64,000 nt of DNA from Marivita hallyeonensis. GTDB lineage: Bacteria > Pseudomonadota > Alphaproteobacteria > Rhodobacterales > Rhodobacteraceae. The notes under the pieces were generated by a model. That model had not been told where the DNA came from. It made no database searches and worked only from the letters and a program-made list of their open reading frames with translations. The DNA lies in NCBI RefSeq assembly GCF_900129875.1, contig NZ_FQXC01000002.1:310001-374000 (forward strand), in the 5' to 3' direction. This document shows positions 1 to 64,000 of this stretch, in pieces. The position numbers and the translations under genes were made by a program. How positions within the stretch are numbered: the stretch's first letter is position 1; each line of letters starts with the position of its first letter.

Positions 1-399
1 GCCAAGCGTCACCAGCACGCGCGCGCCTACCGGAATGTGGCGCGCCGCCTCACGCACGGTGCGGACCGAGACCCAGTGATCCCGCCGTGACGGCCGCCAG
101 GCCGGACGCATCAGGGTGAGATGCGGAATCGACAAAGCACCTGCCATGGACGCGCCAAGACGCAGCGACTCCACATCACAAGGATGCGGGGCAATGATCA
201 GTGCGGACGCGCCCGACGCCCATTCGGCAAACCCCGTCTGGCGGGCTCTGCCCTGCCCTGTCACCCGGTCACGCGCTGGCAACCACAACCGCGCGCGCGC
301 ACCCAACTGCTGCGCCAGATCTCGCGCCTCAGCGGACCCGCCAAGGATCGCGATCTGCCCTGCACCGGGGCGGTCTGTACCGTTGAAATCCCTCATCAT
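1..399 (-). CDS. cobK: Precorrin-6A reductase, N-terminal part (cut by window edge)
   Basis: Only the first about 133 residues are in the window; the gene continues past base 1. It reads inward from an ATGATG pair at 396-399. The N-terminus has the nucleotide-binding motif ILGGSAEARDLAQ, followed by a conserved HP segment (IIAPHPCD), the LMRPAWRP segment and VLVTLG, all typical of CobK/CbiJ, which reduces a corrin-ring precursor with NADPH in cobalamin synthesis. It is divergent from the MFS gene, with about 90 bp between. The neighbouring cobalamin genes would lie outside the window. CobK rather than CbiJ is inferred from the aerobic lineage. Confidence 0.85.
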   Translation of the reverse strand, partial: MMRDFNGTDRPGAGQIAILGGSAEARDLAQQLGARARLWLPARDRVTGQGRARQTGFAEWASGASALIIAPHPCDVESLRLGASMAGALSIPHLTLMRPAWRPSRRDHWVSVRTVREAARHIPVGARVLVTLG

Positions 400-486
400 T
401 GCATCGCTTACCCAATGACGAGGCAAAGCGCCACAACTCTACCGGTCCACTTGCAGCAATTGGGATTTGCCCCTACGCCTTCCCAA

Positions 487-1725
487 ATGAGTGCCACCGA
501 CCAGATCACCGCCGACGACGCCCGTCAGCATGCCCGCGCGAAACGGAACGTCACCGTTCTGGTGATCGCGCAGGCGATTCTTGGCGCGCAAATGCCGATG
601 GTCTTCACCGTCGGTGGACTCGCCGGCCAGTCACTGGCGTCGAACATCTGTTTTGCGACCTTGCCGATCTCGCTTATCGTGCTTGGGTCGATGATCACGG
701 CCTCGCCGATTTCGAGCTTCATGCAGAAATATGGTCGTCCGGCAGGCTTCACCGTCGGCGCCTTGGGTGGCGCACTGGGTGGTGCAGTGGGCGCATACGG
801 GCTTTATATCGCGTCCTTCCCGGTCTTCCTTCTCGGCAGCTTCCTCACCGGCATCTACATGTCGGCGCAGGGCTTCTACCGTTTCGCCGCGGCGGACACC
901 GCGTCGGAGGCCTTCCGCCCCAAGGCGATTTCCTATGTCATGGCGGGCGGTCTGTGTGCGGCGATCCTTGGCCCGCAACTGGTGAAAGCGACGACCGACG
1001 CCTACGTCATCCCGTTCCTCGGCACCTACGCCGCCATCATCGCACTCAACCTGATCGGCGCCATCGTTTTCTGGTTCCTCGACATTCCGATTCCCGAAGC
1101 CCCGGCCGACGACGCACCGAAGGGACGCACCCGATTGGAATTGATCACCACACCCCGCATCGCTGTCGCGATCATCTGCGGGATGGTCACCTACGCTCTG
1201 ATGAACCTTGTCATGACATCGACACCGCTGGCCGTGGTCGGGTGCGGCTACACCGCGGGAAATGCTGCCGACATCGTCTCGGCGCACGTGCTCGCAATGT
1301 TCGCGCCGTCTTTCTTCACGGGTCACCTCATTGTGCGTTTCGGGGTCGAAAAGATCGTGGCGACCGGGCTGGTGATTCTCGCCGCCGCTGGGGCCGTCGC
1401 GCTGCAGGGCGTGGCGCTTGAGAATTTCTATATCGCCCTGATCCTTCTTGGGTTTGGTTGGAATTTCGGGTTCATCGGCGCGACAACGATGCTGACCGCT
1501 GCGCACGAACCGCATGAGCGCGGACGCGTACAGGGCATGAACGACGTTCTTGTCTTCGGCGGCGTCACCGTCGCCTCTCTCGCCTCCGGCGGATTGCTGA
1601 ATTGTTCTGGCGGATCCCCGGTCGAGGGGTGGAGCGCCGTGAACATGGCCATGGCCCCGTTTCTCATGCTCGCGGGCGGCGCGTTGATCTGGCTGGTCCT
1701 GAGACCGCGCGAAGAAGCGGTCTGA
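487..1725 (+). CDS. MFS family transporter
   Basis: About 412 residues, very hydrophobic, with roughly twelve membrane segments starting near residue 20 after a charged cytoplasmic N-terminus (DDARQHARAKR). The loop SSFMQKYGRPAGF matches the conserved loop between helices 2 and 3 of MFS carriers, and HEPHERGRVQGMND resembles the matching loop of the second half. I chose the ATG at 487 because the protein then begins like other bacterial MFS proteins of this type; an in-frame ATG at 415 would add 24 residues without a membrane segment. Neither has a clear ribosome-binding site. The substrate is unknown. Confidence 0.85.
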   Translation: MSATDQITADDARQHARAKRNVTVLVIAQAILGAQMPMVFTVGGLAGQSLASNICFATLPISLIVLGSMITASPISSFMQKYGRPAGFTVGALGGALGGAVGAYGLYIASFPVFLLGSFLTGIYMSAQGFYRFAAADTASEAFRPKAISYVMAGGLCAAILGPQLVKATTDAYVIPFLGTYAAIIALNLIGAIVFWFLDIPIPEAPADDAPKGRTRLELITTPRIAVAIICGMVTYALMNLVMTSTPLAVVGCGYTAGNAADIVSAHVLAMFAPSFFTGHLIVRFGVEKIVATGLVILAAAGAVALQGVALENFYIALILLGFGWNFGFIGATTMLTAAHEPHERGRVQGMNDVLVFGGVTVASLASGGLLNCSGGSPVEGWSAVNMAMAPFLMLAGGALIWLVLRPREEAV

Positions 1726-1821
1726 TCCGTAAAATGCGAACCACTTAAGACGCGTGCGCTAAGCGCGTGTTCACACGAGACCTGCATCACCCAAGACACC
1801 TGCAACCAGAATGGTGTCTCT

Positions 1822-2076
1822 ATGCTTCGCCCTCTTGCCCTAAGCCTTCTTGCCGCCCTGCCCGGACTGACCGCCTGTCAGCACTACGACAAGGCCGCAC
1901 ATTTTGCCGCCGGCGCGGCGGTCTCGCATATCGTCGCCACGGAGACCAACAACAAGGCGGCCGGCTGTGCCGCTGCCGTTGCGGTGGGTCTGGCAAAGGA
2001 AATGATCGACGATCAGGCCGACCCGCTCGACCTCATTGCAACGGGACTTGGGTGTGCAGTGACACTCGAATTCTGA
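1822..2076 (+). CDS. Small lipoprotein (YfiM-like)
   Basis: 84 residues with a short signal peptide ending in the lipobox LTAC, so the mature protein would begin at Cys19 and be lipidated. The mature part carries HYDKAAHFAAGAAVSH, an alanine/glycine-rich stretch and a KEMIDD segment. This order (D-K-x-x-H-F, then a K-E-x-x-D near a second hydrophobic stretch) resembles the YfiM-type small lipoproteins of unknown function. It stands alone between the MFS gene and a convergent gene whose stop lies 8 bp away. Confidence 0.7.
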   Translation: MLRPLALSLLAALPGLTACQHYDKAAHFAAGAAVSHIVATETNNKAAGCAAAVAVGLAKEMIDDQADPLDLIATGLGCAVTLEF

Positions 2077-2083
2077 GCCGACT

Positions 2084-2860
2084 CTACCAACGCCCGGTGA
2101 AAGCCTGCCACATCAAACGGCCCTTCTTGTACGCTTCTGCCGTACCAAGCGTCCCATTCGCCACGCGCTGAGGGTCGGCTTGAACCTGTTTCAGGATCGG
2201 CCCTGCCTGCCACGCCGCAAGGCCAACCGGACGCGCCACCGGTGGCACCGCACCCCGCGCGCGCCGTGCGTCGGCCAGCCGCGAGAGACCGTCGGTGGCC
2301 AGGGCTTTCACAGCGTCGCTCCGACCGTCAACCAAGGGAATGCGCCCCAGCCGTTCGAGCTCTGGCACAGCGCGCAGGAACTGCGCCAAACCGCTCGCAA
2401 ATCCCAAATCTTTCAACGCCTTGGGCATCTCACCGGAAAGCGCCTGCGCGGCGGCGAGGAAAAGAGAGCCGGCCGTATCTTCGAGATATTTTGAAAATGC
2501 CGCCTGATCTTCAAACGGATCGCGATAAACATCCCACAGCCGCGCTTTTACCACGTTTTTCAAAGTGTTGGCCGCCTCAGCGTCCAGAACATGCGCAAGG
2601 GACGTCACCACCTCATGCCGCCGCACGACGCCGCCGGAGGCGATTTCGTCCAGCGCATCGGTCCACCATTGCAGCCGCATCTCTGCAATCAGCACCTCCT
2701 GCGTCACCCATGGCGCGCGCGACACCTCGACGTTGAACGCGTAAATCGGGAACAGAACTTTCCGGGCGCCCACAGGCGCCGCCATCGTCGCCGCGAAACG
2801 ATCCGGGTCGCCGCGTTCGACAAGCTGCGCGCAGGCCGTGAGATCGGAATCAAAGCTCAT
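2084..2860 (-). CDS. Squalene/phytoene synthase family protein
   Basis: 258 residues. Segments LFPIYAFNVEVSRAPW, LQWWTDALDEI and YLEDTAGSLFLAAAQAL follow the squalene/phytoene synthase fold. The first aspartate-rich substrate motif (DxxxD) is not clearly preserved, and the protein resembles the short NDUFAF6-like branch found in many alphaproteobacteria rather than a true carotenoid enzyme. A catalytic role in carotenoid synthesis should not be assumed. No other carotenoid gene is nearby. The AT-rich upstream region carries a TGATCACA/TGTGATCA inverted repeat. Confidence 0.75.
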   Translation of the reverse strand: MSFDSDLTACAQLVERGDPDRFAATMAAPVGARKVLFPIYAFNVEVSRAPWVTQEVLIAEMRLQWWTDALDEIASGGVVRRHEVVTSLAHVLDAEAANTLKNVVKARLWDVYRDPFEDQAAFSKYLEDTAGSLFLAAAQALSGEMPKALKDLGFASGLAQFLRAVPELERLGRIPLVDGRSDAVKALATDGLSRLADARRARGAVPPVARPVGLAAWQAGPILKQVQADPQRVANGTLGTAEAYKKGRLMWQAFTGRW

Positions 2861-2908
2861 TGATCACATAAATCTCGCTAAATCTTTTTAAACAGTATGT
2901 TGTGATCA
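2861..2908. promoter_or_regulatory. Inverted repeat upstream of phytoene-synthase-like gene
   Basis: TGATCACA at 2861-2868 is matched by its exact reverse complement TGTGATCA at 2901-2908, with 32 bp of AT-rich sequence between. It starts at the base before the start codon of the minus-strand gene at 2860 and lies within its leader/promoter region. Half-sites resemble TGTGA-type recognition elements of Crp/Fnr proteins, but their spacing does not fit a single Crp dimer. Function is inferred only from position and symmetry. Confidence 0.35.
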
Positions 2909-2954
2909 TATCTTCATGTGTAGAGTTAAGATTTATTGGTAACCATATGGAACA

Positions 2955-4568
2955 TCATGCCCGATCCCGAATAAGCTTCCAGCGCACCGCATCCAGCAAG
3001 GCCTCAAAAGACGCATCGATGATGTTCGCGCTCACCCCTACGGTTGACCACCGGCGTCCGCTGCCGTCTTCGCTGTCGATGATCACCCGCGTCACGGCTT
3101 CGGTCCCGCCTTGCGTGATCCGCACCTTGAAGTCGACAAGCCGCATATCGTCGATAATCTCCTGATAGGATCCCAGGTCTTTGGCCAACGCCTTAGCCAG
3201 GGCGTTGACCGGCCCCCGGTCATTGCCAAGGTCATCCATCGACTCGCTCACAGAGAGCTTCTTTTCACCGTCCACCTTCACGACGACCACGGCCTCAGAC
3301 AGTGAAATCATCTTGTTATACTTGTTCTTACGCCGCTCCACCGTCACGCGATACCGCTTTACCTCAAAGAAATCAGGTAGTTGGCCCAGCTCGTCCCGCG
3401 CGAGAAGTTCAAAGCTCGCCTGCGCCGTGTCGTAGGAATACCCATCCGCCTCCCGCGCCTTGATGCGGTCGAGGATACGGGCCAGGGCCGGATCCTTGTC
3501 CGGCACCTCCAGCCCGGCTTCCGCCAGACGACGACGCAGGTTGGACTGGCCCGCCTGATTCGACATCGGAATGACCCGCCGGTTGCCGACGCTGGCCGGT
3601 TCCACATGTTCGTATGTTGACGGATCCTTGAGGATCGCGCTGGCGTGCAGCCCGGCCTTGTGGGCAAAAGCCGACGATCCGACGTAAGCGGATTGTTTGA
3701 ACGGCACGCGATTGAGAACCTCGTCCAACATGCGGCTGATCCGTGTCATGCCTTCCAGCGCTTCCGGCGTGACACCCGTTTCAAAGCGACTGGCGTAAGG
3801 TTCTTTGAGCAGCAGCGTCGGGATGAGTGACGTCAGGTTCGCGTTGCCACAGCGTTCGCCAAGACCGTTGAGCGTGCCCTGTATCTGGCGCGCGCCCGCG
3901 TCCACGGCGGCCAGCGTGGCCGCGACAGCCATTTCGGTATCGTTGTGGGTGTGGATTCCGATACGGTCACCGGGGAGCCCGGCCGCGATGACTGCAGCAG
4001 TGATCTCTCCCACCTCAGTCGGCAGCGCACCGCCATTGGTGTCACAAAGCACAACCCACCGGGCCCCGGCGTCATGAGCCGCTTTCAGACAGGTCAGCGC
4101 ATACTCGGGATTTGCTTTGTATCCATCGAAGAAATGCTCCGCGTCGAAGAGAGCCTCGCGCCCCTGCGCCACGATATGTGCAATCGACGCGCGGATGTTC
4201 TCCACGTTTTCGTCCAGACTGATCCCGAGCGCGGCGGTGACGTGGAAGTCATGCGTCTTGCCCACCAGACACACCGCAGGTGTGCCCGCGTTCATCACGG
4301 CGGCCAGCACATCGTCGTTCTCTGCTGAGCGCCCTGCCCGCTTTGTCATGCCAAACGCCGCGATCTTGGCGCGGGTGTGGCCCACCTCTTCGAAGAACGC
4401 GCTGTCAGTGGGGTTCGCCCCGGGCCAGCCGCCTTCGATGTAGTCGATGCCCAACGCGTCCAGCGCTTCGACAATGCGGTGCTTCTCCGGCGTCGAAAAC
4501 TGCACGCCCTGCGTCTGCTGGCCGTCGCGAAGCGTGGTGTCGTAGAGGGTGAGGCGTTCCTTGGTCAT
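2955..4568 (-). CDS. cimA: Citramalate synthase
   Basis: 537 residues from the ATG at 4568. The N-terminus LYDTTLRDGQQTQGVQFS is the catalytic loop of the isopropylmalate/citramalate/homocitrate synthase family, and GIHTHNDTEMAVA provides the metal-binding histidines of the TIM barrel. The C-terminal about 150 residues match the LeuA-type regulatory domain. The pattern GWPGANPTD and the overall length fit CimA, which condenses pyruvate and acetyl-CoA to citramalate for isoleucine synthesis by the threonine-independent route. An upstream in-frame start would add 16 basic residues from repeat DNA and is rejected. The ilv genes lie 17 kb away. Confidence 0.88.
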   Translation of the reverse strand: MTKERLTLYDTTLRDGQQTQGVQFSTPEKHRIVEALDALGIDYIEGGWPGANPTDSAFFEEVGHTRAKIAAFGMTKRAGRSAENDDVLAAVMNAGTPAVCLVGKTHDFHVTAALGISLDENVENIRASIAHIVAQGREALFDAEHFFDGYKANPEYALTCLKAAHDAGARWVVLCDTNGGALPTEVGEITAAVIAAGLPGDRIGIHTHNDTEMAVAATLAAVDAGARQIQGTLNGLGERCGNANLTSLIPTLLLKEPYASRFETGVTPEALEGMTRISRMLDEVLNRVPFKQSAYVGSSAFAHKAGLHASAILKDPSTYEHVEPASVGNRRVIPMSNQAGQSNLRRRLAEAGLEVPDKDPALARILDRIKAREADGYSYDTAQASFELLARDELGQLPDFFEVKRYRVTVERRKNKYNKMISLSEAVVVVKVDGEKKLSVSESMDDLGNDRGPVNALAKALAKDLGSYQEIIDDMRLVDFKVRITQGGTEAVTRVIIDSEDGSGRRWSTVGVSANIIDASFEALLDAVRWKLIRDRA

Positions 4569-4592
4569 CGGGTCATTCCCGCGGTTAGGGCA

Positions 4593-4755
4593 GCGCCCGA
4601 CCCTGGGTGGGCGCATCTGTCGGTCGATCGGTGTGAGGCGGCGTCACGCGCATGCCATTGGCTTGGTACGAGCGGATAGCCAATGCGCCCTCCCGGGGGG
4701 AGGGTCGGGCGCGGCCCGGCGTGCCGCCAGGCGCAGTGGGTCAAGGGATTTGCCA
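4593..4755. repeat. Intergenic inverted-repeat element between cimA and cysS
   Basis: A 12-bp arm GCGCCCGACCCT at 4593-4604 is exactly inverted as AGGGTCGGGCGC at 4701-4712. Nested inside, CATTGGCT (4656-4663) pairs with AGCCAATG (4678-4685). A tail GCGCAGTGGGTCAAGGGATTT near 4733-4753 recurs, with differences, as GCGCATTGGGTCAAGTGTTTTT near 6287-6308 beside the other end of cysS. No transposase or coding sequence is present. The structure suits a dispersed noncoding repeat or mini inverted-repeat element of this lineage. Confidence 0.55.
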
Positions 4756-6138
4756 TTATACGCCCTCCAGCTTCGTAGCATCGAAGCTCGACCCCGGGAC
4801 AAGCTCGACCCCAGTTTTTGACATTCGGACTTCGACGCCAGCATCCGACAATGCCGCTTTCATGGCGTCCACGGCGCTGAAATCCTTAGTCGCCATCGCA
4901 TCTGCGCGAAGTTGCGACAGCCGGTTCGCGTAATCGGACAGGTCAATCTTTGTCTCGTGCCAACCGGCAAGTTGTTCCGTCAAGAGGCCCAATAGCCGAG
5001 CAGAAACAACGAAAAGATCAAGATGAGGCCCTGCCTTGTCAGACGCTTCGGCAGCAAGTCTATGCAGTTCAGTAAGAGCTTTCGGGGTGTTCAGGTCATC
5101 GCGCAATGCGTCGACAACCGTCGGAACGGGCTTCGGCGGGTCCAGTAGATCTGCTCTGGCGGCCAAGTCGCGCCACTTTCGAAGCGTAGCCTCGGCTTCC
5201 TTCCGCTTTTTTTCCGTCCAATCCATCGGTTTCCGATAATGCGTGGACAGGAACACGAACCGGATCACCTCACCCGGGACACCCTGATCCAGCAGGTCGC
5301 GGATGGTGAAGAAATTGCCCAGCGACTTGGACATCTTCTTGCCTTCGACCTGCAACATCTCGTTGTGCAGCCAGTAGCGCGCAAAGCCGTGGCCCGCGCA
5401 TTTCGATTGCGCGATCTCGTTCTCGTGGTGCGGGAACAACAGATCGTTGCCACCGCCGTGGATGTCGAAGCTCTCGCCCAGCAGATCATAGGCCATGGCA
5501 GAGCATTCGATGTGCCATCCGGGACGCCCCCGGCCCCACGGGCTGTCCCATCCGGGCAGATCGTCCGAAGACGGCTTCCACATGACGAAGTCCATCGGGT
5601 TGCGCTTGTAGGGCGCGACCTCGACCCGGGCGCCTGCGATCATGTCATCGACGGACCGACCGGACAGCTTGCCGTAGCCGTCTTTCCACGAGTCGACGGC
5701 GAAAAGCACATGACCCTCGGCCTCGTAGGCATGGCCCTTGGCGATCAGGTCTTCGATCATCGCGATCATCTCGGCGATGTAGGCGGTTGCGCGGGGCATG
5801 TGCGTCGGCTCTAGCGCGCCGATGGCGGCCATGTCATCGAGGTACCACTGCGTCGTCTCGGCGGTGATCTCGCCGATCGAGCGACCGGAGTCGGCGGCAC
5901 GCGCGTTGATCTTGTCATCGACGTCGGTGAAGTTGCGGACGTAGGTCACGTGATCCGCGCCGTAGACATGGCGCAGGAGCCGGAACAACACATCGAACAC
6001 GATGACTGGGCGCGCGTTTCCGATATGCGCGCGGTCGTAGACAGTGGGTCCGCAGACATACATGCGCACGTTTTTCGGATCGAGGGGGACGAACTCCTCT
6101 TTCTTGCGCGTTGCCGTGTTTGTCAGGCGGATGGTCAT
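4756..6138 (-). CDS. cysS: Cysteinyl-tRNA synthetase
   Basis: 460 residues, the usual length. The zinc ligand Cys29 (YVCGPTVYD), the HIGH-type motif HIGN at 38-41, the zinc/active-site segments HIECSAMA and HHENEIAQS, and the KMSKS loop (KKMSKSLGN, about residue 270) are all present and in order. The enzyme charges tRNA-Cys. The gene has noncoding repeat-like sequence at both ends and appears to be transcribed alone. Confidence 0.97.
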
Positions 6139-6264
6139 GGCGAAGTCCTCGCGGAGCGGTATCGCGGCGGACGTATCAAGGTCTGTTCGTGAAGGGAATA
6201 GAGGACCGGTCCGCCAGATGGGTTAGCGGATAATGCAGCAAATAGATGTTGCGATCTTGGTCAT

Positions 6265-6310
6265 GCCACGTGCCTAGCGGCGGGCAGCGCATTGGGTCAA
6301 GTGTTTTTCC
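6265..6310. repeat. Partial second copy of the cimA-cysS intergenic repeat
   Basis: CGTGCC, a GC-rich spacer and GCGCATTGGGTCAAG followed by a T-rich run resemble the tail of the element at 4722-4753. It lies in the 242-bp gap between the start of cysS and the end of the VOC gene. The remainder of that gap (6139-6264 and 6311-6380) holds no gene I can support; the inverted pair AAGCGTCGGACCAAGC/GCTTGGTC near 6324-6362 may form a weak hairpin. Confidence 0.35.
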
Positions 6311-6380
6311 CTGTGTGTCGTCAAAGCGTCGGACCAAGCAATTTAGAAAACGCTTGGTCACACGGTTTCGAAACCGCGTC

Positions 6381-6764
6381 TCAGGCGTAGCTGACGATCT
6401 CGTATTCAACGCCGTCCGGACCATCGAAATAGAACCGCCGTCCGGGCTCGTAATCGGCATGGAGATGTGGCATGTACCCCGCTGCACGAACCTTGGCCTC
6501 TGCGGCATCCAGATCGTCGACCGTCAGTCCGATATGGTTCAGTCCGCCGTATTGCGTGTACTTCTTGGGACGGTGATCGGACATGGCGTGACCGGGGCTG
6601 TAAAGCGCGATGTAGCTGTCGCCCGTTCCAACATGGACAGAATATCCCTTGCCGGGGGTGTCGCCCTCCCACCGGGTTTCCCAACCGAAGAGCGTGCCAA
6701 GCACTTCGGCCGTGGCACGGGCGTCGGGGACGGAGATATTGATATGTTCCAATCGTGTGGTCAT
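6381..6764 (-). CDS. VOC/glyoxalase family protein
   Basis: 127 residues, one vicinal-oxygen-chelate unit: LEHINISVPD at the start, GGLNHIGLTVDDLDAAEAKV in the second half and FDGPDGVEYEIVSYA at the end. His7, the second conserved His (NHIGL) and the terminal Glu (YEIV) could bind a metal. The family includes glyoxalase I, extradiol dioxygenases and resistance proteins; the true substrate is unknown. It is divergent from soxR with 88 bp between, so redox control is plausible but unproven. Confidence 0.8.
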   Translation of the reverse strand: MTTRLEHINISVPDARATAEVLGTLFGWETRWEGDTPGKGYSVHVGTGDSYIALYSPGHAMSDHRPKKYTQYGGLNHIGLTVDDLDAAEAKVRAAGYMPHLHADYEPGRRFYFDGPDGVEYEIVSYA

Positions 6765-6820
6765 GGCGGAGGGTCCTTTATCCTTTTCGGTGAGATGCGA
6801 TTAGCGTAGGATATCAACAA

Positions 6821-6830
6821 TTGTTTAGAT
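6821..6830. promoter_or_regulatory. Palindrome in the VOC-soxR divergent promoter region
   Basis: AACAATTGTT, a perfect 10-bp palindrome, lies about midway between the two divergent start codons (6764 and 6853). It does not resemble the usual SoxR box (CCTCAAGT with its inverse), so it could serve another regulator or be part of the core promoter. Evidence is symmetry and location only. Confidence 0.25.
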
Positions 6831-6852
6831 CAACCGAAAAGAATCCAAATAT

Positions 6853-7317
6853 ATGAATGATTTAAGAAATCGTGGGTTAAGTATCGGGCAAATCGCGACG
6901 CGCACTGGTCTGAATGTCTCGGCCATCCGGTTTTACGAAGATCAGGGGCTCGTCAGTCCGTTTCGCACCGCGGGCGGGACACGTCAGTTCGCGCGGTCTG
7001 ACATCCGTCGCCTTTCATTCGTGATGATCGCACAAGGCCTCGGGTTTTCGATTGCGGAGATCCGCGATGCGCTGGCCCGGCTGCCCGAGAAGCGAACACC
7101 GACCAAGGCCGATTGGGCGCGTTTGTCAGCCGAGTTCCGCACCGTTCTGGACGCCCGCATCTTGCAGATGCAGGCGCTGCGGGAGCGGCTTGACGGGTGT
7201 ATCGGGTGCGGCTGCCTCTCATTGGAGAGCTGCGCGCTCTATAACCCGGTGGACCGGGCGGCGCAGCGAGGCGCGGGACCGCGTTACCTGATGGGGGATG
7301 TGCCACTCGAAGACTGA
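6853..7317 (+). CDS. soxR: Redox-sensitive transcriptional activator SoxR
   Basis: 154 residues of MerR type. The HTH (LSIGQIATRTGLNVSAIRFYE, residues 9-29) is followed by the wing and a dimerisation helix. The cluster-binding motif CIGCGCLSLESC places Cys116, Cys119, Cys121 and Cys127 in the C-x2-C-x-C-x5-C spacing of the SoxR [2Fe-2S] centre. SoxR senses redox-cycling compounds through this cluster. No soxS is visible, as expected outside enterics, where SoxR acts directly on target genes; the divergent VOC gene is a candidate target. Confidence 0.93.
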   Translation: MNDLRNRGLSIGQIATRTGLNVSAIRFYEDQGLVSPFRTAGGTRQFARSDIRRLSFVMIAQGLGFSIAEIRDALARLPEKRTPTKADWARLSAEFRTVLDARILQMQALRERLDGCIGCGCLSLESCALYNPVDRAAQRGAGPRYLMGDVPLED

Positions 7318-7373
7318 ACTGGACTTTCCGCGGCAGGCTCTGGCAGGAAACGCGAAAGGTTTTGGAGACAGGT

Positions 7374-8552
7374 ATGCCAACGCTATCGCACCGCATCACC
7401 ACGCTGAATGGCGGCGGGTCGGACGGGTGGGACGTGTTCTACCGCGCTCGCGCGATGGTCGAGGCGGGTGACGACGTGATCGAGCTGACCATTGGCGAGC
7501 ATGACATTCGTACAGACCCGTCGATCCTGCGCGCCATGTATGACAGCGCCGTGGGAGGGCACACGGGCTATGCATCGGTCCCAGGTGTGAGCGCGCTGCG
7601 CGACGCGGTGGCGGCGCGGGTGACCGCACAAAGCGGGGTTGCGACAACACGCGAGAATGTTCTGATTACGCCCGGCGGTCAGGCGGCACTCTTTGCCGCG
7701 CATATGGCAGCCTGTTCACCCGGCGATACGACACTGATCGTGGACCCTTTCTATGCCACCTATCCCGGCGTCGTGCGGTCGGCAGGAGCGGTTCCGCGCG
7801 CGGTTCCGACCGAGGCCGAGACAGGATTTCTGCCTGATCGTGCGGATCTTGAGGCCGCCGCCAACGGCGCGGCTTCGCTCTTGATCAATACGCCGAACAA
7901 CCCCACTGGCGCGGTCTACCCGCGCGACACGCTTGAGATGATCGCCGATGTCGTGAAGACCTGCGACATGTGGCTGATCTCGGACGAGGTGTATGACACG
8001 CAGGTCTGGGATGGCGCGCATCTGTCGCCGCGGGCCTTGCCAGGGATGGTTGAGCGCACGCTGGTGATCGGCTCCATGTCCAAAAGCCACGCCATGACCG
8101 GAAGCCGCTGTGGGTGGGTGATCGGACCCGAAGACGCCATTTCGGCACTTGTCGATCTGGCGACAAACACGACCTACGGCGTGCCGGGCTTCATACAGGA
8201 TGCGGCACTATTCGCGTTGCGAAATCCCATACTTGAACCAGAGGTGGCCGCCCCGTTCCTGCGCCGGCGGGAGATTGCGGCGCGGGTGCTTAAGGGTCAG
8301 CAACTGGTGCAGGCGGTCCCGGCGCAGGGCGCGATGTATGTCATGCTGGACGTCCGCGCGACCGGCCTCTCCGGAGAAGCCTTTGCCAACGCTTTGCTCG
8401 ACGCAGAGTACATCGCTGTCATGCCCGGCGAAAGCTTTGGCACATCGGCGGCAGGGCATGTGCGCGTGGCGATGACGGTTGACGATGCATGGTTCGAAGA
8501 CGCGCTGCAGCGGCTTTGCCGGTTCGCAGCACTTTTGGCGGAGGCGGTGTGA
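7374..8552 (+). CDS. PLP-dependent aminotransferase, class I/II
   Basis: 392 residues from the ATG at 7374, which has a GGAG site nine bases upstream; an earlier TTG at 7362 is less likely. Fold-type I motifs are present: GGQAALFAA, NTPNNPTGAVY, SDEVYDTQVW, and the PLP lysine in SMSKSHAMTGSRCGW. It resembles aspartate/aromatic-type aminotransferases; substrate cannot be set by eye. Its TGA overlaps the ATG of the TfoX-like gene by one base, so the pair is translationally coupled. Confidence 0.88.
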   Translation: MPTLSHRITTLNGGGSDGWDVFYRARAMVEAGDDVIELTIGEHDIRTDPSILRAMYDSAVGGHTGYASVPGVSALRDAVAARVTAQSGVATTRENVLITPGGQAALFAAHMAACSPGDTTLIVDPFYATYPGVVRSAGAVPRAVPTEAETGFLPDRADLEAAANGAASLLINTPNNPTGAVYPRDTLEMIADVVKTCDMWLISDEVYDTQVWDGAHLSPRALPGMVERTLVIGSMSKSHAMTGSRCGWVIGPEDAISALVDLATNTTYGVPGFIQDAALFALRNPILEPEVAAPFLRRREIAARVLKGQQLVQAVPAQGAMYVMLDVRATGLSGEAFANALLDAEYIAVMPGESFGTSAAGHVRVAMTVDDAWFEDALQRLCRFAALLAEAV

Positions 8553-8890
8553 TGGCAGAACCCGTCTCCTCCATCCGCAATCTGGGCCCCGCCATGGATG
8601 AGGCCTGCGCTAAGGCAGGCATCCCATCGGCAGAAGCACTGCGCGAGATGGGCGCAGATGAGGCCTACAAGCGGTTGCTCCTGTCCGGGATACGTCCGCA
8701 TTTCATCGGTTACTACGTCCTGCATATGGGTTTGCAGGGACGGCCGTGGAACGATTGCAAGGGGGAGGAGAAGAAGGCGCTGCGCGTACGGTTCGATGCG
8801 CTGAAGGCCGAAGTGGCGGCACGGTCGGATGCGGTGCCGACCGGGATCGAGCGGTTTCTGGACCAGATCGGCGTCGGCCAGAAGCGGTAG
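8552..8890 (+). CDS. TfoX C-terminal-domain protein
   Basis: 112 residues. SSIRNLGPAMDEACAKAGIPSAEALREMGADEAYKRLL is the helix-hairpin-like TfoX/Sxy C-terminal domain. TfoX proteins are named for competence regulation in gammaproteobacteria; the function of this stand-alone domain in Rhodobacterales is unknown. It is coupled to the aminotransferase upstream through a TGATG overlap and ends in a strong hairpin shared with ndk. A protein with the matching N-terminal TfoX domain is encoded separately at 54283. Confidence 0.8.
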   Translation: MAEPVSSIRNLGPAMDEACAKAGIPSAEALREMGADEAYKRLLLSGIRPHFIGYYVLHMGLQGRPWNDCKGEEKKALRVRFDALKAEVAARSDAVPTGIERFLDQIGVGQKR

Positions 8891-8914
8891 GTCGGACACG
8901 TTTGTCCGACCTAC
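8887..8914. terminator. Strong bidirectional hairpin between tfoX-like gene and ndk
   Basis: GTAGGTCGGACA (8887-8898) is exactly inverted in TGTCCGACCTAC (8903-8914) around a four-base loop, giving a 12-bp perfect stem. It separates two convergent genes (stops at 8890 and 8926). There is no U-run on either strand, so it may terminate weakly, protect mRNA ends, or be a dispersed repeat. Confidence 0.55.
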
Positions 8915-8925
8915 GGGGATTGGGT

Positions 8926-9348
8926 TTAACCGACCAGTTCGAGGCCTGAGAAGAAGAAGGCAATCTCTTCTGCAGCGGTTTCGGGTGCGTCGGAGCCGTG
9001 GACCGAGTTTTCGCCCACGGATTCCGCGAACTCGGCGCGGATCGTGCCCGGCGCTGCATCCGCAGGGTTAGTGGCGCCCATGACTTCGCGGTTCTTCGAG
9101 ATAGCGTTTTCGCCTTCCAGAACCTGCGCCACGATCGGTTCGGACGCCATGAATTCGCACAGTTCGTCGTAGAACGGACGCTCGGCGTGGACGGCGTAGA
9201 ACTTGCCCGCCTGTGCCTTGGTCAGATGAATGCGCTTCTGCGCGATGATGCGCAGGCCCGCTTCTTCGAACTTGGCGTTGATCTTGCCGGTCAGGTTGCG
9301 GCGGGTGGCGTCGGGTTTGATGATCGAGAAGGTCCGTTCGAGGGCCAT
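8926..9348 (-). CDS. ndk: Nucleoside diphosphate kinase
   Basis: 140 residues, the usual length. It begins [16 protein letters not shown] and carries the active-site histidine His117 in the motif ENSVHGSD, plus [14 protein letters not shown] for nucleotide binding. The enzyme balances NTP pools by transferring phosphate through His117. It is a single minus-strand gene facing the TfoX-like gene. Confidence 0.97.
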
Positions 9349-9432
9349 TTGGGTCGCTCCATCCTTTGAGGGTTGTGTTTGACGCGCCCGTTAACACGCA
9401 GGTCTGGCATTGGAAAGCCCCTGCCGGGGCTC

Positions 9433-9482
9433 GCAGAGGCTCTGCCTCCGCACCTCCGAGGTATTTTTGAAACGAAGAAGAG
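9433..9482 (+). repeat. Dispersed Rhodobacterales-type intergenic repeat, copy 1
   Basis: GAGGCTCTGCCTC forms a small hairpin and is followed by CGCACCTCCGAGGTATTTTTGAAACGAAGAAG. The same order (G-rich hairpin around CTCTG, C-run, GATATTT, GAAxxAGAGAAG) recurs at 23398-23444 and, inverted, at 56509-56565. Here it lies just upstream of the ABC-F gene, whose ATG at 9526 follows about 45 bp later. Confidence 0.6.
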
Positions 9483-9525
9483 AGAGGTGCTGGTTTGTTC
9501 AGGCGACCGTTGCTATGGGCGGGGC

Positions 9526-11379
9526 ATGTTGAAGATCGAGGACATCACCTATTCCGTGGACGGGCGACCTTTGTTCGAGGGCGCATCGGCGGTTATTCCC
9601 GATGGCCACAAGGTTGGTCTGGTTGGGCCGAATGGCGCTGGCAAGACAACGCTTTTCCGGTTGATACGGGGTGAGCTGGCACTTGAAGGCGGGGCAATCT
9701 CGGTCCCGCGCGGTGCGCGGATCGGCGGCGTCAGCCAGGAGGTGCCGGGGTCCGACGTGTCTCTGATCGACACTGTGCTGGAGGCCGACACCGAACGGGC
9801 CGCCCTGATGGCCGAGGCAGAAACAGCGACCGACGGGGCGCGGATTGCCGAGGTGCAGACGCGGCTTGCCGATATCGACGCGTGGTCAGCCGAGGCGCGC
9901 GCGGCGTCGATCCTCAAGGGCCTTGGCTTTGACGATGCCGAGCAGCGGATGCCGTGTTCCGCCTTTTCTGGCGGTTGGCGTATGCGCGTCGCACTTGCGG
10001 GTGTTCTCTTTGCCCAGCCGGATTTGCTGTTGCTCGATGAACCGACCAACTATCTTGATCTCGAAGGGGCGCTCTGGCTGGAAAGCTATCTGGCGAAATA
10101 CCCCTACACGGTCATCGTCATCAGCCACGACCGGGAGCTTCTGAACCGCGCCGTCGGTTCCATTCTGCATCTCGAAAACCGCGCATTGACCTTTTACCAG
10201 GGCCCCTATGACCAGTTCGCGCGCCAGCGGGCCGAGCGGCGGGCGCAAGCGGCAGCGGTTGCCAAGAAACAGGCGGCGCGAGTCGCCCATCTTCAGTCCT
10301 ATGTGGACCGGTTCCGCTACAAGGCGGACAAGGCCAAACAAGCGCAATCGCGGCTGAAAGCCATCGCACGGATGGACATGGTCGCGGCACCCGAAGAGGC
10401 GGCGAAGCGGGTGTTTTCCTTTCCGCAGCCGGATGAGCTGTCGCCGCCGATTATCCGGGTCGAGAACGGTGTGACGGGCTACGGCGATACGGAAGTCCTG
10501 AAACGGCTGGACCTGCGCATCGATCAGGATGACCGGATCGCGCTTTTGGGCAAGAACGGACAGGGCAAGTCCACATTGGCCAAGCTCTTGTCCGACAGGT
10601 TGCCGTTGATGGCGGGACGGATCACGCGGTCGTCGAAACTGCGCATCGGGTTCTTTGCGCAGCATCAGGTCGACGAACTTCATGTCGACGAGACGCCGCT
10701 CGATCATCTCCGGCGCGTGCGTCCGGATGAGGTGCCGGGCAAGCATCGCGCGCGACTGGCAGGATTTGGTTTGGGGACCGATCAGGCGGAGACGCTGGTC
10801 GGGCGGCTCTCGGGCGGTCAAAAGGCGCGACTGTCGCTCCTTCTGGCCACGATTGACGCGCCGCATCTGCTGATCCTCGATGAACCGACCAACCACCTCG
10901 ACATCGAAAGCCGTGAGGCTCTGGTGGAAGCGCTCACCGCGTATTCCGGCGCGGTCATTCTGGTCAGCCACGACATGCACCTTCTGTCCATGGTCGCGGA
11001 TCGCTTGTGGCTGGTAAAAGACGGCACCGTTGCGCCCTACGACGACGATCTCGACGCGTATCGCACGATGCTTCTTGCCGCAGACAAGCCGGCGAAAACC
11101 GACAAGGCAAAGCCTGCGCGCCCTGCCCGACCCGACCGCGACACACTGCTGGCCCTGCGTGCCGAGGTGCGCAAATGCGAAGCACGGGTGGAGAAAATCG
11201 AACAGATGCGCGAGCAGCTTGCCACGAAACTCGCTGACCCCGCGCTCTACGAGGATGGGCGGACCGGTGAGTTGGAAACCTGGAACAAGAAATACGCCGA
11301 GGTGATGGAGGGTCTGCACCGAGCCGAAGCGCTGTGGGAAAAGGCGCTCGAGAAGCTGGAGATGGCGGAACAGGTCTAG
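9526..11379 (+). CDS. ABC-F family ATPase (YheS/Uup-like)
   Basis: 617 residues with two ATP-binding cassettes and no membrane segments. Cassette 1 has GPNGAGKTT, SGGWRMRVALA and LLLLDEPTNYLDLE; cassette 2 has GKNGQGKST, LSGGQKARLSL and LLILDEPTNHLDIE. A charged linker lies between them and a coiled coil (about residues 540-610) ends the protein. ABC-F proteins act on the ribosome or nucleic acids. I start at the ATG at 9526 (LKIEDITYSVDG), because upstream codons derive from the repeat. The exact ABC-F subfamily is uncertain. Confidence 0.9.
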   Translation: MLKIEDITYSVDGRPLFEGASAVIPDGHKVGLVGPNGAGKTTLFRLIRGELALEGGAISVPRGARIGGVSQEVPGSDVSLIDTVLEADTERAALMAEAETATDGARIAEVQTRLADIDAWSAEARAASILKGLGFDDAEQRMPCSAFSGGWRMRVALAGVLFAQPDLLLLDEPTNYLDLEGALWLESYLAKYPYTVIVISHDRELLNRAVGSILHLENRALTFYQGPYDQFARQRAERRAQAAAVAKKQAARVAHLQSYVDRFRYKADKAKQAQSRLKAIARMDMVAAPEEAAKRVFSFPQPDELSPPIIRVENGVTGYGDTEVLKRLDLRIDQDDRIALLGKNGQGKSTLAKLLSDRLPLMAGRITRSSKLRIGFFAQHQVDELHVDETPLDHLRRVRPDEVPGKHRARLAGFGLGTDQAETLVGRLSGGQKARLSLLLATIDAPHLLILDEPTNHLDIESREALVEALTAYSGAVILVSHDMHLLSMVADRLWLVKDGTVAPYDDDLDAYRTMLLAADKPAKTDKAKPARPARPDRDTLLALRAEVRKCEARVEKIEQMREQLATKLADPALYEDGRTGELETWNKKYAEVMEGLHRAEALWEKALEKLEMAEQV

Positions 11380-11434
11380 GCGCGTTCCGAGACATCGTCT
11401 TGCCAGACGGGCCTCACACCGGTAGCGAGCGGTC

Positions 11435-12058
11435 ATGGATCCCGCCTTCCTCATATCCGCCTTTGTCACGCTGTTCGTGGTCATCGACCCGATCGGCCTG
11501 ACACCGATCTTCATCGCGCTCACCCCTGGCATGACAGTGCAGCAGCGGCGCGCGATTGCGGTGCGAGCGACGGTGATTGCGGCCGGATTGCTGTTTCTCT
11601 TCGCGTTTCTCGGCGAACAGGTGCTGGTCTTCATCGGTATTTCAATGCCCGCGTTCCGGATTGCGGGCGGTATCCTGTTGTTTCTGACCGCGCTCGACAT
11701 GTTGTTCGAACGCCGCACGAAGCGCCGCGAGGATCAGGCGGAAGCCGAAGATGCGCCCGACCCGTCCGTGTTCCCGATCGCCATCCCGCTAATCGCCGGT
11801 CCGGGGGCCATCGCGTCCATCATCCTGTTGACCGGCGAAGCCGACGGGACGGTCGGCATTGTATCGGTGCTGGGTGTCATGGTCGGTGTGCTGACGCTGG
11901 TGTTCCTCTTCTTTCTGAGCGCCACGGCCATTGAACGGGCTTTGGGCAAAACCGGAATCGTGGTCGTGACGCGGCTTTTGGGCATGTTGTTGGCGGCGCT
12001 TTCCGTGCAATTTGTGCTGGACGGTATTCAGGGTTTTGGCCTTACCCTTGGCGGATAG
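11435..12058 (+). CDS. MarC family integral membrane protein
   Basis: 207 residues with about six membrane segments. The start FLISAFVTLFVVIDPIGLTPIF and the later FPIAIPLIAGPGAIASIILL are the two matching half-repeats of the MarC/NAAT family. Substrate is unknown; the historical link of MarC to multiple antibiotic resistance has not held up. The gene follows the ABC-F gene by 55 bp on the same strand and may be co-transcribed with the protease gene. Confidence 0.88.
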   Translation: MDPAFLISAFVTLFVVIDPIGLTPIFIALTPGMTVQQRRAIAVRATVIAAGLLFLFAFLGEQVLVFIGISMPAFRIAGGILLFLTALDMLFERRTKRREDQAEAEDAPDPSVFPIAIPLIAGPGAIASIILLTGEADGTVGIVSVLGVMVGVLTLVFLFFLSATAIERALGKTGIVVVTRLLGMLLAALSVQFVLDGIQGFGLTLGG

Positions 12059-12124
12059 GCCACGGACCTACAAAATACGCGGGTTGCGCCCTACATTTCA
12101 TGTAAGACCTTGTGAGGAAGCAGC

Positions 12125-12706
12125 ATGTCCACGATGGAATATGGCAATCTGGCGTATCTCGTCCTGCTGGGCGCGGTTCTGGTGTTCTGGTTCTTTGTCC
12201 AGAACCGGCAGAGCCTGAACAAGACGTTGCAGCAAGGGGCGCTGTGGGGTCTGATCTTTCTTGGCACTGTCGCGGCGGTGGGGTTGTGGGGCGATATCCG
12301 ACAGACGGTCCATCCGCAGCAGATGGTGATGACCGATGCCGGTCGGATCGAGGTGCCGCGCGGCCCCGATGGGCATTACTATCTGACACTGGACATCAAC
12401 GAGACACCCGTGCGCTTTGTCGTTGACACCGGCGCGACAAGCATGGTGCTGACACAGGCCGATGCCGCACGGGTCGGGTTGGATGATGAAGACATGATCT
12501 TCTACTCTGAGGCGATGACGGCAAATGGCGTGGTACGCACCGCGCCGGTTCGGCTGGACGATGTGGCGCTGGGTCCCTTTCACGACCGAAACGTCCGGGC
12601 CTTCGTCAACGAAGGAGAGATGACCAAGTCGCTTCTGGGCATGGAATATCTCAACCGGTTTGCCCGGCTCGAGATCGCAAACGGGCGACTTGTGCTGGAG
12701 CGCTAG
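12125..12706 (+). CDS. Membrane-anchored retropepsin-like aspartic protease (TIGR02281-type)
   Basis: 193 residues. Two N-terminal membrane helices (about 8-26 and 37-55) lead to a soluble domain with the catalytic triad [13 protein letters not shown] (Asp101) and the later flap-like segments [19 protein letters not shown] and [10 protein letters not shown]. This is the clan AA single-domain aspartic protease found throughout alphaproteobacteria. The domain is likely periplasmic. Natural substrates are unknown. Confidence 0.85.
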
Positions 12707-12726
12707 CCCCCCTTTTCTGGGGGGTT
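12707..12726. terminator. Possible terminator after the aspartic protease gene
   Basis: CCCCCC (12707-12712), a six-base TTTTCT loop and GGGGGG (12719-12724) follow the stop codon directly; only two Ts come after the stem. It could be a weak terminator or attenuator before bpt. Confidence 0.35.
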
Positions 12727-12780
12727 GGCGGGAAGAAGCCGTTGGGCTACGGTTTGCCACACACCGAAGACGGAACACTC

Positions 12781-13593
12781 ATGCGCCACTCGCTGCCCAT
12801 TGCGCCACAGTTCTATGTGACGGCTCCACAGCCTTGCCCGTACCTGCCCGGTCGGATGGAGCGCAAGCTGTTTACGGCATTGCAGGGAGAGCAAGCGGAC
12901 AAGTTGAACAACGGGTTGTCGAAGCAGGGCTTTCGCCGGTCGCAGAACGTACTCTATCGCCCGTCCTGCTCGGACTGCGCGGCGTGTCTATCGGCCCGCA
13001 TTGACGTGGCGAAATTCCGCGCATCGCGCAGCCAGCGCCGAACAATCCGGCGCAACGATCATTTGCGCCGTCGGGCGTCCAGCGCCTGGGCGACCGAAGA
13101 CCAGTACGATCTGTTCCGCACATATCTGGATGCCCGGCACGCCGACGGCGGAATGGCGGATATGGATGTGTTCGACTTTGCAGCCATGGTCGAAGAAACA
13201 CCGATCCGGTCGCGGGTCATCGAGTACACAAATGAAGAGACGCGTGACTTGCAGGCAGTGTGCCTGACGGATGTGCTCGATGATGGTTTGAGCATGGTCT
13301 ATTCGTTCTACGCCCCCGACGTGCCAGCGCAGAGCCTTGGCACCTATATGATCCTCGATCATGTGGAGATCGCGCGGGAAGCAGGTCTGCCCTATGTCTA
13401 CCTAGGCTATTGGGTGCCGGGCAGTCCCAAGATGGGCTACAAAGCATCCTTCTCGGGCCTGGAAGTCTACCGCCACGGCGCGTGGGAGCCGTTCAAGCAC
13501 AAAGATGCGTATTCGGCGGACACGCATCCCATGTCGACCGATCCAATTGCCGAACAGGTCGCGAATATCTCGCTGCCGGATCTGCGCGCATAA
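12781..13593 (+). CDS. bpt: Aspartate/glutamate leucyltransferase
   Basis: 270 residues. [14 protein letters not shown], the cysteine-rich [19 protein letters not shown], and the C-terminal [24 protein letters not shown] are hallmark segments of the ATE1/Bpt family. Bpt moves leucine from Leu-tRNA onto N-terminal Asp or Glu, marking proteins for ClpAP through the N-end rule. I start at the ATG at 12781; an earlier in-frame codon at 12742 lies in the terminator-like region. A GACCGCA hairpin follows at 13598-13614. Confidence 0.93.
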
Positions 13594-13597
13594 AATC

Positions 13598-13614
13598 GAC
13601 CGCACTCTGCGGTC
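13598..13614. terminator. Short hairpin after bpt
   Basis: GACCGCA (13598-13604) and TGCGGTC (13608-13614) form a perfect 7-bp stem with a three-base loop five bases after the bpt stop. No U-run follows, so termination is uncertain. Confidence 0.35.
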
Positions 13615-13693
13615 CTGCGGAATCTGTGACGGCACTCCGGAACGCTCTGCCATTGCGCGCGTTACCCTTTCGCATATTCGAAAGGAGCGAGAC

Positions 13694-14068
13694 ATGGCTG
13701 AACGAGACAAACTGGTACTGCCCATTGCCAAACTGGCGCGTGACAACGATCAATTCCGCGAGGTGATTTGGACCGGCGACGAGACGCAACTGGTCCTGAT
13801 GGCGATCCCCGAAGGTGGCGAAATCGGTGGGGAAACCCATGAAGGCCACGACCAGCTGCTCTACTTCGTCGACGGCATGGGCAAAGCCAAGATTGGCGAC
13901 GACGAGATGGAGATCTCGGCTGGCGATGTCGCCATCGTGCCGTCCGGCAAGTATCACAACTTCAAGAATACCGGCACCGGCATGCTGCGTCTTTACACGA
14001 CATACTCTCCGCCCGAGCATGAGGCTGGCACAGAGCATGACACCAAGGAAGACGCGGACGCGGCGTAA
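13694..14068 (+). CDS. Cupin domain protein
   Basis: 124 residues, starting at an ATG with AAAGGAG six bases upstream. The two cupin motifs are GGEIGGETHEGHDQLLYFVDG and GDVAIVPSGKYHNFKNTG, giving metal ligands His-x-x-His-Glu-like residues and a later His. Such small cupins act as isomerases, dioxygenases or storage-like proteins; function here is unknown. An acidic tail (EDADAA) closes the protein and a clean terminator follows. Confidence 0.85.
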   Translation: MAERDKLVLPIAKLARDNDQFREVIWTGDETQLVLMAIPEGGEIGGETHEGHDQLLYFVDGMGKAKIGDDEMEISAGDVAIVPSGKYHNFKNTGTGMLRLYTTYSPPEHEAGTEHDTKEDADAA

Positions 14069-14090
14069 CGCTTAAGTCTGTGAAATCAAC

Positions 14091-14117
14091 AAGGCCGCCC
14101 GATCTGGGCGGCCTTTT
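14091..14117 (+). terminator. Rho-independent terminator after cupin gene
   Basis: AAGGCCGCCC (14091-14100), five-base loop, then GGGCGGCCTT (14106-14115) continuing into TTTTG. The stem is 10 bp, GC-rich, and followed by Ts on the plus strand. It lies between the convergent cupin and TRAP large-permease genes and may work in both directions. Confidence 0.8.
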
Positions 14118-14137
14118 GTATTTGAGTTCTGCGCAGA

Positions 14138-16492
14138 TCAGTTCGGGATCAAGTCTGGTATGATCGTCACGATGCCGGGGAAGAACCAAAGTATCGCAAG
14201 CCCGACAACCTGAATGAGCACGAAGGGGATGACCCCACGATAGATATGCGCAGTTGTCACTTCCTTCGGCGCGACGCCGCGCAGATAGAACAGCGCAAAG
14301 CCGAATGGAGGTGTCAGGAAGGAGGTCTGCAGGTTCACTGCAATCATGATCGTCACCCAAGCCGGATCGAACGATCCCCCGTAGATCACGGGTCCGACAA
14401 TCGGCACCACGATGTAGATGATCTCAAGGAAGTCGAGCACGAAGCCGAGGACAAACATGATCAGCATCACGATCAGGAAGACGCGGAATTCGTTGTCGAA
14501 ACTCTTCAGGAAGTCCTGAATGTAATGCTCACCGCCGAAGCTGATCACGACGAGGTTCAACAGCTGTGACGCGATCAAGATGGTGAACACCATGCTGGTG
14601 ACTTTGGCCGTTTCGCGCACCGCTGGACTGAGAACGCCACTTCGGTAAAGCACCCAGCAGCTGAACAGCAGACCGAAGAAAGCGTAGAGGTAGGCGGCAT
14701 AGGCGACGAGGAAGCCGATCCAGCTTTCCGCCGACACTTCGTCAAGGTTGATCCGCAAATCGAAGTTGATGCCGATCAGGATCATGATCGCCACCGCGAA
14801 GGTGGAATTGATGATGATCTTGCCGGATTTGTCCTGCTCTTTCAGCTTTCGGTAAGCCGCCAGCATGATGGCACCTGCCGCACCAAGCGCCGCAGCCGGC
14901 GTCGGGTTGGTGATGCCGCCAAGGATCGATCCGAGCACAGCGACGATCAGCACCAGCGGCGGGAACACCACGCGGATCAATTCGTTCTTCGACATGATCT
15001 TGACCGCGTAGGTCGTGCCCCACAAAGCGATGACCGACGGAATCGCCATCAAAACGACAGTGCCCATCGCCGATGTCGTCGGCGAAATGAACAGGATATC
15101 GACGAGCAAAAGCAAAAGCAGACCGCCAGCGCCGACAATGATGGGACGCGGATCGGCACTTGGCGACACGCCTCTGGCCATGCTGAGCGCGAGGCCAAAC
15201 AGAACCACGAGAACTGCGATACCGGTTCCGATCGGTGCAGCATTTGCAACTTTCGCAGCAATGGCCGCCGTCATTTCTTCCTCGGTCAGACGCACGCTTT
15301 GCGCAACACCCCCGGCCGCGTCGATGCTGGCCTGCTCTTCCTGCGCCGCGTCCCAGGCTTCCTGACCATGCAACTCGATCATGGATGCCTGGCATTCCGG
15401 GCCAACATTTGTACGGAGGCTCGCCGACTGCCCTACGTCCGAAAAGCTGTCCACTTGCATGGATTGCGAACCGATGACGTTGACCTGTCCCAGAAGAAGT
15501 GTTCCCGCCACCAGTGCAACCGGTACAAACAGGAACCAGGTCAGGCCCTCCCCACGTGTAATGGGTTCTGCGTTTGTCGAGCCAAGCTCGACCGGCGGCG
15601 CTTTTGACGGGTTGAGCATTGCGAAGCCAAAAGCATAGGCCCCGTAGAGCCCGGCAAGCAGGATACCAGGCAGAAGCGCTGCCTGGAACAGCGTGCCGAC
15701 GGATACCACCGCAGGTTCGCCCAGATAAGTGAGTGCATCGGTACAGCCTGCAAGGACTGCCCGGTTTTCCTGCGCCGCGGAATAGATGTCCCCCGCCAGC
15801 GTGCCCAGAAGGACGATCACAATTGACGGCGGAATAATCTGCCCAAGCGTTCCCGACGCCGCAATCACACCCGTGGCAAGTTCAGGCGAGTAATTGTTGC
15901 GAAGCATCGTCGGCAGTGCCAGCAACCCCATGGTCACAACAGTCGCCCCGACGATGCCGGTCGAGGCCGCAAGGAAAGCTCCCACGACGACGATCGACAC
16001 GGCCAAGCCACCCGGAAGCGGACCGAAAACACGTGCCATAGTGGTGAGCAAATCGTTCGCGATTTTCGACCGCTCCAGCACAATGCCCATGAGAACAAAC
16101 ATCAGAACCGCCAGAAGCGTCTCGATGGACTGACCCGCGAGAACCCGTTCGTTGATCCGGTTCACGATGAAAGCGACGTTGCGCTCCATCGCGACCTCCC
16201 AGCCTTGCGGGAAGACGGGCTCTTCTATTCGCGGCAACTCCGGATTTCGGAATATCGAAATCGAGTTGGGGTTCGCTCCATCAGACACCAAAGCGGCATA
16301 AGCCGCCGACGAGGTGTCAATCGCCTGGTGAATCAGCAGCCCCGCGCTGTCTAGCGAAGCGATGATCCCAAAGGATATGGCACCGGCACCAGCAATGGCA
16401 AAGGCCACGGGGAAGCCGGACAGAATTGCGCCGAAAAGCGTCAGGAATACGATGATCAGGCCGATCTCGACGCCATCAAGTCCAAAAAGCAT
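14138..16492 (-). CDS. dctM: TRAP transporter large permease, long form (DctM-like)
   Basis: 784 residues, far longer than the usual about 430. The N-terminal half (GLIIVFLTLFGAILSGFPVAFAIAG, LLTTMARVFGPLPGGLAVS, SGTLGQIIPPSIVIVLLG) and the C-terminal quarter (FVLDFLEIIYIVVPIVGPV, NLQTSFLTPPFGFALFYLRG) are standard DctM halves. Between them is an insert of about 300 residues with extra hydrophobic helices and an acidic extramembrane stretch near residues 350-400. It sits last in a three-gene TRAP operon, 15 bp from the small permease. The partner binding protein suggests an organic or keto acid substrate, which is not proven. Confidence 0.88.
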   Translation of the reverse strand: MLFGLDGVEIGLIIVFLTLFGAILSGFPVAFAIAGAGAISFGIIASLDSAGLLIHQAIDTSSAAYAALVSDGANPNSISIFRNPELPRIEEPVFPQGWEVAMERNVAFIVNRINERVLAGQSIETLLAVLMFVLMGIVLERSKIANDLLTTMARVFGPLPGGLAVSIVVVGAFLAASTGIVGATVVTMGLLALPTMLRNNYSPELATGVIAASGTLGQIIPPSIVIVLLGTLAGDIYSAAQENRAVLAGCTDALTYLGEPAVVSVGTLFQAALLPGILLAGLYGAYAFGFAMLNPSKAPPVELGSTNAEPITRGEGLTWFLFVPVALVAGTLLLGQVNVIGSQSMQVDSFSDVGQSASLRTNVGPECQASMIELHGQEAWDAAQEEQASIDAAGGVAQSVRLTEEEMTAAIAAKVANAAPIGTGIAVLVVLFGLALSMARGVSPSADPRPIIVGAGGLLLLLLVDILFISPTTSAMGTVVLMAIPSVIALWGTTYAVKIMSKNELIRVVFPPLVLIVAVLGSILGGITNPTPAAALGAAGAIMLAAYRKLKEQDKSGKIIINSTFAVAIMILIGINFDLRINLDEVSAESWIGFLVAYAAYLYAFFGLLFSCWVLYRSGVLSPAVRETAKVTSMVFTILIASQLLNLVVISFGGEHYIQDFLKSFDNEFRVFLIVMLIMFVLGFVLDFLEIIYIVVPIVGPVIYGGSFDPAWVTIMIAVNLQTSFLTPPFGFALFYLRGVAPKEVTTAHIYRGVIPFVLIQVVGLAILWFFPGIVTIIPDLIPN

Positions 16493-16506
16493 GACTGTCT
16501 CCGCCC

Positions 16507-17445
16507 TTAGAGTTCCGCGTGGTCGTAGGGTTCTTCACCCTGTTCGAGCACGTCTTTGTCGAGATACTTGTCTGCGCTCTCTTCACCTTCCTTCCATTCG
16601 AGGAAGGATCGGTAAAAGAACGCCACGGCTTGCAGGAAGATCAGGCCGCACATCGCGACCAGCAGAACCTTGAACAGGAAATAGCCGTTGAAGCCCGACG
16701 GGCTGAAGCCGATCGTTTCGACGTTCCAGCGCAACGCGCGAGACTTGTTCAGCAGCCGGTCCAGGCTTTCGGAGGCGGAAGGATTGGGCACGATTAGATG
16801 GCGCCACATGAAGAACCAAGCGTAGAGCCAGATCATGATGGCCATCGGCATCATGAAGATCAGACTGCCCACCATGTCGATCACCCGCTTTGTGCGGTGC
16901 GACACGGCGGAATAGATCAGGTCAACCCGGACATGGCCACCCTGAACGAAGGTGTAGGTCAGGCAAAGCGTGACCACCAAAGCGTTGTAAAGCTTGAGCT
17001 CTTCGGCCCACCACGAGATGTCGAAGGCAACCGGGATACCGAACCCCATCGAGATGTCGGGACGGGTGAAAATCCGCTGCATGAAGACGATGACCACCTG
17101 CTGGATCACCATCAAGAGACCGGCCCAGGCGAAGAACCGGCCGATTGTATTGGCCATGCCTTCGAGCCCACGGACGCAGAGCCACATGAAATCGTTGCGC
17201 CACATGCCAATCGCCGTGACGATCAGGAATGTGGTGAAGACCACGAAGAAGAATTCGACCGACCCGCCGTAATACACGAAGCGCATGATGGCTTCTTTGT
17301 CGCTCCAGTCGAGCCAGAGCGACGGATGCGTGATCGCGTAGCCGAAATTGTAGAATGACGCGGCGATGTTCTGGAGCACCCAGACGATCCCGCTTCCCAA
17401 GGCTGCCAAGGCGGTGCCAAAGCTGACTGCCTGAACCTCTTCCAT
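16507..17445 (-). CDS. dctQ: TRAP transporter small permease, enlarged (DctQ-like)
   Basis: 312 residues, with about five membrane segments; typical DctQ has four and about 170 residues. WAGLLMVIQQVVIVFMQRIF and TLCLTYTFVQGGHVRVDLIYSAVSHRTKRVIDMVGS match the conserved DctQ core, while about 100 residues at the N-terminus (LQNIAASFYNFGYAITHPSLWLDW) are extra. The C-terminus is strongly acidic. It lies between the binding-protein and large-permease genes. The enlarged size of both permeases suggests a distinct TRAP subclass. Confidence 0.85.
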   Translation of the reverse strand: MEEVQAVSFGTALAALGSGIVWVLQNIAASFYNFGYAITHPSLWLDWSDKEAIMRFVYYGGSVEFFFVVFTTFLIVTAIGMWRNDFMWLCVRGLEGMANTIGRFFAWAGLLMVIQQVVIVFMQRIFTRPDISMGFGIPVAFDISWWAEELKLYNALVVTLCLTYTFVQGGHVRVDLIYSAVSHRTKRVIDMVGSLIFMMPMAIMIWLYAWFFMWRHLIVPNPSASESLDRLLNKSRALRWNVETIGFSPSGFNGYFLFKVLLVAMCGLIFLQAVAFFYRSFLEWKEGEESADKYLDKDVLEQGEEPYDHAEL

Positions 17446-17498
17446 GGTATTCCCCCGTCCCTTGCGCCATGCCGGACGATCCGTGCCGACCTGCGGTC

Positions 17499-17551
17499 TT
17501 GGGCGTTATACGCCAAGGAGGGTCCCCGCACAGCAGGGACCCCCAGTTTTT
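17499..17551 (-). other. Intercistronic hairpins between dctP and dctQ
   Basis: On the minus-strand transcript GGGTCCC (17542-17536) pairs with GGGACCC (17526-17520) in a 7-bp stem, followed by a smaller TTGGCG/CGCCAA stem at 17499-17516. The Ts at 17546-17551 lie before, not after, the stem in the direction of the operon, so this is not an ordinary terminator for it. Such structures often stabilise the binding-protein mRNA and keep permease levels lower; that role is inferred. Confidence 0.5.
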
Positions 17552-17570
17552 TGTGTCTCGAAAGTCGAGA

Positions 17571-18656
17571 TCAGCCGCCCAGAACGCGCACGCGCTGTTC
17601 GACGTAGTAGCCGTCGGACTTGTTGATCCAGGATGCGGATGTTGCGAGGCTTTCCTCGAACGACGCGCGGATCTTGGCGAAGAGTTCGTCGCCCATGTTC
17701 TCGTCCATGACTTCCGCGGAAGCCGCGCCGAAGGCATCCCAGACATCGTCCGAGAACTGAAGCGTCTTGACGCCCTGTGCCTGCAAACGGGCCAAAGCGG
17801 CACCGTTGTTCGCCAGCGTTTCGGACAGCTGGAGATGCGTGGTCGCCATGGAGGCGTAGCGCATGATCGCCTTGTGCTGATCGGACAGCTCGTTCCAGAC
17901 GTCGAGGTTCACCGATGCCGCAAGCGCAGAGCCCGGCTCGTGGAAACCAGCGGTGTAGTAAACCTTCGCGACTTCCTGGAAACCGGCGCGTTCGTCAGCC
18001 ATCGGGCCAACCCACTCCAGACCGTCGAGAGCACCGGAGGACAGAGCCTGGTACAGTTCGCCGCCTGGAATGTTCTGAACCGATGCACCCATGCGTGTCA
18101 GAACCTGACCGCCGAGGCCCGGCATACGGAACTTCAGACCGTTGAAGTCGTCTGCGGATGTGATTTCATTGCGGAACCAACCACCGGACTGCGAACCGGA
18201 GTTACCCGCCAGCAGACCTTTCAGGTTGAAGATCGAACCAAGCTCGTCATGCAGTTCTTCGCCGCCGCCATGGTAGTACCAGTTCGTGACTTCCTGAGCG
18301 GTGCCACCGAACGGCACGGCTGTGAAGTAGGCATAGCCCGGGTGCTGACCGATGAAGTAGTAGTCGGCAGAGTGGTAAAGGTCGGCCTGACCGGACGACA
18401 CCGCGTCGAAGACTTCGAACGCACCCACAAGTTCACCAGGTGCTTTCTTGTCGATGACAAGGCTGCCACCGGACATTTCGCGCACCATTGTTTCGAAATA
18501 CGAGGCCGCATCATCGAGAACCGCAAAGCCACGCGGCCAGGATGTGACCATTGTGAGCGTCCGTGTGCCCTGAGCAACGAGTGGTGTTGCCAGTGTTGTC
18601 GCGGCCGCAGCACCTGCGCCGACGGTAGACGTCCGTAGGAATGAACGACGATCCAT
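17571..18656 (-). CDS. dctP: TRAP transporter substrate-binding protein, Tat-exported (TakP-like)
   Basis: 361 residues. The N-terminus MDRRSFLRTS followed by an alanine-rich stretch is a twin-arginine signal, so the protein is likely folded before export to the periplasm. Motifs GSQSGGWFRNEI, FNGLKFRMPGLGGQVLTRMGAS and GALDGLEWVGPMADERAGF match the TakP branch of DctP proteins, whose studied member binds 2-oxo acids. The Arg in KFRMPG is the expected carboxylate anchor. It is first in the TRAP operon and divergent from the histidine kinase. Confidence 0.9.
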   Translation of the reverse strand: MDRRSFLRTSTVGAGAAAATTLATPLVAQGTRTLTMVTSWPRGFAVLDDAASYFETMVREMSGGSLVIDKKAPGELVGAFEVFDAVSSGQADLYHSADYYFIGQHPGYAYFTAVPFGGTAQEVTNWYYHGGGEELHDELGSIFNLKGLLAGNSGSQSGGWFRNEITSADDFNGLKFRMPGLGGQVLTRMGASVQNIPGGELYQALSSGALDGLEWVGPMADERAGFQEVAKVYYTAGFHEPGSALAASVNLDVWNELSDQHKAIMRYASMATTHLQLSETLANNGAALARLQAQGVKTLQFSDDVWDAFGAASAEVMDENMGDELFAKIRASFEESLATSASWINKSDGYYVEQRVRVLGG

Positions 18657-18801
18657 GTATTACCTCCCCTGAGTTCTGGATGCGCAAAGGCAGCAAGTCC
18701 GCCCCCGCGCGGATCGTTAAGTAGCGGCGACACTAGACAGACTTAAGTCGCATGCAAATACCCAGAGATACGTAGGATCGCCAAAAAATGAGGTGCATCC
18801 G

Positions 18802-18845
18802 GTCACTTTTTCAAACCGATAGCGCTATCAGATTGACAACGTGAC
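18802..18845. promoter_or_regulatory. 44-bp nested palindrome between TRAP operon and histidine kinase
   Basis: The core GATAGCGCTATC (18818-18829) is a perfect 12-bp palindrome. GTCAC at 18802-18806 and GTGAC at 18841-18845 are symmetric about the same centre (18823.5), and 18 of 22 positions pair across the whole element. It lies 36 bp before the kinase start and about 146 bp before the dctP start. A near copy of the core, GATAGCGCTT, is at 18867-18876, overlapping the kinase leader, 49 bp centre to centre. It is a strong operator candidate, perhaps for the adjacent response regulator or a LacI-type protein. Confidence 0.6.
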
Positions 18846-18880
18846 TTTGATTCGTCCCTCGCCTGCGATAGCGCTTGATC

Positions 18881-20305
18881 ATGGCTTGGAGCTTTAGTCG
18901 CCTTCGCATCACCAACGGTCAGAGACTGTTTCTCCTGGCCTCGGTTCCGCTGATCCTGTCCGCCGCTGCGATTGCATGGCTGGTCGCCAACCAGTCGCGC
19001 GAAATGGCGGATCGGGAAATCGCGGTTCTTGAGACGCAACTGATCGAAGCCAAGAAACGCGAGCTGCGCAACTACGTGACGCAAGCCCGCAACGGGTTCT
19101 ACTTCATCTACGGCTCTGCCCCGCCGAACGATATGCAAGCGCGCGATCAGGTCGCCCAGATCCTCAGTGCGATGATCTACGGGGATGAGGGATTCTTTTT
19201 CGTCTATGACTATGATGGCACAAACCTCGTCAGCCCTCGGCAGACCGAACTGATCAACGGAAACTGGCTCGATCTGGAGGACAGCGAAGGCACGTTGGTC
19301 GTGCAGGAGTTCATCGAGACAGCGCGCCAAGGTGCTGGCTACGTCGAACACCTGTGGCCGAAACCATCCAGCGGCGAAGAAGCGCGGATGATCACCTATG
19401 TCACCTCTTTTCCCAGTTGGCGATGGGCTGTCGGGACCGGTGTCTTCATTGATGACGTGGTCGAATCCGTGGCCGTTGCCCGCGCCGAAGTCGAAGCGCG
19501 GGTGCAGCAGACCTTTGTCTATATCTCGGCCATTACACTTGCGGCGTTGCTGATGGTTTTTCTGACCGGTGTGTTCCTGAACGTCCGTGAACGCAAACTG
19601 TCGGACGCGAAACTGCGGGAACTCACGCAGCGCGTTCTCGATGCGCAGGAAGAGGAACGCGGGCGCGTCGCGCGCGAATTGCACGATGGGATCAGCCAGA
19701 TCCTCGTTGGCGTGAAATACGCCTTGGACGTGGCTCTGCGCCGATCCAGGAAAGGAGACGCGACGGCGTCCGAACCGCTGGCGAAAGGCATCGAAAACCT
19801 CAATACCGCAATCACCGAAGTCCGCCGGATCAGTCGCGACCTGCGACCGGGGGTTCTGGATGATCTCGGACTGGGTCCCGCGATCAAATCCTTAAGTGAA
19901 GATTTCCGCGCAAGAAACGGAATCGAAACACATTTTGACACCGTCGTCTTCCGGAACCGGCTGGATCAGGATGCCAAGATCGCGCTCTACCGCATCGCCC
20001 AGGAAGCGCTGACAAACGTGGAGCGGCACGCACAAGCCTCGCAGGTGAAGATCAGCTTGCGCGGCCACCGCGACGGAGCAACGCTGCGCATCGAAGACAA
20101 TGGGCGCGGCTTCCAGACCGGCCGACGCGAAGCCCGACCCGGGATTGGGTTGCGTAATATGCAAGAGCGCATCGACCAGCTGGGCGGGCAACTGCGTGTC
20201 TTGTCATCCTCGGAAGGCACAACTATCGAAGCCGACATTCCGCTGACCCATGTCCTGCCGCCAGAAGACCGGCGGCGGACCCAGATCACCGAGGCCCCGG
20301 CATGA
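18881..20305 (+). CDS. Sensor histidine kinase, cache sensor with HisKA_3 core
   Basis: 474 residues from ATG 18881 (a TTG two codons earlier is less likely). Membrane helices at about 15-35 and 212-235 enclose a periplasmic single-cache domain (MIYGDEGFFFVYDYDGTNLVSPR; WRWAVGTGVFIDDV). The NarL-type phospho-acceptor is His268 in ARELHDGISQ, and the ATPase has EDNGRGF and GIGLRNMQERI. The stop overlaps the regulator start by four bases (ATGA). Divergence from the TRAP operon suggests that it senses the transported solute and controls its uptake. Confidence 0.9.
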   Translation: MAWSFSRLRITNGQRLFLLASVPLILSAAAIAWLVANQSREMADREIAVLETQLIEAKKRELRNYVTQARNGFYFIYGSAPPNDMQARDQVAQILSAMIYGDEGFFFVYDYDGTNLVSPRQTELINGNWLDLEDSEGTLVVQEFIETARQGAGYVEHLWPKPSSGEEARMITYVTSFPSWRWAVGTGVFIDDVVESVAVARAEVEARVQQTFVYISAITLAALLMVFLTGVFLNVRERKLSDAKLRELTQRVLDAQEEERGRVARELHDGISQILVGVKYALDVALRRSRKGDATASEPLAKGIENLNTAITEVRRISRDLRPGVLDDLGLGPAIKSLSEDFRARNGIETHFDTVVFRNRLDQDAKIALYRIAQEALTNVERHAQASQVKISLRGHRDGATLRIEDNGRGFQTGRREARPGIGLRNMQERIDQLGGQLRVLSSSEGTTIEADIPLTHVLPPEDRRRTQITEAPA

Positions 20306-20946
20306 GCGAACGCACCCGAGTTGTCATTGTTGACGATCACCCGATGGTCGCCGAAGGCATCGAGGCGATCCTTGAGGGATATGACGATATCGAAGTGCTC
20401 GCCACACTGGGAGACGGACAAGCTCTGATAGACCGGCTGGAAATCCTGAGCCCTGATGTCGTGCTGATGGACCTCAACATGCCCGGATTGAACGGCCTTT
20501 CGGCCACGGAAATCGTTCTGGAACGACGTCCCGAGACACGCGTGCTTGTGCTGTCGATGCATGATGCGCCGGAATACATCTCGACCGCGCTCGGCCACGG
20601 GGCAAAGGGATACGTTCTGAAAGACGTGCCTACGGAAGAGATCAAGAACGCCATCGACGCAGTGATGCGCGGCGAGCAATACCTGTGCACCGGTGCCGAG
20701 GGTGCGTTGACGCCTGCGGACGGTGGCGGTCGTGAACCGCTGACGAACCGCGAACAGACGATTCTGCTCGAACTTGCCCAAGGCAAATCGAACAAGGAAG
20801 TGGCCATCGCGCTCGATATCTCTGTGCGGACCGTCGAAACGCACCGCAAGAACATCAAGAGAAAACTGGGGATCAGTTCAACCGCTGGTCTGACCCGCTA
20901 TGCGCTTGAGCACGGAGTTCTGCAGGGAACCGGTGTCAACGGCTGA
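20302..20946 (+). CDS. NarL/FixJ-type response regulator
   Basis: 214 residues. The receiver domain has acidic DD at 11-12, phospho-acceptor Asp57 in VLMDLNMPG and the conserved Lys in GYVLKDV. The LuxR-type HTH (LTNREQTILLELAQGKSNKEVA, then ISVRTVETHRKNIK) occupies about residues 145-205. It overlaps the kinase gene by four bases and is almost certainly its partner. Likely targets are the divergent TRAP operon and its own operon. Confidence 0.93.
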   Translation: MSERTRVVIVDDHPMVAEGIEAILEGYDDIEVLATLGDGQALIDRLEILSPDVVLMDLNMPGLNGLSATEIVLERRPETRVLVLSMHDAPEYISTALGHGAKGYVLKDVPTEEIKNAIDAVMRGEQYLCTGAEGALTPADGGGREPLTNREQTILLELAQGKSNKEVAIALDISVRTVETHRKNIKRKLGISSTAGLTRYALEHGVLQGTGVNG

Positions 20947-21168
20947 TCAGACGTCGACGTCCTTGGCTTCATCGCACTGGAACACCGACCAAAACGCCGC
21001 TTTTATGATGCGCGGCTGCTCCGCGTGATCTTGCGGTGTCGCAAGTGCGGCTTGCGCCGCGGGGCTGACCTGGGTGTCCAGCGTCGCGCCGAGAGCGAGA
21101 AGCACCATCAATACAGACGCGTGTGCCATCGAAAACCGAGCGATGCGGAAATTCTGACGCCGTACCAT
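20947..21168 (-). CDS. Small hypothetical protein
   Basis: 73 residues from the ATG at 21168. It has a basic start (MVRRQNFRIARFS), one hydrophobic segment (about residues 15-30, AHASVLMVLLALGATL) and a short polar tail with one Cys (FWSVFQCDEAKDVDV). It looks like a single-pass or secreted small protein. Its stop abuts the stop of the convergent response regulator. I recognise no family; the balanced composition and position support a real gene only moderately. Confidence 0.5.
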   Translation of the reverse strand: MVRRQNFRIARFSMAHASVLMVLLALGATLDTQVSPAAQAALATPQDHAEQPRIIKAAFWSVFQCDEAKDVDV

Positions 21169-21409
21169 GTGATCTACCTTTCGCCGCAATGACTGAACTG
21201 TTCGGTTCACTCTAGCGTGGCGAACCATATTGTATCAATCCGAACCTCCGCGCGATGACGCACAGTTGATGTGTGGTGAGCAGTCGCATGTGCGTCTGTG
21301 CCGGATGGCTTTCCGTGCGAATTAACGAAAATTTCAACATTGATGCGACGTAACGCAACTTTTGCCAAATTTTCTGCGATCCTGCGTTCTTTTTTCCTGC
21401 GTTTCGATG

Positions 21410-21436
21410 TTGACGCCCGCGGACCATGCCCATAAT
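21410..21436 (+). promoter_or_regulatory. Candidate sigma-70 promoter of the ilv leader
   Basis: TTGACG at 21410-21415 and CATAAT at 21431-21436 (15-bp spacer; a TAATGT alternative at 21433 gives 17) lie about 30 bp before the leader peptide. Upstream, 21169-21409 is AT-richer than its surroundings and holds no supportable gene. Confidence 0.5.
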
Positions 21437-21467
21437 GTCCCCGCACGCGAAAAGGAGCTTTCGACAA

Positions 21468-21515
21468 ATGCGCGAGCTAGTCGTCATCGTAGGATGTTGG
21501 TGCATGGGCCGGTAA
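21468..21515 (+). CDS. ilv operon leader peptide
   Basis: A 15-codon frame, MRELVVIVGCWCMGR, begins at an ATG with AAGGAG ten bases upstream. Five consecutive codons specify Leu-Val-Val-Ile-Val, the three branched-chain amino acids. It ends 24 bases before a rho-independent terminator and about 90 bases before the acetolactate synthase gene. This is the classical arrangement of transcription attenuation: scarcity of charged Leu, Val or Ile tRNA would stall the ribosome here. The Leu codon CTA and Val codon GTA look unusual for this GC-rich DNA and could increase sensitivity. Confidence 0.85.
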   Translation: MRELVVIVGCWCMGR

Positions 21516-21568
21516 CGGAACCTCAATAGAACCCCATGCGCCCCCGACTGAACACCGGGGGCTTTTTT
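21502..21568 (+). terminator. ilv attenuator: upstream hairpin and rho-independent terminator
   Basis: The terminator stem is GCCCCCG (21540-21546) with CGGGGGC (21556-21562), nine-base loop, followed by TTTTTT (21563-21568). Directly before it GCATGGG (21502-21508), which overlaps the end of the leader peptide, pairs with CCCATGC (21533-21539). A ribosome finishing the peptide would block the first stem; how this changes the terminator cannot be resolved by eye. The acetolactate synthase ATG follows at 21609. Confidence 0.85.
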
Positions 21569-21608
21569 ATGCGTAACGAAACGTAGTGTCTGAAAACGGA
21601 GCATAGCG

Positions 21609-23363
21609 ATGACACGTCAAATGACCGGAGCGAAAATGGTGGTTCAAGCCCTGAAGGATCAGGGTGTCGACACAGTATTCGGATACCCCGGTGGCGCTGT
21701 GCTACCGATTTATGACGAGATTTTTCAGCAGAACGGCATTCGCCATTTCCTTGTGCGTCACGAACAGGGCGCGGTGCACGCCGCGGAAGGGTATGCGCGC
21801 GCCACAGGCAAGCCCGGTGTGGTGCTCGTGACCTCGGGGCCTGGTGCCACGAATGCCGTGACAGGTCTGACCGACGCGCTCATGGATTCGATCCCGATCG
21901 TGGTTCTCACCGGTCAGGTGCCGACCTTTATGATCGGCTCGGACGCCTTTCAGGAAGCCGATACCGTGGGCATCACTCGTCCCTGCACTAAGCACAATTG
22001 GCTTGTGAAGGACACCGACAAGCTGTCCGGCGTTATCCACGAGGCCTTCCATGTCGCAACCTCGGGTCGCCCAGGCCCGGTGCTGGTGGATATTCCCAAG
22101 GATGTGCAATTCGCCAGCGGGACCTACACCGAAAAGGCCAAAGCGCCGGTCAGCCACTACCAGCCACAGGTCAAAGGCGACATGGAGACGATCACCCAGC
22201 TCGTCGAAGCCATCGAGCGTGCGGAGCGGCCGGTATTCTATACTGGCGGCGGTGTGATCAACTCGGGTCCGGCCGCAAGCCAGCTGCTGCGCGAACTGGT
22301 CGAAGCGACTGGCTTTCCGATCACCTCAACGCTGATGGGGTTGGGCTGCTACCCAGCATCCGGCAAGAACTGGCTTGGAATGCTGGGCATGCATGGCCTT
22401 TACGAGGCCAATCTGGCGATGCACGATTGCGATCTGATGATCAATATCGGGGCGCGGTTCGACGACCGCATCACCGGCCGCATCGATGCGTTCAGCCCGA
22501 AGTCGAAGAAAGCGCATGTCGATATCGACCCGTCCTCCATCAACAAAGTGATCCGCGTCGACTATCCGATCATCGGCGACGTGGCGCATGTGCTGGAAGA
22601 TATCCTCAAGGTCTGGAAGTCACGTGGCCGCAAGGTGAACCGCGAAGGCCTGTCGAAATGGTGGTCGCGGATCGACGAGTGGCGGAAGGTCGACTGCCTC
22701 AAATACAAACCGTCCGCAAAGACGATCAAACCACAGCATGCGCTGGATCGGCTCGAGGCGCTGACCAAGGGCCGTGACCGCTATATCTGCACCGAAGTCG
22801 GCCAACACCAAATGTGGGCAGCGCAATACCTTGGCTTCGAGGATCCGAACCGCTGGATGACCTCGGGCGGCCTTGGGACCATGGGCTACGGCACGCCTGC
22901 GTCTATCGGTGTTCAAGTGGCCCACCCTGATGCGCTTGTGATCAACGTGGCCGGTGAAGCCTCCTGGCTGATGAACATGCAGGAAATGGGTACCGCGGTG
23001 CAGTACCGCCTTCCGGTGAAGCAATTCATTCTGAACAACGAACGCCTTGGCATGGTGCGACAGTGGCAGGAGCTTCTGCACGGCGAGCGCTATTCGCATT
23101 CCTGGTCCGAGGCCCTGCCCGACTTCGTGAAGCTGGCCGAGGCTTTTGGCTGCAAAGGCATCCTGTGCAAGGACCCTGCGGACCTCGACGATGCGATCAT
23201 GGAGATGCTCGATTACGACGGTCCGGTGATTTTCGACTGCCTCGTCGAGAAACACGAGAATTGCTTCCCGATGATCCCGTCCGGCGAGCCGCACAACAAG
23301 ATGCTGTTGGGCGAAGCCAGCACCAAGGACGCCATTGGGTCAAAAGGCGCTGTGATGGTGTAA
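21609..23363 (+). CDS. ilvB: Acetolactate synthase, catalytic subunit
   Basis: 584 residues. TPP enzyme order is intact: YPGGAVLPIYDE and RHEQGAVHAAEGYARATG (catalytic Glu), FAD-region LTGQVPTFMIGSDAFQE, and the C-terminal TPP domain with NNERLGMVRQWQE. The TPP/magnesium motif reads NVAGEASWLMN, with Glu where most homologues have Asp. It makes acetolactate and acetohydroxybutyrate for valine, leucine and isoleucine. It is controlled by the attenuator upstream and followed by the regulatory subunit gene. The ilvB versus ilvI symbol is a naming choice. Confidence 0.96.
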   Translation: MTRQMTGAKMVVQALKDQGVDTVFGYPGGAVLPIYDEIFQQNGIRHFLVRHEQGAVHAAEGYARATGKPGVVLVTSGPGATNAVTGLTDALMDSIPIVVLTGQVPTFMIGSDAFQEADTVGITRPCTKHNWLVKDTDKLSGVIHEAFHVATSGRPGPVLVDIPKDVQFASGTYTEKAKAPVSHYQPQVKGDMETITQLVEAIERAERPVFYTGGGVINSGPAASQLLRELVEATGFPITSTLMGLGCYPASGKNWLGMLGMHGLYEANLAMHDCDLMINIGARFDDRITGRIDAFSPKSKKAHVDIDPSSINKVIRVDYPIIGDVAHVLEDILKVWKSRGRKVNREGLSKWWSRIDEWRKVDCLKYKPSAKTIKPQHALDRLEALTKGRDRYICTEVGQHQMWAAQYLGFEDPNRWMTSGGLGTMGYGTPASIGVQVAHPDALVINVAGEASWLMNMQEMGTAVQYRLPVKQFILNNERLGMVRQWQELLHGERYSHSWSEALPDFVKLAEAFGCKGILCKDPADLDDAIMEMLDYDGPVIFDCLVEKHENCFPMIPSGEPHNKMLLGEASTKDAIGSKGAVMV

Positions 23364-23368
23364 TCGTA

Positions 23369-23392
23369 TCGGACCGGCTATCGCCGGTCCGA
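23369..23392. repeat. Hairpin in the ilvB-ilvN gap
   Basis: TCGGACCGGC (23369-23378) and GCCGGTCCGA (23383-23392) form a perfect 10-bp stem around TATC. It lies just after the ilvB stop and just before the dispersed repeat at 23398. No U-run follows, so ilvN is probably still co-transcribed. Confidence 0.5.
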
Positions 23393-23397
23393 CCGCG

Positions 23398-23444
23398 TGG
23401 GGGCTCTGCCCCCACACCCCCGAGATATTTTGGAACCAGAGAAG
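23398..23444 (+). repeat. Dispersed Rhodobacterales-type intergenic repeat, copy 2
   Basis: GGGGGC-TCT-GCCCCC hairpin (23399-23413), a second C-run, then CGAGATATTTTGGAACCAGAGAAG. This is the clearest copy. It ends immediately before the ATG of ilvN at 23451, so the AGAGAAGAA tail sits where the ribosome-binding site should be and may supply it. Confidence 0.65.
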
Positions 23445-23450
23445 AACATC

Positions 23451-24011
23451 ATGTCAGCGCTCAAGATCAAAAAAGGGTCGACCAAGCATTCCGCATACAA
23501 TCTGCGACCGACGTTTTCGGACGTACAGGAAACGCACACATTGGCTGTGCTGGTTGACAACGAAGCAGGCGTGCTCGCCCGTGTCATCGGGCTTTTTTCC
23601 GGCCGTGGCTACAACATCGAAAGCCTGACGGTCGCCGAGGTGGATCATCAGGGACACCTCTCGCGCATCACGATTGTCACCACGGGCACGCCGCAGGTGA
23701 TCGAACAGATCAAGGCACAGCTGGGCCGGATCGTTCCGGTGCATGAGGTGCACGATCTTACCGTGGAAGGCAGTTCAGTCGAGCGCGAGCTTGCCCTCAT
23801 CAAGGTCGAAGGCAGCGGCGACAAACGGGTCGAAGCCTTGCGTCTTGCGGATATCTTTCGCGCCCATGTCGTGGACAGCACGCTCGACAGCTTTGTCTTT
23901 CAGATCACCGGAACATCCGAAAAAGTCGACGCCTTCGCGGACCTCATGCGCCCCTTGGGGCTCGTCGAGATCGCGCGCACCGGCGTTGCGGCGTTGTCCC
24001 GCGGCGCCTGA
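23451..24011 (+). CDS. ilvN: Acetolactate synthase, regulatory subunit
   Basis: 186 residues. The N-terminal ACT domain (HTLAVLVDNEAGVLARVIGLFSGRGYNIESL, about residues 28-58) binds valine for feedback inhibition; the C-terminal domain (KVEALRLADIFRAHVVDSTLDSF) matches IlvN/IlvH. The start at 23451 avoids translating repeat DNA upstream. It forms the holoenzyme with the preceding gene product. Confidence 0.95.
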   Translation: MSALKIKKGSTKHSAYNLRPTFSDVQETHTLAVLVDNEAGVLARVIGLFSGRGYNIESLTVAEVDHQGHLSRITIVTTGTPQVIEQIKAQLGRIVPVHEVHDLTVEGSSVERELALIKVEGSGDKRVEALRLADIFRAHVVDSTLDSFVFQITGTSEKVDAFADLMRPLGLVEIARTGVAALSRGA

Positions 24012-24015
24012 CGCT

Positions 24016-24378
24016 TTAACCGGATCGAAGGATCCGCGTGTCCCGCACGGGTTCGAGATATTGCGCCAGATCGACGACCTTCGGGCTGTCTTCTTTCGCG
24101 ACCAGCTGCGCGGTTTCGCGTGTCGCGCGTAATCGTGAAGGCAGATTGGGAGAGTGCGACGGCTCAAGAAGTTGCGGGTTCTTGGCACGACGCATGTTCT
24201 TTTGCATCACCACGTCGAATTGAATCAGGTCGCCCGCATCGAGCGCAGGGGCGTCATGCAGATTGCCTTCGCAGGGTGTGTAATAGGCCAGTTCCCCTTG
24301 GTCTTCACACCAGATCACGGCTTTCTGCGCGTTTGCGTCGGACCAGAGCACGACACCAAACATATTCTGCGTTGTCAT
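24016..24378 (-). CDS. Conserved-looking hypothetical protein
   Basis: 120 residues. The N-terminal half (MFGVVLWSDANAQKAVIWCEDQGELAYY; DAGDLIQFDVVMQKNMRRAKNP) looks like a small beta-rich domain, similar in rhythm to an OB or cold-shock-like barrel but without RNP motifs. The C-terminal part is charged and probably flexible. It converges on ilvN with a four-base gap. Function unknown. Confidence 0.65.
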   Translation of the reverse strand: MTTQNMFGVVLWSDANAQKAVIWCEDQGELAYYTPCEGNLHDAPALDAGDLIQFDVVMQKNMRRAKNPQLLEPSHSPNLPSRLRATRETAQLVAKEDSPKVVDLAQYLEPVRDTRILRSG

Positions 24379-24485
24379 ATTTTTGGTTCCCCATCTTAGG
24401 TCTCCAATGTGTTAATTTTTGGACTTTCGGGACATGTCGAATTCCGCGTCGGCGGCTCAATATTTGTGTCAGAAATTAATTGACC

Positions 24486-24527
24486 TTGACGCTGGTTAGC
24501 ATCAACCTTGATGCCAATATGCGTCAA
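24486..24527. promoter_or_regulatory. Four-half-site nested palindrome upstream of XRE regulator
   Basis: Half-sites TTGACGC (24486-24492), GCATCAA (24499-24505), TTGATGC (24508-24514) and GCGTCAA (24521-24527) are all versions of TTGAYGC in alternating orientation, exactly symmetric about 24506.5. The inner pair is a 7-bp inverted repeat with a two-base spacer. It lies about 100 bp before the XRE start and about 110 bp before the divergent hypothetical gene. It fits cooperative binding of two dimers, perhaps of the XRE protein itself. Confidence 0.6.
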
Positions 24528-24629
24528 ACTTGGTTTGAACCCGCGAAATACACGTTTTCCGAGAGTTGAATATTAGACAGACACGTTACAGTTAAATACC
24601 AGTGCCGTAGTTTTGTGCTGAATGCAATC

Positions 24630-25436
24630 ATGGAGCTGTCCTTGAAGACGCCAAGTCCGTCAGAACTGCGCAACACACTTGGCGCGAACCTTCGCACACT
24701 GGCCCGCACGACGCCGTCCATCTCTGCGCTGTGCCGGGAGCTCGGGATCAATCGGACACAATTCAACCGCTATCTCTCCGGAGAAAGCTTTCCGCGTCCG
24801 GACGTCTTGTTTCGGATCTGCAGTTATTTCGGCGTCGATGCGCGGATCATTCTCGAACCGCTGGAAAGCATTGAAAGCACCAAGCCGGCGTTGTTGAGCC
24901 ATCCGGAAATCCGGGACTTCCTTTCTGCGGGTCTATCAGGTTTTCCCGAAGCGCTCCTGCCAAGTGGGTTTTACCAATTTCACCGGCAAAGCTTCCTCGA
25001 CGAAACGCGCTTTCTGCGGGGGCTGGTCTACGTGTATCGCAAAGATGATGCGACATTCCTGCGCGGGTATGAAGCAAAGGCCGGGATGGAGCAGTTGGGT
25101 CTGCCCACTGACGCGCCGGCGCGTGAGTTTCGCGGGCTCCTCATGGCGCAGGAACGTGGCATTGCGGGGCTTGTCAGCCGCCGGAAGGCTTTGACAATGA
25201 CATTCAACTTTCTCGCGCAAGTGCCGTCTTATGAGAACAATTACTGGGTGGGTTACACAGTGCGCACCGTGGGTGAAAGCCCGACCGGCGCACGCGCGGC
25301 GCGGCTGATTTACGATTTCCTTGGCCGGGACACGCGCAAAGTTCTTACCGCCGCGCGCCAGACCGGATTCTGCAGCGCGACGGATCTCAAGCCGCTCGTG
25401 CGCACGCATCTGCGCGTCGGCGAGCCGTTTCAGTAA
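24630..25436 (+). CDS. XRE-family transcriptional regulator with C-terminal sensory domain
   Basis: 268 residues. The HTH (SISALCRELGINRTQFNRYLSGESFPRPD, about residues 31-60) is clear, followed by a helical linker and about 180 residues of unrecognised domain (FLDETRFLRGLVYVYRKDD; ALTMTFNFLAQVPSYENNYWVGYT). An in-frame GTG at 24615 could add five residues. The gene precedes the Rieske oxygenase by about 100 bp on the same strand, so it may control that gene. The palindrome at 24486-24527 suggests autoregulation. Confidence 0.82.
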   Translation: MELSLKTPSPSELRNTLGANLRTLARTTPSISALCRELGINRTQFNRYLSGESFPRPDVLFRICSYFGVDARIILEPLESIESTKPALLSHPEIRDFLSAGLSGFPEALLPSGFYQFHRQSFLDETRFLRGLVYVYRKDDATFLRGYEAKAGMEQLGLPTDAPAREFRGLLMAQERGIAGLVSRRKALTMTFNFLAQVPSYENNYWVGYTVRTVGESPTGARAARLIYDFLGRDTRKVLTAARQTGFCSATDLKPLVRTHLRVGEPFQ

Positions 25437-25537
25437 ACCCGGAGGCGTCGATTCAGATCGTCCCGTGTCGTGAATGGGCGCGATCAGATGTTGGTCAATA
25501 CGCCACGATGCCCCCAGTTGAGCTTTGGGAGGCGCAC

Positions 25538-26686
25538 ATGACCGTGATCGATCCAACTCTGGCAGACGTGCAGAAACCGACGGCACAGGCACGCGGCCTG
25601 CCAAACGCGCACTACACCGATCCAACCCAATTCGACGAAGAGCGGGACGCGTTGTTCGGAGCCGGCTGGGCGGGGCTTGCCGTTGCGTCGGATGTGCCAA
25701 GCCCGGGTGATGCGGTGCCGATCACGTTTGTCGGCATTCCGCTCCTCCTGATCCGGGGGCGCGATGACGTGGTTCGGGTTTTCCAGAACATCTGCCGCCA
25801 TCGCGGGATGATCCTTGTCGAGGCGCCCCGCAAGATCGAAGGGGCCATTCGCTGCCCCTACCATTCCTGGTGTTACAGCACGCAGGGCAAGCTCGTCGCC
25901 ACCCCGCATGTCGGCGGGCCCGGCCAGAATGCGCATGCGGAGATGGATCGCGACACGCTTGGCCTGATCGAAGTCCGCAGTCACATCTGGCTCGATGTGG
26001 TTTGGATCAACCTCTCGGGCGACGCGCCGGATTTCGGAGACGCGATGCGCGAGGTGATTGCGCGATGGGCTGAATTCGACCAGCCGATGGTACACGGAGG
26101 ACAGGACAGCACGTTCAATCTGACCGTGAACGGGAACTGGAAATTGGCGGTGGAGAACTACTGCGAAAGCTACCACCTGCCCTGGGTGCATCCGGGGCTG
26201 AACAGCTACTCGCGGCTTGAGGACCATTACAACATCGAGATCGAGGGCACGACGTCCGGTCAGGGCACTCTGGTTTATCGCCAGCTTGCGGATGAGGCCG
26301 GGACGACCTTCCCGGATTTCGTCGGGCTGGGCGAGAAGTGGGACGCCGGTGCGGAATACCTTTCGGTCTTTCCGAACGTCTTGCTCGGCGTTCATCGGGA
26401 TCATGCCTATGCGATCATTCTGCTGCCGGACGGACCGGAGAAGACCACAGAATACGTCCATATCTACTACGCCTCAGAGGACACCGATGAAACGCTTCGG
26501 CGTCGCAACACCGCACAGTGGAAAGTGGTGTTCGAGGAAGACATCTTTGTCGTGGAAGGCATGCAGCGCGGACGGCGCGCACCCGGATTTGACGGTGGAC
26601 GTTTCTCACCGGCGATGGATGGGCCAACGCATTGCTTCCACAGATGGGCGGCGAAACGCCTTGCGGACCATCGAAGCGCAACGTGA
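25538..26686 (+). CDS. Rieske non-heme iron oxygenase, alpha subunit
   Basis: 382 residues from ATG 25538, which has GGGAGG six bases upstream. The Rieske centre is NICRHRGMILVE with RCPYHSWCY (C-x-H ... C-x2-H, about residues 85-108). The catalytic domain has NWKLAVENYCESYHLPWVHPGL, providing the bridging acid and the two histidines for the mononuclear iron. The short architecture resembles glycine-betaine and carnitine oxygenases, but the substrate cannot be set. No reductase gene is adjacent, so electrons must come from elsewhere. Confidence 0.9.
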   Translation: MTVIDPTLADVQKPTAQARGLPNAHYTDPTQFDEERDALFGAGWAGLAVASDVPSPGDAVPITFVGIPLLLIRGRDDVVRVFQNICRHRGMILVEAPRKIEGAIRCPYHSWCYSTQGKLVATPHVGGPGQNAHAEMDRDTLGLIEVRSHIWLDVVWINLSGDAPDFGDAMREVIARWAEFDQPMVHGGQDSTFNLTVNGNWKLAVENYCESYHLPWVHPGLNSYSRLEDHYNIEIEGTTSGQGTLVYRQLADEAGTTFPDFVGLGEKWDAGAEYLSVFPNVLLGVHRDHAYAIILLPDGPEKTTEYVHIYYASEDTDETLRRRNTAQWKVVFEEDIFVVEGMQRGRRAPGFDGGRFSPAMDGPTHCFHRWAAKRLADHRSAT

Positions 26687-26904
26687 CGCAGTCGCTGCAC
26701 GAAGCGCTGCTCGAGGCGCACGCTAAAGGTGACAAACGCGCTTTGATGGCCCTCTACGAAGACGCGGCAGAGCAAAGCACGGACGACGATGCCGTCGGGT
26801 TTTTCCTGACCCATGCCTACATTTTCGCACTCGATTGCGGCGACGCCCGCGCTACGGAACTGCGCGGTCGACTGGTCAGTATGGGACGCGAAACCAACGG
26901 GTAG
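26683..26904 (+). CDS. Small conserved-looking protein coupled to the Rieske gene
   Basis: 73 residues starting at a GTG that overlaps the Rieske stop by four bases (GTGA). The sequence is helical: TQSLHEALLEAHAKGDKRALMALYEDAAEQ, then FFLTHAYIFALDCGD and RLVSMGRE, resembling a TPR-like helical pair. Translational coupling implies it works with or is dosed with the oxygenase. Function unknown. An ATG at 26632 would read antiparallel to the established end of the Rieske frame and is less likely. Confidence 0.7.
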   Translation: MTQSLHEALLEAHAKGDKRALMALYEDAAEQSTDDDAVGFFLTHAYIFALDCGDARATELRGRLVSMGRETNG

Positions 26905-26945
26905 GACATGCAGGCATGGGGGACACCTGCATGCCCCGTGGCTCC

Positions 26946-27347
26946 CTACTTCTGGATCGACTCGAGGTAATACGCGATGGATAGAACTTTGCCGCGTGTG
27001 TAGAGCACGTCACCGTATTCGGTGCCGCTATGGCTTTCCTCGTCGAAAAGCGCGCCATAGACCGGCATCGGCCCTCCATGCGCCCGAAGGCCGGTGCGCC
27101 CGTCAATGATGTGAATAACGTCGAGCATGGGGAACTGCCCCTCATGCGCCGCCGCCAATCCCGTCAGGTCCGGGACAGATGCCGTCATGATTTCCGTCAG
27201 TGGCCCACCACCAGACCCATCCATGCCGTGACAGGTTGCGCAATACTGCTCGTAGGTTCTTTGGCCAATGTCAGCGTCTTGCGCCATGACCACAGACCCG
27301 GCGCACAGTGCAGTCGCAAGAACTGTGTGTAGCACTTTCTGTTTCAT
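26946..27347 (-). CDS. Periplasmic c-type cytochrome
   Basis: 133 residues from ATG 27347 with GGAGGAG directly upstream. A cleavable signal peptide (KVLHTVLATALCAGSVVMAQ) is followed by one heme site, CATCH (YEQYCATCHGMDGSGGG), and a likely distal Met in GGPMPVYG. It is a class I-like mono-heme cytochrome that would carry electrons in the periplasm; partner unknown. A TTGAC-TCAG-GTCAT element upstream at 27439-27452 resembles Crp/Fnr-type sites. Confidence 0.88.
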   Translation of the reverse strand: MKQKVLHTVLATALCAGSVVMAQDADIGQRTYEQYCATCHGMDGSGGGPLTEIMTASVPDLTGLAAAHEGQFPMLDVIHIIDGRTGLRAHGGPMPVYGALFDEESHSGTEYGDVLYTRGKVLSIAYYLESIQK

Positions 27348-27438
27348 AGTCTCCTCCAAACTGGACAAAAGTGTCCATGAACGCGCGCGGCTGCGTGCGC
27401 CCACAAACACATGCTAAGCTCGGCATGTGATTACGGCT

Positions 27439-27452
27439 TTGACTCAGGTCAT
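27439..27452. promoter_or_regulatory. Crp/Fnr-type box upstream of cytochrome c gene
   Basis: TTGACTCAGGTCAT has the TTGAC-N4-GTCA(A) layout of FNR/NnrR/Dnr sites, with one mismatch in the last base. It lies about 92 bp before the cytochrome start codon, where activator sites are common. Candidate only. Confidence 0.35.
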
Positions 27453-27471
27453 ATGCAGTGACGACAGTGCT

Positions 27472-28263
27472 TCAGCCGGCAGGCGCTGGTGTGTCCGGCG
27501 TTCTGACCTGATCATAGAGATGCCAGGTGGCATGGCCCAAAAGCGGCAGCGTGATGAACAGCCCCAAGAAACCGGGCAACAAAGACACGAAGGTCACAAC
27601 TGCGATGAACGCGCCCCAGCCCAGCATGAGAACCGGATGCTTCAGCACGTATTGGAACGACGTGATCATCGCGGTGACGAAATCAACTTCCCGATCGAGC
27701 AGGAGCGGCAGCGCCAGAACCGTTATGTTGAACAGTAAGGTCGCAAAAAGTGCGCCCACGATCGAACCGACAATGAGCATCATCATCCCGTTTGCCGTGA
27801 GGTAGACATCCAGGGACGTTGAGACATTTGTCATCGTACTCAGCCCAAGAAACAGCGCAAAAATCATGTGGCCAATGAAGAACCAGAACAGGAAGACCAT
27901 AATAATGATCGCGCAGATCGACGGCAGTTGCCGGCGCGACTGGTTCAGGATCACGCCGAACACCTCGGATGTTTTCAGCGGCGCGCCGTATTCAAGCCGC
28001 CGGCTGACATCGTAGAAGCCGACCGCCGCAAAAGGTCCGATCAACGGGAAGCCGATGGCGGCCAGAACAAGCCAGAAGGTGGTGCCGGTGCTCATCGTGA
28101 CCCAAAGGATCAACCAACCCGCCAGGACATAAAACCCCGCGAAGATGAACGCATAGAAGGGTGCGCGTTTCATATCGGCCCATCCCCGCCTGAGCGCTTC
28201 GCGCAACGTGGACAGCGTCACCGTGCCGAATTCCGGCACACCCAAGGCTGGGGGGGTGTTCAT
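27472..28263 (-). CDS. DUF2189 family membrane protein
   Basis: 263 residues from ATG 28263, which has GGAGG four bases upstream. The cytoplasmic start ([30 protein letters not shown]) and about six membrane segments, with [22 protein letters not shown] after the second pair and [18 protein letters not shown] at the end, match DUF2189. Function of the family is unknown. It sits alone upstream of prfB in the same direction. Confidence 0.82.
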
Positions 28264-28352
28264 GGGGCCTCCAAATGTTCCGAAGCGCCTTGCCATGAAA
28301 GCGACTTGCGGACCGTTTGGCAACCGTCACGTGTTTCGACTTTGCCAGAGGT

Positions 28353-29477
28353 TCAGTCGCTGCGCGCCTCGGCCCGCGACTTGCCGGACACGTTCTGCGC
28401 CAGCGTTGCCGCCATGAACGGGTCAAGATCGCCGTCCAGAACACCCTTGGTGTCCGAGGTTTCGTAGTTCGTCCGCAGGTCTTTCACCATCTGGTAGGGC
28501 TGCAAGACGTAGGACCGGATCTGGTTGCCCCAACCCGCATCCCCCTTGGCTTCATGCGCTGCGTTGATGTCGGCATGCCTGCGATCAAGCTCTAGCTGAT
28601 AGAGACGCGACTTGAGCGCTTTCATCGCGATGTCCCGGTTCTGGTGCTGCGATTTCTCGGAGCTTGTGACAACGATCCCGGTGGGATGGTGCGTGATCCG
28701 CACGGCGGAGTCCGTGGTGTTCACGTGCTGCCCCCCTGCCCCGGAGGATCGGAACGTGTCGATGCGAATATCGGCGGGGTTCACCTCGATCTCGATATTG
28801 TCGTCGACCACCGGATAAACCCAGACCGAACAGAACGACGTGTGTCGCTTGGCGGCGCTGTCGAAGGGCGAGATGCGCACAAGCCGGTGCACGCCAGATT
28901 CTGACTTCAGCCAGCCATAAGCGTTCGGACCACTGATCTTGTAGGCTGCCGATTTGATCCCGGCTTCTTCGCCCGCCTGCTCGGACTGAAGTTCGACTTC
29001 GTATCCATGTGCCTCGGCCCAGCGGACATACATCCGCGCCAGCATCGACGCCCAGTCGCAGGATTCCGTCCCCCCTGCGCCCGAATTGATTTCGAGAAAC
29101 GTGTCGTTGCCATCGGCTTCGCCATCCAACAGCGCTTCAAGCTCTTTCTTCGCAGCCTTCTCAGCAAGCGCTTTCAACGCGTTTTCGGCGTCGGTGATGA
29201 CCTCCTGATCATCCTCCATTTCGCCCAGCTCGATCATTTCGACATTGTCGGACATGTCCTGCTTGATCGACGTGTAGGTTTCGATGGCATCCACCAGCAT
29301 CTGACGGTCGCGCATGAGTTTTTGCGCCGCCTCCGGATCATCCCACAGGTTCGGATCTTCAACGCGGGCGTTGAACTCTTCCAAACGATGCTGCGCCGTC
29401 TCCCAATCCAGCCGCTGCTCAAGCAGCTTCACGGATTTCTCGATTTGTTCGACGACGTTCTGGATTTCAGCGCGCAT
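28353..29477 (-). CDS. prfB: Peptide chain release factor 2
   Basis: 374 residues in a single uninterrupted frame. The codon-recognition tripeptide SPF ([12 protein letters not shown]) identifies RF2 (UGA/UAA), and [15 protein letters not shown] contains the GGQ motif that triggers peptide release. Unlike many bacteria, there is no in-frame UGA near codon 25, so RF2 is not autoregulated by frameshifting here. The gene is followed by the DUF2189 gene. Confidence 0.97.
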
Positions 29478-29575
29478 TGGCGATCCTGTTTGCTCGGGCC
29501 TTCGGTTCGATGGTGATAGACCAGCCGTCCACCCCCTTCAAGAAGGCACGGACGCGGTACAGGATGGCGGGTGGA

Positions 29576-32128
29576 TCAGTACAGACCGCCCGAACTCAGC
29601 GTGCCAAAGCTGGCTTTCGGACCCACGATGGCTGTGCCACCGCTCGATGTCGTGACCTGCCTCGCCGACTGACCGTCGGAGCTGTAGAGCTCGAAATTCG
29701 ACCCCATGGCAAAGCCGCCATCGAACTGAATCCCGAAGATCGGCTCTTCGCCTTCACGGAAGCATTCGGCCACCACATTCTCTCCGCTGGCCCCATCTGA
29801 GAGGCGCGCGCCGGTGTTGCGATCGATGTTAATGAACTGACAGCTCTCGGGCGGGCGGAAGCGGCTGCCGCCGTATTTGGCCACGGCCTTCTGCATGAAG
29901 GCATTGAACACCGGGCCGCACATGCCGCCACCCGAAGCGCCGCTGCCAAGGCTGCGCGGCTGATCGAATCCGATGTAGCACCCTGCCACGATGTTCGAGG
30001 TGAAGCCGACGAACCACACATCTTTCGCATCGTTGGTTGTTCCGGTTTTACCCGCTGTCGGGACAGGCAGATTGACGGTCTTGCGCGCGGTGCCCCGCTC
30101 GACCACGCCCTGCATCATCGATGTCAGCTGATACGCGGTCACCGCGTTCATCACACGTTCGCGGTTGCTGCGCACCGTCGGGCCCTGCCCCGGTTGCAGG
30201 CTTGCAAGCGTGCAATCCTCGCACACGCGCTGGTCATGCTTGTAGACGGTATTTCCGAACCTGTCCTGCACGCGGTCAACCAGCGTCGGTTCCACCCGTT
30301 CGCCACCGTTTGCGAACATCGCGTAGGCCGCCACCATCTTGTAGAGCGTCGTTTCATCAGCACCGAGCGCGTTGGCAAGCACCTGACCCATGCGGTCATA
30401 GACGCCGAACTTCTCGGCGTAGCTGCCGACGACGTCCATGCCAACTTCTTGCGCAAGGCGAATGGTCATCAGGTTACGCGACTGTTCAATCCCGGTGCGC
30501 AGCGGCGTCGGCCCGTAGAACCGGTTCGACGCGTTCTGAGGACGCCAGACGCCCTGTGGCGTGTTGATCTCGATCGGGGCGTCCACCACGATTGTTGCCG
30601 GGGAATAGCCGCTGTCCAAAGCGGCCGCATACACGAATGGCTTGAAGCTCGATCCCGGCTGGCGCTGTGCCTGCGTGGCACGATTGAAGACCGAATGCTG
30701 GTAGCTGAACCCTCCCTGCATCGCGATCACGCGCCCGGTATTCACGTCCATCGCCATGAACGCGCCCTGCACCTGCGGCACCTGCCGGAGGGTCCAGCGG
30801 ATGAAACTGCCATCGTCATCCGACGTCATGCGGCGCACGTGCACCACATCCCCGACCTCGACCAGATCACCGGCAACCTGTCCACGGCGTCCCAGCGACC
30901 CGTCGTCATTGCGCTTGCGCGCCCATTCCACGTCGCGCGCTGGGATCCAGTGACCATCTTCGTCGTCGGCCACGCCTTCGATGCCAATCCGCGCATCGTT
31001 GTTGCCGATCTCAAGTACAACGGCCGGATACCACGGGTTTTCCAGAAGGATGTCGCGCGCGATATCAACCTCGCTCAAGGCTTCGCGCCATGACGCCTCA
31101 TCGTTCAAAAGCTCAACCGGAATGGTCTTGCCGGAACCGCGCCAGATGCCCTGGCCGCGGTCATACTGTTCCAGAGCGCGCTGCAACGCGTCTTCGGCCT
31201 CAAGCTGCAACTCCGGATCAAGCGTCGCGCGCACACTGAAGCCACCCGAAAAGAACTCCCCCTCTCCAAAATCCACGCTCAACTGGCGGCGGATTTCGTC
31301 AGTGAAGTAGTTGCGGGGCGGAAGTGCGGCCCGGAACGGTTCGTAATCCCCGTTCTGCACCGATCTCAATGGCATCGCGACCTCGACGTTGTATGTCGCT
31401 TCGTCGATATAGCCGTTCTCGAACATCTCCTCGAGAACGAAGTTCCTACGCGACAACAGGCGGTCCTTGCGGCGGACGGGATGAAATTCGGAGGGCGCCT
31501 TCGGCATCGACGCAAGCGTCGCGGCCTCGTGCGGGGCGAGCTCTGTCAACGGCTTGTTGAAATAGGTCTGCGCCGCAGCGGTCACACCATAGGAGTTCTG
31601 ACCAAGAAAGATCTCATTCATGTAGAGTTCGAGAATCTTCTCTTTCGACAAGGTGTCTTCGATCCGCGAGGCAAGGATGATCTCTTTGATCTTGCGCTCC
31701 ACCCGGCGGTCGCCGGACAGAAGGAAGTTCTTCATCACCTGTTGCGTGATCGTGGAGGCACCGCGCACGTCGCGCCCGCCCGAGGCCACCGCGTCAAACG
31801 CCGCCGCCGCGATGCCGCGCAGGTCGTAGCCTTGATGTTCGTAGAAGTTCTTGTCTTCAGCCGAAATGAAGGCCTGCTTGACCAGATCGGGGATTTCGTT
31901 CGCGGGTGTGAACAGGCGTCGTTCTTCGGCGAATTCATCGATGATCCGGCCTTCGACAGAATAGATCCGGCTGATCGTGGGCGGCGTGTACTGCGCGAGG
32001 CTTTCGTGACTCGGCAAATCGCGCCCGTACATCCAGAACACAGCCCCAACGGCCAGGGCCACCATCAATGCGCCCATGGTCACAAGGGTGAAGATCGCCC
32101 CAAAGAAAGACAGGATGAATCTGGTCAC
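29576..32128 (-). CDS. mrcA: Penicillin-binding protein 1A (class A PBP)
   Basis: 850 residues from a GTG at 32128, preceded by AGGGG; an upstream TTG at 32155 would lengthen the cytoplasmic tail. One N-terminal membrane helix, then a glycosyltransferase domain (AFISAEDKNFYEHQG, ASTITQQVMKN), an inserted OB-like region, and the transpeptidase with QPGSSFKPF (active Ser), SRN and AGKTGTTNDAKDVWF. The enzyme polymerises and cross-links peptidoglycan. It lies directly after the amidase gene, both on the minus strand. Confidence 0.96.
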   Translation of the reverse strand: MTRFILSFFGAIFTLVTMGALMVALAVGAVFWMYGRDLPSHESLAQYTPPTISRIYSVEGRIIDEFAEERRLFTPANEIPDLVKQAFISAEDKNFYEHQGYDLRGIAAAAFDAVASGGRDVRGASTITQQVMKNFLLSGDRRVERKIKEIILASRIEDTLSKEKILELYMNEIFLGQNSYGVTAAAQTYFNKPLTELAPHEAATLASMPKAPSEFHPVRRKDRLLSRRNFVLEEMFENGYIDEATYNVEVAMPLRSVQNGDYEPFRAALPPRNYFTDEIRRQLSVDFGEGEFFSGGFSVRATLDPELQLEAEDALQRALEQYDRGQGIWRGSGKTIPVELLNDEASWREALSEVDIARDILLENPWYPAVVLEIGNNDARIGIEGVADDEDGHWIPARDVEWARKRNDDGSLGRRGQVAGDLVEVGDVVHVRRMTSDDDGSFIRWTLRQVPQVQGAFMAMDVNTGRVIAMQGGFSYQHSVFNRATQAQRQPGSSFKPFVYAAALDSGYSPATIVVDAPIEINTPQGVWRPQNASNRFYGPTPLRTGIEQSRNLMTIRLAQEVGMDVVGSYAEKFGVYDRMGQVLANALGADETTLYKMVAAYAMFANGGERVEPTLVDRVQDRFGNTVYKHDQRVCEDCTLASLQPGQGPTVRSNRERVMNAVTAYQLTSMMQGVVERGTARKTVNLPVPTAGKTGTTNDAKDVWFVGFTSNIVAGCYIGFDQPRSLGSGASGGGMCGPVFNAFMQKAVAKYGGSRFRPPESCQFINIDRNTGARLSDGASGENVVAECFREGEEPIFGIQFDGGFAMGSNFELYSSDGQSARQVTTSSGGTAIVGPKASFGTLSSGGLY

Positions 32129-32242
32129 GCGGTGCCCCTGTACTGCGGTGTCCAACCCCTACAAAATCGGGGCGTTATGGTCAAAACACATTCAGGTGCT
32201 GACCGGCATTCGGTTGCCTATGACGCAGGGTCACAAGCGAGT

Positions 32243-33460
32243 TTACTTGCGCCTCAGCGGTGCCAAGGCAGTGTCTTCGTCACGCCACGCGATCAGCCCG
32301 TCGCGAACGCCTGCGGCCATGCCTTGTCGCCAGATCGGGTCATTGAGGTTCTTCAAATCCTCGTCGGTAGACAGAAACCCCACTTCCAAGAGGACAGACG
32401 GAATGTCGGCCGCCTTCAAAACGCTGAACCCGGCGCTCCGCAAGGGCCGCTTGTGAACGCGACCGACGGCGTTCTGGATTCCGTCCAGCATATGTTTGGC
32501 CAGCGCCTCGCTGCGGGGCGCGTTTTCCTGTCGGGCGAGGCTCATCAAGACATTCGCAACACGGTCGTCCGACTGGCTCAGGTCAACCCCGGCAAGCAGA
32601 TCGTCCCGGTCGTGACGTTCCGCCAATGCCTCGGACGCGGCATCGGACGCCTCGTCAGACAAGGTATACACCGCGGCTCCCGTCGCCTCCCCTTCGGCCA
32701 GCGCATCAGCGTGGAGCGAAATGAAGATGTCGGCCCCCGCATCCCGCGCCCGCGCCACACGCGCTTCCAGTGACACGAAGTAATCGCCCGTGCGGGTCAA
32801 AGACACATCGAACCCACCGGCGCGGCGCAGCACTTCCTGCAATTCACGCGCGAAAGTCAGCATCAGATCGGCCTCGCGCACCTCACCCCGCTCGGCACCC
32901 GGATCGATACCGCCATGGCCAGGGTCGAGAACGATCTTCAATCGGTTGGGATCGCGTGGCGTGATCCTGTCGACGCGCGCGGGTTCCGGCAGGTCCCACC
33001 CTGCTTCACGCGGCGCGCCCGCCACGGCATCGAACGCCGCCTGATCGGTCTGTTCCATTATTACCGAAATCACCGCCCGCCCTGTCGTGTCATCGGTGAT
33101 AAGCGCCGCCGTGTCGATCGCCATCGGTTCCGCAAGTTCAGCCACAAGCCGGGACCATCCGGGCCTGTACCCGCCGACCCGCAACGTGGTGACACGGTCC
33201 GCCGCGATCAGCGCGTTTGTGTCGACGTCGCCCCACTGGACTTCGCGAAAGTCCATCACCAGCCGGTTTGGTTGCGTCAAAGTAAAAACACGCCACGGCA
33301 CGCCCTGACTGAGTTCCAGCCGCAATTCCGCGCCACCCCAGCGATCCTCGATCGACCCCACCTCGAAACGCGCCAAGGCACCCAGGTCCTGCGCAAGGAC
33401 CGGGGTCGCGCAGATCACAGCCAGAAAGGTTGCCAGAAATCGTGTGATTACACCGCTCAT
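32243..33460 (-). CDS. amiC: N-acetylmuramoyl-L-alanine amidase with AMIN domain
   Basis: 405 residues. A signal peptide (LATFLAVICATPVLAQ) is followed by an AMIN domain (about residues 30-135) that targets septal peptidoglycan or the Tol/Pal region, and an Amidase_3 domain: IVLDPGHGGIDPGA, the zinc Glu in GEVREADLML, FISLHADAL and SVLLEVGFLS. It splits daughter-cell peptidoglycan and is activated by EnvC/NlpD-type factors elsewhere. It lies upstream of mrcA, consistent with a wall-synthesis operon. Confidence 0.94.
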   Translation of the reverse strand: MSGVITRFLATFLAVICATPVLAQDLGALARFEVGSIEDRWGGAELRLELSQGVPWRVFTLTQPNRLVMDFREVQWGDVDTNALIAADRVTTLRVGGYRPGWSRLVAELAEPMAIDTAALITDDTTGRAVISVIMEQTDQAAFDAVAGAPREAGWDLPEPARVDRITPRDPNRLKIVLDPGHGGIDPGAERGEVREADLMLTFARELQEVLRRAGGFDVSLTRTGDYFVSLEARVARARDAGADIFISLHADALAEGEATGAAVYTLSDEASDAASEALAERHDRDDLLAGVDLSQSDDRVANVLMSLARQENAPRSEALAKHMLDGIQNAVGRVHKRPLRSAGFSVLKAADIPSVLLEVGFLSTDEDLKNLNDPIWRQGMAAGVRDGLIAWRDEDTALAPLRRK

Positions 33461-33560
33461 GCCTGATTCTCGTGGTCTCTGACTGGACCTTTGGAGACAC
33501 AGTACACGGAATTCGGATGTTCCAAAACCATGGGAATGGCCGGTTTCCGCGTCGAAAGGT

Positions 33561-34715
33561 TCAATCGATGTGCCCGCGCGCCGTCATGAACCGCTTGAGG
33601 CGGTCCAGGCCTTCGACGATGTCCTCGGTCGCGCGCGCATATGAGAAGCGCAATGTCCCGCTCCCGCGCACCGGATCGAAGTCGAGGCCAGGAGTCACCG
33701 CCACGCCCGCTTCCTCTAGAATCGCCTGCGCAAAACCACGACTGTCATCGGTGAACTCGGACACGTCCGCATAGACATAAAACGCACCATCCGGCGGGGC
33801 GATCCGGGTGAAGCCCGCCTTCGGCAACCCGTCGAGCATCAATTGACGGTTGGCCCGATAGACCTCCATGTTGCTGTCCAGTTCCTCACTTGCATCCATC
33901 GCGGCAAGGGCCGCGACCTGTGCCGCATGCGGCGCGCAGATGAACAAGTTTTGCGCCAGCCGTTCGACCTGCCGCACCGTGTCGTCGGGGATGACCAGCC
34001 AGCCGACCCGCCAGCCCGTCATGCTGAAATACTTGGAAAAGGAATTGATGACGCAAACATCGTCGCTGATCTCAAGCGCGCTGACCGCTTTCTTGTCGTA
34101 TTCGATTCCGTGGTAGATTTCGTCCGACAGAAACGCGGCGCCTTTGGCCTGCGCCGCATCGACCAGTGCGCCAAGCGCGTCGCGGCCCAGCATTGTACCA
34201 GTCGGGTTTGCTGGCGAGGCCACCATCATGCCTTCGTACTCCAGACCTGCCAAATCGGACGGTTCCATTTGATACCGCGCCTCGGCCCGTGTCTCGATCT
34301 CCAGCGGCATAAGGTCGAGCGACTTCATGATCTGGCGATAGGATGGATAGCCCGGCGCGCCTAGCGCGATGCGGTCGCCCGCATCAAACAGAGCCGTGAA
34401 CGCCAGAATGAAGCCACCGGACGATCCGGGTGTTACCACGACGCGCGCAGGGTCGAGGTCGACATCGTACCACTCACCATAAAGCTGCGCGATGCGTTTG
34501 CGCAGGGATGGCAGGCCCAGAGCGACCGTGTATCCAAGCGCGTCATCTTTCATCGCGTCAGCCAAGGCTTGCCGCGCACGCGCAGGTGCAGGCGTTCCGG
34601 GTTGTCCAACTTCCATATGAATGATGTGTCGCCCCGCATCCTCGGCCTGACGCGCGGCTTCCATGACATCCATCACGATAAAGGGATCAACCGCTCCACG
34701 CCTTGAGTTCCGCAT
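33561..34715 (-). CDS. PLP-dependent aminotransferase, class I/II
   Basis: About 384 residues from the second ATG of an ATGATG pair at 34715-34718; GGGAG lies a few bases upstream. Motifs: IHMEVGQPGTPAP, TPGSSGGFILAF, SPANPTGTMLG, SDEIYHGIEYD, and the PLP lysine in NSFSKYFSMTGWRVGW. It belongs to the aspartate/aromatic aminotransferase family; substrate unknown. The start region faces the M48 protease gene with about 57 bp between. Confidence 0.9.
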   Translation of the reverse strand: MRNSRRGAVDPFIVMDVMEAARQAEDAGRHIIHMEVGQPGTPAPARARQALADAMKDDALGYTVALGLPSLRKRIAQLYGEWYDVDLDPARVVVTPGSSGGFILAFTALFDAGDRIALGAPGYPSYRQIMKSLDLMPLEIETRAEARYQMEPSDLAGLEYEGMMVASPANPTGTMLGRDALGALVDAAQAKGAAFLSDEIYHGIEYDKKAVSALEISDDVCVINSFSKYFSMTGWRVGWLVIPDDTVRQVERLAQNLFICAPHAAQVAALAAMDASEELDSNMEVYRANRQLMLDGLPKAGFTRIAPPDGAFYVYADVSEFTDDSRGFAQAILEEAGVAVTPGLDFDPVRGSGTLRFSYARATEDIVEGLDRLKRFMTARGHID

Positions 34716-34772
34716 CATTCTCTCCCTAAGGTGCACCTTGGCAGACCTATGGGTGAAGGCAGGGCAAGGTCA

Positions 34773-36110
34773 ATGTTCAGAGCGACACTGCAATTCTTGC
34801 GCGTGACGGGTCTCGCCCTGTGTTTCGCGGCGACGCTGGCGCTGTCACCTGCCCACGCGGTTCAACTCCTTCGGGACGCCGATGTCGAATACGCGTTGAA
34901 ACAGCTTGGCGCGCCCGTCCTGCGCGCAGCGGGGCTCAGCCCAAATCAAGTGCGCATCTTGCTGGTCAATGACAGCAGCCTGAACGCATTCATCATCGAT
35001 ACGCAGCACATCTTCATTCATGCTGGTCTGATGTCGAGGCTCGACAGCGCCGCGCAGTTGCGAGCCGTGATCGCCCACGAGGCAGCGCATATCGCCAACG
35101 GACACATCGCGCGACGCCTTGGCAATATGCGATCGGCGCGCACCGCGGCGGGGCTTGGCATGGTGTTGGCCGCCGCCGCTGCGGCGGCAGGGGGCGGTCA
35201 GGCGGCAGCAGGTGTCGCCATCGGCACGCAATCCTCGGTCATGCGGAACTTTCTGGCCCACACACGGGCCGAAGAATCCTCGGCCGATATCAGCTCGATA
35301 CGCTACCTCGTCCGCGCGGGCGTCGATCCGCAAGGCGCGATCGAGGTGCAGGATTTTTTCCGCGGTCAGGAAGCGTTATCAGAGCGACGGCAGGACCCCT
35401 ACATGCGCTCGCACCCGCTGACGCGCGACCGCCTTCGCGCGCTGAAGGGCTTGGTCGCCAGTGTTTCGGCAAAGACCGCACCAGACCCATCAGCCCAATA
35501 CTGGTTCGCACGCGCGCAGGGAAAGCTGACCGCCTTCACCCGCGCGCCACAATGGACCCTGCGGCGGGCTGACGACAGCGTCTCGGCGGATATCGCACAG
35601 ATGCGCAAGGCCGTGGCTTACCATCGGCAATCCGACTTGCGGCGGGCGTTGAGCAACATCGACGCCGCTATCGCGTCGCGTCCGAACGATCCGTTCCTCC
35701 GCGACCTGAAAGGCCAGATCCTTCTGGAATCCCGTCGCGCTGGTGATGCGGTTGCGGTGTACTCGGCCGCAGCACGACTGGCGCCGCGCGAACCCTTGAT
35801 CCTCGGCGGCTTGGGACGGGCGCATCTGGCGGCCGGGAATGCGTCTGAAGCCCTCAACGTGCTGGAAGCGGCACGCGGGCGTGACTTCCGCGATACGCGG
35901 ATCCTGCGGGATCTGGCCGTCGCCTACGCAAAAACCGGCCAAAACGCGATGGCGTCACTCGTGACCGCCGAACGCTATGCCTTGCAGGGCCGATTAAATG
36001 ACGCCACGATCCACGCCAAACGCGCAGAGGGGGCATTGCCACGCGGATCAGGCCCGTGGAAACGCGCCCAAGATGTGTTAAGTGCAGCCCAAAGCGCTGG
36101 ACGCCGCTAG
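34773..36110 (+). CDS. Periplasmic M48 metalloprotease with TPR repeats (BepA/YfgC-like)
   Basis: 445 residues. I start at ATG 34773 because it gives a clean signal peptide (LALCFAATLALSPAHA); two earlier starts would precede it with charged residues. The zinc motif HEAAH is at 102-106, with the third ligand in RAEESSADISS. A glycine/alanine hydrophobic stretch (about 118-140) follows, and the C-terminal half is TPR-like (DLKGQILLESRRAGDAVAVY...). BepA-type proteases oversee outer-membrane protein assembly. A DsbA-like gene follows 20 bp downstream. Confidence 0.9.
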   Translation: MFRATLQFLRVTGLALCFAATLALSPAHAVQLLRDADVEYALKQLGAPVLRAAGLSPNQVRILLVNDSSLNAFIIDTQHIFIHAGLMSRLDSAAQLRAVIAHEAAHIANGHIARRLGNMRSARTAAGLGMVLAAAAAAAGGGQAAAGVAIGTQSSVMRNFLAHTRAEESSADISSIRYLVRAGVDPQGAIEVQDFFRGQEALSERRQDPYMRSHPLTRDRLRALKGLVASVSAKTAPDPSAQYWFARAQGKLTAFTRAPQWTLRRADDSVSADIAQMRKAVAYHRQSDLRRALSNIDAAIASRPNDPFLRDLKGQILLESRRAGDAVAVYSAAARLAPREPLILGGLGRAHLAAGNASEALNVLEAARGRDFRDTRILRDLAVAYAKTGQNAMASLVTAERYALQGRLNDATIHAKRAEGALPRGSGPWKRAQDVLSAAQSAGRR

Positions 36111-36129
36111 CTTTCCAATTGGAGTGACC

Positions 36130-36888
36130 ATGTTGAAAACCCGCCTCGCCTCTTCCGTTCTTGCGCTTGCCATCGGCACCGGCGTATTCGCGTCCGATCT
36201 TGATTTCGACAACATGACAGAGGCCGAGCGCGAGGCGTTCGGTGCGCAAGTCCGGGCCTATCTGCTTGAGAACCCGCAAGTCATCATGGAAGCCGTCGAC
36301 GTGCTGGAAGCCCGGCAAGCCGAAGAGCAAGCCCAAGGCGACATCGCACTCATCGCGGAAAATTCCGAGGCCATCTACAACGACGGATATTCATGGGTGG
36401 GCGGCAACCCGGACGGGGACGTGACCATTGTCGAGTTCTTCGATTATCGCTGCGGTTTTTGTCGTCGCGCGCATCCCGAGGTGGCCGAGCTTCTCGAACT
36501 CGACGGGAACATTCGCTACGTCGCCAAGGAATTCCCGATCCTCGGTGAAAACTCGGTCATATCCTCGCGCTTTGCGCTCGCGGTGCGCGAAGTGGCCGGA
36601 GACGATGCCTATGCAGAAGCCAAGGATGCACTGATTGCGCTCAACTCCGAGATGGAAGAGCCGGTGTTACGCCGCCTCGCCGATACGCTTGGCCTTGACG
36701 CTGATGCGGTGATTGCGGCGATGGACAGCGATGCCATCACCGAACAACTTGCCGAAACCCGCGACCTCGCCCGCGCGCTACAGATCAACGGCACGCCGTC
36801 TTTTGTGATGGGGGATCAACTCGTGCGTGGCTACCTACCACTGGCGGCAATGCAGCAGATCGTCGACGAAACACGGCAGGACGGCTGA
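36130..36888 (+). CDS. DsbA-family thiol:disulfide oxidoreductase
   Basis: 252 residues, with GGAG six bases before the ATG and a signal peptide (LALAIGTGVFAS). The thioredoxin fold has FFDYRCGFCRRAHPE with active Cys108-Gly-Phe-Cys111 and the cis-Pro segment NGTPSFVMG. A helical N-terminal extension (residues 28-75) resembles the DsbA-like Com1/ScsC group. It follows the protease gene and may share its role in envelope protein folding. A CGCCAATTGGCG palindrome sits just after the stop. Confidence 0.9.
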   Translation: MLKTRLASSVLALAIGTGVFASDLDFDNMTEAEREAFGAQVRAYLLENPQVIMEAVDVLEARQAEEQAQGDIALIAENSEAIYNDGYSWVGGNPDGDVTIVEFFDYRCGFCRRAHPEVAELLELDGNIRYVAKEFPILGENSVISSRFALAVREVAGDDAYAEAKDALIALNSEMEEPVLRRLADTLGLDADAVIAAMDSDAITEQLAETRDLARALQINGTPSFVMGDQLVRGYLPLAAMQQIVDETRQDG

Positions 36889-36889
36889 T

Positions 36890-36901
36890 CGCCAATTGGC
36901 G
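36890..36901. repeat. 12-bp palindrome between dsbA-like gene and ispG
   Basis: CGCCAATTGGCG is a perfect palindrome two bases after the DsbA-like stop and 24 bp from the ispG stop, so between convergent genes. No U-run. Likely a weak terminator element or chance. Confidence 0.25.
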
Positions 36902-36924
36902 CAGCGCCCTCGAGGCACCGCGCC

Positions 36925-38046
36925 CTACTCTGCCGCTTCTTTCGCCGTGTCCAATTCAGCTGCTTTCCGTTCCACCTGTTCCACGATGTGGTCGATCATC
37001 TGATCGTTCGACATCTTGTGGCTCTGCTTTCCCGCGAGGTAGACCATCCCGGACCCGTTACCGCCCCCGGTAAAGCCCACATCCGTCATCAATGCCTCGC
37101 CGGGACCGTTCACCACGCAGCCAATGATGCTCAGGCTCATGGGCGTCTTGATGTGCTCCAACCGTTTTTCCAACGCTTCGACCGTCTTGATCACGTCGAA
37201 CCCCTGACGTGCGCAGCTTGGGCAGGAAATGATGTTGACGCCCCGATGGCGCAGGCCAAGCGACTTGAGGATCTCATACCCGACCTTCACCTCTTCCACT
37301 GGATCGGCAGACAAGGACACACGGATCGTGTCGCCAATGCCCATCCACAAGAGGTTGCCCAGACCAATCGCGGATTTGATTGTGCCCGACATCAGGCCAC
37401 CTGCCTCGGTGATCCCAAGATGGATCGGTGCGTCGGTCGCTTCGGCCAGTTGCTGATAGGCTGCTGCCGCCATGAAGACGTCCGAGGCTTTGCAGCTGAT
37501 CTTGAATTCGTGAAAATCGTTGTCCTGCAAGATCTTGATATGGTCTAGGCCTGACTCCACCATCGCATCCGGGCACGGCTCGCCGTATTTCTCAAGAAGG
37601 TGCTTTTCGAGCGACCCAGCATTGACGCCAATGCGGATCGAACAGTTGTGGTCGCGCGCGGCCTTGATGACCTCCTTCACGCGATCCTGACTGCCGATGT
37701 TGCCCGGGTTGATCCGCAGGCACGCGGCCCCCGCCTCCGCCGCCTCGATCCCGCGTTTGTAATGGAAATGAATGTCGGCGACGATGGGCACCGGGCTTTC
37801 GCGCACGATGTCTTTGAGCGCTCTGGAACTGTCCTCGTCCGGCACCGACACACGGACGATGTCTGCACCCGCATCCGCCGCCGCCTGCACCTGCGCCACG
37901 GTGGCCTTCACGTCCGGAGTGAGTGTGTTGGTCATCGTCTGAACAGAGATCGGGGCATCCCCACCCACAGGCACATTGCCCACCATGATCTGTCGTGACG
38001 TGCGACGGTAGATGTTGCGCCACGGGCGGACGTGATTGAGGCTCAT
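36925..38046 (-). CDS. ispG: 4-hydroxy-3-methylbut-2-en-1-yl diphosphate synthase
   Basis: 373 residues, the bacterial two-domain form. The TIM barrel is recognisable ([36 protein letters not shown]), and the [4Fe-4S] ligands are [11 protein letters not shown] and [12 protein letters not shown]. It performs the penultimate step of the MEP isoprenoid pathway using reduced flavodoxin or ferredoxin. A palindrome AACTGTACAGTT lies about 32 bp upstream of its start. The RodZ-like gene upstream is on the same strand. Confidence 0.97.
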
Positions 38047-38077
38047 TTAGGGTTCCTCCGGCGGGATGTGTCAACCA

Positions 38078-38089
38078 AACTGTACAGTT
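38078..38089. promoter_or_regulatory. Palindrome upstream of ispG
   Basis: AACTGTACAGTT is a perfect 12-bp palindrome 32-43 bp before the ispG start codon, in a short 109-bp gap after the RodZ-like gene. The position near the likely promoter suggests an operator; the protein is unknown. Confidence 0.4.
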
Positions 38090-38155
38090 GTTCCAACCGT
38101 ATAGCTAGGCCCGCGGGCGCACGCCTTCAAGCCAATCTGCAGGTGCTGAAAAGGG

Positions 38156-39751
38156 TCAGTCTGTCGCGCCGGGCACGGCGAGTTCGGCCACAACGCGGGC
38201 CAGGTCGCTATCCGCTTCGATAGAGGCGACCGAATATGTCTGGCTCAGCGTGTCGACAGACAATGCAACGTTCGACGTCACCGATCCGCGTGGACCGGCA
38301 GGTCCGTAGGTCTGGCCGTTCATCGCGAAATAGATCGCGCCGGATTCGCCCACGCGCAGCGTCGGCGGTTCCTCGGTTACGGGCACCTGATAGGTGTCGC
38401 CCGCATTCATGATCGTCTCGAAAATAACGCTGCCATCGCCTGCGCGGACACGCACCCATGCCGGGCGCACGGCGACGAGCGTCACACCCGGCGCTGTATC
38501 TTCGAGGATCTTCGGTTGCCCGATTGTAGGCTGGCTTGTGTCGTTTCCGAGCGCGGCCAAAACACGCGACAGATCACCGTCGGCCTGAAGGTCGGCCGGT
38601 TCAAGCGCAGCCGCCAGCGTCGGCCCATCCAATAGCAGATCGGACGTTACGGTCCCACTCGGTCCAACCGGTCCGACTGTTTGGCCGTTCACCGCGACAT
38701 AGACCGCGCCGCTTTCGCCGACGTTCAGAAGGGCGTTGGCTTCCGAAGCGGGTACCGACCAGGTATCCCCCGCTTGCATGACCTGTTCGAACAGGATGGA
38801 TCGGTCTTCGCCCCGCACCCTTACCCAGGCCGGACGTGCCGCAACCAGCGTGATACCTTCCGACGGAAGCGCTGTTGTGCCAGCCGCTTGACCAAACGGA
38901 CCCGGATCCGGTTCGCGATCGATCGAAGGCAATTCCTGGCGCGTTACGCTGGCGAATGCCCCGACGCTGTCGGGATCAAGGGTCGAAATCGGGGCGTCGC
39001 GCGCGACCAGAACCGGCACGTCGAGTGCCTGCGGTCGGTAAAGACGGTCGAAGGCCTCAACCGTCGCGGGTGGCGTAAAGACACCCGCCCCGGAGCTTGC
39101 AATCGCGCCGGCATCCGGGCCGGTTTCGGTCGGCTGCAAGGTTGTCTGCAAGGGATCGAGGTCCGACAAAACCACCGGGGTCTGGTCGACCGGCGCGAGT
39201 TGCACCCGCTGCACTTCTTGCAAAACGGAATAGCCACCGTAGCCAAGCCCACCCAACAGCAAGACCAACACGAAAGTGGAGCCGATGGCACCGGGTTCGA
39301 TCCGGGACAGGAAGGAGTCCCCGCTTGGCGCAAACGGCATCGCCGGCTGCGCGAAGGGATCGCGCGCGACTGACGGCCCCTTGGCTTTTGCTGTATCAAT
39401 CGATTTGCGCGACGACGCCGCGTCGGACATGCCATGCGCGGTCTCGAAGCCACTCTCGGCACAGAACACCGCAAAGGTGTCGTCCGGATCCATGCCGAGA
39501 TACCGTGCGTAGGACCGCACGTACCCTGCGATGAAGCCCGGCGTGTCGAACGCGCTCGGATCGCAGTTTTCAATGGCGGCGATGTAGCTGGCTTTGATGC
39601 GCAACTCGCGTTGAACATCCAGAAGCGATTTTCCAAGAGTGGCGCGTTCCCCACGCATGACGTCACCAAGACGCAGTTCGAAATCATCGAATCCGCGTGG
39701 TTTGGCTTCAACTGTCTCGTGCGATGATTTTTGGGATTTTCGCCCAATCAT
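38156..39751 (-). CDS. rodZ: RodZ-like protein with duplicated DUF4115 domain
   Basis: 531 residues. A cytoplasmic HTH_25 domain (about 25-100: GEALGKSLLDVQ-like; DTPGFIAGYVRSYARYLGM) is followed by one membrane helix (about 156-177) and a large periplasmic part. It ends in two tandem DUF4115-type domains, about 299-402 and 422-525, each with RPAWVRVR, a GDT, NVGESGA/RVGESGA and VNGQT/MNGQT-type segment. RodZ connects MreB to the wall-elongation machinery. One copy of DUF4115 is usual; the duplication is the notable feature. The start at 39751 omits eight unlikely residues. Confidence 0.88.
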   Translation of the reverse strand: MIGRKSQKSSHETVEAKPRGFDDFELRLGDVMRGERATLGKSLLDVQRELRIKASYIAAIENCDPSAFDTPGFIAGYVRSYARYLGMDPDDTFAVFCAESGFETAHGMSDAASSRKSIDTAKAKGPSVARDPFAQPAMPFAPSGDSFLSRIEPGAIGSTFVLVLLLGGLGYGGYSVLQEVQRVQLAPVDQTPVVLSDLDPLQTTLQPTETGPDAGAIASSGAGVFTPPATVEAFDRLYRPQALDVPVLVARDAPISTLDPDSVGAFASVTRQELPSIDREPDPGPFGQAAGTTALPSEGITLVAARPAWVRVRGEDRSILFEQVMQAGDTWSVPASEANALLNVGESGAVYVAVNGQTVGPVGPSGTVTSDLLLDGPTLAAALEPADLQADGDLSRVLAALGNDTSQPTIGQPKILEDTAPGVTLVAVRPAWVRVRAGDGSVIFETIMNAGDTYQVPVTEEPPTLRVGESGAIYFAMNGQTYGPAGPRGSVTSNVALSVDTLSQTYSVASIEADSDLARVVAELAVPGATD

Positions 39752-39878
39752 ACTCGCTGCCCCTTGCCGTTCCACCGTCTACGCGCTGCCTGTCCTGCGC
39801 GTTCTCGGTGAGTCGAGTCGCGCGTTTTATTACTGCTACGCTAACATACAACAAGGTTTATTGCACGGTTTCCGCGCG

Positions 39879-41102
39879 TTAAGCGCTCAGTTCGGCGCGA
39901 TTCAGCGCACAATGCGCCCAAAGTTCGTCCATCGCGCGGACCAGCGTGTCGATTTCCTTGGGTCCATGTACAGGCGACGGCGTGAAGCGCAGACGCTCCG
40001 TGCCGCGCGGAACCGTTGGGAAATTGATCGGCTGAACGTAGATTCCAAACCGTTCAAGCATCATGTCGGACAGCTGTTTCGTGTGCACCGGATCACCGAC
40101 CATCACCGGGATGATGTGGCTGCCGTGATCGATGATTGGCAGGCCAAGCCCCTTGAGCCGCATCTTCAGAATGCGCGCCTGTAACTGGTGCTGGTCACGC
40201 AAGCTCTGATCCGTTTTCAGGTGGTTGACCGACGCAGCCGCACCAGCCGCCACCGCGGGCGGCAGAGATGTGGTGAAGATGAAGCCCGGCGCGTAAGACC
40301 GGATCGCGTCACACATTTTCGCCGACGAAGCGATATAGCCACCCATGACGCCATAAGCCTTGGCCAGAGTGCCGTTGATGATATCGATACGGTCCATCAG
40401 ACCGTCCCGTTCGGCCACACCCGCACCGCGCGGGCCGTACATGCCGACTGCGTGCACTTCGTCGATATAGGTCAGCGCACCGAATTCGTCCGCCAGATCA
40501 CAAATCGCCTCGATCGGGCCGAAATCGCCGTCCATCGAATAGATCGATTCGAACGCGATGAGTTTCGGGGCGTCGGGATCATCGGCCTCGAGCAGTGAGC
40601 GCAGATGATCGACATCGTTGTGTTTGAAGATTCGCTTGGCGCCACCATTGCGGCGCACCCCTTCGATCATCGACGCGTGATTCAGCGCATCCGAGTAGAT
40701 GATAAGACCCGGAAATAGCTTCGGCAGCGTCGACAGAGTTGCGTCATTCGCGATGTAGGCCGAGGTAAACAGCAGCGCCGCTTCCTTGTGGTGAAGATCG
40801 GCGAGTTCGGCCTCAAGGCGTTTGTGATATACCGTCGTGCCCGAGATGTTCCGCGTACCGCCCGACCCCGCACCAGTGGCCTCCAGCGCTTCGTGCATCG
40901 CGGCTAGAACCGCCGGATGCTGGCCCATGCCCAGATAATCGTTGCCGCACCAGACCGTAATGTCCTGCTCCGTCCCGTCCGGCTTGCGCCACACGGCGTG
41001 CGGGAATTGACCATTGCGGCGTTCGATATCGATGAACGTCCGGTAACGACCTTCTTCGTGCAGACGGTTCAGCGCGTCATCGAGTTGGGCGGTATAGCTC
41101 AC
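39879..41102 (-). CDS. hemA: 5-aminolevulinate synthase
   Basis: 407 residues when started at the GTG at 41102, exactly the length of Rhodobacter HemA. GGAG lies six bases before this GTG, whereas it touches the ATG at 41108 with no spacing, so GTG is preferred. Motifs: [55 protein letters not shown] and the PLP lysine in NGTLAKAYG. It condenses glycine and succinyl-CoA (C4 pathway) to start tetrapyrrole synthesis. An FNR-type box is 134 bp upstream. Confidence 0.96.
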
Positions 41103-41235
41103 CGGCATCTCCTTATAAGCCTGCGAAAGTCTGGGGCTTGCGAAGCACCCCCCATGCCGCATTCAGGTTTTAGAATGGATATAGATCACATCCCTTGGTG
41201 ACAACGTTTCTAAGGAACGACCAACCGTCGCAGCC

Positions 41236-41249
41236 TTGATCTAAGTCAA
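41236..41249. promoter_or_regulatory. FNR/FnrL-type box upstream of hemA
   Basis: TTGATCTAAGTCAA fits TTGAT-N4-RTCAA, the FnrL consensus. It lies in the 304-bp gap (41103-41406) between hemA and the divergent peptidase gene, 134 bp before the HemA start. FnrL control of hemA is known in Rhodobacter sphaeroides. The rest of the gap holds no gene; the peptidase side ends in a GGAG site before its ATG. Confidence 0.6.
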
Positions 41250-41406
41250 CTGATATCCGAGGTCTGGCGGTAAACCTTCGAAAAACCGCATGTGATAAGG
41301 ATATTGAGCCAAGAACTTCGCCTCCGCACGATGCCGCGGCATATCGCTGGACAGTCGCCTGCGCGCTGATAGGGTCCGACAAAACGCGCAGAATGGAGCT
41401 TTTCAG

Positions 41407-42780
41407 ATGACCCTCGATCCGGTGCTGTCCCAAATTGATTCTGACCTTGATGCCAGCCTCGAACGGCTGAAAGACTTGCTCCGCATTCCGTCGATCTCAA
41501 CCGACCCGGCGTACAAGGCAGAGTGCGACCGCGCTGCGGATTGGTTGGTAGAGGACCTTCGCTCGCTCGGTGCGGACGCATCCAAGCGCGAGACGCCCGG
41601 CCATCCGATGGTGGTGGGACATATCGACGGGCCTGGGCCGCACCTTCTGTTCTACGGACATTATGATGTGCAGCCTGTCGATCCGCTTGATCTTTGGGAC
41701 AACGATCCGTTCGATCCTCAGATCGAGGAAACGCCGAAAGGCAAAGTACTGCGCGGGCGTGGGACGTCTGACGACAAGGGTCAACTGATGACATTCGTCG
41801 AAGCGTGCCGGGCGTGGAAGGCAGTGCATGGCACCCTGCCCTGCAAGATCACGTTCTTCTTCGAAGGCGAGGAGGAATCCGGTTCGCCCTCCCTCATTCC
41901 GTTCCTCAAGGAAAACGCCGACGAGCTGAAATCGGATATCGCCCTGATCTGCGACACCGGTTTGTTCGACAGCCGCGTGCCCGCGATCACCACCATGCTG
42001 CGCGGCCTCTTGGGCGAAGAGGTGACGATTATCGGTCCGAACAAGGATCTGCACTCGGGCATGTTCGGCGGCGCTGCCATGAACCCGATCCGTGTGCTGA
42101 CCCGAATCATTGCCGCCCTGCATGACGAGAGTGGCCGCGTCACGGTGCCGGGGTTCTACGACGGTGTGCCCGAGCTGCCAGACGAACTGATGACGCAATG
42201 GGAACAGCTTGGTTTCGATTACAAAGCGTTCCTTGGTGATGTTGGCCTGAGCGACCTAGCGGGAGAAGCCGGGCGCAGCGCGCTTGAGATGTTGTGGTCT
42301 CGGCCCACCTGCGAGGTCAATGGCATTGGCGGCGGGTATCAGGGGGACGGATTCAAGACGGTCCTCCCCTCAAAGGCAAGTGCCAAGATCAGCTTTCGAC
42401 TTGTCGGAACACAGGACCCCCATGCCATCCGTAAGACTTTCCGCGAGATGGTCGAGGCAATGGTGCCAAGGGATTGCACTGTCGCGTTCAAGGAACACGG
42501 CGCGTCGCCAGCATCTGTCATGTCGATCGACAATCCCGCCTTCGAAAAGGCGCGGGAAGCGCTGAGCGATGAATGGCCCGACGAAGCGGCATTCATCGGC
42601 AGCGGCGGTTCAATTCCTGTCGCGGGATATTTTCAGACGTTGCTCGGCACAGAGTCCATGCTCATCGGTTTTGGCAAAGACGATGACCAGTTGCATAGCC
42701 CGAATGAGAAGTACGACATCGAGAGTTTTCACAAAGGCACACGCAGCTGGGCAAGAATCCTTCACAACCTAAGCGTGTAG
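41407..42780 (+). CDS. M20-family metallopeptidase/dipeptidase
   Basis: 457 residues. LLFYGHYDVQPVDP (metal His, Asp), GRGTSDDKGQLMTF (bridging Asp), FFFEGEEESGSPS (catalytic Glu), NKDLHSGMFGG and FIGSGGSIPVAG match M20 enzymes with the dimerisation insert, of the PepV/carnosinase-like type often annotated as dipeptidase. Cytoplasmic; substrate unknown. It is divergent from hemA. Confidence 0.9.
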   Translation: MTLDPVLSQIDSDLDASLERLKDLLRIPSISTDPAYKAECDRAADWLVEDLRSLGADASKRETPGHPMVVGHIDGPGPHLLFYGHYDVQPVDPLDLWDNDPFDPQIEETPKGKVLRGRGTSDDKGQLMTFVEACRAWKAVHGTLPCKITFFFEGEEESGSPSLIPFLKENADELKSDIALICDTGLFDSRVPAITTMLRGLLGEEVTIIGPNKDLHSGMFGGAAMNPIRVLTRIIAALHDESGRVTVPGFYDGVPELPDELMTQWEQLGFDYKAFLGDVGLSDLAGEAGRSALEMLWSRPTCEVNGIGGGYQGDGFKTVLPSKASAKISFRLVGTQDPHAIRKTFREMVEAMVPRDCTVAFKEHGASPASVMSIDNPAFEKAREALSDEWPDEAAFIGSGGSIPVAGYFQTLLGTESMLIGFGKDDDQLHSPNEKYDIESFHKGTRSWARILHNLSV

Positions 42781-42898
42781 TCTTTGCCCATTTTACGTCG
42801 CGTCACCCGGCAATATGCCTCAATTTCGAGCGTATTTTCATATCACAGCCCCGTACTTACCCAAATGAGAACACATTTGGTAACGATTAGTTAACGCC

Positions 42899-43465
42899 AT
42901 GAGACGCACGATCCGCAAACAGACACAGGCTGATTTCAACGACCGCATTCGTCGTTTGGATCCCAAATTCGCGAAAGCGAAGCCGACTCAGCGGATGGAC
43001 GTAAAACCATGGGAAGTCGAAAAAAAGCGCCGCGAGACATCGGAAAGCCCCATCATGATGACCGGGCTTGGATGCGCGTTGGTGCTGTCGGCGCTATATG
43101 GTCTGCAGAACCCGGACACGGTGCGTGACCTTCTTCTGCAATCCGGTTGGCCGGGCGAGTTTTTGACATACGCCATGAACGGTCTGACGATCATGGCCTT
43201 TGGTCTGGTCTTCTTCTTCCTCGGCAACATGTTCCGCATCTTCAATCCCCGCGCGACGGGTCGCCGGAATGCGGCAGGTCTGGTAGTCGGCGCGATTGCC
43301 GGTGTTGTCCTGTTCAACTCGCCGGGCAGCTATGTCGACAGCGCCTACGCCGCGATCGGAGTAGAAAGCATCGGAGAGATCTTTGCTTTCGCACAACAGC
43401 GCGGCACGGAACTCGCGAGTGTTGACTGGTCCAGCGTGAAGATGGTTTCCTCTGACGGGAAATGA
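42899..43465 (+). CDS. Hypothetical membrane protein
   Basis: 188 residues. A basic soluble N-terminus (about 50 residues) is followed by three hydrophobic segments: MMTGLGCALVLSALYGL, MNGLTIMAFGLVFFFLGNMF and NAAGLVVGAIAGVVLF. No family motif is recognised. Its stop overlaps the hydrolase start by four bases (ATGA), so the two are coupled and may act together. Confidence 0.75.
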   Translation: MRRTIRKQTQADFNDRIRRLDPKFAKAKPTQRMDVKPWEVEKKRRETSESPIMMTGLGCALVLSALYGLQNPDTVRDLLLQSGWPGEFLTYAMNGLTIMAFGLVFFFLGNMFRIFNPRATGRRNAAGLVVGAIAGVVLFNSPGSYVDSAYAAIGVESIGEIFAFAQQRGTELASVDWSSVKMVSSDGK

Positions 43466-44322
43466 TCGCCGACCACTCGTTTACCCACACCTCACAGACA
43501 ATTGCCTACACAACCTCCGGGGATGGTGCACCACTCCTGCTGCTGCACGGGTTTCCGCAGACCCATGTCATGTGGCGCCCGCTTCTGCCCGCCCTCTCGA
43601 AAAACCACTTCACCGTTGCAGCTGATCTCAGAGGCTACGGAGAGAGCACGAAACCTGAAAGAGTCGAAGACATGAGCTTTCGCGCCATGGCGGACGATAT
43701 GGTCGCCCTGATGGCATCTCTGGGTCACGACAGCTTTCATGTCGCGGGTCACGACCGTGGCGGACGCGTGGCGCATCGCATGGCGTTGGATCACCCGTCG
43801 AAAGTTCGGTCCCTCACGGTCATGGACATCGTCCCCACCGAACACCTTTTGACGAACATGACAACCGACATCGCAAAGGCCTATTACCACTGGCTTTTTC
43901 TGGCCCAGCCGGCCCCGTTTCCCGAAACCATGATCGGGCATGATCCCGATGCGTATTTCGAGAGATGCCTGCTCGGCTTCGGCAAAGCGTCGCTGGAGGA
44001 TTTCGATCCAGAGCTTTTGACCCTCTACCGGCAAAGCTGGCGCGATCCCGACTGCATCCGCACCATGTGCGATGACTACCGCGCCGCGATCGAGATCGAC
44101 TGGGAACATGACCGGCAGGACCTCGACCGCAAGGTCACCTGCCCCGCGCTTGTCCTCTATGGACAGGACGGCGCGATGGCAAAGCTGTTGGATGTCCCGG
44201 CCACATGGGAATCCCGCCTCGACAACATGCAGCACGCGGCCATCGCAGGTGGGCATTTCTTTCCGGACCAATCGCCCGACGCCACGCAAAACGCGCTGCT
44301 CGACTTCCTGAAGACTGTCTGA
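43462..44322 (+). CDS. Alpha/beta hydrolase, fluoroacetate/haloacetate dehalogenase-like
   Basis: 286 residues. LLLLHGFPQTHVMW and DLRGYGESTKP begin the fold; the nucleophile is Asp98 in AGHDRGGRVAHRM, with Arg99 and Arg102 at the spacing of the fluoroacetate dehalogenase substrate arginines, acid Asp122, halide-site His143-Trp144 in YYHWLFLAQP, Tyr206 in DDYRAA and His265 in GGHFFPDQ. These positions track the known enzyme (D110, R111, R114, D134, H155, W156, Y219, H280) closely. It should release halide from short halo-acids; fluoride use is inferred. It overlaps the membrane-protein gene. Confidence 0.82.
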   Translation: MIADHSFTHTSQTIAYTTSGDGAPLLLLHGFPQTHVMWRPLLPALSKNHFTVAADLRGYGESTKPERVEDMSFRAMADDMVALMASLGHDSFHVAGHDRGGRVAHRMALDHPSKVRSLTVMDIVPTEHLLTNMTTDIAKAYYHWLFLAQPAPFPETMIGHDPDAYFERCLLGFGKASLEDFDPELLTLYRQSWRDPDCIRTMCDDYRAAIEIDWEHDRQDLDRKVTCPALVLYGQDGAMAKLLDVPATWESRLDNMQHAAIAGGHFFPDQSPDATQNALLDFLKTV

Positions 44323-44328
44323 GGAAAG

Positions 44329-44405
44329 TGGCGCGGTTGACGGGGCTCGAACCCGCGACCCCCGGCGTGACAGGCCGGTACTCTAACCAACTGAGCTACA
44401 ACCGC
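44329..44405 (-). tRNA. tRNA-Asp (anticodon GUC), copy 1
   Basis: 77 bases with encoded CCA. Acceptor GCGGTTG/CAACCGC, D-loop AGTTGGTTAGA, anticodon stem CCGGC-CTGTCAC-GCCGG with anticodon GTC, and T-arm GCGGGTTCGAGCCCCGT all fit tRNA-Asp. Identical in the stem-loop parts to the second copy 30 bp upstream in the transcript. It decodes GAU and GAC. Confidence 0.95.
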
Positions 44406-44434
44406 GCATTTCACGCTGATCCGTTTGGCAGTGG

Positions 44435-44511
44435 TGGCGCGGTTGACGGGGCTCGAACCCGCGACCCCCGGCGTGACAGGCCGGTACTCTAACCAACTGA
44501 GCTACAACCGC
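44435..44511 (-). tRNA. tRNA-Asp (anticodon GUC), copy 2
   Basis: 77 bases with encoded CCA, identical in sequence to the copy at 44329-44405. The 29-bp spacer and same orientation suggest one transcript carrying both. The repeat is a recent tandem duplication or is kept by gene conversion. Confidence 0.95.
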
Positions 44512-44641
44512 TCACTGCCGCCCGCATCTGGGCGTGACGCGGGTTCTAGGGTCAGCGCCCTGCCCCGTCAAGCGGTTTCAAGTCCGGAAATCGGTTAATT
44601 TGGCGCGGCGGCCGGACAAAGTTTCCGACCGCCGACTGCAA

Positions 44642-44872
44642 TCACTCGATCCCGTAATTCTGCGCCACAAGTCGCGAGATTCGCTCCAACCGCGCGGCCG
44701 ACAGGATCAGCTCTGCCACGGTTGGACCGTTGCCCTGTCTCGCAATCTCGTAGGCGGCGTGTTCCGTGAGTGCCGCCGCCTTCTGAAGCGCTTCTACGAC
44801 GCTTTCAGGTCCCTGTGTGTGACGCAGGTTGTCGATGACAGCCTGTTGATCGTGATCGAGGAGCATTGCCAT
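44642..44872 (-). CDS. Small hypothetical protein
   Basis: 76 residues from ATG 44872 (an ATG at 44866 is also possible); a GGGTGGGG stretch lies just upstream. The protein is predicted helical: DHDQQAVIDNLRHTQGPESVVEALQKAAALTEHAAYEIARQG and LSAARLERISRLVAQNYG. No known family. It lies 82 bp from the LuxR gene stop, on the same strand and downstream of it, so co-transcription is possible. Confidence 0.6.
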   Translation of the reverse strand: MAMLLDHDQQAVIDNLRHTQGPESVVEALQKAAALTEHAAYEIARQGNGPTVAELILSAARLERISRLVAQNYGIE

Positions 44873-44954
44873 CCCCACCCGTTTTTTGTGGATGGCCTTG
44901 AATGGCGCAGTACACCGCATCTGTCAGTCACGCAGTTACGGGACAATGGCGGGT

Positions 44955-45695
44955 TCAAGGGGGAAGAATGAGCCCGGACCCCACCCCGCGCAGCGCGGCG
45001 GATGTGCGGTCGGTCACGCCGAGCTTGTCGAAGACCCGCCGGACATGCGTGTCGACCGTGTGATGCGACACCTCAAGGATATCCGCGATGACCGAATTGC
45101 TCTTGCCGCGCGCGATCCAGCGCAGGATCTCTAGCTCGCGCCGTGACAGCTCGAACCGGGTCTCGAAATCCATCAGCTGTAGCTCGCACACCCGGATGTG
45201 GGCAGTCTGCGCGATACATTGCAGCTCTGCGATCTCGGTCGGGGACGGTCGCGGCGTTCCCTGCGCAAATCCAAGCCCGACATACGCGTTGTTCATCGCC
45301 GGGCCAAAGACCTGAAACGCAATGCCATCGCCGAGATTGGCTTCTTCCATCTCTTTCAGATACGCGTTCTCGACCTCACCGATGCGCGTCAGCTTCGGAA
45401 TGTCGGACCAGAAAAACGGTGTGGCCGCCAAACGGGCATAGCCTGGAATGGGGTCCACCAGGAAAAGCTTTGCTTCGATATAATGACAGACCCAATCGGA
45501 CGAAAAGCCATCTGCGATCACCCGAATCGAACTGGTCTCATCGTCCGAGGTCAACGGCGTTTGGTAACGGTGGTAGCTGATCTTCTCGATCCCGCGGGCA
45601 TGAAAGCTGTCCACCACCAGCTTCCAGACATCCCTCGGGGCCTGCGCCGCACGCATACGGCATATGATGTCATGTAACGCCAGAAACTCGGACAT
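44955..45695 (-). CDS. Orphan LuxR-type quorum-sensing regulator
   Basis: 246 residues from ATG 45695. The autoinducer domain keeps the AHL-contacting residues at TraR spacing: Trp68, Tyr72, Asp81, Pro82 and Trp96 (SDWVCHYIEA, VDPIPGY, FFWSD). The LuxR HTH (LSRRELEILRWIARGKSNSVIADI, then VSHHTVDTHVRRVFDKL) closes the protein. No luxI-type synthase is in the window, so it is a solo or its partner lies elsewhere. It may sense AHLs from the cell or neighbours. Confidence 0.9.
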   Translation of the reverse strand: MSEFLALHDIICRMRAAQAPRDVWKLVVDSFHARGIEKISYHRYQTPLTSDDETSSIRVIADGFSSDWVCHYIEAKLFLVDPIPGYARLAATPFFWSDIPKLTRIGEVENAYLKEMEEANLGDGIAFQVFGPAMNNAYVGLGFAQGTPRPSPTEIAELQCIAQTAHIRVCELQLMDFETRFELSRRELEILRWIARGKSNSVIADILEVSHHTVDTHVRRVFDKLGVTDRTSAALRGVGSGLILPP

Positions 45696-45751
45696 GGTAC
45701 GTACCTTCACACAGCGGCATGAAGGCACTTATACCATGTCGAGGTGTCCGG

Positions 45752-46690
45752 TCACCGGTCTGGTAAAGGAATGAACTCGCTGTCATCGCCAGGAGGCAAC
45801 TGGAACCGCCCATCTGCCCAATCTTCGCGCCGCCAGGCCTCTTTTGCCTCTTCGATCCGCTCTTTCGAGGACGCCACGAAATTCCACCAGATGTAGCGAG
45901 GCCCCTCCAACGTGGCGCCGCCCAAGAGCATCAGCCGCGCACCCTGTGCTCCGGCATGAAGAGACACCGGATCACCGGGACGAAAAACCATCATCTGACC
46001 GGCCTCATAAGTGTCACCAGCCACGGTCACGGACCCTTCGACCACGTAAACACCCCGATCTTCATGGTCGTCGGGAAGTGGTATGGCCGCGCCGGGCTGC
46101 AGCACGGCATCGGCATAGAACATCTCGGACGCCGTCTCGACCGGGGCCTTTTCACCGTACGCGTTGCCGAGGATAAGACGCACCTCCTTGCCCTCGCCTT
46201 CGAGGAACGGCAGTTCGGTCGGAGCCGCATGCACGAATTCCGGCGCGCGATCCTCGTGGTCCTTCGGCAAGGCAACCCAGGTCTGAATGCCGAAGAACGG
46301 CATCGGGTCCTTCTGGGTCGCATCGTCGGTGCGTTCCGAATGCGTGATCCCTTGGCCGGCCACCATCCAGTTGACGGCACCCGGTTCGATCCATTGATCC
46401 GTACCGAGGCTGTCGCGGTGATGCATGCGCCCCCGGTACAGGTAACTGATCGTCGCGAGGCCAATATGCGGATGCGGGCGCACGTCCAACCCCCGCGAAG
46501 GCAAAAACTCGGCCGGGCCCATCTGATCGAAGAAGATGAACGGCCCCACCATCTGGCGCTTCGGCGCGGGCAAGGCCCGTCGCACCTCGAACCCGCCCAG
46601 ATCGCGGGCGCGGGGAACAATCAACGTGTCGATGGCATCGACCTCATCACCGGTCGGGCAATGTGGATCCAGTGCAGGATTCCAGCTCAT
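45752..46690 (-). CDS. Pirin family protein
   Basis: 312 residues. The bicupin order is clear: GPFIFFDQMGPAEF, the metal ligands in RPHPHIGLATISYLYRG and HRDSLGTDQWIEPGAVNWMVAGQGITHSE, and a second cupin (VYVVEGSVTVAGDTYEAGQMMVF). Some pirins are quercetinase-like enzymes, others act in redox or regulation. It is divergent from the LytTR gene across a 233-bp gap containing a TGTGCG palindrome. Confidence 0.9.
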   Translation of the reverse strand: MSWNPALDPHCPTGDEVDAIDTLIVPRARDLGGFEVRRALPAPKRQMVGPFIFFDQMGPAEFLPSRGLDVRPHPHIGLATISYLYRGRMHHRDSLGTDQWIEPGAVNWMVAGQGITHSERTDDATQKDPMPFFGIQTWVALPKDHEDRAPEFVHAAPTELPFLEGEGKEVRLILGNAYGEKAPVETASEMFYADAVLQPGAAIPLPDDHEDRGVYVVEGSVTVAGDTYEAGQMMVFRPGDPVSLHAGAQGARLMLLGGATLEGPRYIWWNFVASSKERIEEAKEAWRREDWADGRFQLPPGDDSEFIPLPDR

Positions 46691-46777
46691 ATCGTATCCT
46701 CTCACATCTGTCTTGTGCGTTGCCCGCAAAGTAAGTCATTGCGCCCGCACACAAAAGGCACGCCTGCGGCCAGTTAT

Positions 46778-46793
46778 TGTGCGAATACGCACA
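46778..46793. promoter_or_regulatory. Inverted repeat in pirin-LytTR divergent region
   Basis: TGTGCG-AATA-CGCACA is a perfect 6-bp inverted repeat with four-base spacer, 88 bp from the pirin start and about 131 bp from the LytTR start. It fits a dimer-binding operator. No other structure or gene is seen in the 46691-46923 gap. Confidence 0.4.
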
Positions 46794-46923
46794 TATCTGC
46801 AAAACTTTGACGAAACTAAGGCTTGAACCTACTCAACCCTCACGGCAACATCGCCGATGGGCGGCGCATGGTGATCCATGCTCATGGGCGGATGACTTAA
46901 GGCAAGCGACTGAATTTGTTGAC

Positions 46924-47748
46924 GTGACTGACCTTTTCACACGAGAGCTCAAATTCTGGGACCTGACCTTTTCGCGGGTGTCCTTCGACCTTCTGACGTA
47001 CGCCCGCGTTCTTCGGCACGAACGCACACTGATCTTCATCAGTCTTTGCCTCCTCAGCTTTTTTGCCACCGATCCGTCCGGTACGCGTGCCTACATCCCG
47101 CTCTGGTTCGACATCCTTCTCTGGCCAACGGCCTTCATGTTCTACCTGGCGGTTTATCACCTCTTGCTGATGGCCTTTTCCGCAGCGAGCAAGCGGTGGC
47201 CAAATCTGCGCGCCCCGTTGCCTGTCATGGGTGGGATCTCATTGCTGCCGACCGTGTTTGCCTGCGAGGCGGCGGTCACATGGATCAGTAACGGCGCATA
47301 TGGCCGCGCGATCCTGCCTCAGATGATCTTCTTCTTTCTGGCAGTTCAGGCGCTCGAAACCGTGTTCTTCAAGTTCATCATGCCCAATGTACGCAAGGAG
47401 TTGCAGCGCGACAGCGATGCCCGGCATGTCATCGTGGGGGGTGAGCGCCTTGACCTTTCCGGTCTGATTCATGTCGAGGCGCGCGAACACCATGTGCACC
47501 TCACCTTCCACGACAAGCAGTTGATGTCGCGCGCACGGCTTGGCGACATTGTGGCCCAGACACGTGTCGAAGACGGCGTTCAGCCACATCGCTCCTGGTG
47601 GGTCGCCCGTGATCCGGCGATCACGCCCGAGCGCAAAGGCGGGCGCATGATCCTGCGCTTACGCGACGACACCGAGGTGCCGGTGGCGCGAACGCGGGTC
47701 AATGACGTTCAGGACTGGTTGCAGAAGCACGTCAGGAACGGCGACTAA
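46924..47748 (+). CDS. Membrane-anchored LytTR DNA-binding regulator
   Basis: About 274 residues if translation begins at GTG 46924; no ATG is nearby in frame before the first membrane segment, and the start is uncertain. Four hydrophobic segments (LIFISLCLLSFFA, IPLWFDILLWPTAFMFYLAVYHLLLMAF, GISLLPTVFACEAAVTWI, ILPQMIFFFLAVQAL) precede a LytTR domain (HVIVGGERLDLSGLIHVEAREHHVHLTF ... SWWVARDPAIT). A regulator tethered in the membrane would sense a membrane or periplasmic signal. It is divergent from pirin. Confidence 0.82.
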   Translation: MTDLFTRELKFWDLTFSRVSFDLLTYARVLRHERTLIFISLCLLSFFATDPSGTRAYIPLWFDILLWPTAFMFYLAVYHLLLMAFSAASKRWPNLRAPLPVMGGISLLPTVFACEAAVTWISNGAYGRAILPQMIFFFLAVQALETVFFKFIMPNVRKELQRDSDARHVIVGGERLDLSGLIHVEAREHHVHLTFHDKQLMSRARLGDIVAQTRVEDGVQPHRSWWVARDPAITPERKGGRMILRLRDDTEVPVARTRVNDVQDWLQKHVRNGD

Positions 47749-47780
47749 CGCCCTGCTTTTTAACCGAAATAGGGCAAATA

Positions 47781-47856
<76 letters not shown>

Positions 47857-47988
47857 GATGGCGTGTCGTTTAGGCCAAGGTTTCCGCCGATGCAAGCCTT
47901 CGTCTGCATCGGGGCACCCCGCGATGGCAAATCGGTACCTGATCCCCACCGGGACGATCCTGTGCAGGCCACTTGAACAGCCCCCGCC

Positions 47989-48285
47989 TCAGCCAAGCTT
48001 GCCCCGCCATTTCAGGCTTTGGCGGTTCAGCGCGTGTAGATCGACCTCATCCGCCAGAATATCCTGCGCGAGATCGACGGCGGCTTGCAGGATGTCATCC
48101 CCCGCCGCCTTGTAGGCAGGCCTGTCAGAAATGTGGTCGTACCAGCGACCACCGCAGGCGTGGTCCAGGCAAATCCGTTGAAAACAATGGTCGAGGCTCA
48201 CGGGCCAGTCGCGTGTTTTGGCGGCCTTTGGCAATGCCTCACGCGTCAGGCGCATCCATTCGTTTTCCAATGCTGCGCGGTCCAT
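47989..48285 (-). CDS. Small hypothetical protein between two tRNA-Val genes
   Basis: 98 residues: a helical start (ALENEWMRLTREALPKAAKTRDWPV), a conserved-looking DHCFQRICLDHACGGRWYDHI segment with two Cys, and LHALNRQSLKWRGK at the end. Proteins of this shape are often labelled as acetyltransferase-related, but I see no acetyl-CoA motif. It lies between tRNA-Val(CAC) and tRNA-Val(UAC), all on the minus strand. Confidence 0.65.
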   Translation of the reverse strand: MDRAALENEWMRLTREALPKAAKTRDWPVSLDHCFQRICLDHACGGRWYDHISDRPAYKAAGDDILQAAVDLAQDILADEVDLHALNRQSLKWRGKLG

Positions 48286-48300
48286 GTCACCTCAGATGCA

Positions 48301-48326
48301 AAAGGCGTGCCAAGCGGCACGCCTTT
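48301..48326. terminator. Terminator after tRNA-Val(CAC)
   Basis: AAAGGCGTGCC (48301-48311), four-base loop, GGCACGCCTTT (48316-48326): a perfect 11-bp stem. It lies just downstream of the minus-strand tRNA at 48335, with a short U-run (TTTT) following in that direction. Confidence 0.75.
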
Positions 48327-48334
48327 CAGAAACC

Positions 48335-48409
48335 TGGTGGGTGATAAGAGATTCGAACTCCTGACATCTTCGATGTGAACGAAGCGCTCTACCACTGAGC
48401 TAATCACCC
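48335..48409 (-). tRNA. tRNA-Val (anticodon CAC)
   Basis: 75 bases with encoded CCA. Acceptor GGGTGAT/ATCACCC, anticodon arm CTTCG-TTCACAT-CGAAG with anticodon CAC, T-arm AGGAGTTCGAATCTC. It reads GUG. Its body is very similar to tRNA-Val(UAC) 480 bp away, so the pair probably arose by duplication and anticodon change. Confidence 0.93.
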
Positions 48410-48428
48410 GATGGCAGCGGTCTTAGCC

Positions 48429-48818
48429 TCACTCAGCAGCCTGTGCAAGGGGGTCCGGAGAGGACGCCTGATGGCTTTCGTTCCGGCGCAATCGCGTGGT
48501 GATCACATGCGCTTTTGTCGTGCGTTTCATGCGCGTGACCTTCATCTTGCCCATAGGTGCAAGGTTCAGTTCACGTCCATCCGCGATGGTTTCACCGAGG
48601 ACGGCCAGCATCGCTTCGATCACCGGTTTCGCATCGCGCTTCTTCACACCACTGCGCGCCACGACGGCGTCGATCAACTCTTTCTTCTTCAACTCGGGGG
48701 CCGAAACTGTTGGCGTCTCACTCACAACGACATCCGGTTGCGTGACCGGTGCCTTCGCCCGCGACGGTGTCGCGGTGCGTTTACGGGATGGTGCTTCTGT
48801 TTTGCTCGTCGTCGCCAT
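48429..48818 (-). CDS. HU-family DNA-binding protein with extended basic N-terminus
   Basis: 129 residues. The C-terminal about 85 residues are HU-like (LKKKELIDAVVARSGVKKRDAKPVIEAMLAVLGETIADGRELNLAPMGKMKVTRMKRT), while the first about 40 are a low-complexity Thr/Ser/Ala/Pro/Lys-rich tail (SKTEAPSRKRTATPSRAKAP). The usual HU arm motif is reduced, so it may be an atypical paralogue. It could bind or compact DNA. It is downstream of lon on the same strand. Confidence 0.8.
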   Translation of the reverse strand: MATTSKTEAPSRKRTATPSRAKAPVTQPDVVVSETPTVSAPELKKKELIDAVVARSGVKKRDAKPVIEAMLAVLGETIADGRELNLAPMGKMKVTRMKRTTKAHVITTRLRRNESHQASSPDPLAQAAE

Positions 48819-48971
48819 GTGCGCCTTCCTTTGTGTCTGCTCGTATTTATCGGCGAATATGCGCCGACCATAGCAGAACGGGACACTTTATCCAGTGTGG
48901 AGTTCGGAAATCGGCACCAAATCCTGAAAACCACGCATCATCTGGCGCTACAGTGCATCAGTACAACGAAA

Positions 48972-48997
48972 AACGCCGCCCCAACCGGGACGGCGTT
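48972..48997. terminator. Terminator after lon
   Basis: AACGCCGCCCC (48972-48982), loop AACC, GGGACGGCGTT (48987-48997). Read on the minus strand after the lon stop, an 11-bp stem with one mismatch runs into TTTTT. It separates lon from the HU gene. Confidence 0.75.
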
Positions 48998-49019
48998 GAC
49001 GTTACGTTTTCGCGTCGGA

Positions 49020-51431
49020 TCAGTGCGCCGTCGCCGACGTTCCTTGTCCTGCGGCGTCAGCGGAACGCGCTGCCGCTGCGGCTTCTTCCGCCGCTTCGTC
49101 CCACTCGATCTCCTCCGGCGTGTCGACCAAGGCAAGCTTGAGCACATCCGACACGTGTTCGACCGGTACGATCTCGAGACCGTTCTTCACGTTGTCAGGG
49201 AGCTCGGCCAGATCCTTCTCGTTCTCTTTCGGGATGAGAACGGTCTTGATCCCGCCACGCAGTGCAGCAAGCAGCTTTTCTTTCAGACCGCCGATCGGCA
49301 TTGCATTCCCGCGCAGGGACACCTCACCTGTCATCGCGATATCGCGCTTCACCGGGATGCCGGTTAGAACCGACACGATGGACGTGACCATGGCCAGACC
49401 AGCCGACGGGCCATCCTTGGGCGTCGCGCCGTCGGGCACGTGCACGTGGATATCCATCTTGTCGAATTGCGTCGGCTTCACCCCGATCTTGGGCGAGATC
49501 GACCGCACATAGCTGGACGCCGCGTCGATGGACTCTTTCATCACATCACCCAGCTTACCGGTGGTCTTCATCCGACCCTTGCCGGGCAATCTCAGCGCCT
49601 CGATATGCAGCAGATCACCGCCCACGGACGTATAGGCCAGCCCCGTCACGACACCGACCTGGTTCTCATCCTCGGCAAGGCCGTAACGATACTTCCGAAC
49701 ACCAAGGAAGTCGTCGAGGTTCTCGGGGGTCACAACCACCTTCTCCTCTTCCTTCTTGATGATCTTCGTCACCGCTTTCCGCGTGAGCTTCGAGATTTCC
49801 CGCTCAAGGTTACGAACACCCGCCTCCCGCGTGTAATAGCGGATAACGTCAGTCAGAGCCTCGTCCGTCAACTCGAACTCGCCTTTCTTGAGACCGTGGT
49901 TCTTCACCTGCTTCGAAATCAGGTGACGTTTGGCAATCTCGGCCTTTTCATCTTCGGTATAGCCCGCCAGCGGAATGATCTCCATCCGGTCCAGAAGCGG
50001 CCCCGGCATGTTGTAAGAGTTCGCCGTAGTCAGGAACATCACGTTCGACAGGTCGTATTCGACCTCAAGATAGTGGTCCACAAACGTGCCGTTCTGTTCC
50101 GGATCGAGCACCTCAAGCATGGCCGACGCCGGGTCGCCCCGGAAATCCTGACCCATCTTGTCGATCTCATCGAGCAGGATCAGCGGGTTCGTCGTCTTCG
50201 CCTTTTTCAGCGCCTGGATGATCTTGCCCGGCATGGAGCCGATATAGGTCCGGCGGTGGCCGCGGATCTCGCTCTCGTCGCGCACACCACCCAGTGAGAT
50301 GCGAATGAACTCGCGACCCGTGGCTTTAGCGACTGACTTGCCCAACGATGTCTTACCCACGCCCGGAGGGCCGACAAGGCACATGATCGGGCCTTTCAGC
50401 TTCTTCGAGCGTTGCTGCACCGCAAGGTACTCAACAATCCGTTCCTTGACCTTCTCAAGCCCGTAATGATCCGCATCGAGGATCTTCTCGGCATTGGACA
50501 AGTCTTTCTTCACGCGGGACTTCTTGCCCCACGGGATCGACAGCATCCAGTCAAGGTAGTTGCGCACGACGGTCGCTTCGGCGCTCATCGGGCTCATGTT
50601 CTTGAGCTTCTTGATCTCTGCGTCGGCCTTTTCGCGCGCTTCCTTGGATAGCTTGGTCTCATTAACCTTCGCTTCCAGTTCCGCGACCTCGTTCTGGCCG
50701 TCCTCGCCGTCACCCAGTTCCTTCTGAATGGCCTTCATCTGCTCATTCAGGTAATACTCGCGCTGCGTGCGCTCCATCTGGGATTTGACGCGCGTCTTGA
50801 TCTTTTTCTCGACCTGCAGAACGCTCATTTCACCCTGCATCAGGCCATAGACCTTCTCCAAACGCTCGCTCACCGCCAGCGTCTCAAGCAGCTCCTGCTT
50901 CTGGTCTACTTCGATGCCCAGATGCCCGGCCACCAGGTCCGCCAGTTTCGCGGGCTCGTCTGCGTCCGACACGGCACCCAAAGCTTCCTCGGGGATGTTC
51001 TTCTTGACCTTGGCGTAGCGTTCAAACTCTTCCGCCACGGTGCGCACCAGCGCCTCGATCGCGGCGGGGTCGCCCGGCATTTCGGTCAGGTATTCGGCCG
51101 ACGCTTCGAAAAAATCGTCATTGTTCAGGTAATTCGTGATGCGCACGCGACGCTGGCCTTCGACCAGCACTTTGACGGTGCCATCGGGAAGTTTCAGCAG
51201 TTGCAGCACGTTGGCCAGCACACCGGCTTTGTAAATGCCGTCGGTTTGCGGATCGTCGTCAGACGGGTCCATCTGGCTGGCAAGCAGGATTTGCTTGTCA
51301 TCCGCCATCACCTCTTCCAGCGCGCGAACGGATTTGTCCCGTCCCACGAAAAGCGGCACGATCATGTGGGGAAACACCACAATGTCGCGCAGCGGCAGCA
51401 CCGGGTAGGAGGCGTTCAGAGGCTCTTGCAT
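49020..51431 (-). CDS. lon: ATP-dependent protease Lon
   Basis: 803 residues from ATG 51431. The N-domain begins [15 protein letters not shown]. The AAA+ module has [15 protein letters not shown] and [10 protein letters not shown]; the protease domain has the catalytic Ser in [11 protein letters not shown] and Lys in [20 protein letters not shown]. Lon degrades misfolded and short-lived regulatory proteins. Upstream is a 317-bp gap containing a GGGTTGA/TCAACCC inverted repeat; a heat-shock promoter was not clear by eye. Confidence 0.98.
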
Positions 51432-51514
51432 GCTCGTATCCTTGTTGTTGGCAAGATGGCGCCAGCCCCGCTTTGCGGCAGCTCCGGCCATCTCCGGTCT
51501 CGGAGTGTAAAGGT

Positions 51515-51541
51515 GGGTTGAGACATGGTGAAAATCAACCC
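51515..51541. promoter_or_regulatory. Inverted repeat in the lon upstream gap
   Basis: GGGTTGA (51515-51521) and TCAACCC (51535-51541) are a perfect 7-bp inverted repeat, 84-110 bp upstream of lon. The whole 51432-51748 gap holds no gene I can support. A short frame on the minus strand overlapping the lon start looks like chance. Operator role is tentative. Confidence 0.3.
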
Positions 51542-51748
51542 AGGGTCACTCGCGCGCCAGATTGCGCCCTTCCGCCCAGAGGTGCAAGGCGCGTTTTGTC
51601 TGGGCCGAGGAAATGCCGTGGATTGGAACTTCTTTTTCCGTTGAGCAGGTTTGAAACGGCCAACCGCCAAAGAAATTGCCGCAGACCGGCCTTTGTGTTG
51701 CCCAGCTTTGTCGCATCATGCGGTATCGTGATTACTCAGGGGACCTCT

Positions 51749-52684
51749 ATGGCAGAGCGGCGTCGGTCATTCATTTCTCGGAACGGACGCTGGATTGCAG
51801 CGCATGGAATGCTTGGGATTGCCCTCAGTCCATTCATGTCCCTGAGAGAGTTCAAGCTCACCGCGCGCGAGATTGCGGATTGGGTTTCCAATGCACCGGA
51901 TAGCGTGAGCGCACTCGCACTTACACAGGACGCGCTGCTTTATTACATTCTTCCATCGCTCTTGGTCCTTGCATTCATCGCGGTCGTCCTTGGCCTCAGC
52001 TATCTCCTTGTCGCAACCGTAACCGCCACACTCGTGCCAAGACGCTGGCGCGGCTATGTCGATGGGATGATATTCGCGGCAACACTTTTCTTGGCGGTGA
52101 TGGCAGCCGAAATCTTCTCGACGAACATGACCCCATTCATCGTTTTTGTCTTGTTTCAGGCGCTGACACTCCCGGCGCTTTGGGCACGTGTGCCTGTGTC
52201 GCTGACCTACCACGGGACGGCGCAGCTTGATGTGCCCCTCCCCGTGAACGAAGCCAAGCGGCACTTCTTCCCAAATTGCGATCCCGGCGTCGAGCTGGCC
52301 GATGCGGCATGGATAAACGAGGCCAATATGCACGTCTTCGGCGCGGACACGCGTCTTCCGCTGAAGGTTCAAAGCCTCGGGGACAACGCCATCCGCGTGA
52401 CCGACCCACCCGTGGCGCCCGGTCGCGCGTATCGCTATGTCGACTTGCGATTGGTGCCGCTCAATGACAACCGTGCGCGCCTTCACCTCGACGTGACAAT
52501 TCTGCGCGCCGCGCCTTATGATTTTTGGGACTTCTGGACCCGCCCCTACGCAGAGGATTATGCAGACTACCTGCACAACCGCATCACAGGCGAAAAGGAC
52601 CGCACCGTCTATGGGGCGCTTTTGAAACGGTATCTCAAACGCGCAAAACGGGCCGCTGCGCCGGCGACGATGCGACCGGCCTGA
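51749..52684 (+). CDS. Hypothetical membrane protein
   Basis: 311 residues from ATG 51749, with GGGG eight bases upstream. A long non-coding-looking extension upstream is excluded. Three to four membrane segments (MLGIALSPFMSL, LYYILPSLLVLAFIAVVLGLSYLLVATV, GMIFAATLFLAVMAAEIF, MTPFIVFVLFQALTLPAL) are followed by a soluble domain of about 160 residues rich in Asp and Tyr (RAYRYVDLRLVPLNDNRARLHLDVTIL). I recognise no family. The C-terminus is basic (KRYLKRAKRA). It faces tgt, whose stop is 7 bp away. Confidence 0.72.
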   Translation: MAERRRSFISRNGRWIAAHGMLGIALSPFMSLREFKLTAREIADWVSNAPDSVSALALTQDALLYYILPSLLVLAFIAVVLGLSYLLVATVTATLVPRRWRGYVDGMIFAATLFLAVMAAEIFSTNMTPFIVFVLFQALTLPALWARVPVSLTYHGTAQLDVPLPVNEAKRHFFPNCDPGVELADAAWINEANMHVFGADTRLPLKVQSLGDNAIRVTDPPVAPGRAYRYVDLRLVPLNDNRARLHLDVTILRAAPYDFWDFWTRPYAEDYADYLHNRITGEKDRTVYGALLKRYLKRAKRAAAPATMRPA

Positions 52685-52690
52685 GGCGCA

Positions 52691-53818
52691 CTAGAACGAC
52701 GCGATATCGCCTTCGGCTCGCAGCGCGTGAAAGTCCGCCTCGAACGCCGCAAACTGACCCGCCGCAATAGCCTCCCGCATGCCCTGCATCAGTTCCTGAT
52801 AGTAATGCAGGTTGTGCCAGGTCAGGAGCATGCCCGAGATCATCTCCTGTGCCCGGAAGACGTGGTGCAGATAGGCGCGGCTGTAGTTGCGGCACGCAGG
52901 ACAAGTGCAATCCTCATCCAGAGGCCTCGGATCGTCCTGATGCCGGGCGTTCTTGATGTTCACCTGCCCGCGCCGCGTCCACGCCTGCCCTGTCCGGCCA
53001 GACCGTGACGGCAGCACGCAATCCATCATGTCGATCCCGCGCTTCACGGCACCGACGATATCGTCAGGTTTGCCAACACCCATGAGGTAACGCGGTTTGT
53101 CCTCGGGCAGTTGCCCCGGTGCGTATTCCAGACAGCCGAACATCGCCTCCTGCCCCTCGCCGACAGCGAGGCCACCAACAGCGTAGCCGTCGAACCCGAT
53201 GGCTCTCAGAGCTTCCGCCGATTCCGCACGCAGATCTTCCTCCAGCCCACCTTGCTGGATCCCGAACAACATATACCCTGGCCGATCCCCGAAGGCGTCG
53301 CGCGACCGCTGCGCCCACCGCATCGACAGCCGCATCGACTCCGCGATCCGGTCGCGATCCGCCGGCAAGGCGGGGCATTCGTCAAAACACATCACGATGT
53401 CCGACCCCAGAAGCCGCTGGATGTCCATCGACCGCTCCGGCGTCAGCTCGTGCTTTGACCCGTCGATGTGGGATTTGAACGTGACCCCCTTTTCGGTGAG
53501 CTTGCGCAAATCCGCGAGGCTCATCACCTGAAACCCACCGGAATCCGTCAGGATCGGTTTGTCCCAGTTCATGAACCGGTGCAGCCCGCCCAGCCGGTCG
53601 ATCCGCTCAGCCGTCGGACGCAGCATGAGGTGGTAGGTGTTTCCCAGAAGGATATCCGCCCCCGTCGCCGCCACCGACTCGGGCATCATCGCTTTCACGG
53701 TCGCCGCTGTGCCGACCGGCATGAAGGCTGGCGTACGGATCGTACCGCGCGGCGTGTCGATCCGTCCGGTCCGCGCCAACCCATCGGTCGCCTGCAAGGT
53801 GAATGAGGTCTTGGTCAT
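52691..53818 (-). CDS. tgt: Queuine tRNA-ribosyltransferase (TGT)
   Basis: 375 residues from ATG 53818. [15 protein letters not shown], the catalytic Asp in [14 protein letters not shown], and [13 protein letters not shown] are conserved; the zinc site is [16 protein letters not shown]. The enzyme swaps guanine-34 for preQ1 in Asp, Asn, His and Tyr tRNAs. The tRNA-Asp(GUC) genes at 44.3 kb are substrates. It is divergent from the SufT-like gene. Confidence 0.97.
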
Positions 53819-53916
53819 GGGGTCTTCCCATGCCCCAGCACAGAGCGCTTGCCAACCCTTTACCCTGCTCACCGTATTCCCTATATCTTTGCTCAGGAAA
53901 GAGGGAATGAGCCACC

Positions 53917-54279
53917 ATGAACGACGCGAGTCCTCACATCGAAGGTGCCCCGCTGATTGCGCCGTCCAGCACGGATCACGAGCTGTACGATCAGGTCGTC
54001 GAAGCTTGTCGGTCCGTGTATGACCCTGAAATTCCAGTGAATATCTACGATCTTGGCCTCGTGTATACCATCGACATCAATGCCGAGAACGAGGTGCGCG
54101 TCATCATGACCCTCACCGCGCCGGGATGCCCGGTTGCCGGAGAAATGCCGGGCTGGGTGGCCGAAGCCATCGAACCCCTGCCCGGCGTGAAGCATGTCGA
54201 TGTCGATCTGACGTGGGAGCCACCCTGGGGCATGGACATGATGTCCGACGAGGCGCGGCTTGAACTGGGCTTCATGTAA
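53917..54279 (+). CDS. sufT: SufT/MIP18-like iron-sulfur assembly factor (DUF59)
   Basis: 120 residues. [18 protein letters not shown], then [28 protein letters not shown], and [22 protein letters not shown], match the DUF59/SufT family, with the conserved Cys in APGCP. SufT supports iron-sulfur cluster maturation under high demand. A TfoX-like gene begins three bases downstream of its stop. An IscA-type gene lies 2 kb further on. Confidence 0.88.
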
Positions 54280-54282
54280 GCC

Positions 54283-54606
54283 ATGGCGGTCACCGACGAA
54301 CAAATCGCGTTTGTCCGTGACCTCTTCCGCGACGTACCCGGCGTGACCACCCGCAAGATGTTCGGTGGTCTGGGCATCTATTCCGAAGGCACCATCTTTG
54401 CGCTGATCGGTCCTGGCGATGCGATCATGGTCAAGGCGCGCGGCGACCTTGCGGATCAGCTGGCCGCCGAAGGTGCCGAGCAGTGGACGACATACGAGGG
54501 CAAGACGGTGAACATGCCGTACTGGATCCTGCCCGACGCCGCTCTGGACGATCCCGACGAAGCCTGCCGCTGGGCGCGCCTGTCGATTGAGCAGAACGCG
54601 TCTTGA
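54283..54606 (+). CDS. TfoX/Sxy N-terminal-domain protein
   Basis: 107 residues. FVRDLFRDVPGVTTRKMFGGLGIYSEG and MPYWILPDAALDDPDEACRWARLSIEQ are the TfoX N-terminal domain. It begins directly after the sufT-like gene (three-base gap) and is likely co-transcribed. The matching C-terminal domain is on a separate gene at 8552, so the two halves of a TfoX protein are split in this genome. Function unknown. Confidence 0.85.
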   Translation: MAVTDEQIAFVRDLFRDVPGVTTRKMFGGLGIYSEGTIFALIGPGDAIMVKARGDLADQLAAEGAEQWTTYEGKTVNMPYWILPDAALDDPDEACRWARLSIEQNAS

Positions 54607-54619
54607 GCGCCCGCCTGCC

Positions 54620-54668
54620 GTCAATCAAATTTGATTGCTTTCTCCATAAGAAACCATTATTGATTGAC
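54620..54668. promoter_or_regulatory. Operator-like palindrome cluster before SatD-like gene
   Basis: CAATCAAATTTGATTG (54622-54637) is a perfect 16-bp palindrome; its left half extends to GTCAATCAA (54620-54628). A third half-site TTGATTGAC (54660-54668) repeats the right half 29 bp further on, ending two bases before the SatD-like ATG. Three matching half-sites over a start codon suggest autoregulation by a dimeric HTH protein. Confidence 0.6.
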
Positions 54669-54670
54669 GT

Positions 54671-55303
54671 ATGGTGCACTACGCGGTCCTCACCGGCGAC
54701 ATTATCGGATCAAGCGCCCTGTCGGCCTTCGATCTCGACAGCACCATGCGTGCGATCAAGCAACAGTGCCGCGACATCGCGGAGTGGACCGGTGACCCCA
54801 AATCAACGTACTTCGCGCGTCGCGGTGGCGATAGCTGGCAAATCGCGCTGAGAGCGCCCCAGTTCGCCCTGCGCGCCGCCATAGCCGTTCAGGCCCGCGT
54901 GATGGCGCTGCCCTTCCATCCGACGACCCGCATCGCCATCGCGGTCGGGACAGGAAACATTCCCGACACAGGTGACATCAATGCCGCCCACGGCGCGGTG
55001 TTCACCGACAGCGGACGTCTTTTGAGCACACTCGACAGCGGAACACGGATGGGCGACGCCCGAGGCGGGGCGCGCCACGCGGCGGCCATCCTTGCCGATC
55101 ATGTCGCGCAGGGCTGGACCCCGACGCAGGCTCGGGCGATTGCGGCGGCCCTCGCCCCGAACGCGCCCACGCAGAGCGTGATCGCAAAAGACCTCGGCGT
55201 GTCACGGCAGTCGGTAAACCAGACGCTCAAGGCGGCGGGGTATTCGGCGCTCACCGCCGCACTGGCCGCAATTGAAGAACACCCATCGGAAACTGACAAG
55301 TGA
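54671..55303 (+). CDS. SatD-like regulator: cyclase-like N-domain plus C-terminal HTH
   Basis: 210 residues. The N-terminal half reads YAVLTGDIIGSSAL (Asp10) and TYFARRGGDSWQIALRAP (Asp54), then ALRAAIAVQARVMAL and TRIAIAVGTGNIPDTGD; this order mimics class III nucleotide cyclase domains, whose two metal Asp residues sit at matching points, and the SatD family. The C-terminus carries an HTH (PTQSVIAKDLGVSRQSVNQTLKAAGY, about residues 166-191). Nucleotide binding or catalysis is inference. Palindromes before it and over its stop suggest it controls itself and the DUF3307 gene 49 bp downstream. Confidence 0.72.
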   Translation: MVHYAVLTGDIIGSSALSAFDLDSTMRAIKQQCRDIAEWTGDPKSTYFARRGGDSWQIALRAPQFALRAAIAVQARVMALPFHPTTRIAIAVGTGNIPDTGDINAAHGAVFTDSGRLLSTLDSGTRMGDARGGARHAAAILADHVAQGWTPTQARAIAAALAPNAPTQSVIAKDLGVSRQSVNQTLKAAGYSALTAALAAIEEHPSETDK

Positions 55304-55348
55304 AACCGGTTTCATTTCCCCATAGCAACCCAAAACGCTTGTCGGTTT
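55290..55348. promoter_or_regulatory. Palindrome and inverted repeats between SatD-like and DUF3307 genes
   Basis: TGAAACCGGTTTCA (55301-55314) is a perfect 14-bp palindrome overlapping the SatD-like stop codon. Flanking it, AAACTGACAAG (55290-55300) and CTTGTCGGTTT (55338-55348) match as an inverted repeat in 10 of 11 positions, the latter ending just before the DUF3307 ATG at 55353. It may be an operator or an RNA structure controlling the second gene. Confidence 0.5.
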
Positions 55349-55352
55349 TCCC

Positions 55353-56069
55353 ATGATTGCCACATTCACCGCCCTCCTGTTCGCGCACGTGCTGGCCGAT
55401 TTCCTTGTTCAGACAAACACGATGGTGCGCCGCAAAACCGAGTTCGGGTTTTTCGCACTGCACATCGCCATTGTCTTCGCCCTAAGCGCCGCAGCGCTGG
55501 GCGGGGCGTGGCAAACGGCGCTCGCCATCGCCGGGCTGCATCTGATCATCGACGCGATCAAGACATGGGGGCTGACGGAGGCCCGCCGCAACACGCTGTC
55601 CGCGTTCCTCACGGACCAGGGGGCGCATGTCCTGTCGATCGCTGCCGTGGTCTGGGTCTGGCCCGATGCCATCTCAACCGGTCTCTGGGCCGACCATGTC
55701 ACTGCTGCCCTGCCGCATGTCATCCTGATCACCGGAGCGATTGTCGCGATTTTCGCGGGCGGCTACGCTGTCGGTCTGTTGATGGAGCCTTACACCGCGC
55801 AGATCGACCAAAACAAAGGGCTTGCGCAGGCGGGGCGCATGATCGGGCAACTCGAACGCGCCCTGATCTTTCTGTTTCTCATGGTGAACGAAACCGCAGC
55901 CGTCGGTTTCCTGATCGCGGCCAAGTCCGTCTTGCGCTTTGACACCGCGGCGCAGGGCCAGAAAGAGGGCGAATACGTGATCATCGGCACACTCGCGTCT
56001 TTCGGCTGGGCGCTGGCGGTCGGATTTGCCACAGAGAGCCTTCTTGAGTTTGCCGCGACCAGCCCCTAA
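55353..56069 (+). CDS. DUF3307 membrane protein
   Basis: 238 residues with about seven membrane segments. DUF3307 hallmarks are LLFAHVLADFLVQTNTMVRRK (His12-x3-Asp16, Gln20), LHIAIVFAL (His37) and GLHLIIDAIKTWG (His63-x3-Asp67, Lys70). Two HxxxD pairs inside membrane helices could hold a metal or form an active site. Paired with a SatD-like regulator in many bacteria as far as I know; function unknown. Confidence 0.82.
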   Translation: MIATFTALLFAHVLADFLVQTNTMVRRKTEFGFFALHIAIVFALSAAALGGAWQTALAIAGLHLIIDAIKTWGLTEARRNTLSAFLTDQGAHVLSIAAVVWVWPDAISTGLWADHVTAALPHVILITGAIVAIFAGGYAVGLLMEPYTAQIDQNKGLAQAGRMIGQLERALIFLFLMVNETAAVGFLIAAKSVLRFDTAAQGQKEGEYVIIGTLASFGWALAVGFATESLLEFAATSP

Positions 56070-56095
56070 TTTCACAGGGAAGGAGACAGCACACC

Positions 56096-56494
56096 ATGTT
56101 TGGCATTCCCGGAAAACAAGCCGTCACGCTCACCCCGAAAGCGGTTGCGCAGGTGCGCAAGCTGATGGAGTCGAAGGGCCACGCCGGCTTGCGCATTGGC
56201 GTCAAGAAAGGCGGCTGCGCTGGCATGGAATATACCATGGATTACGTCGACGCGGCCGATCCGCATGACGAGGTGGTGGATCAGGACGGCGCCATCGTGA
56301 TGATCGCGCCCATGGCGCAGATGTTTCTTTTCGGGACCGAGATCGACTATCAAACTTCGCTGCTCGAATCCGGGTTTCACTTCAACAATCCGAACGTCGC
56401 GGACGCCTGCGGGTGCGGTGAATCCATCAAGTTCAAGGATGTCGAAGACCTCGCCGGCGAACACGAAAACGGCGCGCCCAACCTCAAGGCCTGA
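56096..56494 (+). CDS. A-type iron-sulfur carrier (SufA/IscA/ErpA family)
   Basis: 132 residues. The three ligand cysteines are in KKGGCAGMEYTMDY and the C-terminal DACGCGES. The fold start VTLTPKAVAQVRKLMESKG is typical. A-type carriers pass [2Fe-2S] or [4Fe-4S] clusters from the SUF scaffold to enzymes; ErpA, IscA or SufA cannot be chosen by eye. The C-terminal tail (EDLAGEHENGAPNLKA) is longer than usual. AAGGAGA lies upstream. sufT-like gene 2 kb away, no suf operon in the window. Confidence 0.88.
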   Translation: MFGIPGKQAVTLTPKAVAQVRKLMESKGHAGLRIGVKKGGCAGMEYTMDYVDAADPHDEVVDQDGAIVMIAPMAQMFLFGTEIDYQTSLLESGFHFNNPNVADACGCGESIKFKDVEDLAGEHENGAPNLKA

Positions 56495-56508
56495 CGAAAC
56501 GCCTCTCG

Positions 56509-56565
56509 CTTCTCTGGTTCACAAATATCCCGGGGGAGCGCCGAAGGCGCGGGGGCAGAGCCCCC
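56509..56565 (-). repeat. Dispersed Rhodobacterales-type intergenic repeat, copy 3 (inverted)
   Basis: Read on the minus strand: GGGGGCTCTGCCCCC, then a GCGCC-TTC-GGCGC hairpin and CCCCCGGGATATTTGTGAACCAGAGAAG. It matches the copies at 9433 and 23398. It fills the gap between two convergent genes (stops at 56494 and 56568), where its stems could act as a terminator. Confidence 0.65.
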
Positions 56566-56567
56566 TT

Positions 56568-57476
56568 CTACCTTGTCTGCAAATGCACATAGGTCTCGGC
56601 ATAGCGCTTGGTCAGGTGATCCCCTGCGCGGATCATCTTGCCTGACCCGATCGGCGCGACGTTGGTCTCGACATTCGGATTGAAAAAGAGCGGTACCGAA
56701 ATCCGTTCCTCGGCTCCGCCCTTGACGCGGTGAAGGGTCGCGACGACGCGTCCGGCTGTCCACATCTCGAGCATCTCGCCGAAATTGATGATGAACTCCC
56801 CCGGCGGTGCCTGCACCGGCAGCCAGTCGTCCGAGCCACGGGGCTGGACCTCAAGACCCGGCTGACCGTCCGTCGCCAGAAGTGTCAGACAGCCGTAATC
56901 CGTGTGCGCGCCGATCCCGAAATCCTTGTCACCGGCCCAGTCAGGGCGCGGCGGATAATAGTTGCCGCGCAGCAAAGCCATCGGGCAATCGAACTTGTCC
57001 TCGAAAAAACCGGCATCCGCGCCAATCGACAGGGCAATCCCGCGCAGGATGCCGCGCGCCACATCCAGCGCATCCGCGTAATAGGCCCGGATCACGGCCT
57101 CGAACCCCGCCGGGCGATCCGGCCAGTGGTTCGGTGCGTAGACCGACAACGCGACCCGCATATCGCCGTCGGGCAGCGTGTAGCCGCAATCGAAAACTTC
57201 CTTGTAATCGGGGTTCGCGTCCGGATCGACCTGTTCGGATTGCGGCGCGCCCCAGCCCCGGTTCGACCCGGTCTTGGCCATGTTGACCTGATCCTTGATC
57301 TCTACCGGAAGATCGAAGAACGCACGATATGCGGCGAGGACAAACCGCATGCGCGCCGACGAAAAGGGCGTGTTGTGCACGGTCGCAAAGCCCACTTCCT
57401 CGGCGGCAACACGCATCTGTGCCAAAGCGTCGGGGTCACCTCCCAAAAGCGCCGCTGCGTCCAGTCTGGGGATCAT
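56568..57476 (-). CDS. 2-oxoglutarate/Fe(II) oxygenase, isopenicillin N synthase-like
   Basis: 302 residues. The DIOX_N-type start (IPRLDAAALLGGDPDALAQM, VHNTPFSSARM) leads to the Fe site in GAHTDYGCLTLL (His, Asp) and TLHRVKGG (His), with Arg-x-Ser in RISVPLFF for cosubstrate binding. The family hydroxylates or desaturates small molecules; the substrate is unknown and antibiotic synthesis should not be inferred. It is divergent from tpiA. Confidence 0.88.
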   Translation of the reverse strand: MIPRLDAAALLGGDPDALAQMRVAAEEVGFATVHNTPFSSARMRFVLAAYRAFFDLPVEIKDQVNMAKTGSNRGWGAPQSEQVDPDANPDYKEVFDCGYTLPDGDMRVALSVYAPNHWPDRPAGFEAVIRAYYADALDVARGILRGIALSIGADAGFFEDKFDCPMALLRGNYYPPRPDWAGDKDFGIGAHTDYGCLTLLATDGQPGLEVQPRGSDDWLPVQAPPGEFIINFGEMLEMWTAGRVVATLHRVKGGAEERISVPLFFNPNVETNVAPIGSGKMIRAGDHLTKRYAETYVHLQTR

Positions 57477-57598
57477 GTTCTGCCCTTCCCATGCCGATCA
57501 CCGCCCTTCTGGCACCACGCGGACAGCCGCGCAACAGGCCTTGACGTCGCTTCTTGGCCCGCGATGATGCGGGCGAAGCTGATCCAGAGGGAGCCGAC

Positions 57599-58339
57599 AT
57601 GCGCCGCAAACTTGCCGCCGGGAATTGGAAGATGAATGGGGTCCAAAGCACCCTGAGTGAACTGGATGCGTTGCAAGACGCCGCCAAAGGCGACGCGGAA
57701 GTGCTGATCTGCCCACCGGCCACGCTCATCTTCAGCGCAAGCAAACGGGCCGGACTTGTCGCCATCGGCGCCCAGGACTGCCACAGCGCAGAGTCCGGCG
57801 CGCATACCGGTGATCTGTCCGCCGCCATGCTGCGCGACGCGGGCGCGACCTATGTGATCCTCGGCCATTCGGAACGGCGCGCCGATCATGGCGAAAGCGA
57901 TGCCCTTGTCGCCTACAAGACCCTCGCGGCCTGGGGTGCGGGACTGAAAGCCATCGTCTGTGTCGGCGAAACGCTGGAAGAGCGCGAGGCAGGCAAGACG
58001 CTCGACGTGATCGGTCGTCAGCTTGCCGGATCGTTGCCCGACGACAGCACAGCAGCAAACCTTGTCGTCGCGTACGAGCCGGTCTGGGCCATCGGCACCG
58101 GCAAGGTCCCCTCGACGTCGCAGATCGGCGAGGTTCACGGCTTCATCCGGTCGAGCCTCATCAGCCGGTTCGGCAATGAGATCGGCAGCGCCGTGCGTCT
58201 GCTCTACGGCGGCAGTGTCAAGGGATCGAACGCCGACGAGATCTTTGCCGTCGACAATGTGGACGGCGCGTTGGTTGGCGGGGCCAGTTTGACCGCCGGG
58301 GATTTCGTGCCGATTGTCGATGCCCTGAACGCGCGGTGA
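57599..58339 (+). CDS. tpiA: Triosephosphate isomerase
   Basis: 246 residues. [12 protein letters not shown] (catalytic Lys), [14 protein letters not shown] (His), [15 protein letters not shown] (Glu) and [14 protein letters not shown] (phosphate loop) are all present. It interconverts DHAP and G3P in glycolysis. Its TGA overlaps the ATG of the P450 gene by one base, so translation of the two is coupled. Confidence 0.98.
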
Positions 58340-59517
58340 TGCTGCGGGTCGTCCAATCCCCGATAGACCCCGCATTCGTTCAGAACCCCTACCCGTTCTA
58401 TGATCGTCTCAGGCAGGCGGGCGATCTGGTGTGGTGGGAAGACTATGCCATGCCATGCGCCGTCTCGTATGCCGCCGTTCACGCGCTGTTTCGCGACCGT
58501 CGGTTCGGGCGCGAGGTCCCGCCAGAGCAGGCGGTCACCCCACCAGCGTATTTGAAGCCGTTCTATGATGTCGAAGCCCATTCGATGCTCGAGCTTGAAC
58601 CGCCCCGCCACACGCGGCTGCGCGGTCTTGTGCTTCGGGCCTTCACGTCGCGCCGGATCAAGGCGCTCGCCCCCGAGATCGCGGCCCTGGCCCATGCCAG
58701 GATCGATCAGTTCCCCGTGAACCAGCCGTTCGACCTCCTGCCCGCCTATTGCCAACCGATTCCGGTGATCGTGATCGCGCGATTGCTGGGCGTTCCGGAC
58801 GAAATGGCGGATCAGCTGCTGCGGTGGTCAAACGCCATGGTTGCCATGTATCAGGCGGGCCGCAGCCACGAGACAGAGGTCAGGGCGGCCAAGGCGGCAA
58901 CGGAGTTCACCACTTTCCTGCGCGACTACATCGACCGCCGCCGCGCCAAGCCGGCGGATGACCTCATCACCCATCTCATCGCAGCAGAGGAGCACGGCAA
59001 AAAGCTGTCGACGGAGGAGCTCATCACAACCTGCATCCTGCTTCTGAACGCCGGTCATGAGGCGACAGTGCACACGCTGGGCAACGGGGTAAAAACGCTG
59101 TTGAACCACGCGATCACGATTTCGACCGAGACCGCAGACCTGACCTGCGAGGAGATCCTGCGCTTCGACCCGCCCCTGCACATGTTCACACGATACGCCT
59201 ACGAGGAAGTCGACGCCTTCGGCCACACCTTCCGACGCGGCGATCAGGTGGCGCTGCTTCTCGCCGCTGCCAACCGCGATCCCGCGCAGTGGGAAGACCC
59301 GAACCAGTTCAACCCGACACGTGCCATCACGCAGAACACGAGCTTCGGCGGCGGCTTGCATTTCTGCGTCGGCGCTCCGCTCGCGCGCTTGGAAATGCAA
59401 ATCGCGCTGCCCATCCTGTTCGACCGGTGCCCGAGCCTGAGCATCGCCGAACCACCGGTCTTCGCCGACAGCTATCACTTCCACGGACTCGAGCGGTTGA
59501 TGGTGACCACTGCCTAG
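58339..59517 (+). CDS. Cytochrome P450
   Basis: 392 residues, soluble bacterial type. The heme-thiolate loop is FGGGLHFCVGAPLARLE; the I-helix has LLLNAGHEATVHTLGN; the ExxR motif is EEILRFD; and HSMLELEPPRHTRLRGLV is the C-helix region. Coupled to tpiA by TGATG. The substrate and redox partner are unknown; no ferredoxin or reductase gene is adjacent. Confidence 0.93.
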   Translation: MLRVVQSPIDPAFVQNPYPFYDRLRQAGDLVWWEDYAMPCAVSYAAVHALFRDRRFGREVPPEQAVTPPAYLKPFYDVEAHSMLELEPPRHTRLRGLVLRAFTSRRIKALAPEIAALAHARIDQFPVNQPFDLLPAYCQPIPVIVIARLLGVPDEMADQLLRWSNAMVAMYQAGRSHETEVRAAKAATEFTTFLRDYIDRRRAKPADDLITHLIAAEEHGKKLSTEELITTCILLLNAGHEATVHTLGNGVKTLLNHAITISTETADLTCEEILRFDPPLHMFTRYAYEEVDAFGHTFRRGDQVALLLAAANRDPAQWEDPNQFNPTRAITQNTSFGGGLHFCVGAPLARLEMQIALPILFDRCPSLSIAEPPVFADSYHFHGLERLMVTTA

Positions 59518-59597
59518 CAGCAGGCTGGCAGGGTGGCCTCCGCATCAGGAAGAACCTCCTGCGCTTCTCTTTTTCCCAAATATGCAAATCCCGACCA

Positions 59598-60053
59598 CTA
59601 CAACGGCAGTGCAGTCGTCGATTTGATCTCTTCCATCGACAAGAGCGCCGTGACGTTGTGAACCCGCACTTCCGCAATGAGCGCCTGATAGAACGCATCG
59701 TAGGCGCGCGCGTTCTTCACCCGGACCTTCAGGATGTAGTCGATATCTCCGGCCAGCCGGTGCGCCTCCTGGACCTCGGGCCGGTCCTGCAGCGCTTTGA
59801 GGAAGGCGCGCTGCCACTCGGCCTCGTGTTCGCTGGTGCGGATCAGGACAAAGAAACAGGCCTCGAACCCCAGTGCATCGGCATCAAGACGCACGGTCTG
59901 CGGCCCCACCACACCCGCATCGCGCATCTTGCGGATTCGGTTCCAGACCGGCGTCTTCGATGACCCCACTTTGCGCGCAATATCGTCAAGCGACTGCGCC
60001 GCATCGGTCTGCATCTCAATCAGGATTTTCCGATCCACATCGTCAATTTTCAC
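59598..60053 (-). CDS. Lrp/AsnC-family regulator
   Basis: 151 residues. HTH: SLDDIARKVGSSKTPVWNRIRKMRDAGVV (about residues 20-50), then the RAM/ligand domain (ACFFVLIRTSEHEAEWQRAFL; VQEAHRLAGDIDYILKVRV). It is divergent from the sulfur operon, and AGAAC-type half-sites lie in the shared gap. Regulation of that operon is a strong candidate role; some Rhodobacterales Lrp homologues respond to sulfur amino acids, but that is not proven here. Confidence 0.92.
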   Translation of the reverse strand: MKIDDVDRKILIEMQTDAAQSLDDIARKVGSSKTPVWNRIRKMRDAGVVGPQTVRLDADALGFEACFFVLIRTSEHEAEWQRAFLKALQDRPEVQEAHRLAGDIDYILKVRVKNARAYDAFYQALIAEVRVHNVTALLSMEEIKSTTALPL

Positions 60054-60087
60054 CGCTGTTCCGCCTTTCGTGCAATCCGAGGTCCAA

Positions 60088-60159
60088 TTGTTCTACAGCT
60101 GCGCCCTGATAGAACAGACGTTCTTATTTCCGCAAGCATCTAGCATTCAAGTAGAACAA
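60088..60159. promoter_or_regulatory. Lrp-type half-site cluster in the sulfur-operon promoter
   Basis: TTGTTCTAC (60088-60096) and GTAGAACAA (60151-60159) are an exact 9-bp inverted repeat 54 bp apart. Further half-sites TAGAAC (60110-60115) and GTTCTT (60120-60125) lie between. Repeated, spaced half-sites between an Lrp gene and its divergent neighbour are typical of Lrp wrapping. Confidence 0.55.
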
Positions 60160-60203
60160 AAATCTATTTTTGATGCATGAACAGCGTCGCAGAGGACAGC
60201 CGG

Positions 60204-60983
60204 ATGTTGCAGGAAATCTCTCACCCCACGCCCCATCCCGTGGCCTTCGTCGGCGCCGGCCCGGGTGACCCTGAGCTTCTGACGGTCAAGGCCCTGCGCG
60301 CGTTGCAAACCGCCGATGTGGTGATTCACGACCGATTGGTGAGCGAGGATATCCTCGCGCTTGTCGGCCCTCACACGCGATTGCGCAATGCCGGGAAAGA
60401 AGGGTTTGGCCCTTCCATCCCCCAATCCGCGATCAACGCGTTGATCATTGAAGAGGCCCGCACCGGCGCGCGGGTTGTCCGTCTGAAATCCGGTGATCCC
60501 ACCGTCTTTGGACGCCTGGACGAAGAGCTTGACGCGCTTCACGCGGCAGGCATCGGTTATACCATCGTGCCCGGTCTGACATCGGCCTCCGCAGCCGTTG
60601 CAACTCTGGGCCAGTCCCTGACCAAGCGTGGTCGCAACACCGCTGTGCGCCTTGTCACCGGTCATGACATGCAAGGCTACGCTGATCAGGACTGGCGGAC
60701 ACTCGCGCGCAGCGGGGAAGTCGCCGCAATCTACATGGCCAAACGCGCGGCGCGGTTCATTCAGGGGCGGCTTCTCATGCACGGTGCCGATCCGCAGACC
60801 CCTGTAACCATCGTCGAAAACGCGTCCCGCGCCGACGAGCGCATTGTGACCGCGACACTGGCCACCCTGCCCTCGGCTCTCTTTGCGTCCGACGTCACCG
60901 GCCCCGCGCTTCTGATGTACGGCCTCGCACCGCGCGACGCCCGGATGACCCACACGATGCCCCAGCAACAGGAGATGATCTGA
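60204..60983 (+). CDS. cobA: Uroporphyrinogen-III C-methyltransferase
   Basis: 259 residues from ATG 60204, which has AGAGGA at a seven-base spacing; an earlier ATG at 60177 lacks such a site. AFVGAGPGDPELLTVKALRAL, RLKSGDPTVFGRLDEELDAL and VPGLTSASAAVATLG are the SUMT fingerprints. It makes precorrin-2, leading to siroheme (and cobalamin). Here it heads the operon that needs siroheme for sulfite reductase. The stop overlaps the next start (TGATG). Confidence 0.95.
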   Translation: MLQEISHPTPHPVAFVGAGPGDPELLTVKALRALQTADVVIHDRLVSEDILALVGPHTRLRNAGKEGFGPSIPQSAINALIIEEARTGARVVRLKSGDPTVFGRLDEELDALHAAGIGYTIVPGLTSASAAVATLGQSLTKRGRNTAVRLVTGHDMQGYADQDWRTLARSGEVAAIYMAKRAARFIQGRLLMHGADPQTPVTIVENASRADERIVTATLATLPSALFASDVTGPALLMYGLAPRDARMTHTMPQQQEMI

Positions 60984-61285
60984 TGCCCGCGATTTTCACA
61001 CCCAAAGTCGTGACAGCAAATGACCTGCTGCACGGCGATGTTGTCTACCTCACCGCGGACGATCAATGGTCCCGCCGCCTGACCGACGCAGAAGTCCTGA
61101 CGGACGAGGCCGACGCGCAGGTGCGGCTTATCGATGCCAGCGCCCGGACCTCAGAAGTGGTTGGCGTTTACCTGGCCGACGTCGCCGTCAGCGAAACTGG
61201 TCCAAAAGCAACCCATTTCCGCGAGAAATTCCGCACCAAGGGCCCGTCCAACTATGCTCACGGCAAACAGGAGGAGTTGCGCTGA
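60983..61285 (+). CDS. DUF2849 protein
   Basis: 100 residues. FTPKVVTANDLLHGDVVYLTADDQWSRRLTDAEVL is characteristic of DUF2849, found in alphaproteobacterial sulfur operons between the methyltransferase and sulfite reductase. Its function is unknown. Both ends overlap neighbours by one base, so it is tightly coupled to sulfite reductase translation. Confidence 0.9.
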   Translation: MPAIFTPKVVTANDLLHGDVVYLTADDQWSRRLTDAEVLTDEADAQVRLIDASARTSEVVGVYLADVAVSETGPKATHFREKFRTKGPSNYAHGKQEELR

Positions 61286-62958
61286 TGTACCGTTATTCTG
61301 ATTTCGACGCGGCCTTCGTTGCCGAACGCAACCGTCAGTTCCGCGCGCAGGTCGAGCGCCGCATCGACGGCTCGCTGACCGAAGACGAATTCAAACCGTT
61401 GCGCCTGATGAATGGCCTCTACCTGCAACTGCATGCCTACATGCTGCGTGTCGCGGTGCCGTATGGCACATTGAACAGCGCCCAGATGCGGCAGCTCGCG
61501 ATGATCGCAGACAGGTGGGACAAGGGATACGGGCATTTCACCACGCGCCAGAACATCCAGTTCAACTGGCCCAAACTGCGCGACGTACCGGATATGCTCG
61601 ATGCGCTGGCCGAGGTGCAGATGCACGCCATCCAGACCTCCGGCAACACCATCCGGAACGTGACGGCGGACCATTTCGCAGGCGCCGCGGCGGACGAGAC
61701 TGCAGACCCGCGCCCGGTGGCCGAGCTGATCCGCCAATGGTCCACGGACCACCCGGAATTCCAATTCCTACCGCGCAAGTTCAAGATCGCCGTCACGGGG
61801 TCGCCCAACGACCGCGCGGTCACCCGTGCCCACGACATCGGTCTACGCATGGTGCGCAACGATGCGGGCACGCCGGGTTTCGAGGTGATCGTCGGCGGTG
61901 GTCTTGGCCGCACACCGATGGTTGGCAAGGTGATCCGCGACTTCCTGCCCGAGGCCGACCTCCTGCCGTATCTCGAAGCGGTGGTGAGCGTCTGGAACCT
62001 GCTCGGACGCCGTGACAACAAGTACAAGTCACGCATCAAGATCACCGTGCACGAACACGGGCTCGACGACATCCGACACCGGGTGGAAGAGCGGTTTGCC
62101 CTGCTCCGCCCCGCTTTCACCGGCATTGACCAGCGGTTGTATGCGCAGATCAAGGCTGATTTCGCGCCACCCGCCTTCACCAGGCGCGACACCGCTCCGT
62201 TCGACCTGGCTTACGCCAACGATCCGGTGTTCCGCGCGTGGGTGGACAGTAACGTCACTGCACACCGCGCCGACGGTCACGCCATCGCGCAAATCAGCCT
62301 CAAGGCGCACGGGGCCACACCGGGCGACGCGACATCGGACCAGATGCGCGTCATGGCCGATCTGGCGGAACAGTACGGACACGACGAGTTGCGCGTCAGC
62401 CATGAGCAGAACATCGTCCTGCCGCACGTTCACAAGGCCGACCTGCCCGTCGTGCATGCGACGCTGAAGCAACACGGGCTCGCCACCGCAAACATCGGCA
62501 AGATCAGCGACATCATCGCCTGCCCAGGCATGGACTACTGCGCGCTGGCAACAGCGCGGTCGATCCCCATCGCGCAGGAAATCGCCACACGCTTCGATGA
62601 GCTGAAGCTCGAGAACGAGATCGGCGATCTGAAGATCAAGATCTCGGGCTGCATCAACGCCTGCGGCCACCACCATGTCGGCCATATCGGCATTCTTGGT
62701 CTCGACCGCGCCGGGGTGGAAAATTACCAGATCACGCTTGGCGGCGATCACACAGAGACGGCGGCAGTCGGTCAGCGCACCGGCCCGGGTTTCGCCTATG
62801 ACGAGATCGTTCCGGCCATCGAGCGCATCGTGGATACCTACCTGTCCGAACGCGACAGCGCGGAGGAGACGTTCCTTGAAACATTCCGCCGCGTGGGCAT
62901 GGCCCCCTTCAAAACCGCGCTCTACGGCGAGACCGAAAAGCGCGCGAAGGCCGCCTGA
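61285..62958 (+). CDS. cysI: Sulfite reductase hemoprotein (nitrite/sulfite reductase family)
   Basis: 557 residues from ATG 61285, with AGGAGG upstream. The [4Fe-4S]-siroheme ligands are in CPGMDYCALATARS and ISGCINACGHHHVGHIGIL (C-x5-C and C-x3-C). Domain order and the tail match assimilatory sulfite reductase; the operon with cysH favours sulfite over nitrite. It reduces sulfite to sulfide with six electrons. The stop overlaps cysH by one base. Confidence 0.95.
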   Translation: MYRYSDFDAAFVAERNRQFRAQVERRIDGSLTEDEFKPLRLMNGLYLQLHAYMLRVAVPYGTLNSAQMRQLAMIADRWDKGYGHFTTRQNIQFNWPKLRDVPDMLDALAEVQMHAIQTSGNTIRNVTADHFAGAAADETADPRPVAELIRQWSTDHPEFQFLPRKFKIAVTGSPNDRAVTRAHDIGLRMVRNDAGTPGFEVIVGGGLGRTPMVGKVIRDFLPEADLLPYLEAVVSVWNLLGRRDNKYKSRIKITVHEHGLDDIRHRVEERFALLRPAFTGIDQRLYAQIKADFAPPAFTRRDTAPFDLAYANDPVFRAWVDSNVTAHRADGHAIAQISLKAHGATPGDATSDQMRVMADLAEQYGHDELRVSHEQNIVLPHVHKADLPVVHATLKQHGLATANIGKISDIIACPGMDYCALATARSIPIAQEIATRFDELKLENEIGDLKIKISGCINACGHHHVGHIGILGLDRAGVENYQITLGGDHTETAAVGQRTGPGFAYDEIVPAIERIVDTYLSERDSAEETFLETFRRVGMAPFKTALYGETEKRAKAA

Positions 62959-63728
62959 TGCTGGGCCTTGACGATCATCGCAAGGAAGACAGCCTGCCGC
63001 TTGACGCGCGCATGGAGGCGCAGGCTCGGGTCGATGCGCTTAACGCCAGATATCGGCATTTCGGGACGTCCTACTTCCTCGAAGCGGTGCTGACGCGTAG
63101 CGAGTTCAACCGGGTGGCCATGGTGTCGAGTTTCGGGGCCGACTCGGCGGTGCTGTTGCACCTTATCGCTCATATTGATCGGCATGTGCCGGTGCTCTTC
63201 ATCGACACCGCACTGCTCTTTCCCGAAACGATGACCTACCAGACGCAGCTTGCAGATCATCTTGGCCTGACCAATGTGCAGACGATCCGCGCGTCGGACC
63301 GTACGCTTGCAGCGCAGGATCCGTACGGTGCGCTTCGCTTCTCGGACCCGGATGCTTGCTGCGACCTGCGCAAGACGCAGGTGCTGAACGATGCGCTAAG
63401 CGGCTATGACGCGTGGATCACCGGGCGCAAACGTCATCAGGCCGGAACCCGGTCGGGGCTGCACTATTTCGACCTCGACGCAGGAACCGGGCGGATCAAG
63501 ATCAACCCGCTGATCGACTGGAAACCGGCCCGTATCGCCGCGCATCTCGCCACCCATGACTTGCCGCGCCATCCGCTGATTGCAAAAGGCTATGCGTCTA
63601 TCGGCTGCGCGCCCTGCACGACACCTGTTGCACAAGGTGAAGACAGCCGCGCAGGGCGTTGGCGCGGAACGACTAAAACAGAATGCGGATTGCACAGAAC
63701 GCGCCTCCAGACAGGAGAATTGACATGA
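62958..63728 (+). CDS. cysH: Adenylyl-sulfate (APS) reductase
   Basis: 256 residues. The P-loop is SSFGADSAVLLH; cysteine pairs Cys134-Cys135 (DACCDLRK) and Cys217/Cys220 (SIGCAPCTTP) bind the [4Fe-4S] cluster typical of APS-type reductases, and catalytic Cys243 is in TECGLH. It reduces APS to sulfite with thioredoxin. The four-base ATGA overlap couples it to the DUF934 gene. Confidence 0.96.
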   Translation: MLGLDDHRKEDSLPLDARMEAQARVDALNARYRHFGTSYFLEAVLTRSEFNRVAMVSSFGADSAVLLHLIAHIDRHVPVLFIDTALLFPETMTYQTQLADHLGLTNVQTIRASDRTLAAQDPYGALRFSDPDACCDLRKTQVLNDALSGYDAWITGRKRHQAGTRSGLHYFDLDAGTGRIKINPLIDWKPARIAAHLATHDLPRHPLIAKGYASIGCAPCTTPVAQGEDSRAGRWRGTTKTECGLHRTRLQTGELT

Positions 63729-64000
63729 GCATCATCGTCACCGACCAGGGATTTGAAACATTCGAAGACCCCGCCCAGTGGATCCCGTCAGATCACACGA
63801 TTGACTTGTCCTCGGATACCGATCCCGCCAGGCTGCCGGATCTGCTGTCGGGTATGGAACTTGTGCGCGTCGACTTTCCCAGCTTCGCCGACGGTCGTGG
63901 CTTTACGCTCGCCCGGCTCATTCGCCAGCACGGGTTTCAAGGCCACCTGCGCGCAAAAGGCCATGTGATCGCCGACCAATATGCGATGGCACGGCGCTCT
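63725..64000 (+). CDS. DUF934 protein, N-terminal part (cut by window edge)
   Basis: The first 92 residues are present. LVRVDFPSFADGRGFTLARLIRQHGFQGHLRAKGHVIADQ matches DUF934, a family always found with assimilatory sulfite reductase in proteobacteria and possibly supplying electrons or assembly help. The stop codon lies beyond base 64000. Confidence 0.92.
   Translation, partial: MSIIVTDQGFETFEDPAQWIPSDHTIDLSSDTDPARLPDLLSGMELVRVDFPSFADGRGFTLARLIRQHGFQGHLRAKGHVIADQYAMARRS

Follow-up and report, generated by a model that had tools for sequence, protein, structure and literature searches.

The gene S of the window (the whole 64-kb stretch of DNA that was analysed) and the gene D that follows it probably form a regulatory unit, in which S acts as a one-component autorepressor and D, a DUF3307 membrane protein, is the output (Table 1). 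The helix-turn-helix (HTH) of S would recognise tandem 18-bp operators over the S promoter, and the predicted operators are repeated 5' of D in the window and in some relatives where the two genes are separated. Given their position, S would keep the expression of D low. The palm domain of S appears to descend from class III nucleotide cyclases, with both metal-binding Asp kept and the Asn of cyclisation lost. This domain would most likely bind a metal-nucleotide or a similar ligand without cyclising it, and the binding of this ligand would free the operators. D, a helical membrane protein with His/Asp pairs and invariant Glu, Arg, and Lys residues, would then be a transporter or a membrane enzyme. 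We give this model as a whole a probability of about 0.7. It joins two families of unknown function into one regulator-plus-output unit across several phyla, and in S an enzyme fold would seem to have been recruited as the sensor of a transcription factor. The portions of the literature returned by a search on DUF3307, the SatD family, and satCDE of Streptococcus mutans hold no account of S as a regulator.

Table 1. Features of the S-D locus, in positions of the window
Feature	Position	Strand	Description
Gene S	54671-55303	+	210 aa; class III cyclase-like palm domain at about residues 1-148, then C-terminal HTH
Asp10 codon	54698-54700	+	aligns with first metal-binding Asp of class III cyclases (Ma1120, genomic cyclases); Asp in 150/150
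Asp54 codon	54830-54832	+	aligns with second metal-binding Asp (Ma1120, genomic cyclases); Asp in 150/150
HTH region of S, residues 164-190	55160-55240	+	AlphaFold helices at residues 168-175 and 179-188
Start of S recognition helix, Arg179	55205-55207	+	residue 179 covaries with operator base 1
Presumed promoter	54635-54663	+	-35 TTGCTT 54635-54640, weak -10 TATTGA 54658-54663; assigned by eye
Operator S1 (predicted)	54621-54638		TCAATC-N6-GATTGC; includes 16-bp palindrome; rank 2 of window 18-mers
Operator S2 (predicted)	54650-54667		GAAACC-N6-GATTGA; includes third half-site, left half degenerate; rank 4
Operator D1 (predicted)	55296-55313		ACAAGT-N6-GGTTTC; degenerate, across the end of S; rank 18
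Operator D2 (predicted)	55325-55342		GCAACC-N6-GCTTGT; in the S-D gap, 29 bp from D1; rank 1
Gene D	55353-56069	+	238 aa; DUF3307 membrane protein, Pfam domain at residues 5-102

The operators carry much of the argument. An earlier reading of this DNA from its letters, hereafter the sequence-only reading, had pointed to a perfect 16-bp palindrome with a third half-site before S, which we find at 54622-54637 and 54660, and to a 14-bp palindrome at the S stop codon. The latter is present (55301-55314) and overlaps D1, but it lies out of the operator register: the operators of the gap are D1 and D2, the second of which adds to what had been observed. The ranks in Table 1 come from a matrix of 101 operator sites of the host's order, with the window excluded, that scored all 18-mers of the 64 kb. 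The third-ranked site, at 32233, lacks a partner of high rank and seems to be a chance match. By length, palindromes in the 64 kb are near the numbers expected by chance (arm of 8, 3 seen vs. 1.5 expected; arm of 7, 7 vs. 6.5), and it is because the tandem layout is conserved in relatives that we regard those at S and D as more than chance. Two more perfect 16-bp palindromes lie close to each other, at 60343-60358 and 60431-60446, and their sequence is unlike that of the operators.

This tandem layout, in which S2 lies 29 bp from S1, is widespread. Across 150 loci with S, pairs of 18-bp inverted repeats (6-N6-6) that resemble each other occur in the 120 bp 5' of S at a spacing of 28 bp in 50 loci, 29 bp in 26, and 30 bp in 12, where dinucleotide shuffles gave at most 0.3 such pairs per spacing; third copies of the operator were found at 56-60 bp. 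Perfect repeats with spacers of 5-7 bases were also counted against shuffles, both within the order (36/64 loci vs. 6.3) and in the other loci (54/86 vs. 22.4). The half-site varies by lineage, e.g., GCAAGC, GCAACC, GTAACC, or ATTACC. Gaps of at least 40 bp separate S and D in 25 of the 64 order loci, and a tandem pair lies inside the gap in 11 of these 25. Under a single criterion, tandem pairs are found in 99 of the 150 loci (39/64 in the order, upstream or in the gap; 60/86 in the others, upstream only); owing to its degenerate S2 and D1, the window is not counted among the 99. When 12 genomes were searched with a GCAAGC-type pattern, all 12 had an exact site at S-D and 9 had an exact tandem pair there, and none had a tandem pair elsewhere. 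The host genome holds 37 operator-like sites with at most one mismatch, vs. 3 for the reversed pattern, so that S may have further targets there. Single operator-like sites away from the S-D promoter were also seen in two related genomes (G025:C1:1753711 and 1864481; G026:C1:1107817 and 997028); they are alike and could be extra targets.

Which protein reads these sites? Residue 179 of S covaries with base 1 of the operator, which makes S very likely the reader. The 99 loci with a defined half-site were cut to 54 at less than 60% identity, and in these Arg goes with G in 29/31, Gln with A in 12/15, Lys with A in 1/1, and Pro, Ala, or Thr with T in 6/7. The rule for Arg, Gln, and Lys agrees with 42 of 47 loci, and the best of 20000 permutations reached 32. 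No combination of residue and base scores higher than residue 179 with base 1, either in the order (z 10.2) or in the other loci taken by themselves (z 12.3); it was picked post hoc, after all combinations had been scanned, with statistics that ignore kinship. Column 87 of the palm domain scores nearly the same in the order scan (10.0), and among the 20 best pairs of each of three sets, residues 164-190 account for 5, 5, and 4, for about 2.8 expected by their share. At residue 184, Lys goes with C at base 5 in 15/15 loci and other residues do so in 7/39. Without the reduction, Gln accompanies A in 21 loci and T in 13, and the cases with T probably reflect in part a register shift in A+T-rich sites. 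Seven extra loci handled under looser criteria gave five candidate pairs: base 1 fits in L222 and L258 and not in L254 and L256, the candidate of L253 is of low complexity, and L255 and L257 yielded no pair even so. The tandem sites, the matrix ranks, and this covariation favour the earlier proposal that S controls itself and D through palindromic sites. The C-terminal HTH noted in the sequence-only reading is seen in the AlphaFold model, and the only Pfam models matched by the window S are HTH models, all under their cut-offs. By sequence, S shows one mark of a one-component regulator, a DNA-reading domain with predicted operators at its own promoter, and for a ligand-sensing domain the conserved palm residues are candidates for the pocket.

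That S represses its own gene is suggested by the overlap of the operators with the presumed promoter. In the 30 order loci with an upstream pair, the spacer of the proximal operator resembles TATAAT (at least 5 of 6 bases) in 11, vs. 3 for the distal one; in the other loci, these numbers are 16/60 and 6/60. The proximal operator ends 0-6 bases 5' of the start codon in 21 of the 30 order loci. Since S2 ends 3 bases 5' of the start codon of S, as in many relatives, the S mRNA may be leaderless.

The sequence-only reading had treated the two genes as one module, and their linkage is indeed conserved. In the window they are 49 bp apart on the + strand, flanked by genes for TfoX_N and Fe-S_biosyn proteins, and the host genome has a single match for S and one for D. 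Among 292 order genomes, 68 have a match to S, and the three further genomes sampled from the same genus are without one. Four of the 68 matches, weak and within proteins of 330-596 aa that all match Pfam Guanylate_cyc, were set aside. In all 64 order-level loci, the window counted, D is directly 3' of S on the same strand, with gaps of -17 to 153 and overlapping genes in 36. DUF3307 is commoner than S (147/292 order genomes). It was found in 24 of 299 genomes of a phylum sample: nine of the same family, seven of another (f8), where the matches are short, and eight of other classes, where full-length D is preceded by S in 7/7 loci and a short DUF3307 (G379) has no S beside it. A scan of named genomes with the D profile gave 586 confirmed matches, the best 80 of which come from Pseudomonadota (mostly Gammaproteobacteria), Bacteroidota, Balneolota, Chlorobiota, and Acidobacteriota. 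S is directly upstream in all of these best 80 (split into two frames in L189), a set biased to S-linked D because the profile was built from S-linked D. The percent identities of S and of D between loci correlate (r 0.84, 11026 pairs, shared ancestry included), and the commonest neighbour clusters of these 80 loci are each confined to a single lineage. Within the order, homologues of the FeS_assembly_P and Fe-S_biosyn proteins of the window, whose genes we take to be sufT and sufA, are encoded in the fetched stretch in 62/63 and 63/63 loci, respectively. Eight loci examined (L123-L130) have D after sufT without S, and no tandem pair lies between sufT and D there.

The pair is also carried by plasmids. 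A tblastn search with a Flavobacterium D retrieved 18 plasmid records, and the six records of the plasmid search that we read (Segatella copri, Vibrio lentus, Sphingomonas insulae, the archaeon Haloplanus, Fusobacterium with 2.1 Mb, and Escherichia coli pEC34A) all contain S and D by profile, as does one viral contig; the Fusobacterium S is a weak match (E 1.2e-7). pEC34A is a very small mobilisable plasmid of 3770 bp, annotated with the S-D pair, Rop, MobA, and one small hypothetical gene, and its S has six matches of at least 99% (pEC34A itself and five plasmids from Klebsiella) and a seventh at 93%. In the Sphingomonas insulae plasmid (L255, 2201-6652), S-D is next to genes with the annotations Pycsar effector family, E2 domain-associated cysteine-rich protein, and, on the opposite strand, cyclase-domain protein, possibly a defence island.

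Could S-D then be a toxin-antitoxin or abortive-defence unit, with S holding back a harmful D? Autoregulated genes that often overlap (36/64) and travel on plasmids, in pEC34A with no more than the three other genes named above, would suit such a unit. We find it unlikely, since D stands without S behind the same neighbour gene in the eight loci mentioned above, the neighbourhood is fixed at the level of the order, and PADLOC models match neither window protein. The S of L159 has no PADLOC match either, and that of L171 has a single weak one (PDC-S05, E 0.0043), over the HTH.

An output role in transport or catalysis is suggested by the residues of D. Its assignment to DUF3307 (PF11750) stands, with 59.8 bits against a cut-off of 23. 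The two HxxxD pairs noted earlier are part of a set of three His/Asp pairs, H12-D16, H63-D67, and D88-H92, and E168, R169, K191, R195, and E207 are invariant in 149/149 proteins. Hence, D is probably a transporter or a membrane enzyme. Its AlphaFold model is helical throughout (mean pLDDT 95.9), and a comparison with solved structures and families gave no match that accounts for it. The C-terminal half has no Pfam match up to E 1. Residues 118-238 (window 55704-56066) are strongly conserved, e.g., in GRxIGxLER and EYVIIGTLxSF. The window D also matches the phage family phrog_2470, and DUF3307 is mentioned in a phage genome paper.

What does the palm domain of S do? The sequence-only reading had likened two Asp, D10 in GDIIGSS and D54 in RRGGDSW, to the metal ligands of class III cyclases. 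Both are invariant (64/64 order-level and 150/150 S), and structure matches and the alignment with Ma1120 bear out the relationship of the folds. In 150 S proteins with a mean pairwise identity of 29%, D10, G53, D54, and Q57 are all unchanged. S could in principle be a ligand-free autoregulator, with a palm domain that only holds the dimer together while S sets the dosage of D, and neither the operators nor the residue-base rule require a ligand. But four residues invariant in 150/150 proteins at 29% identity are a better fit to a binding site than to a scaffold, and we consider a ligand-free S unlikely. The cyclisation position is Thr in the window S and Asn in 1 of 150 S, as read off the alignment with genomic cyclases, and the next position along is Asn in 22 of the 150 S; the transition-state Arg position is Arg in the window S and in 55/150. 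This rarity of the Asn makes S probably a sensor, not a cyclase. An active cyclase signalling to D in a Pycsar-type defence (cyclase and membrane effector) is very improbable: the fold, both metal-binding Asp, a cyclic UMP synthase among the Foldseek matches of S (rank 34, E 1.5e-3), and the Pycsar effector and cyclase annotations next to the Sphingomonas S-D would fit it, against the Asn and Arg counts, the PADLOC result for the window proteins, and the apparent reading by S of its own operators.

The autorepressor model could extend further. We tentatively suggest that S is the founding member of a widespread transcription-factor class, present in bacteria and in one archaeon or more, with a cyclase domain turned nucleotide or second-messenger sensor. 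The Arg-G/Gln-A rule at residue 179 would predict their operators, and S would control a new membrane enzyme or transporter, D, in a plasmid-borne, stand-alone cassette; we see this wider claim as possible rather than probable. The operators and the rule provide a handle on the ligand of S and on the role of DUF3307.

S has the palm fold and both metal-binding Asp in common with class III adenylyl and guanylyl cyclases (Ma1120, Rv1900c). It differs from them at the cyclisation Asn position, the Arg is not conserved among S proteins, and S is instead fused to an HTH that seemingly reads operators. A further likeness of fold is to a class III adenylyl cyclase-like ATP-binding protein of Pseudomonas aeruginosa (6yii), known to us from the title of the entry alone. 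The SatD family (PF16264) is named after the sat operon of S. mutans (SatCDE), in which SatE is presumably DUF3307. Membership of S, first described as SatD-like, in this family holds by descent and not for the window protein itself, which has no match to PF16264 up to E 1. The model matches 1 of 64 order-level S at E up to 0.01, and its cut-off (29 bits) is passed by 2 of the 9 related S scanned (L171, 32.5; L174, 33.1), from Flavobacterium and Balneolaceae, both of which are matched by the iterated S profile. An archaeal protein annotated as SatD is directly 5' of DUF3307, and the S profile matches it at 5.6e-21. The neighbours scanned around the window pair are TfoX_N and Fe-S assembly proteins, a point of difference from the S. 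mutans operon. An S. mutans study reports that fructose raises the cluster with SatCDE two- to threefold and lists the cluster among the hyperosmolarity-triggered pathways (PMC12077213); for S-D, this is a hint of a stress response only. A Fusobacterium annotation study assigns the "SatD family" to acid resistance.

Within DUF3307 (PF11750), the window D differs by its second, strongly conserved half that is devoid of Pfam domains; many of the order matches listed are shorter, with open frames of some 120-200 codons. These short frames, a few of which have an internal stop, are perhaps a separate subfamily. The layout of S-D is that of the TetR/TetA-type cassettes of an autorepressor and a membrane protein, with a repressor gene, operators over its own promoter, and a membrane output, although the sensor fold and the membrane protein of TetR/TetA are unlike those of S-D.
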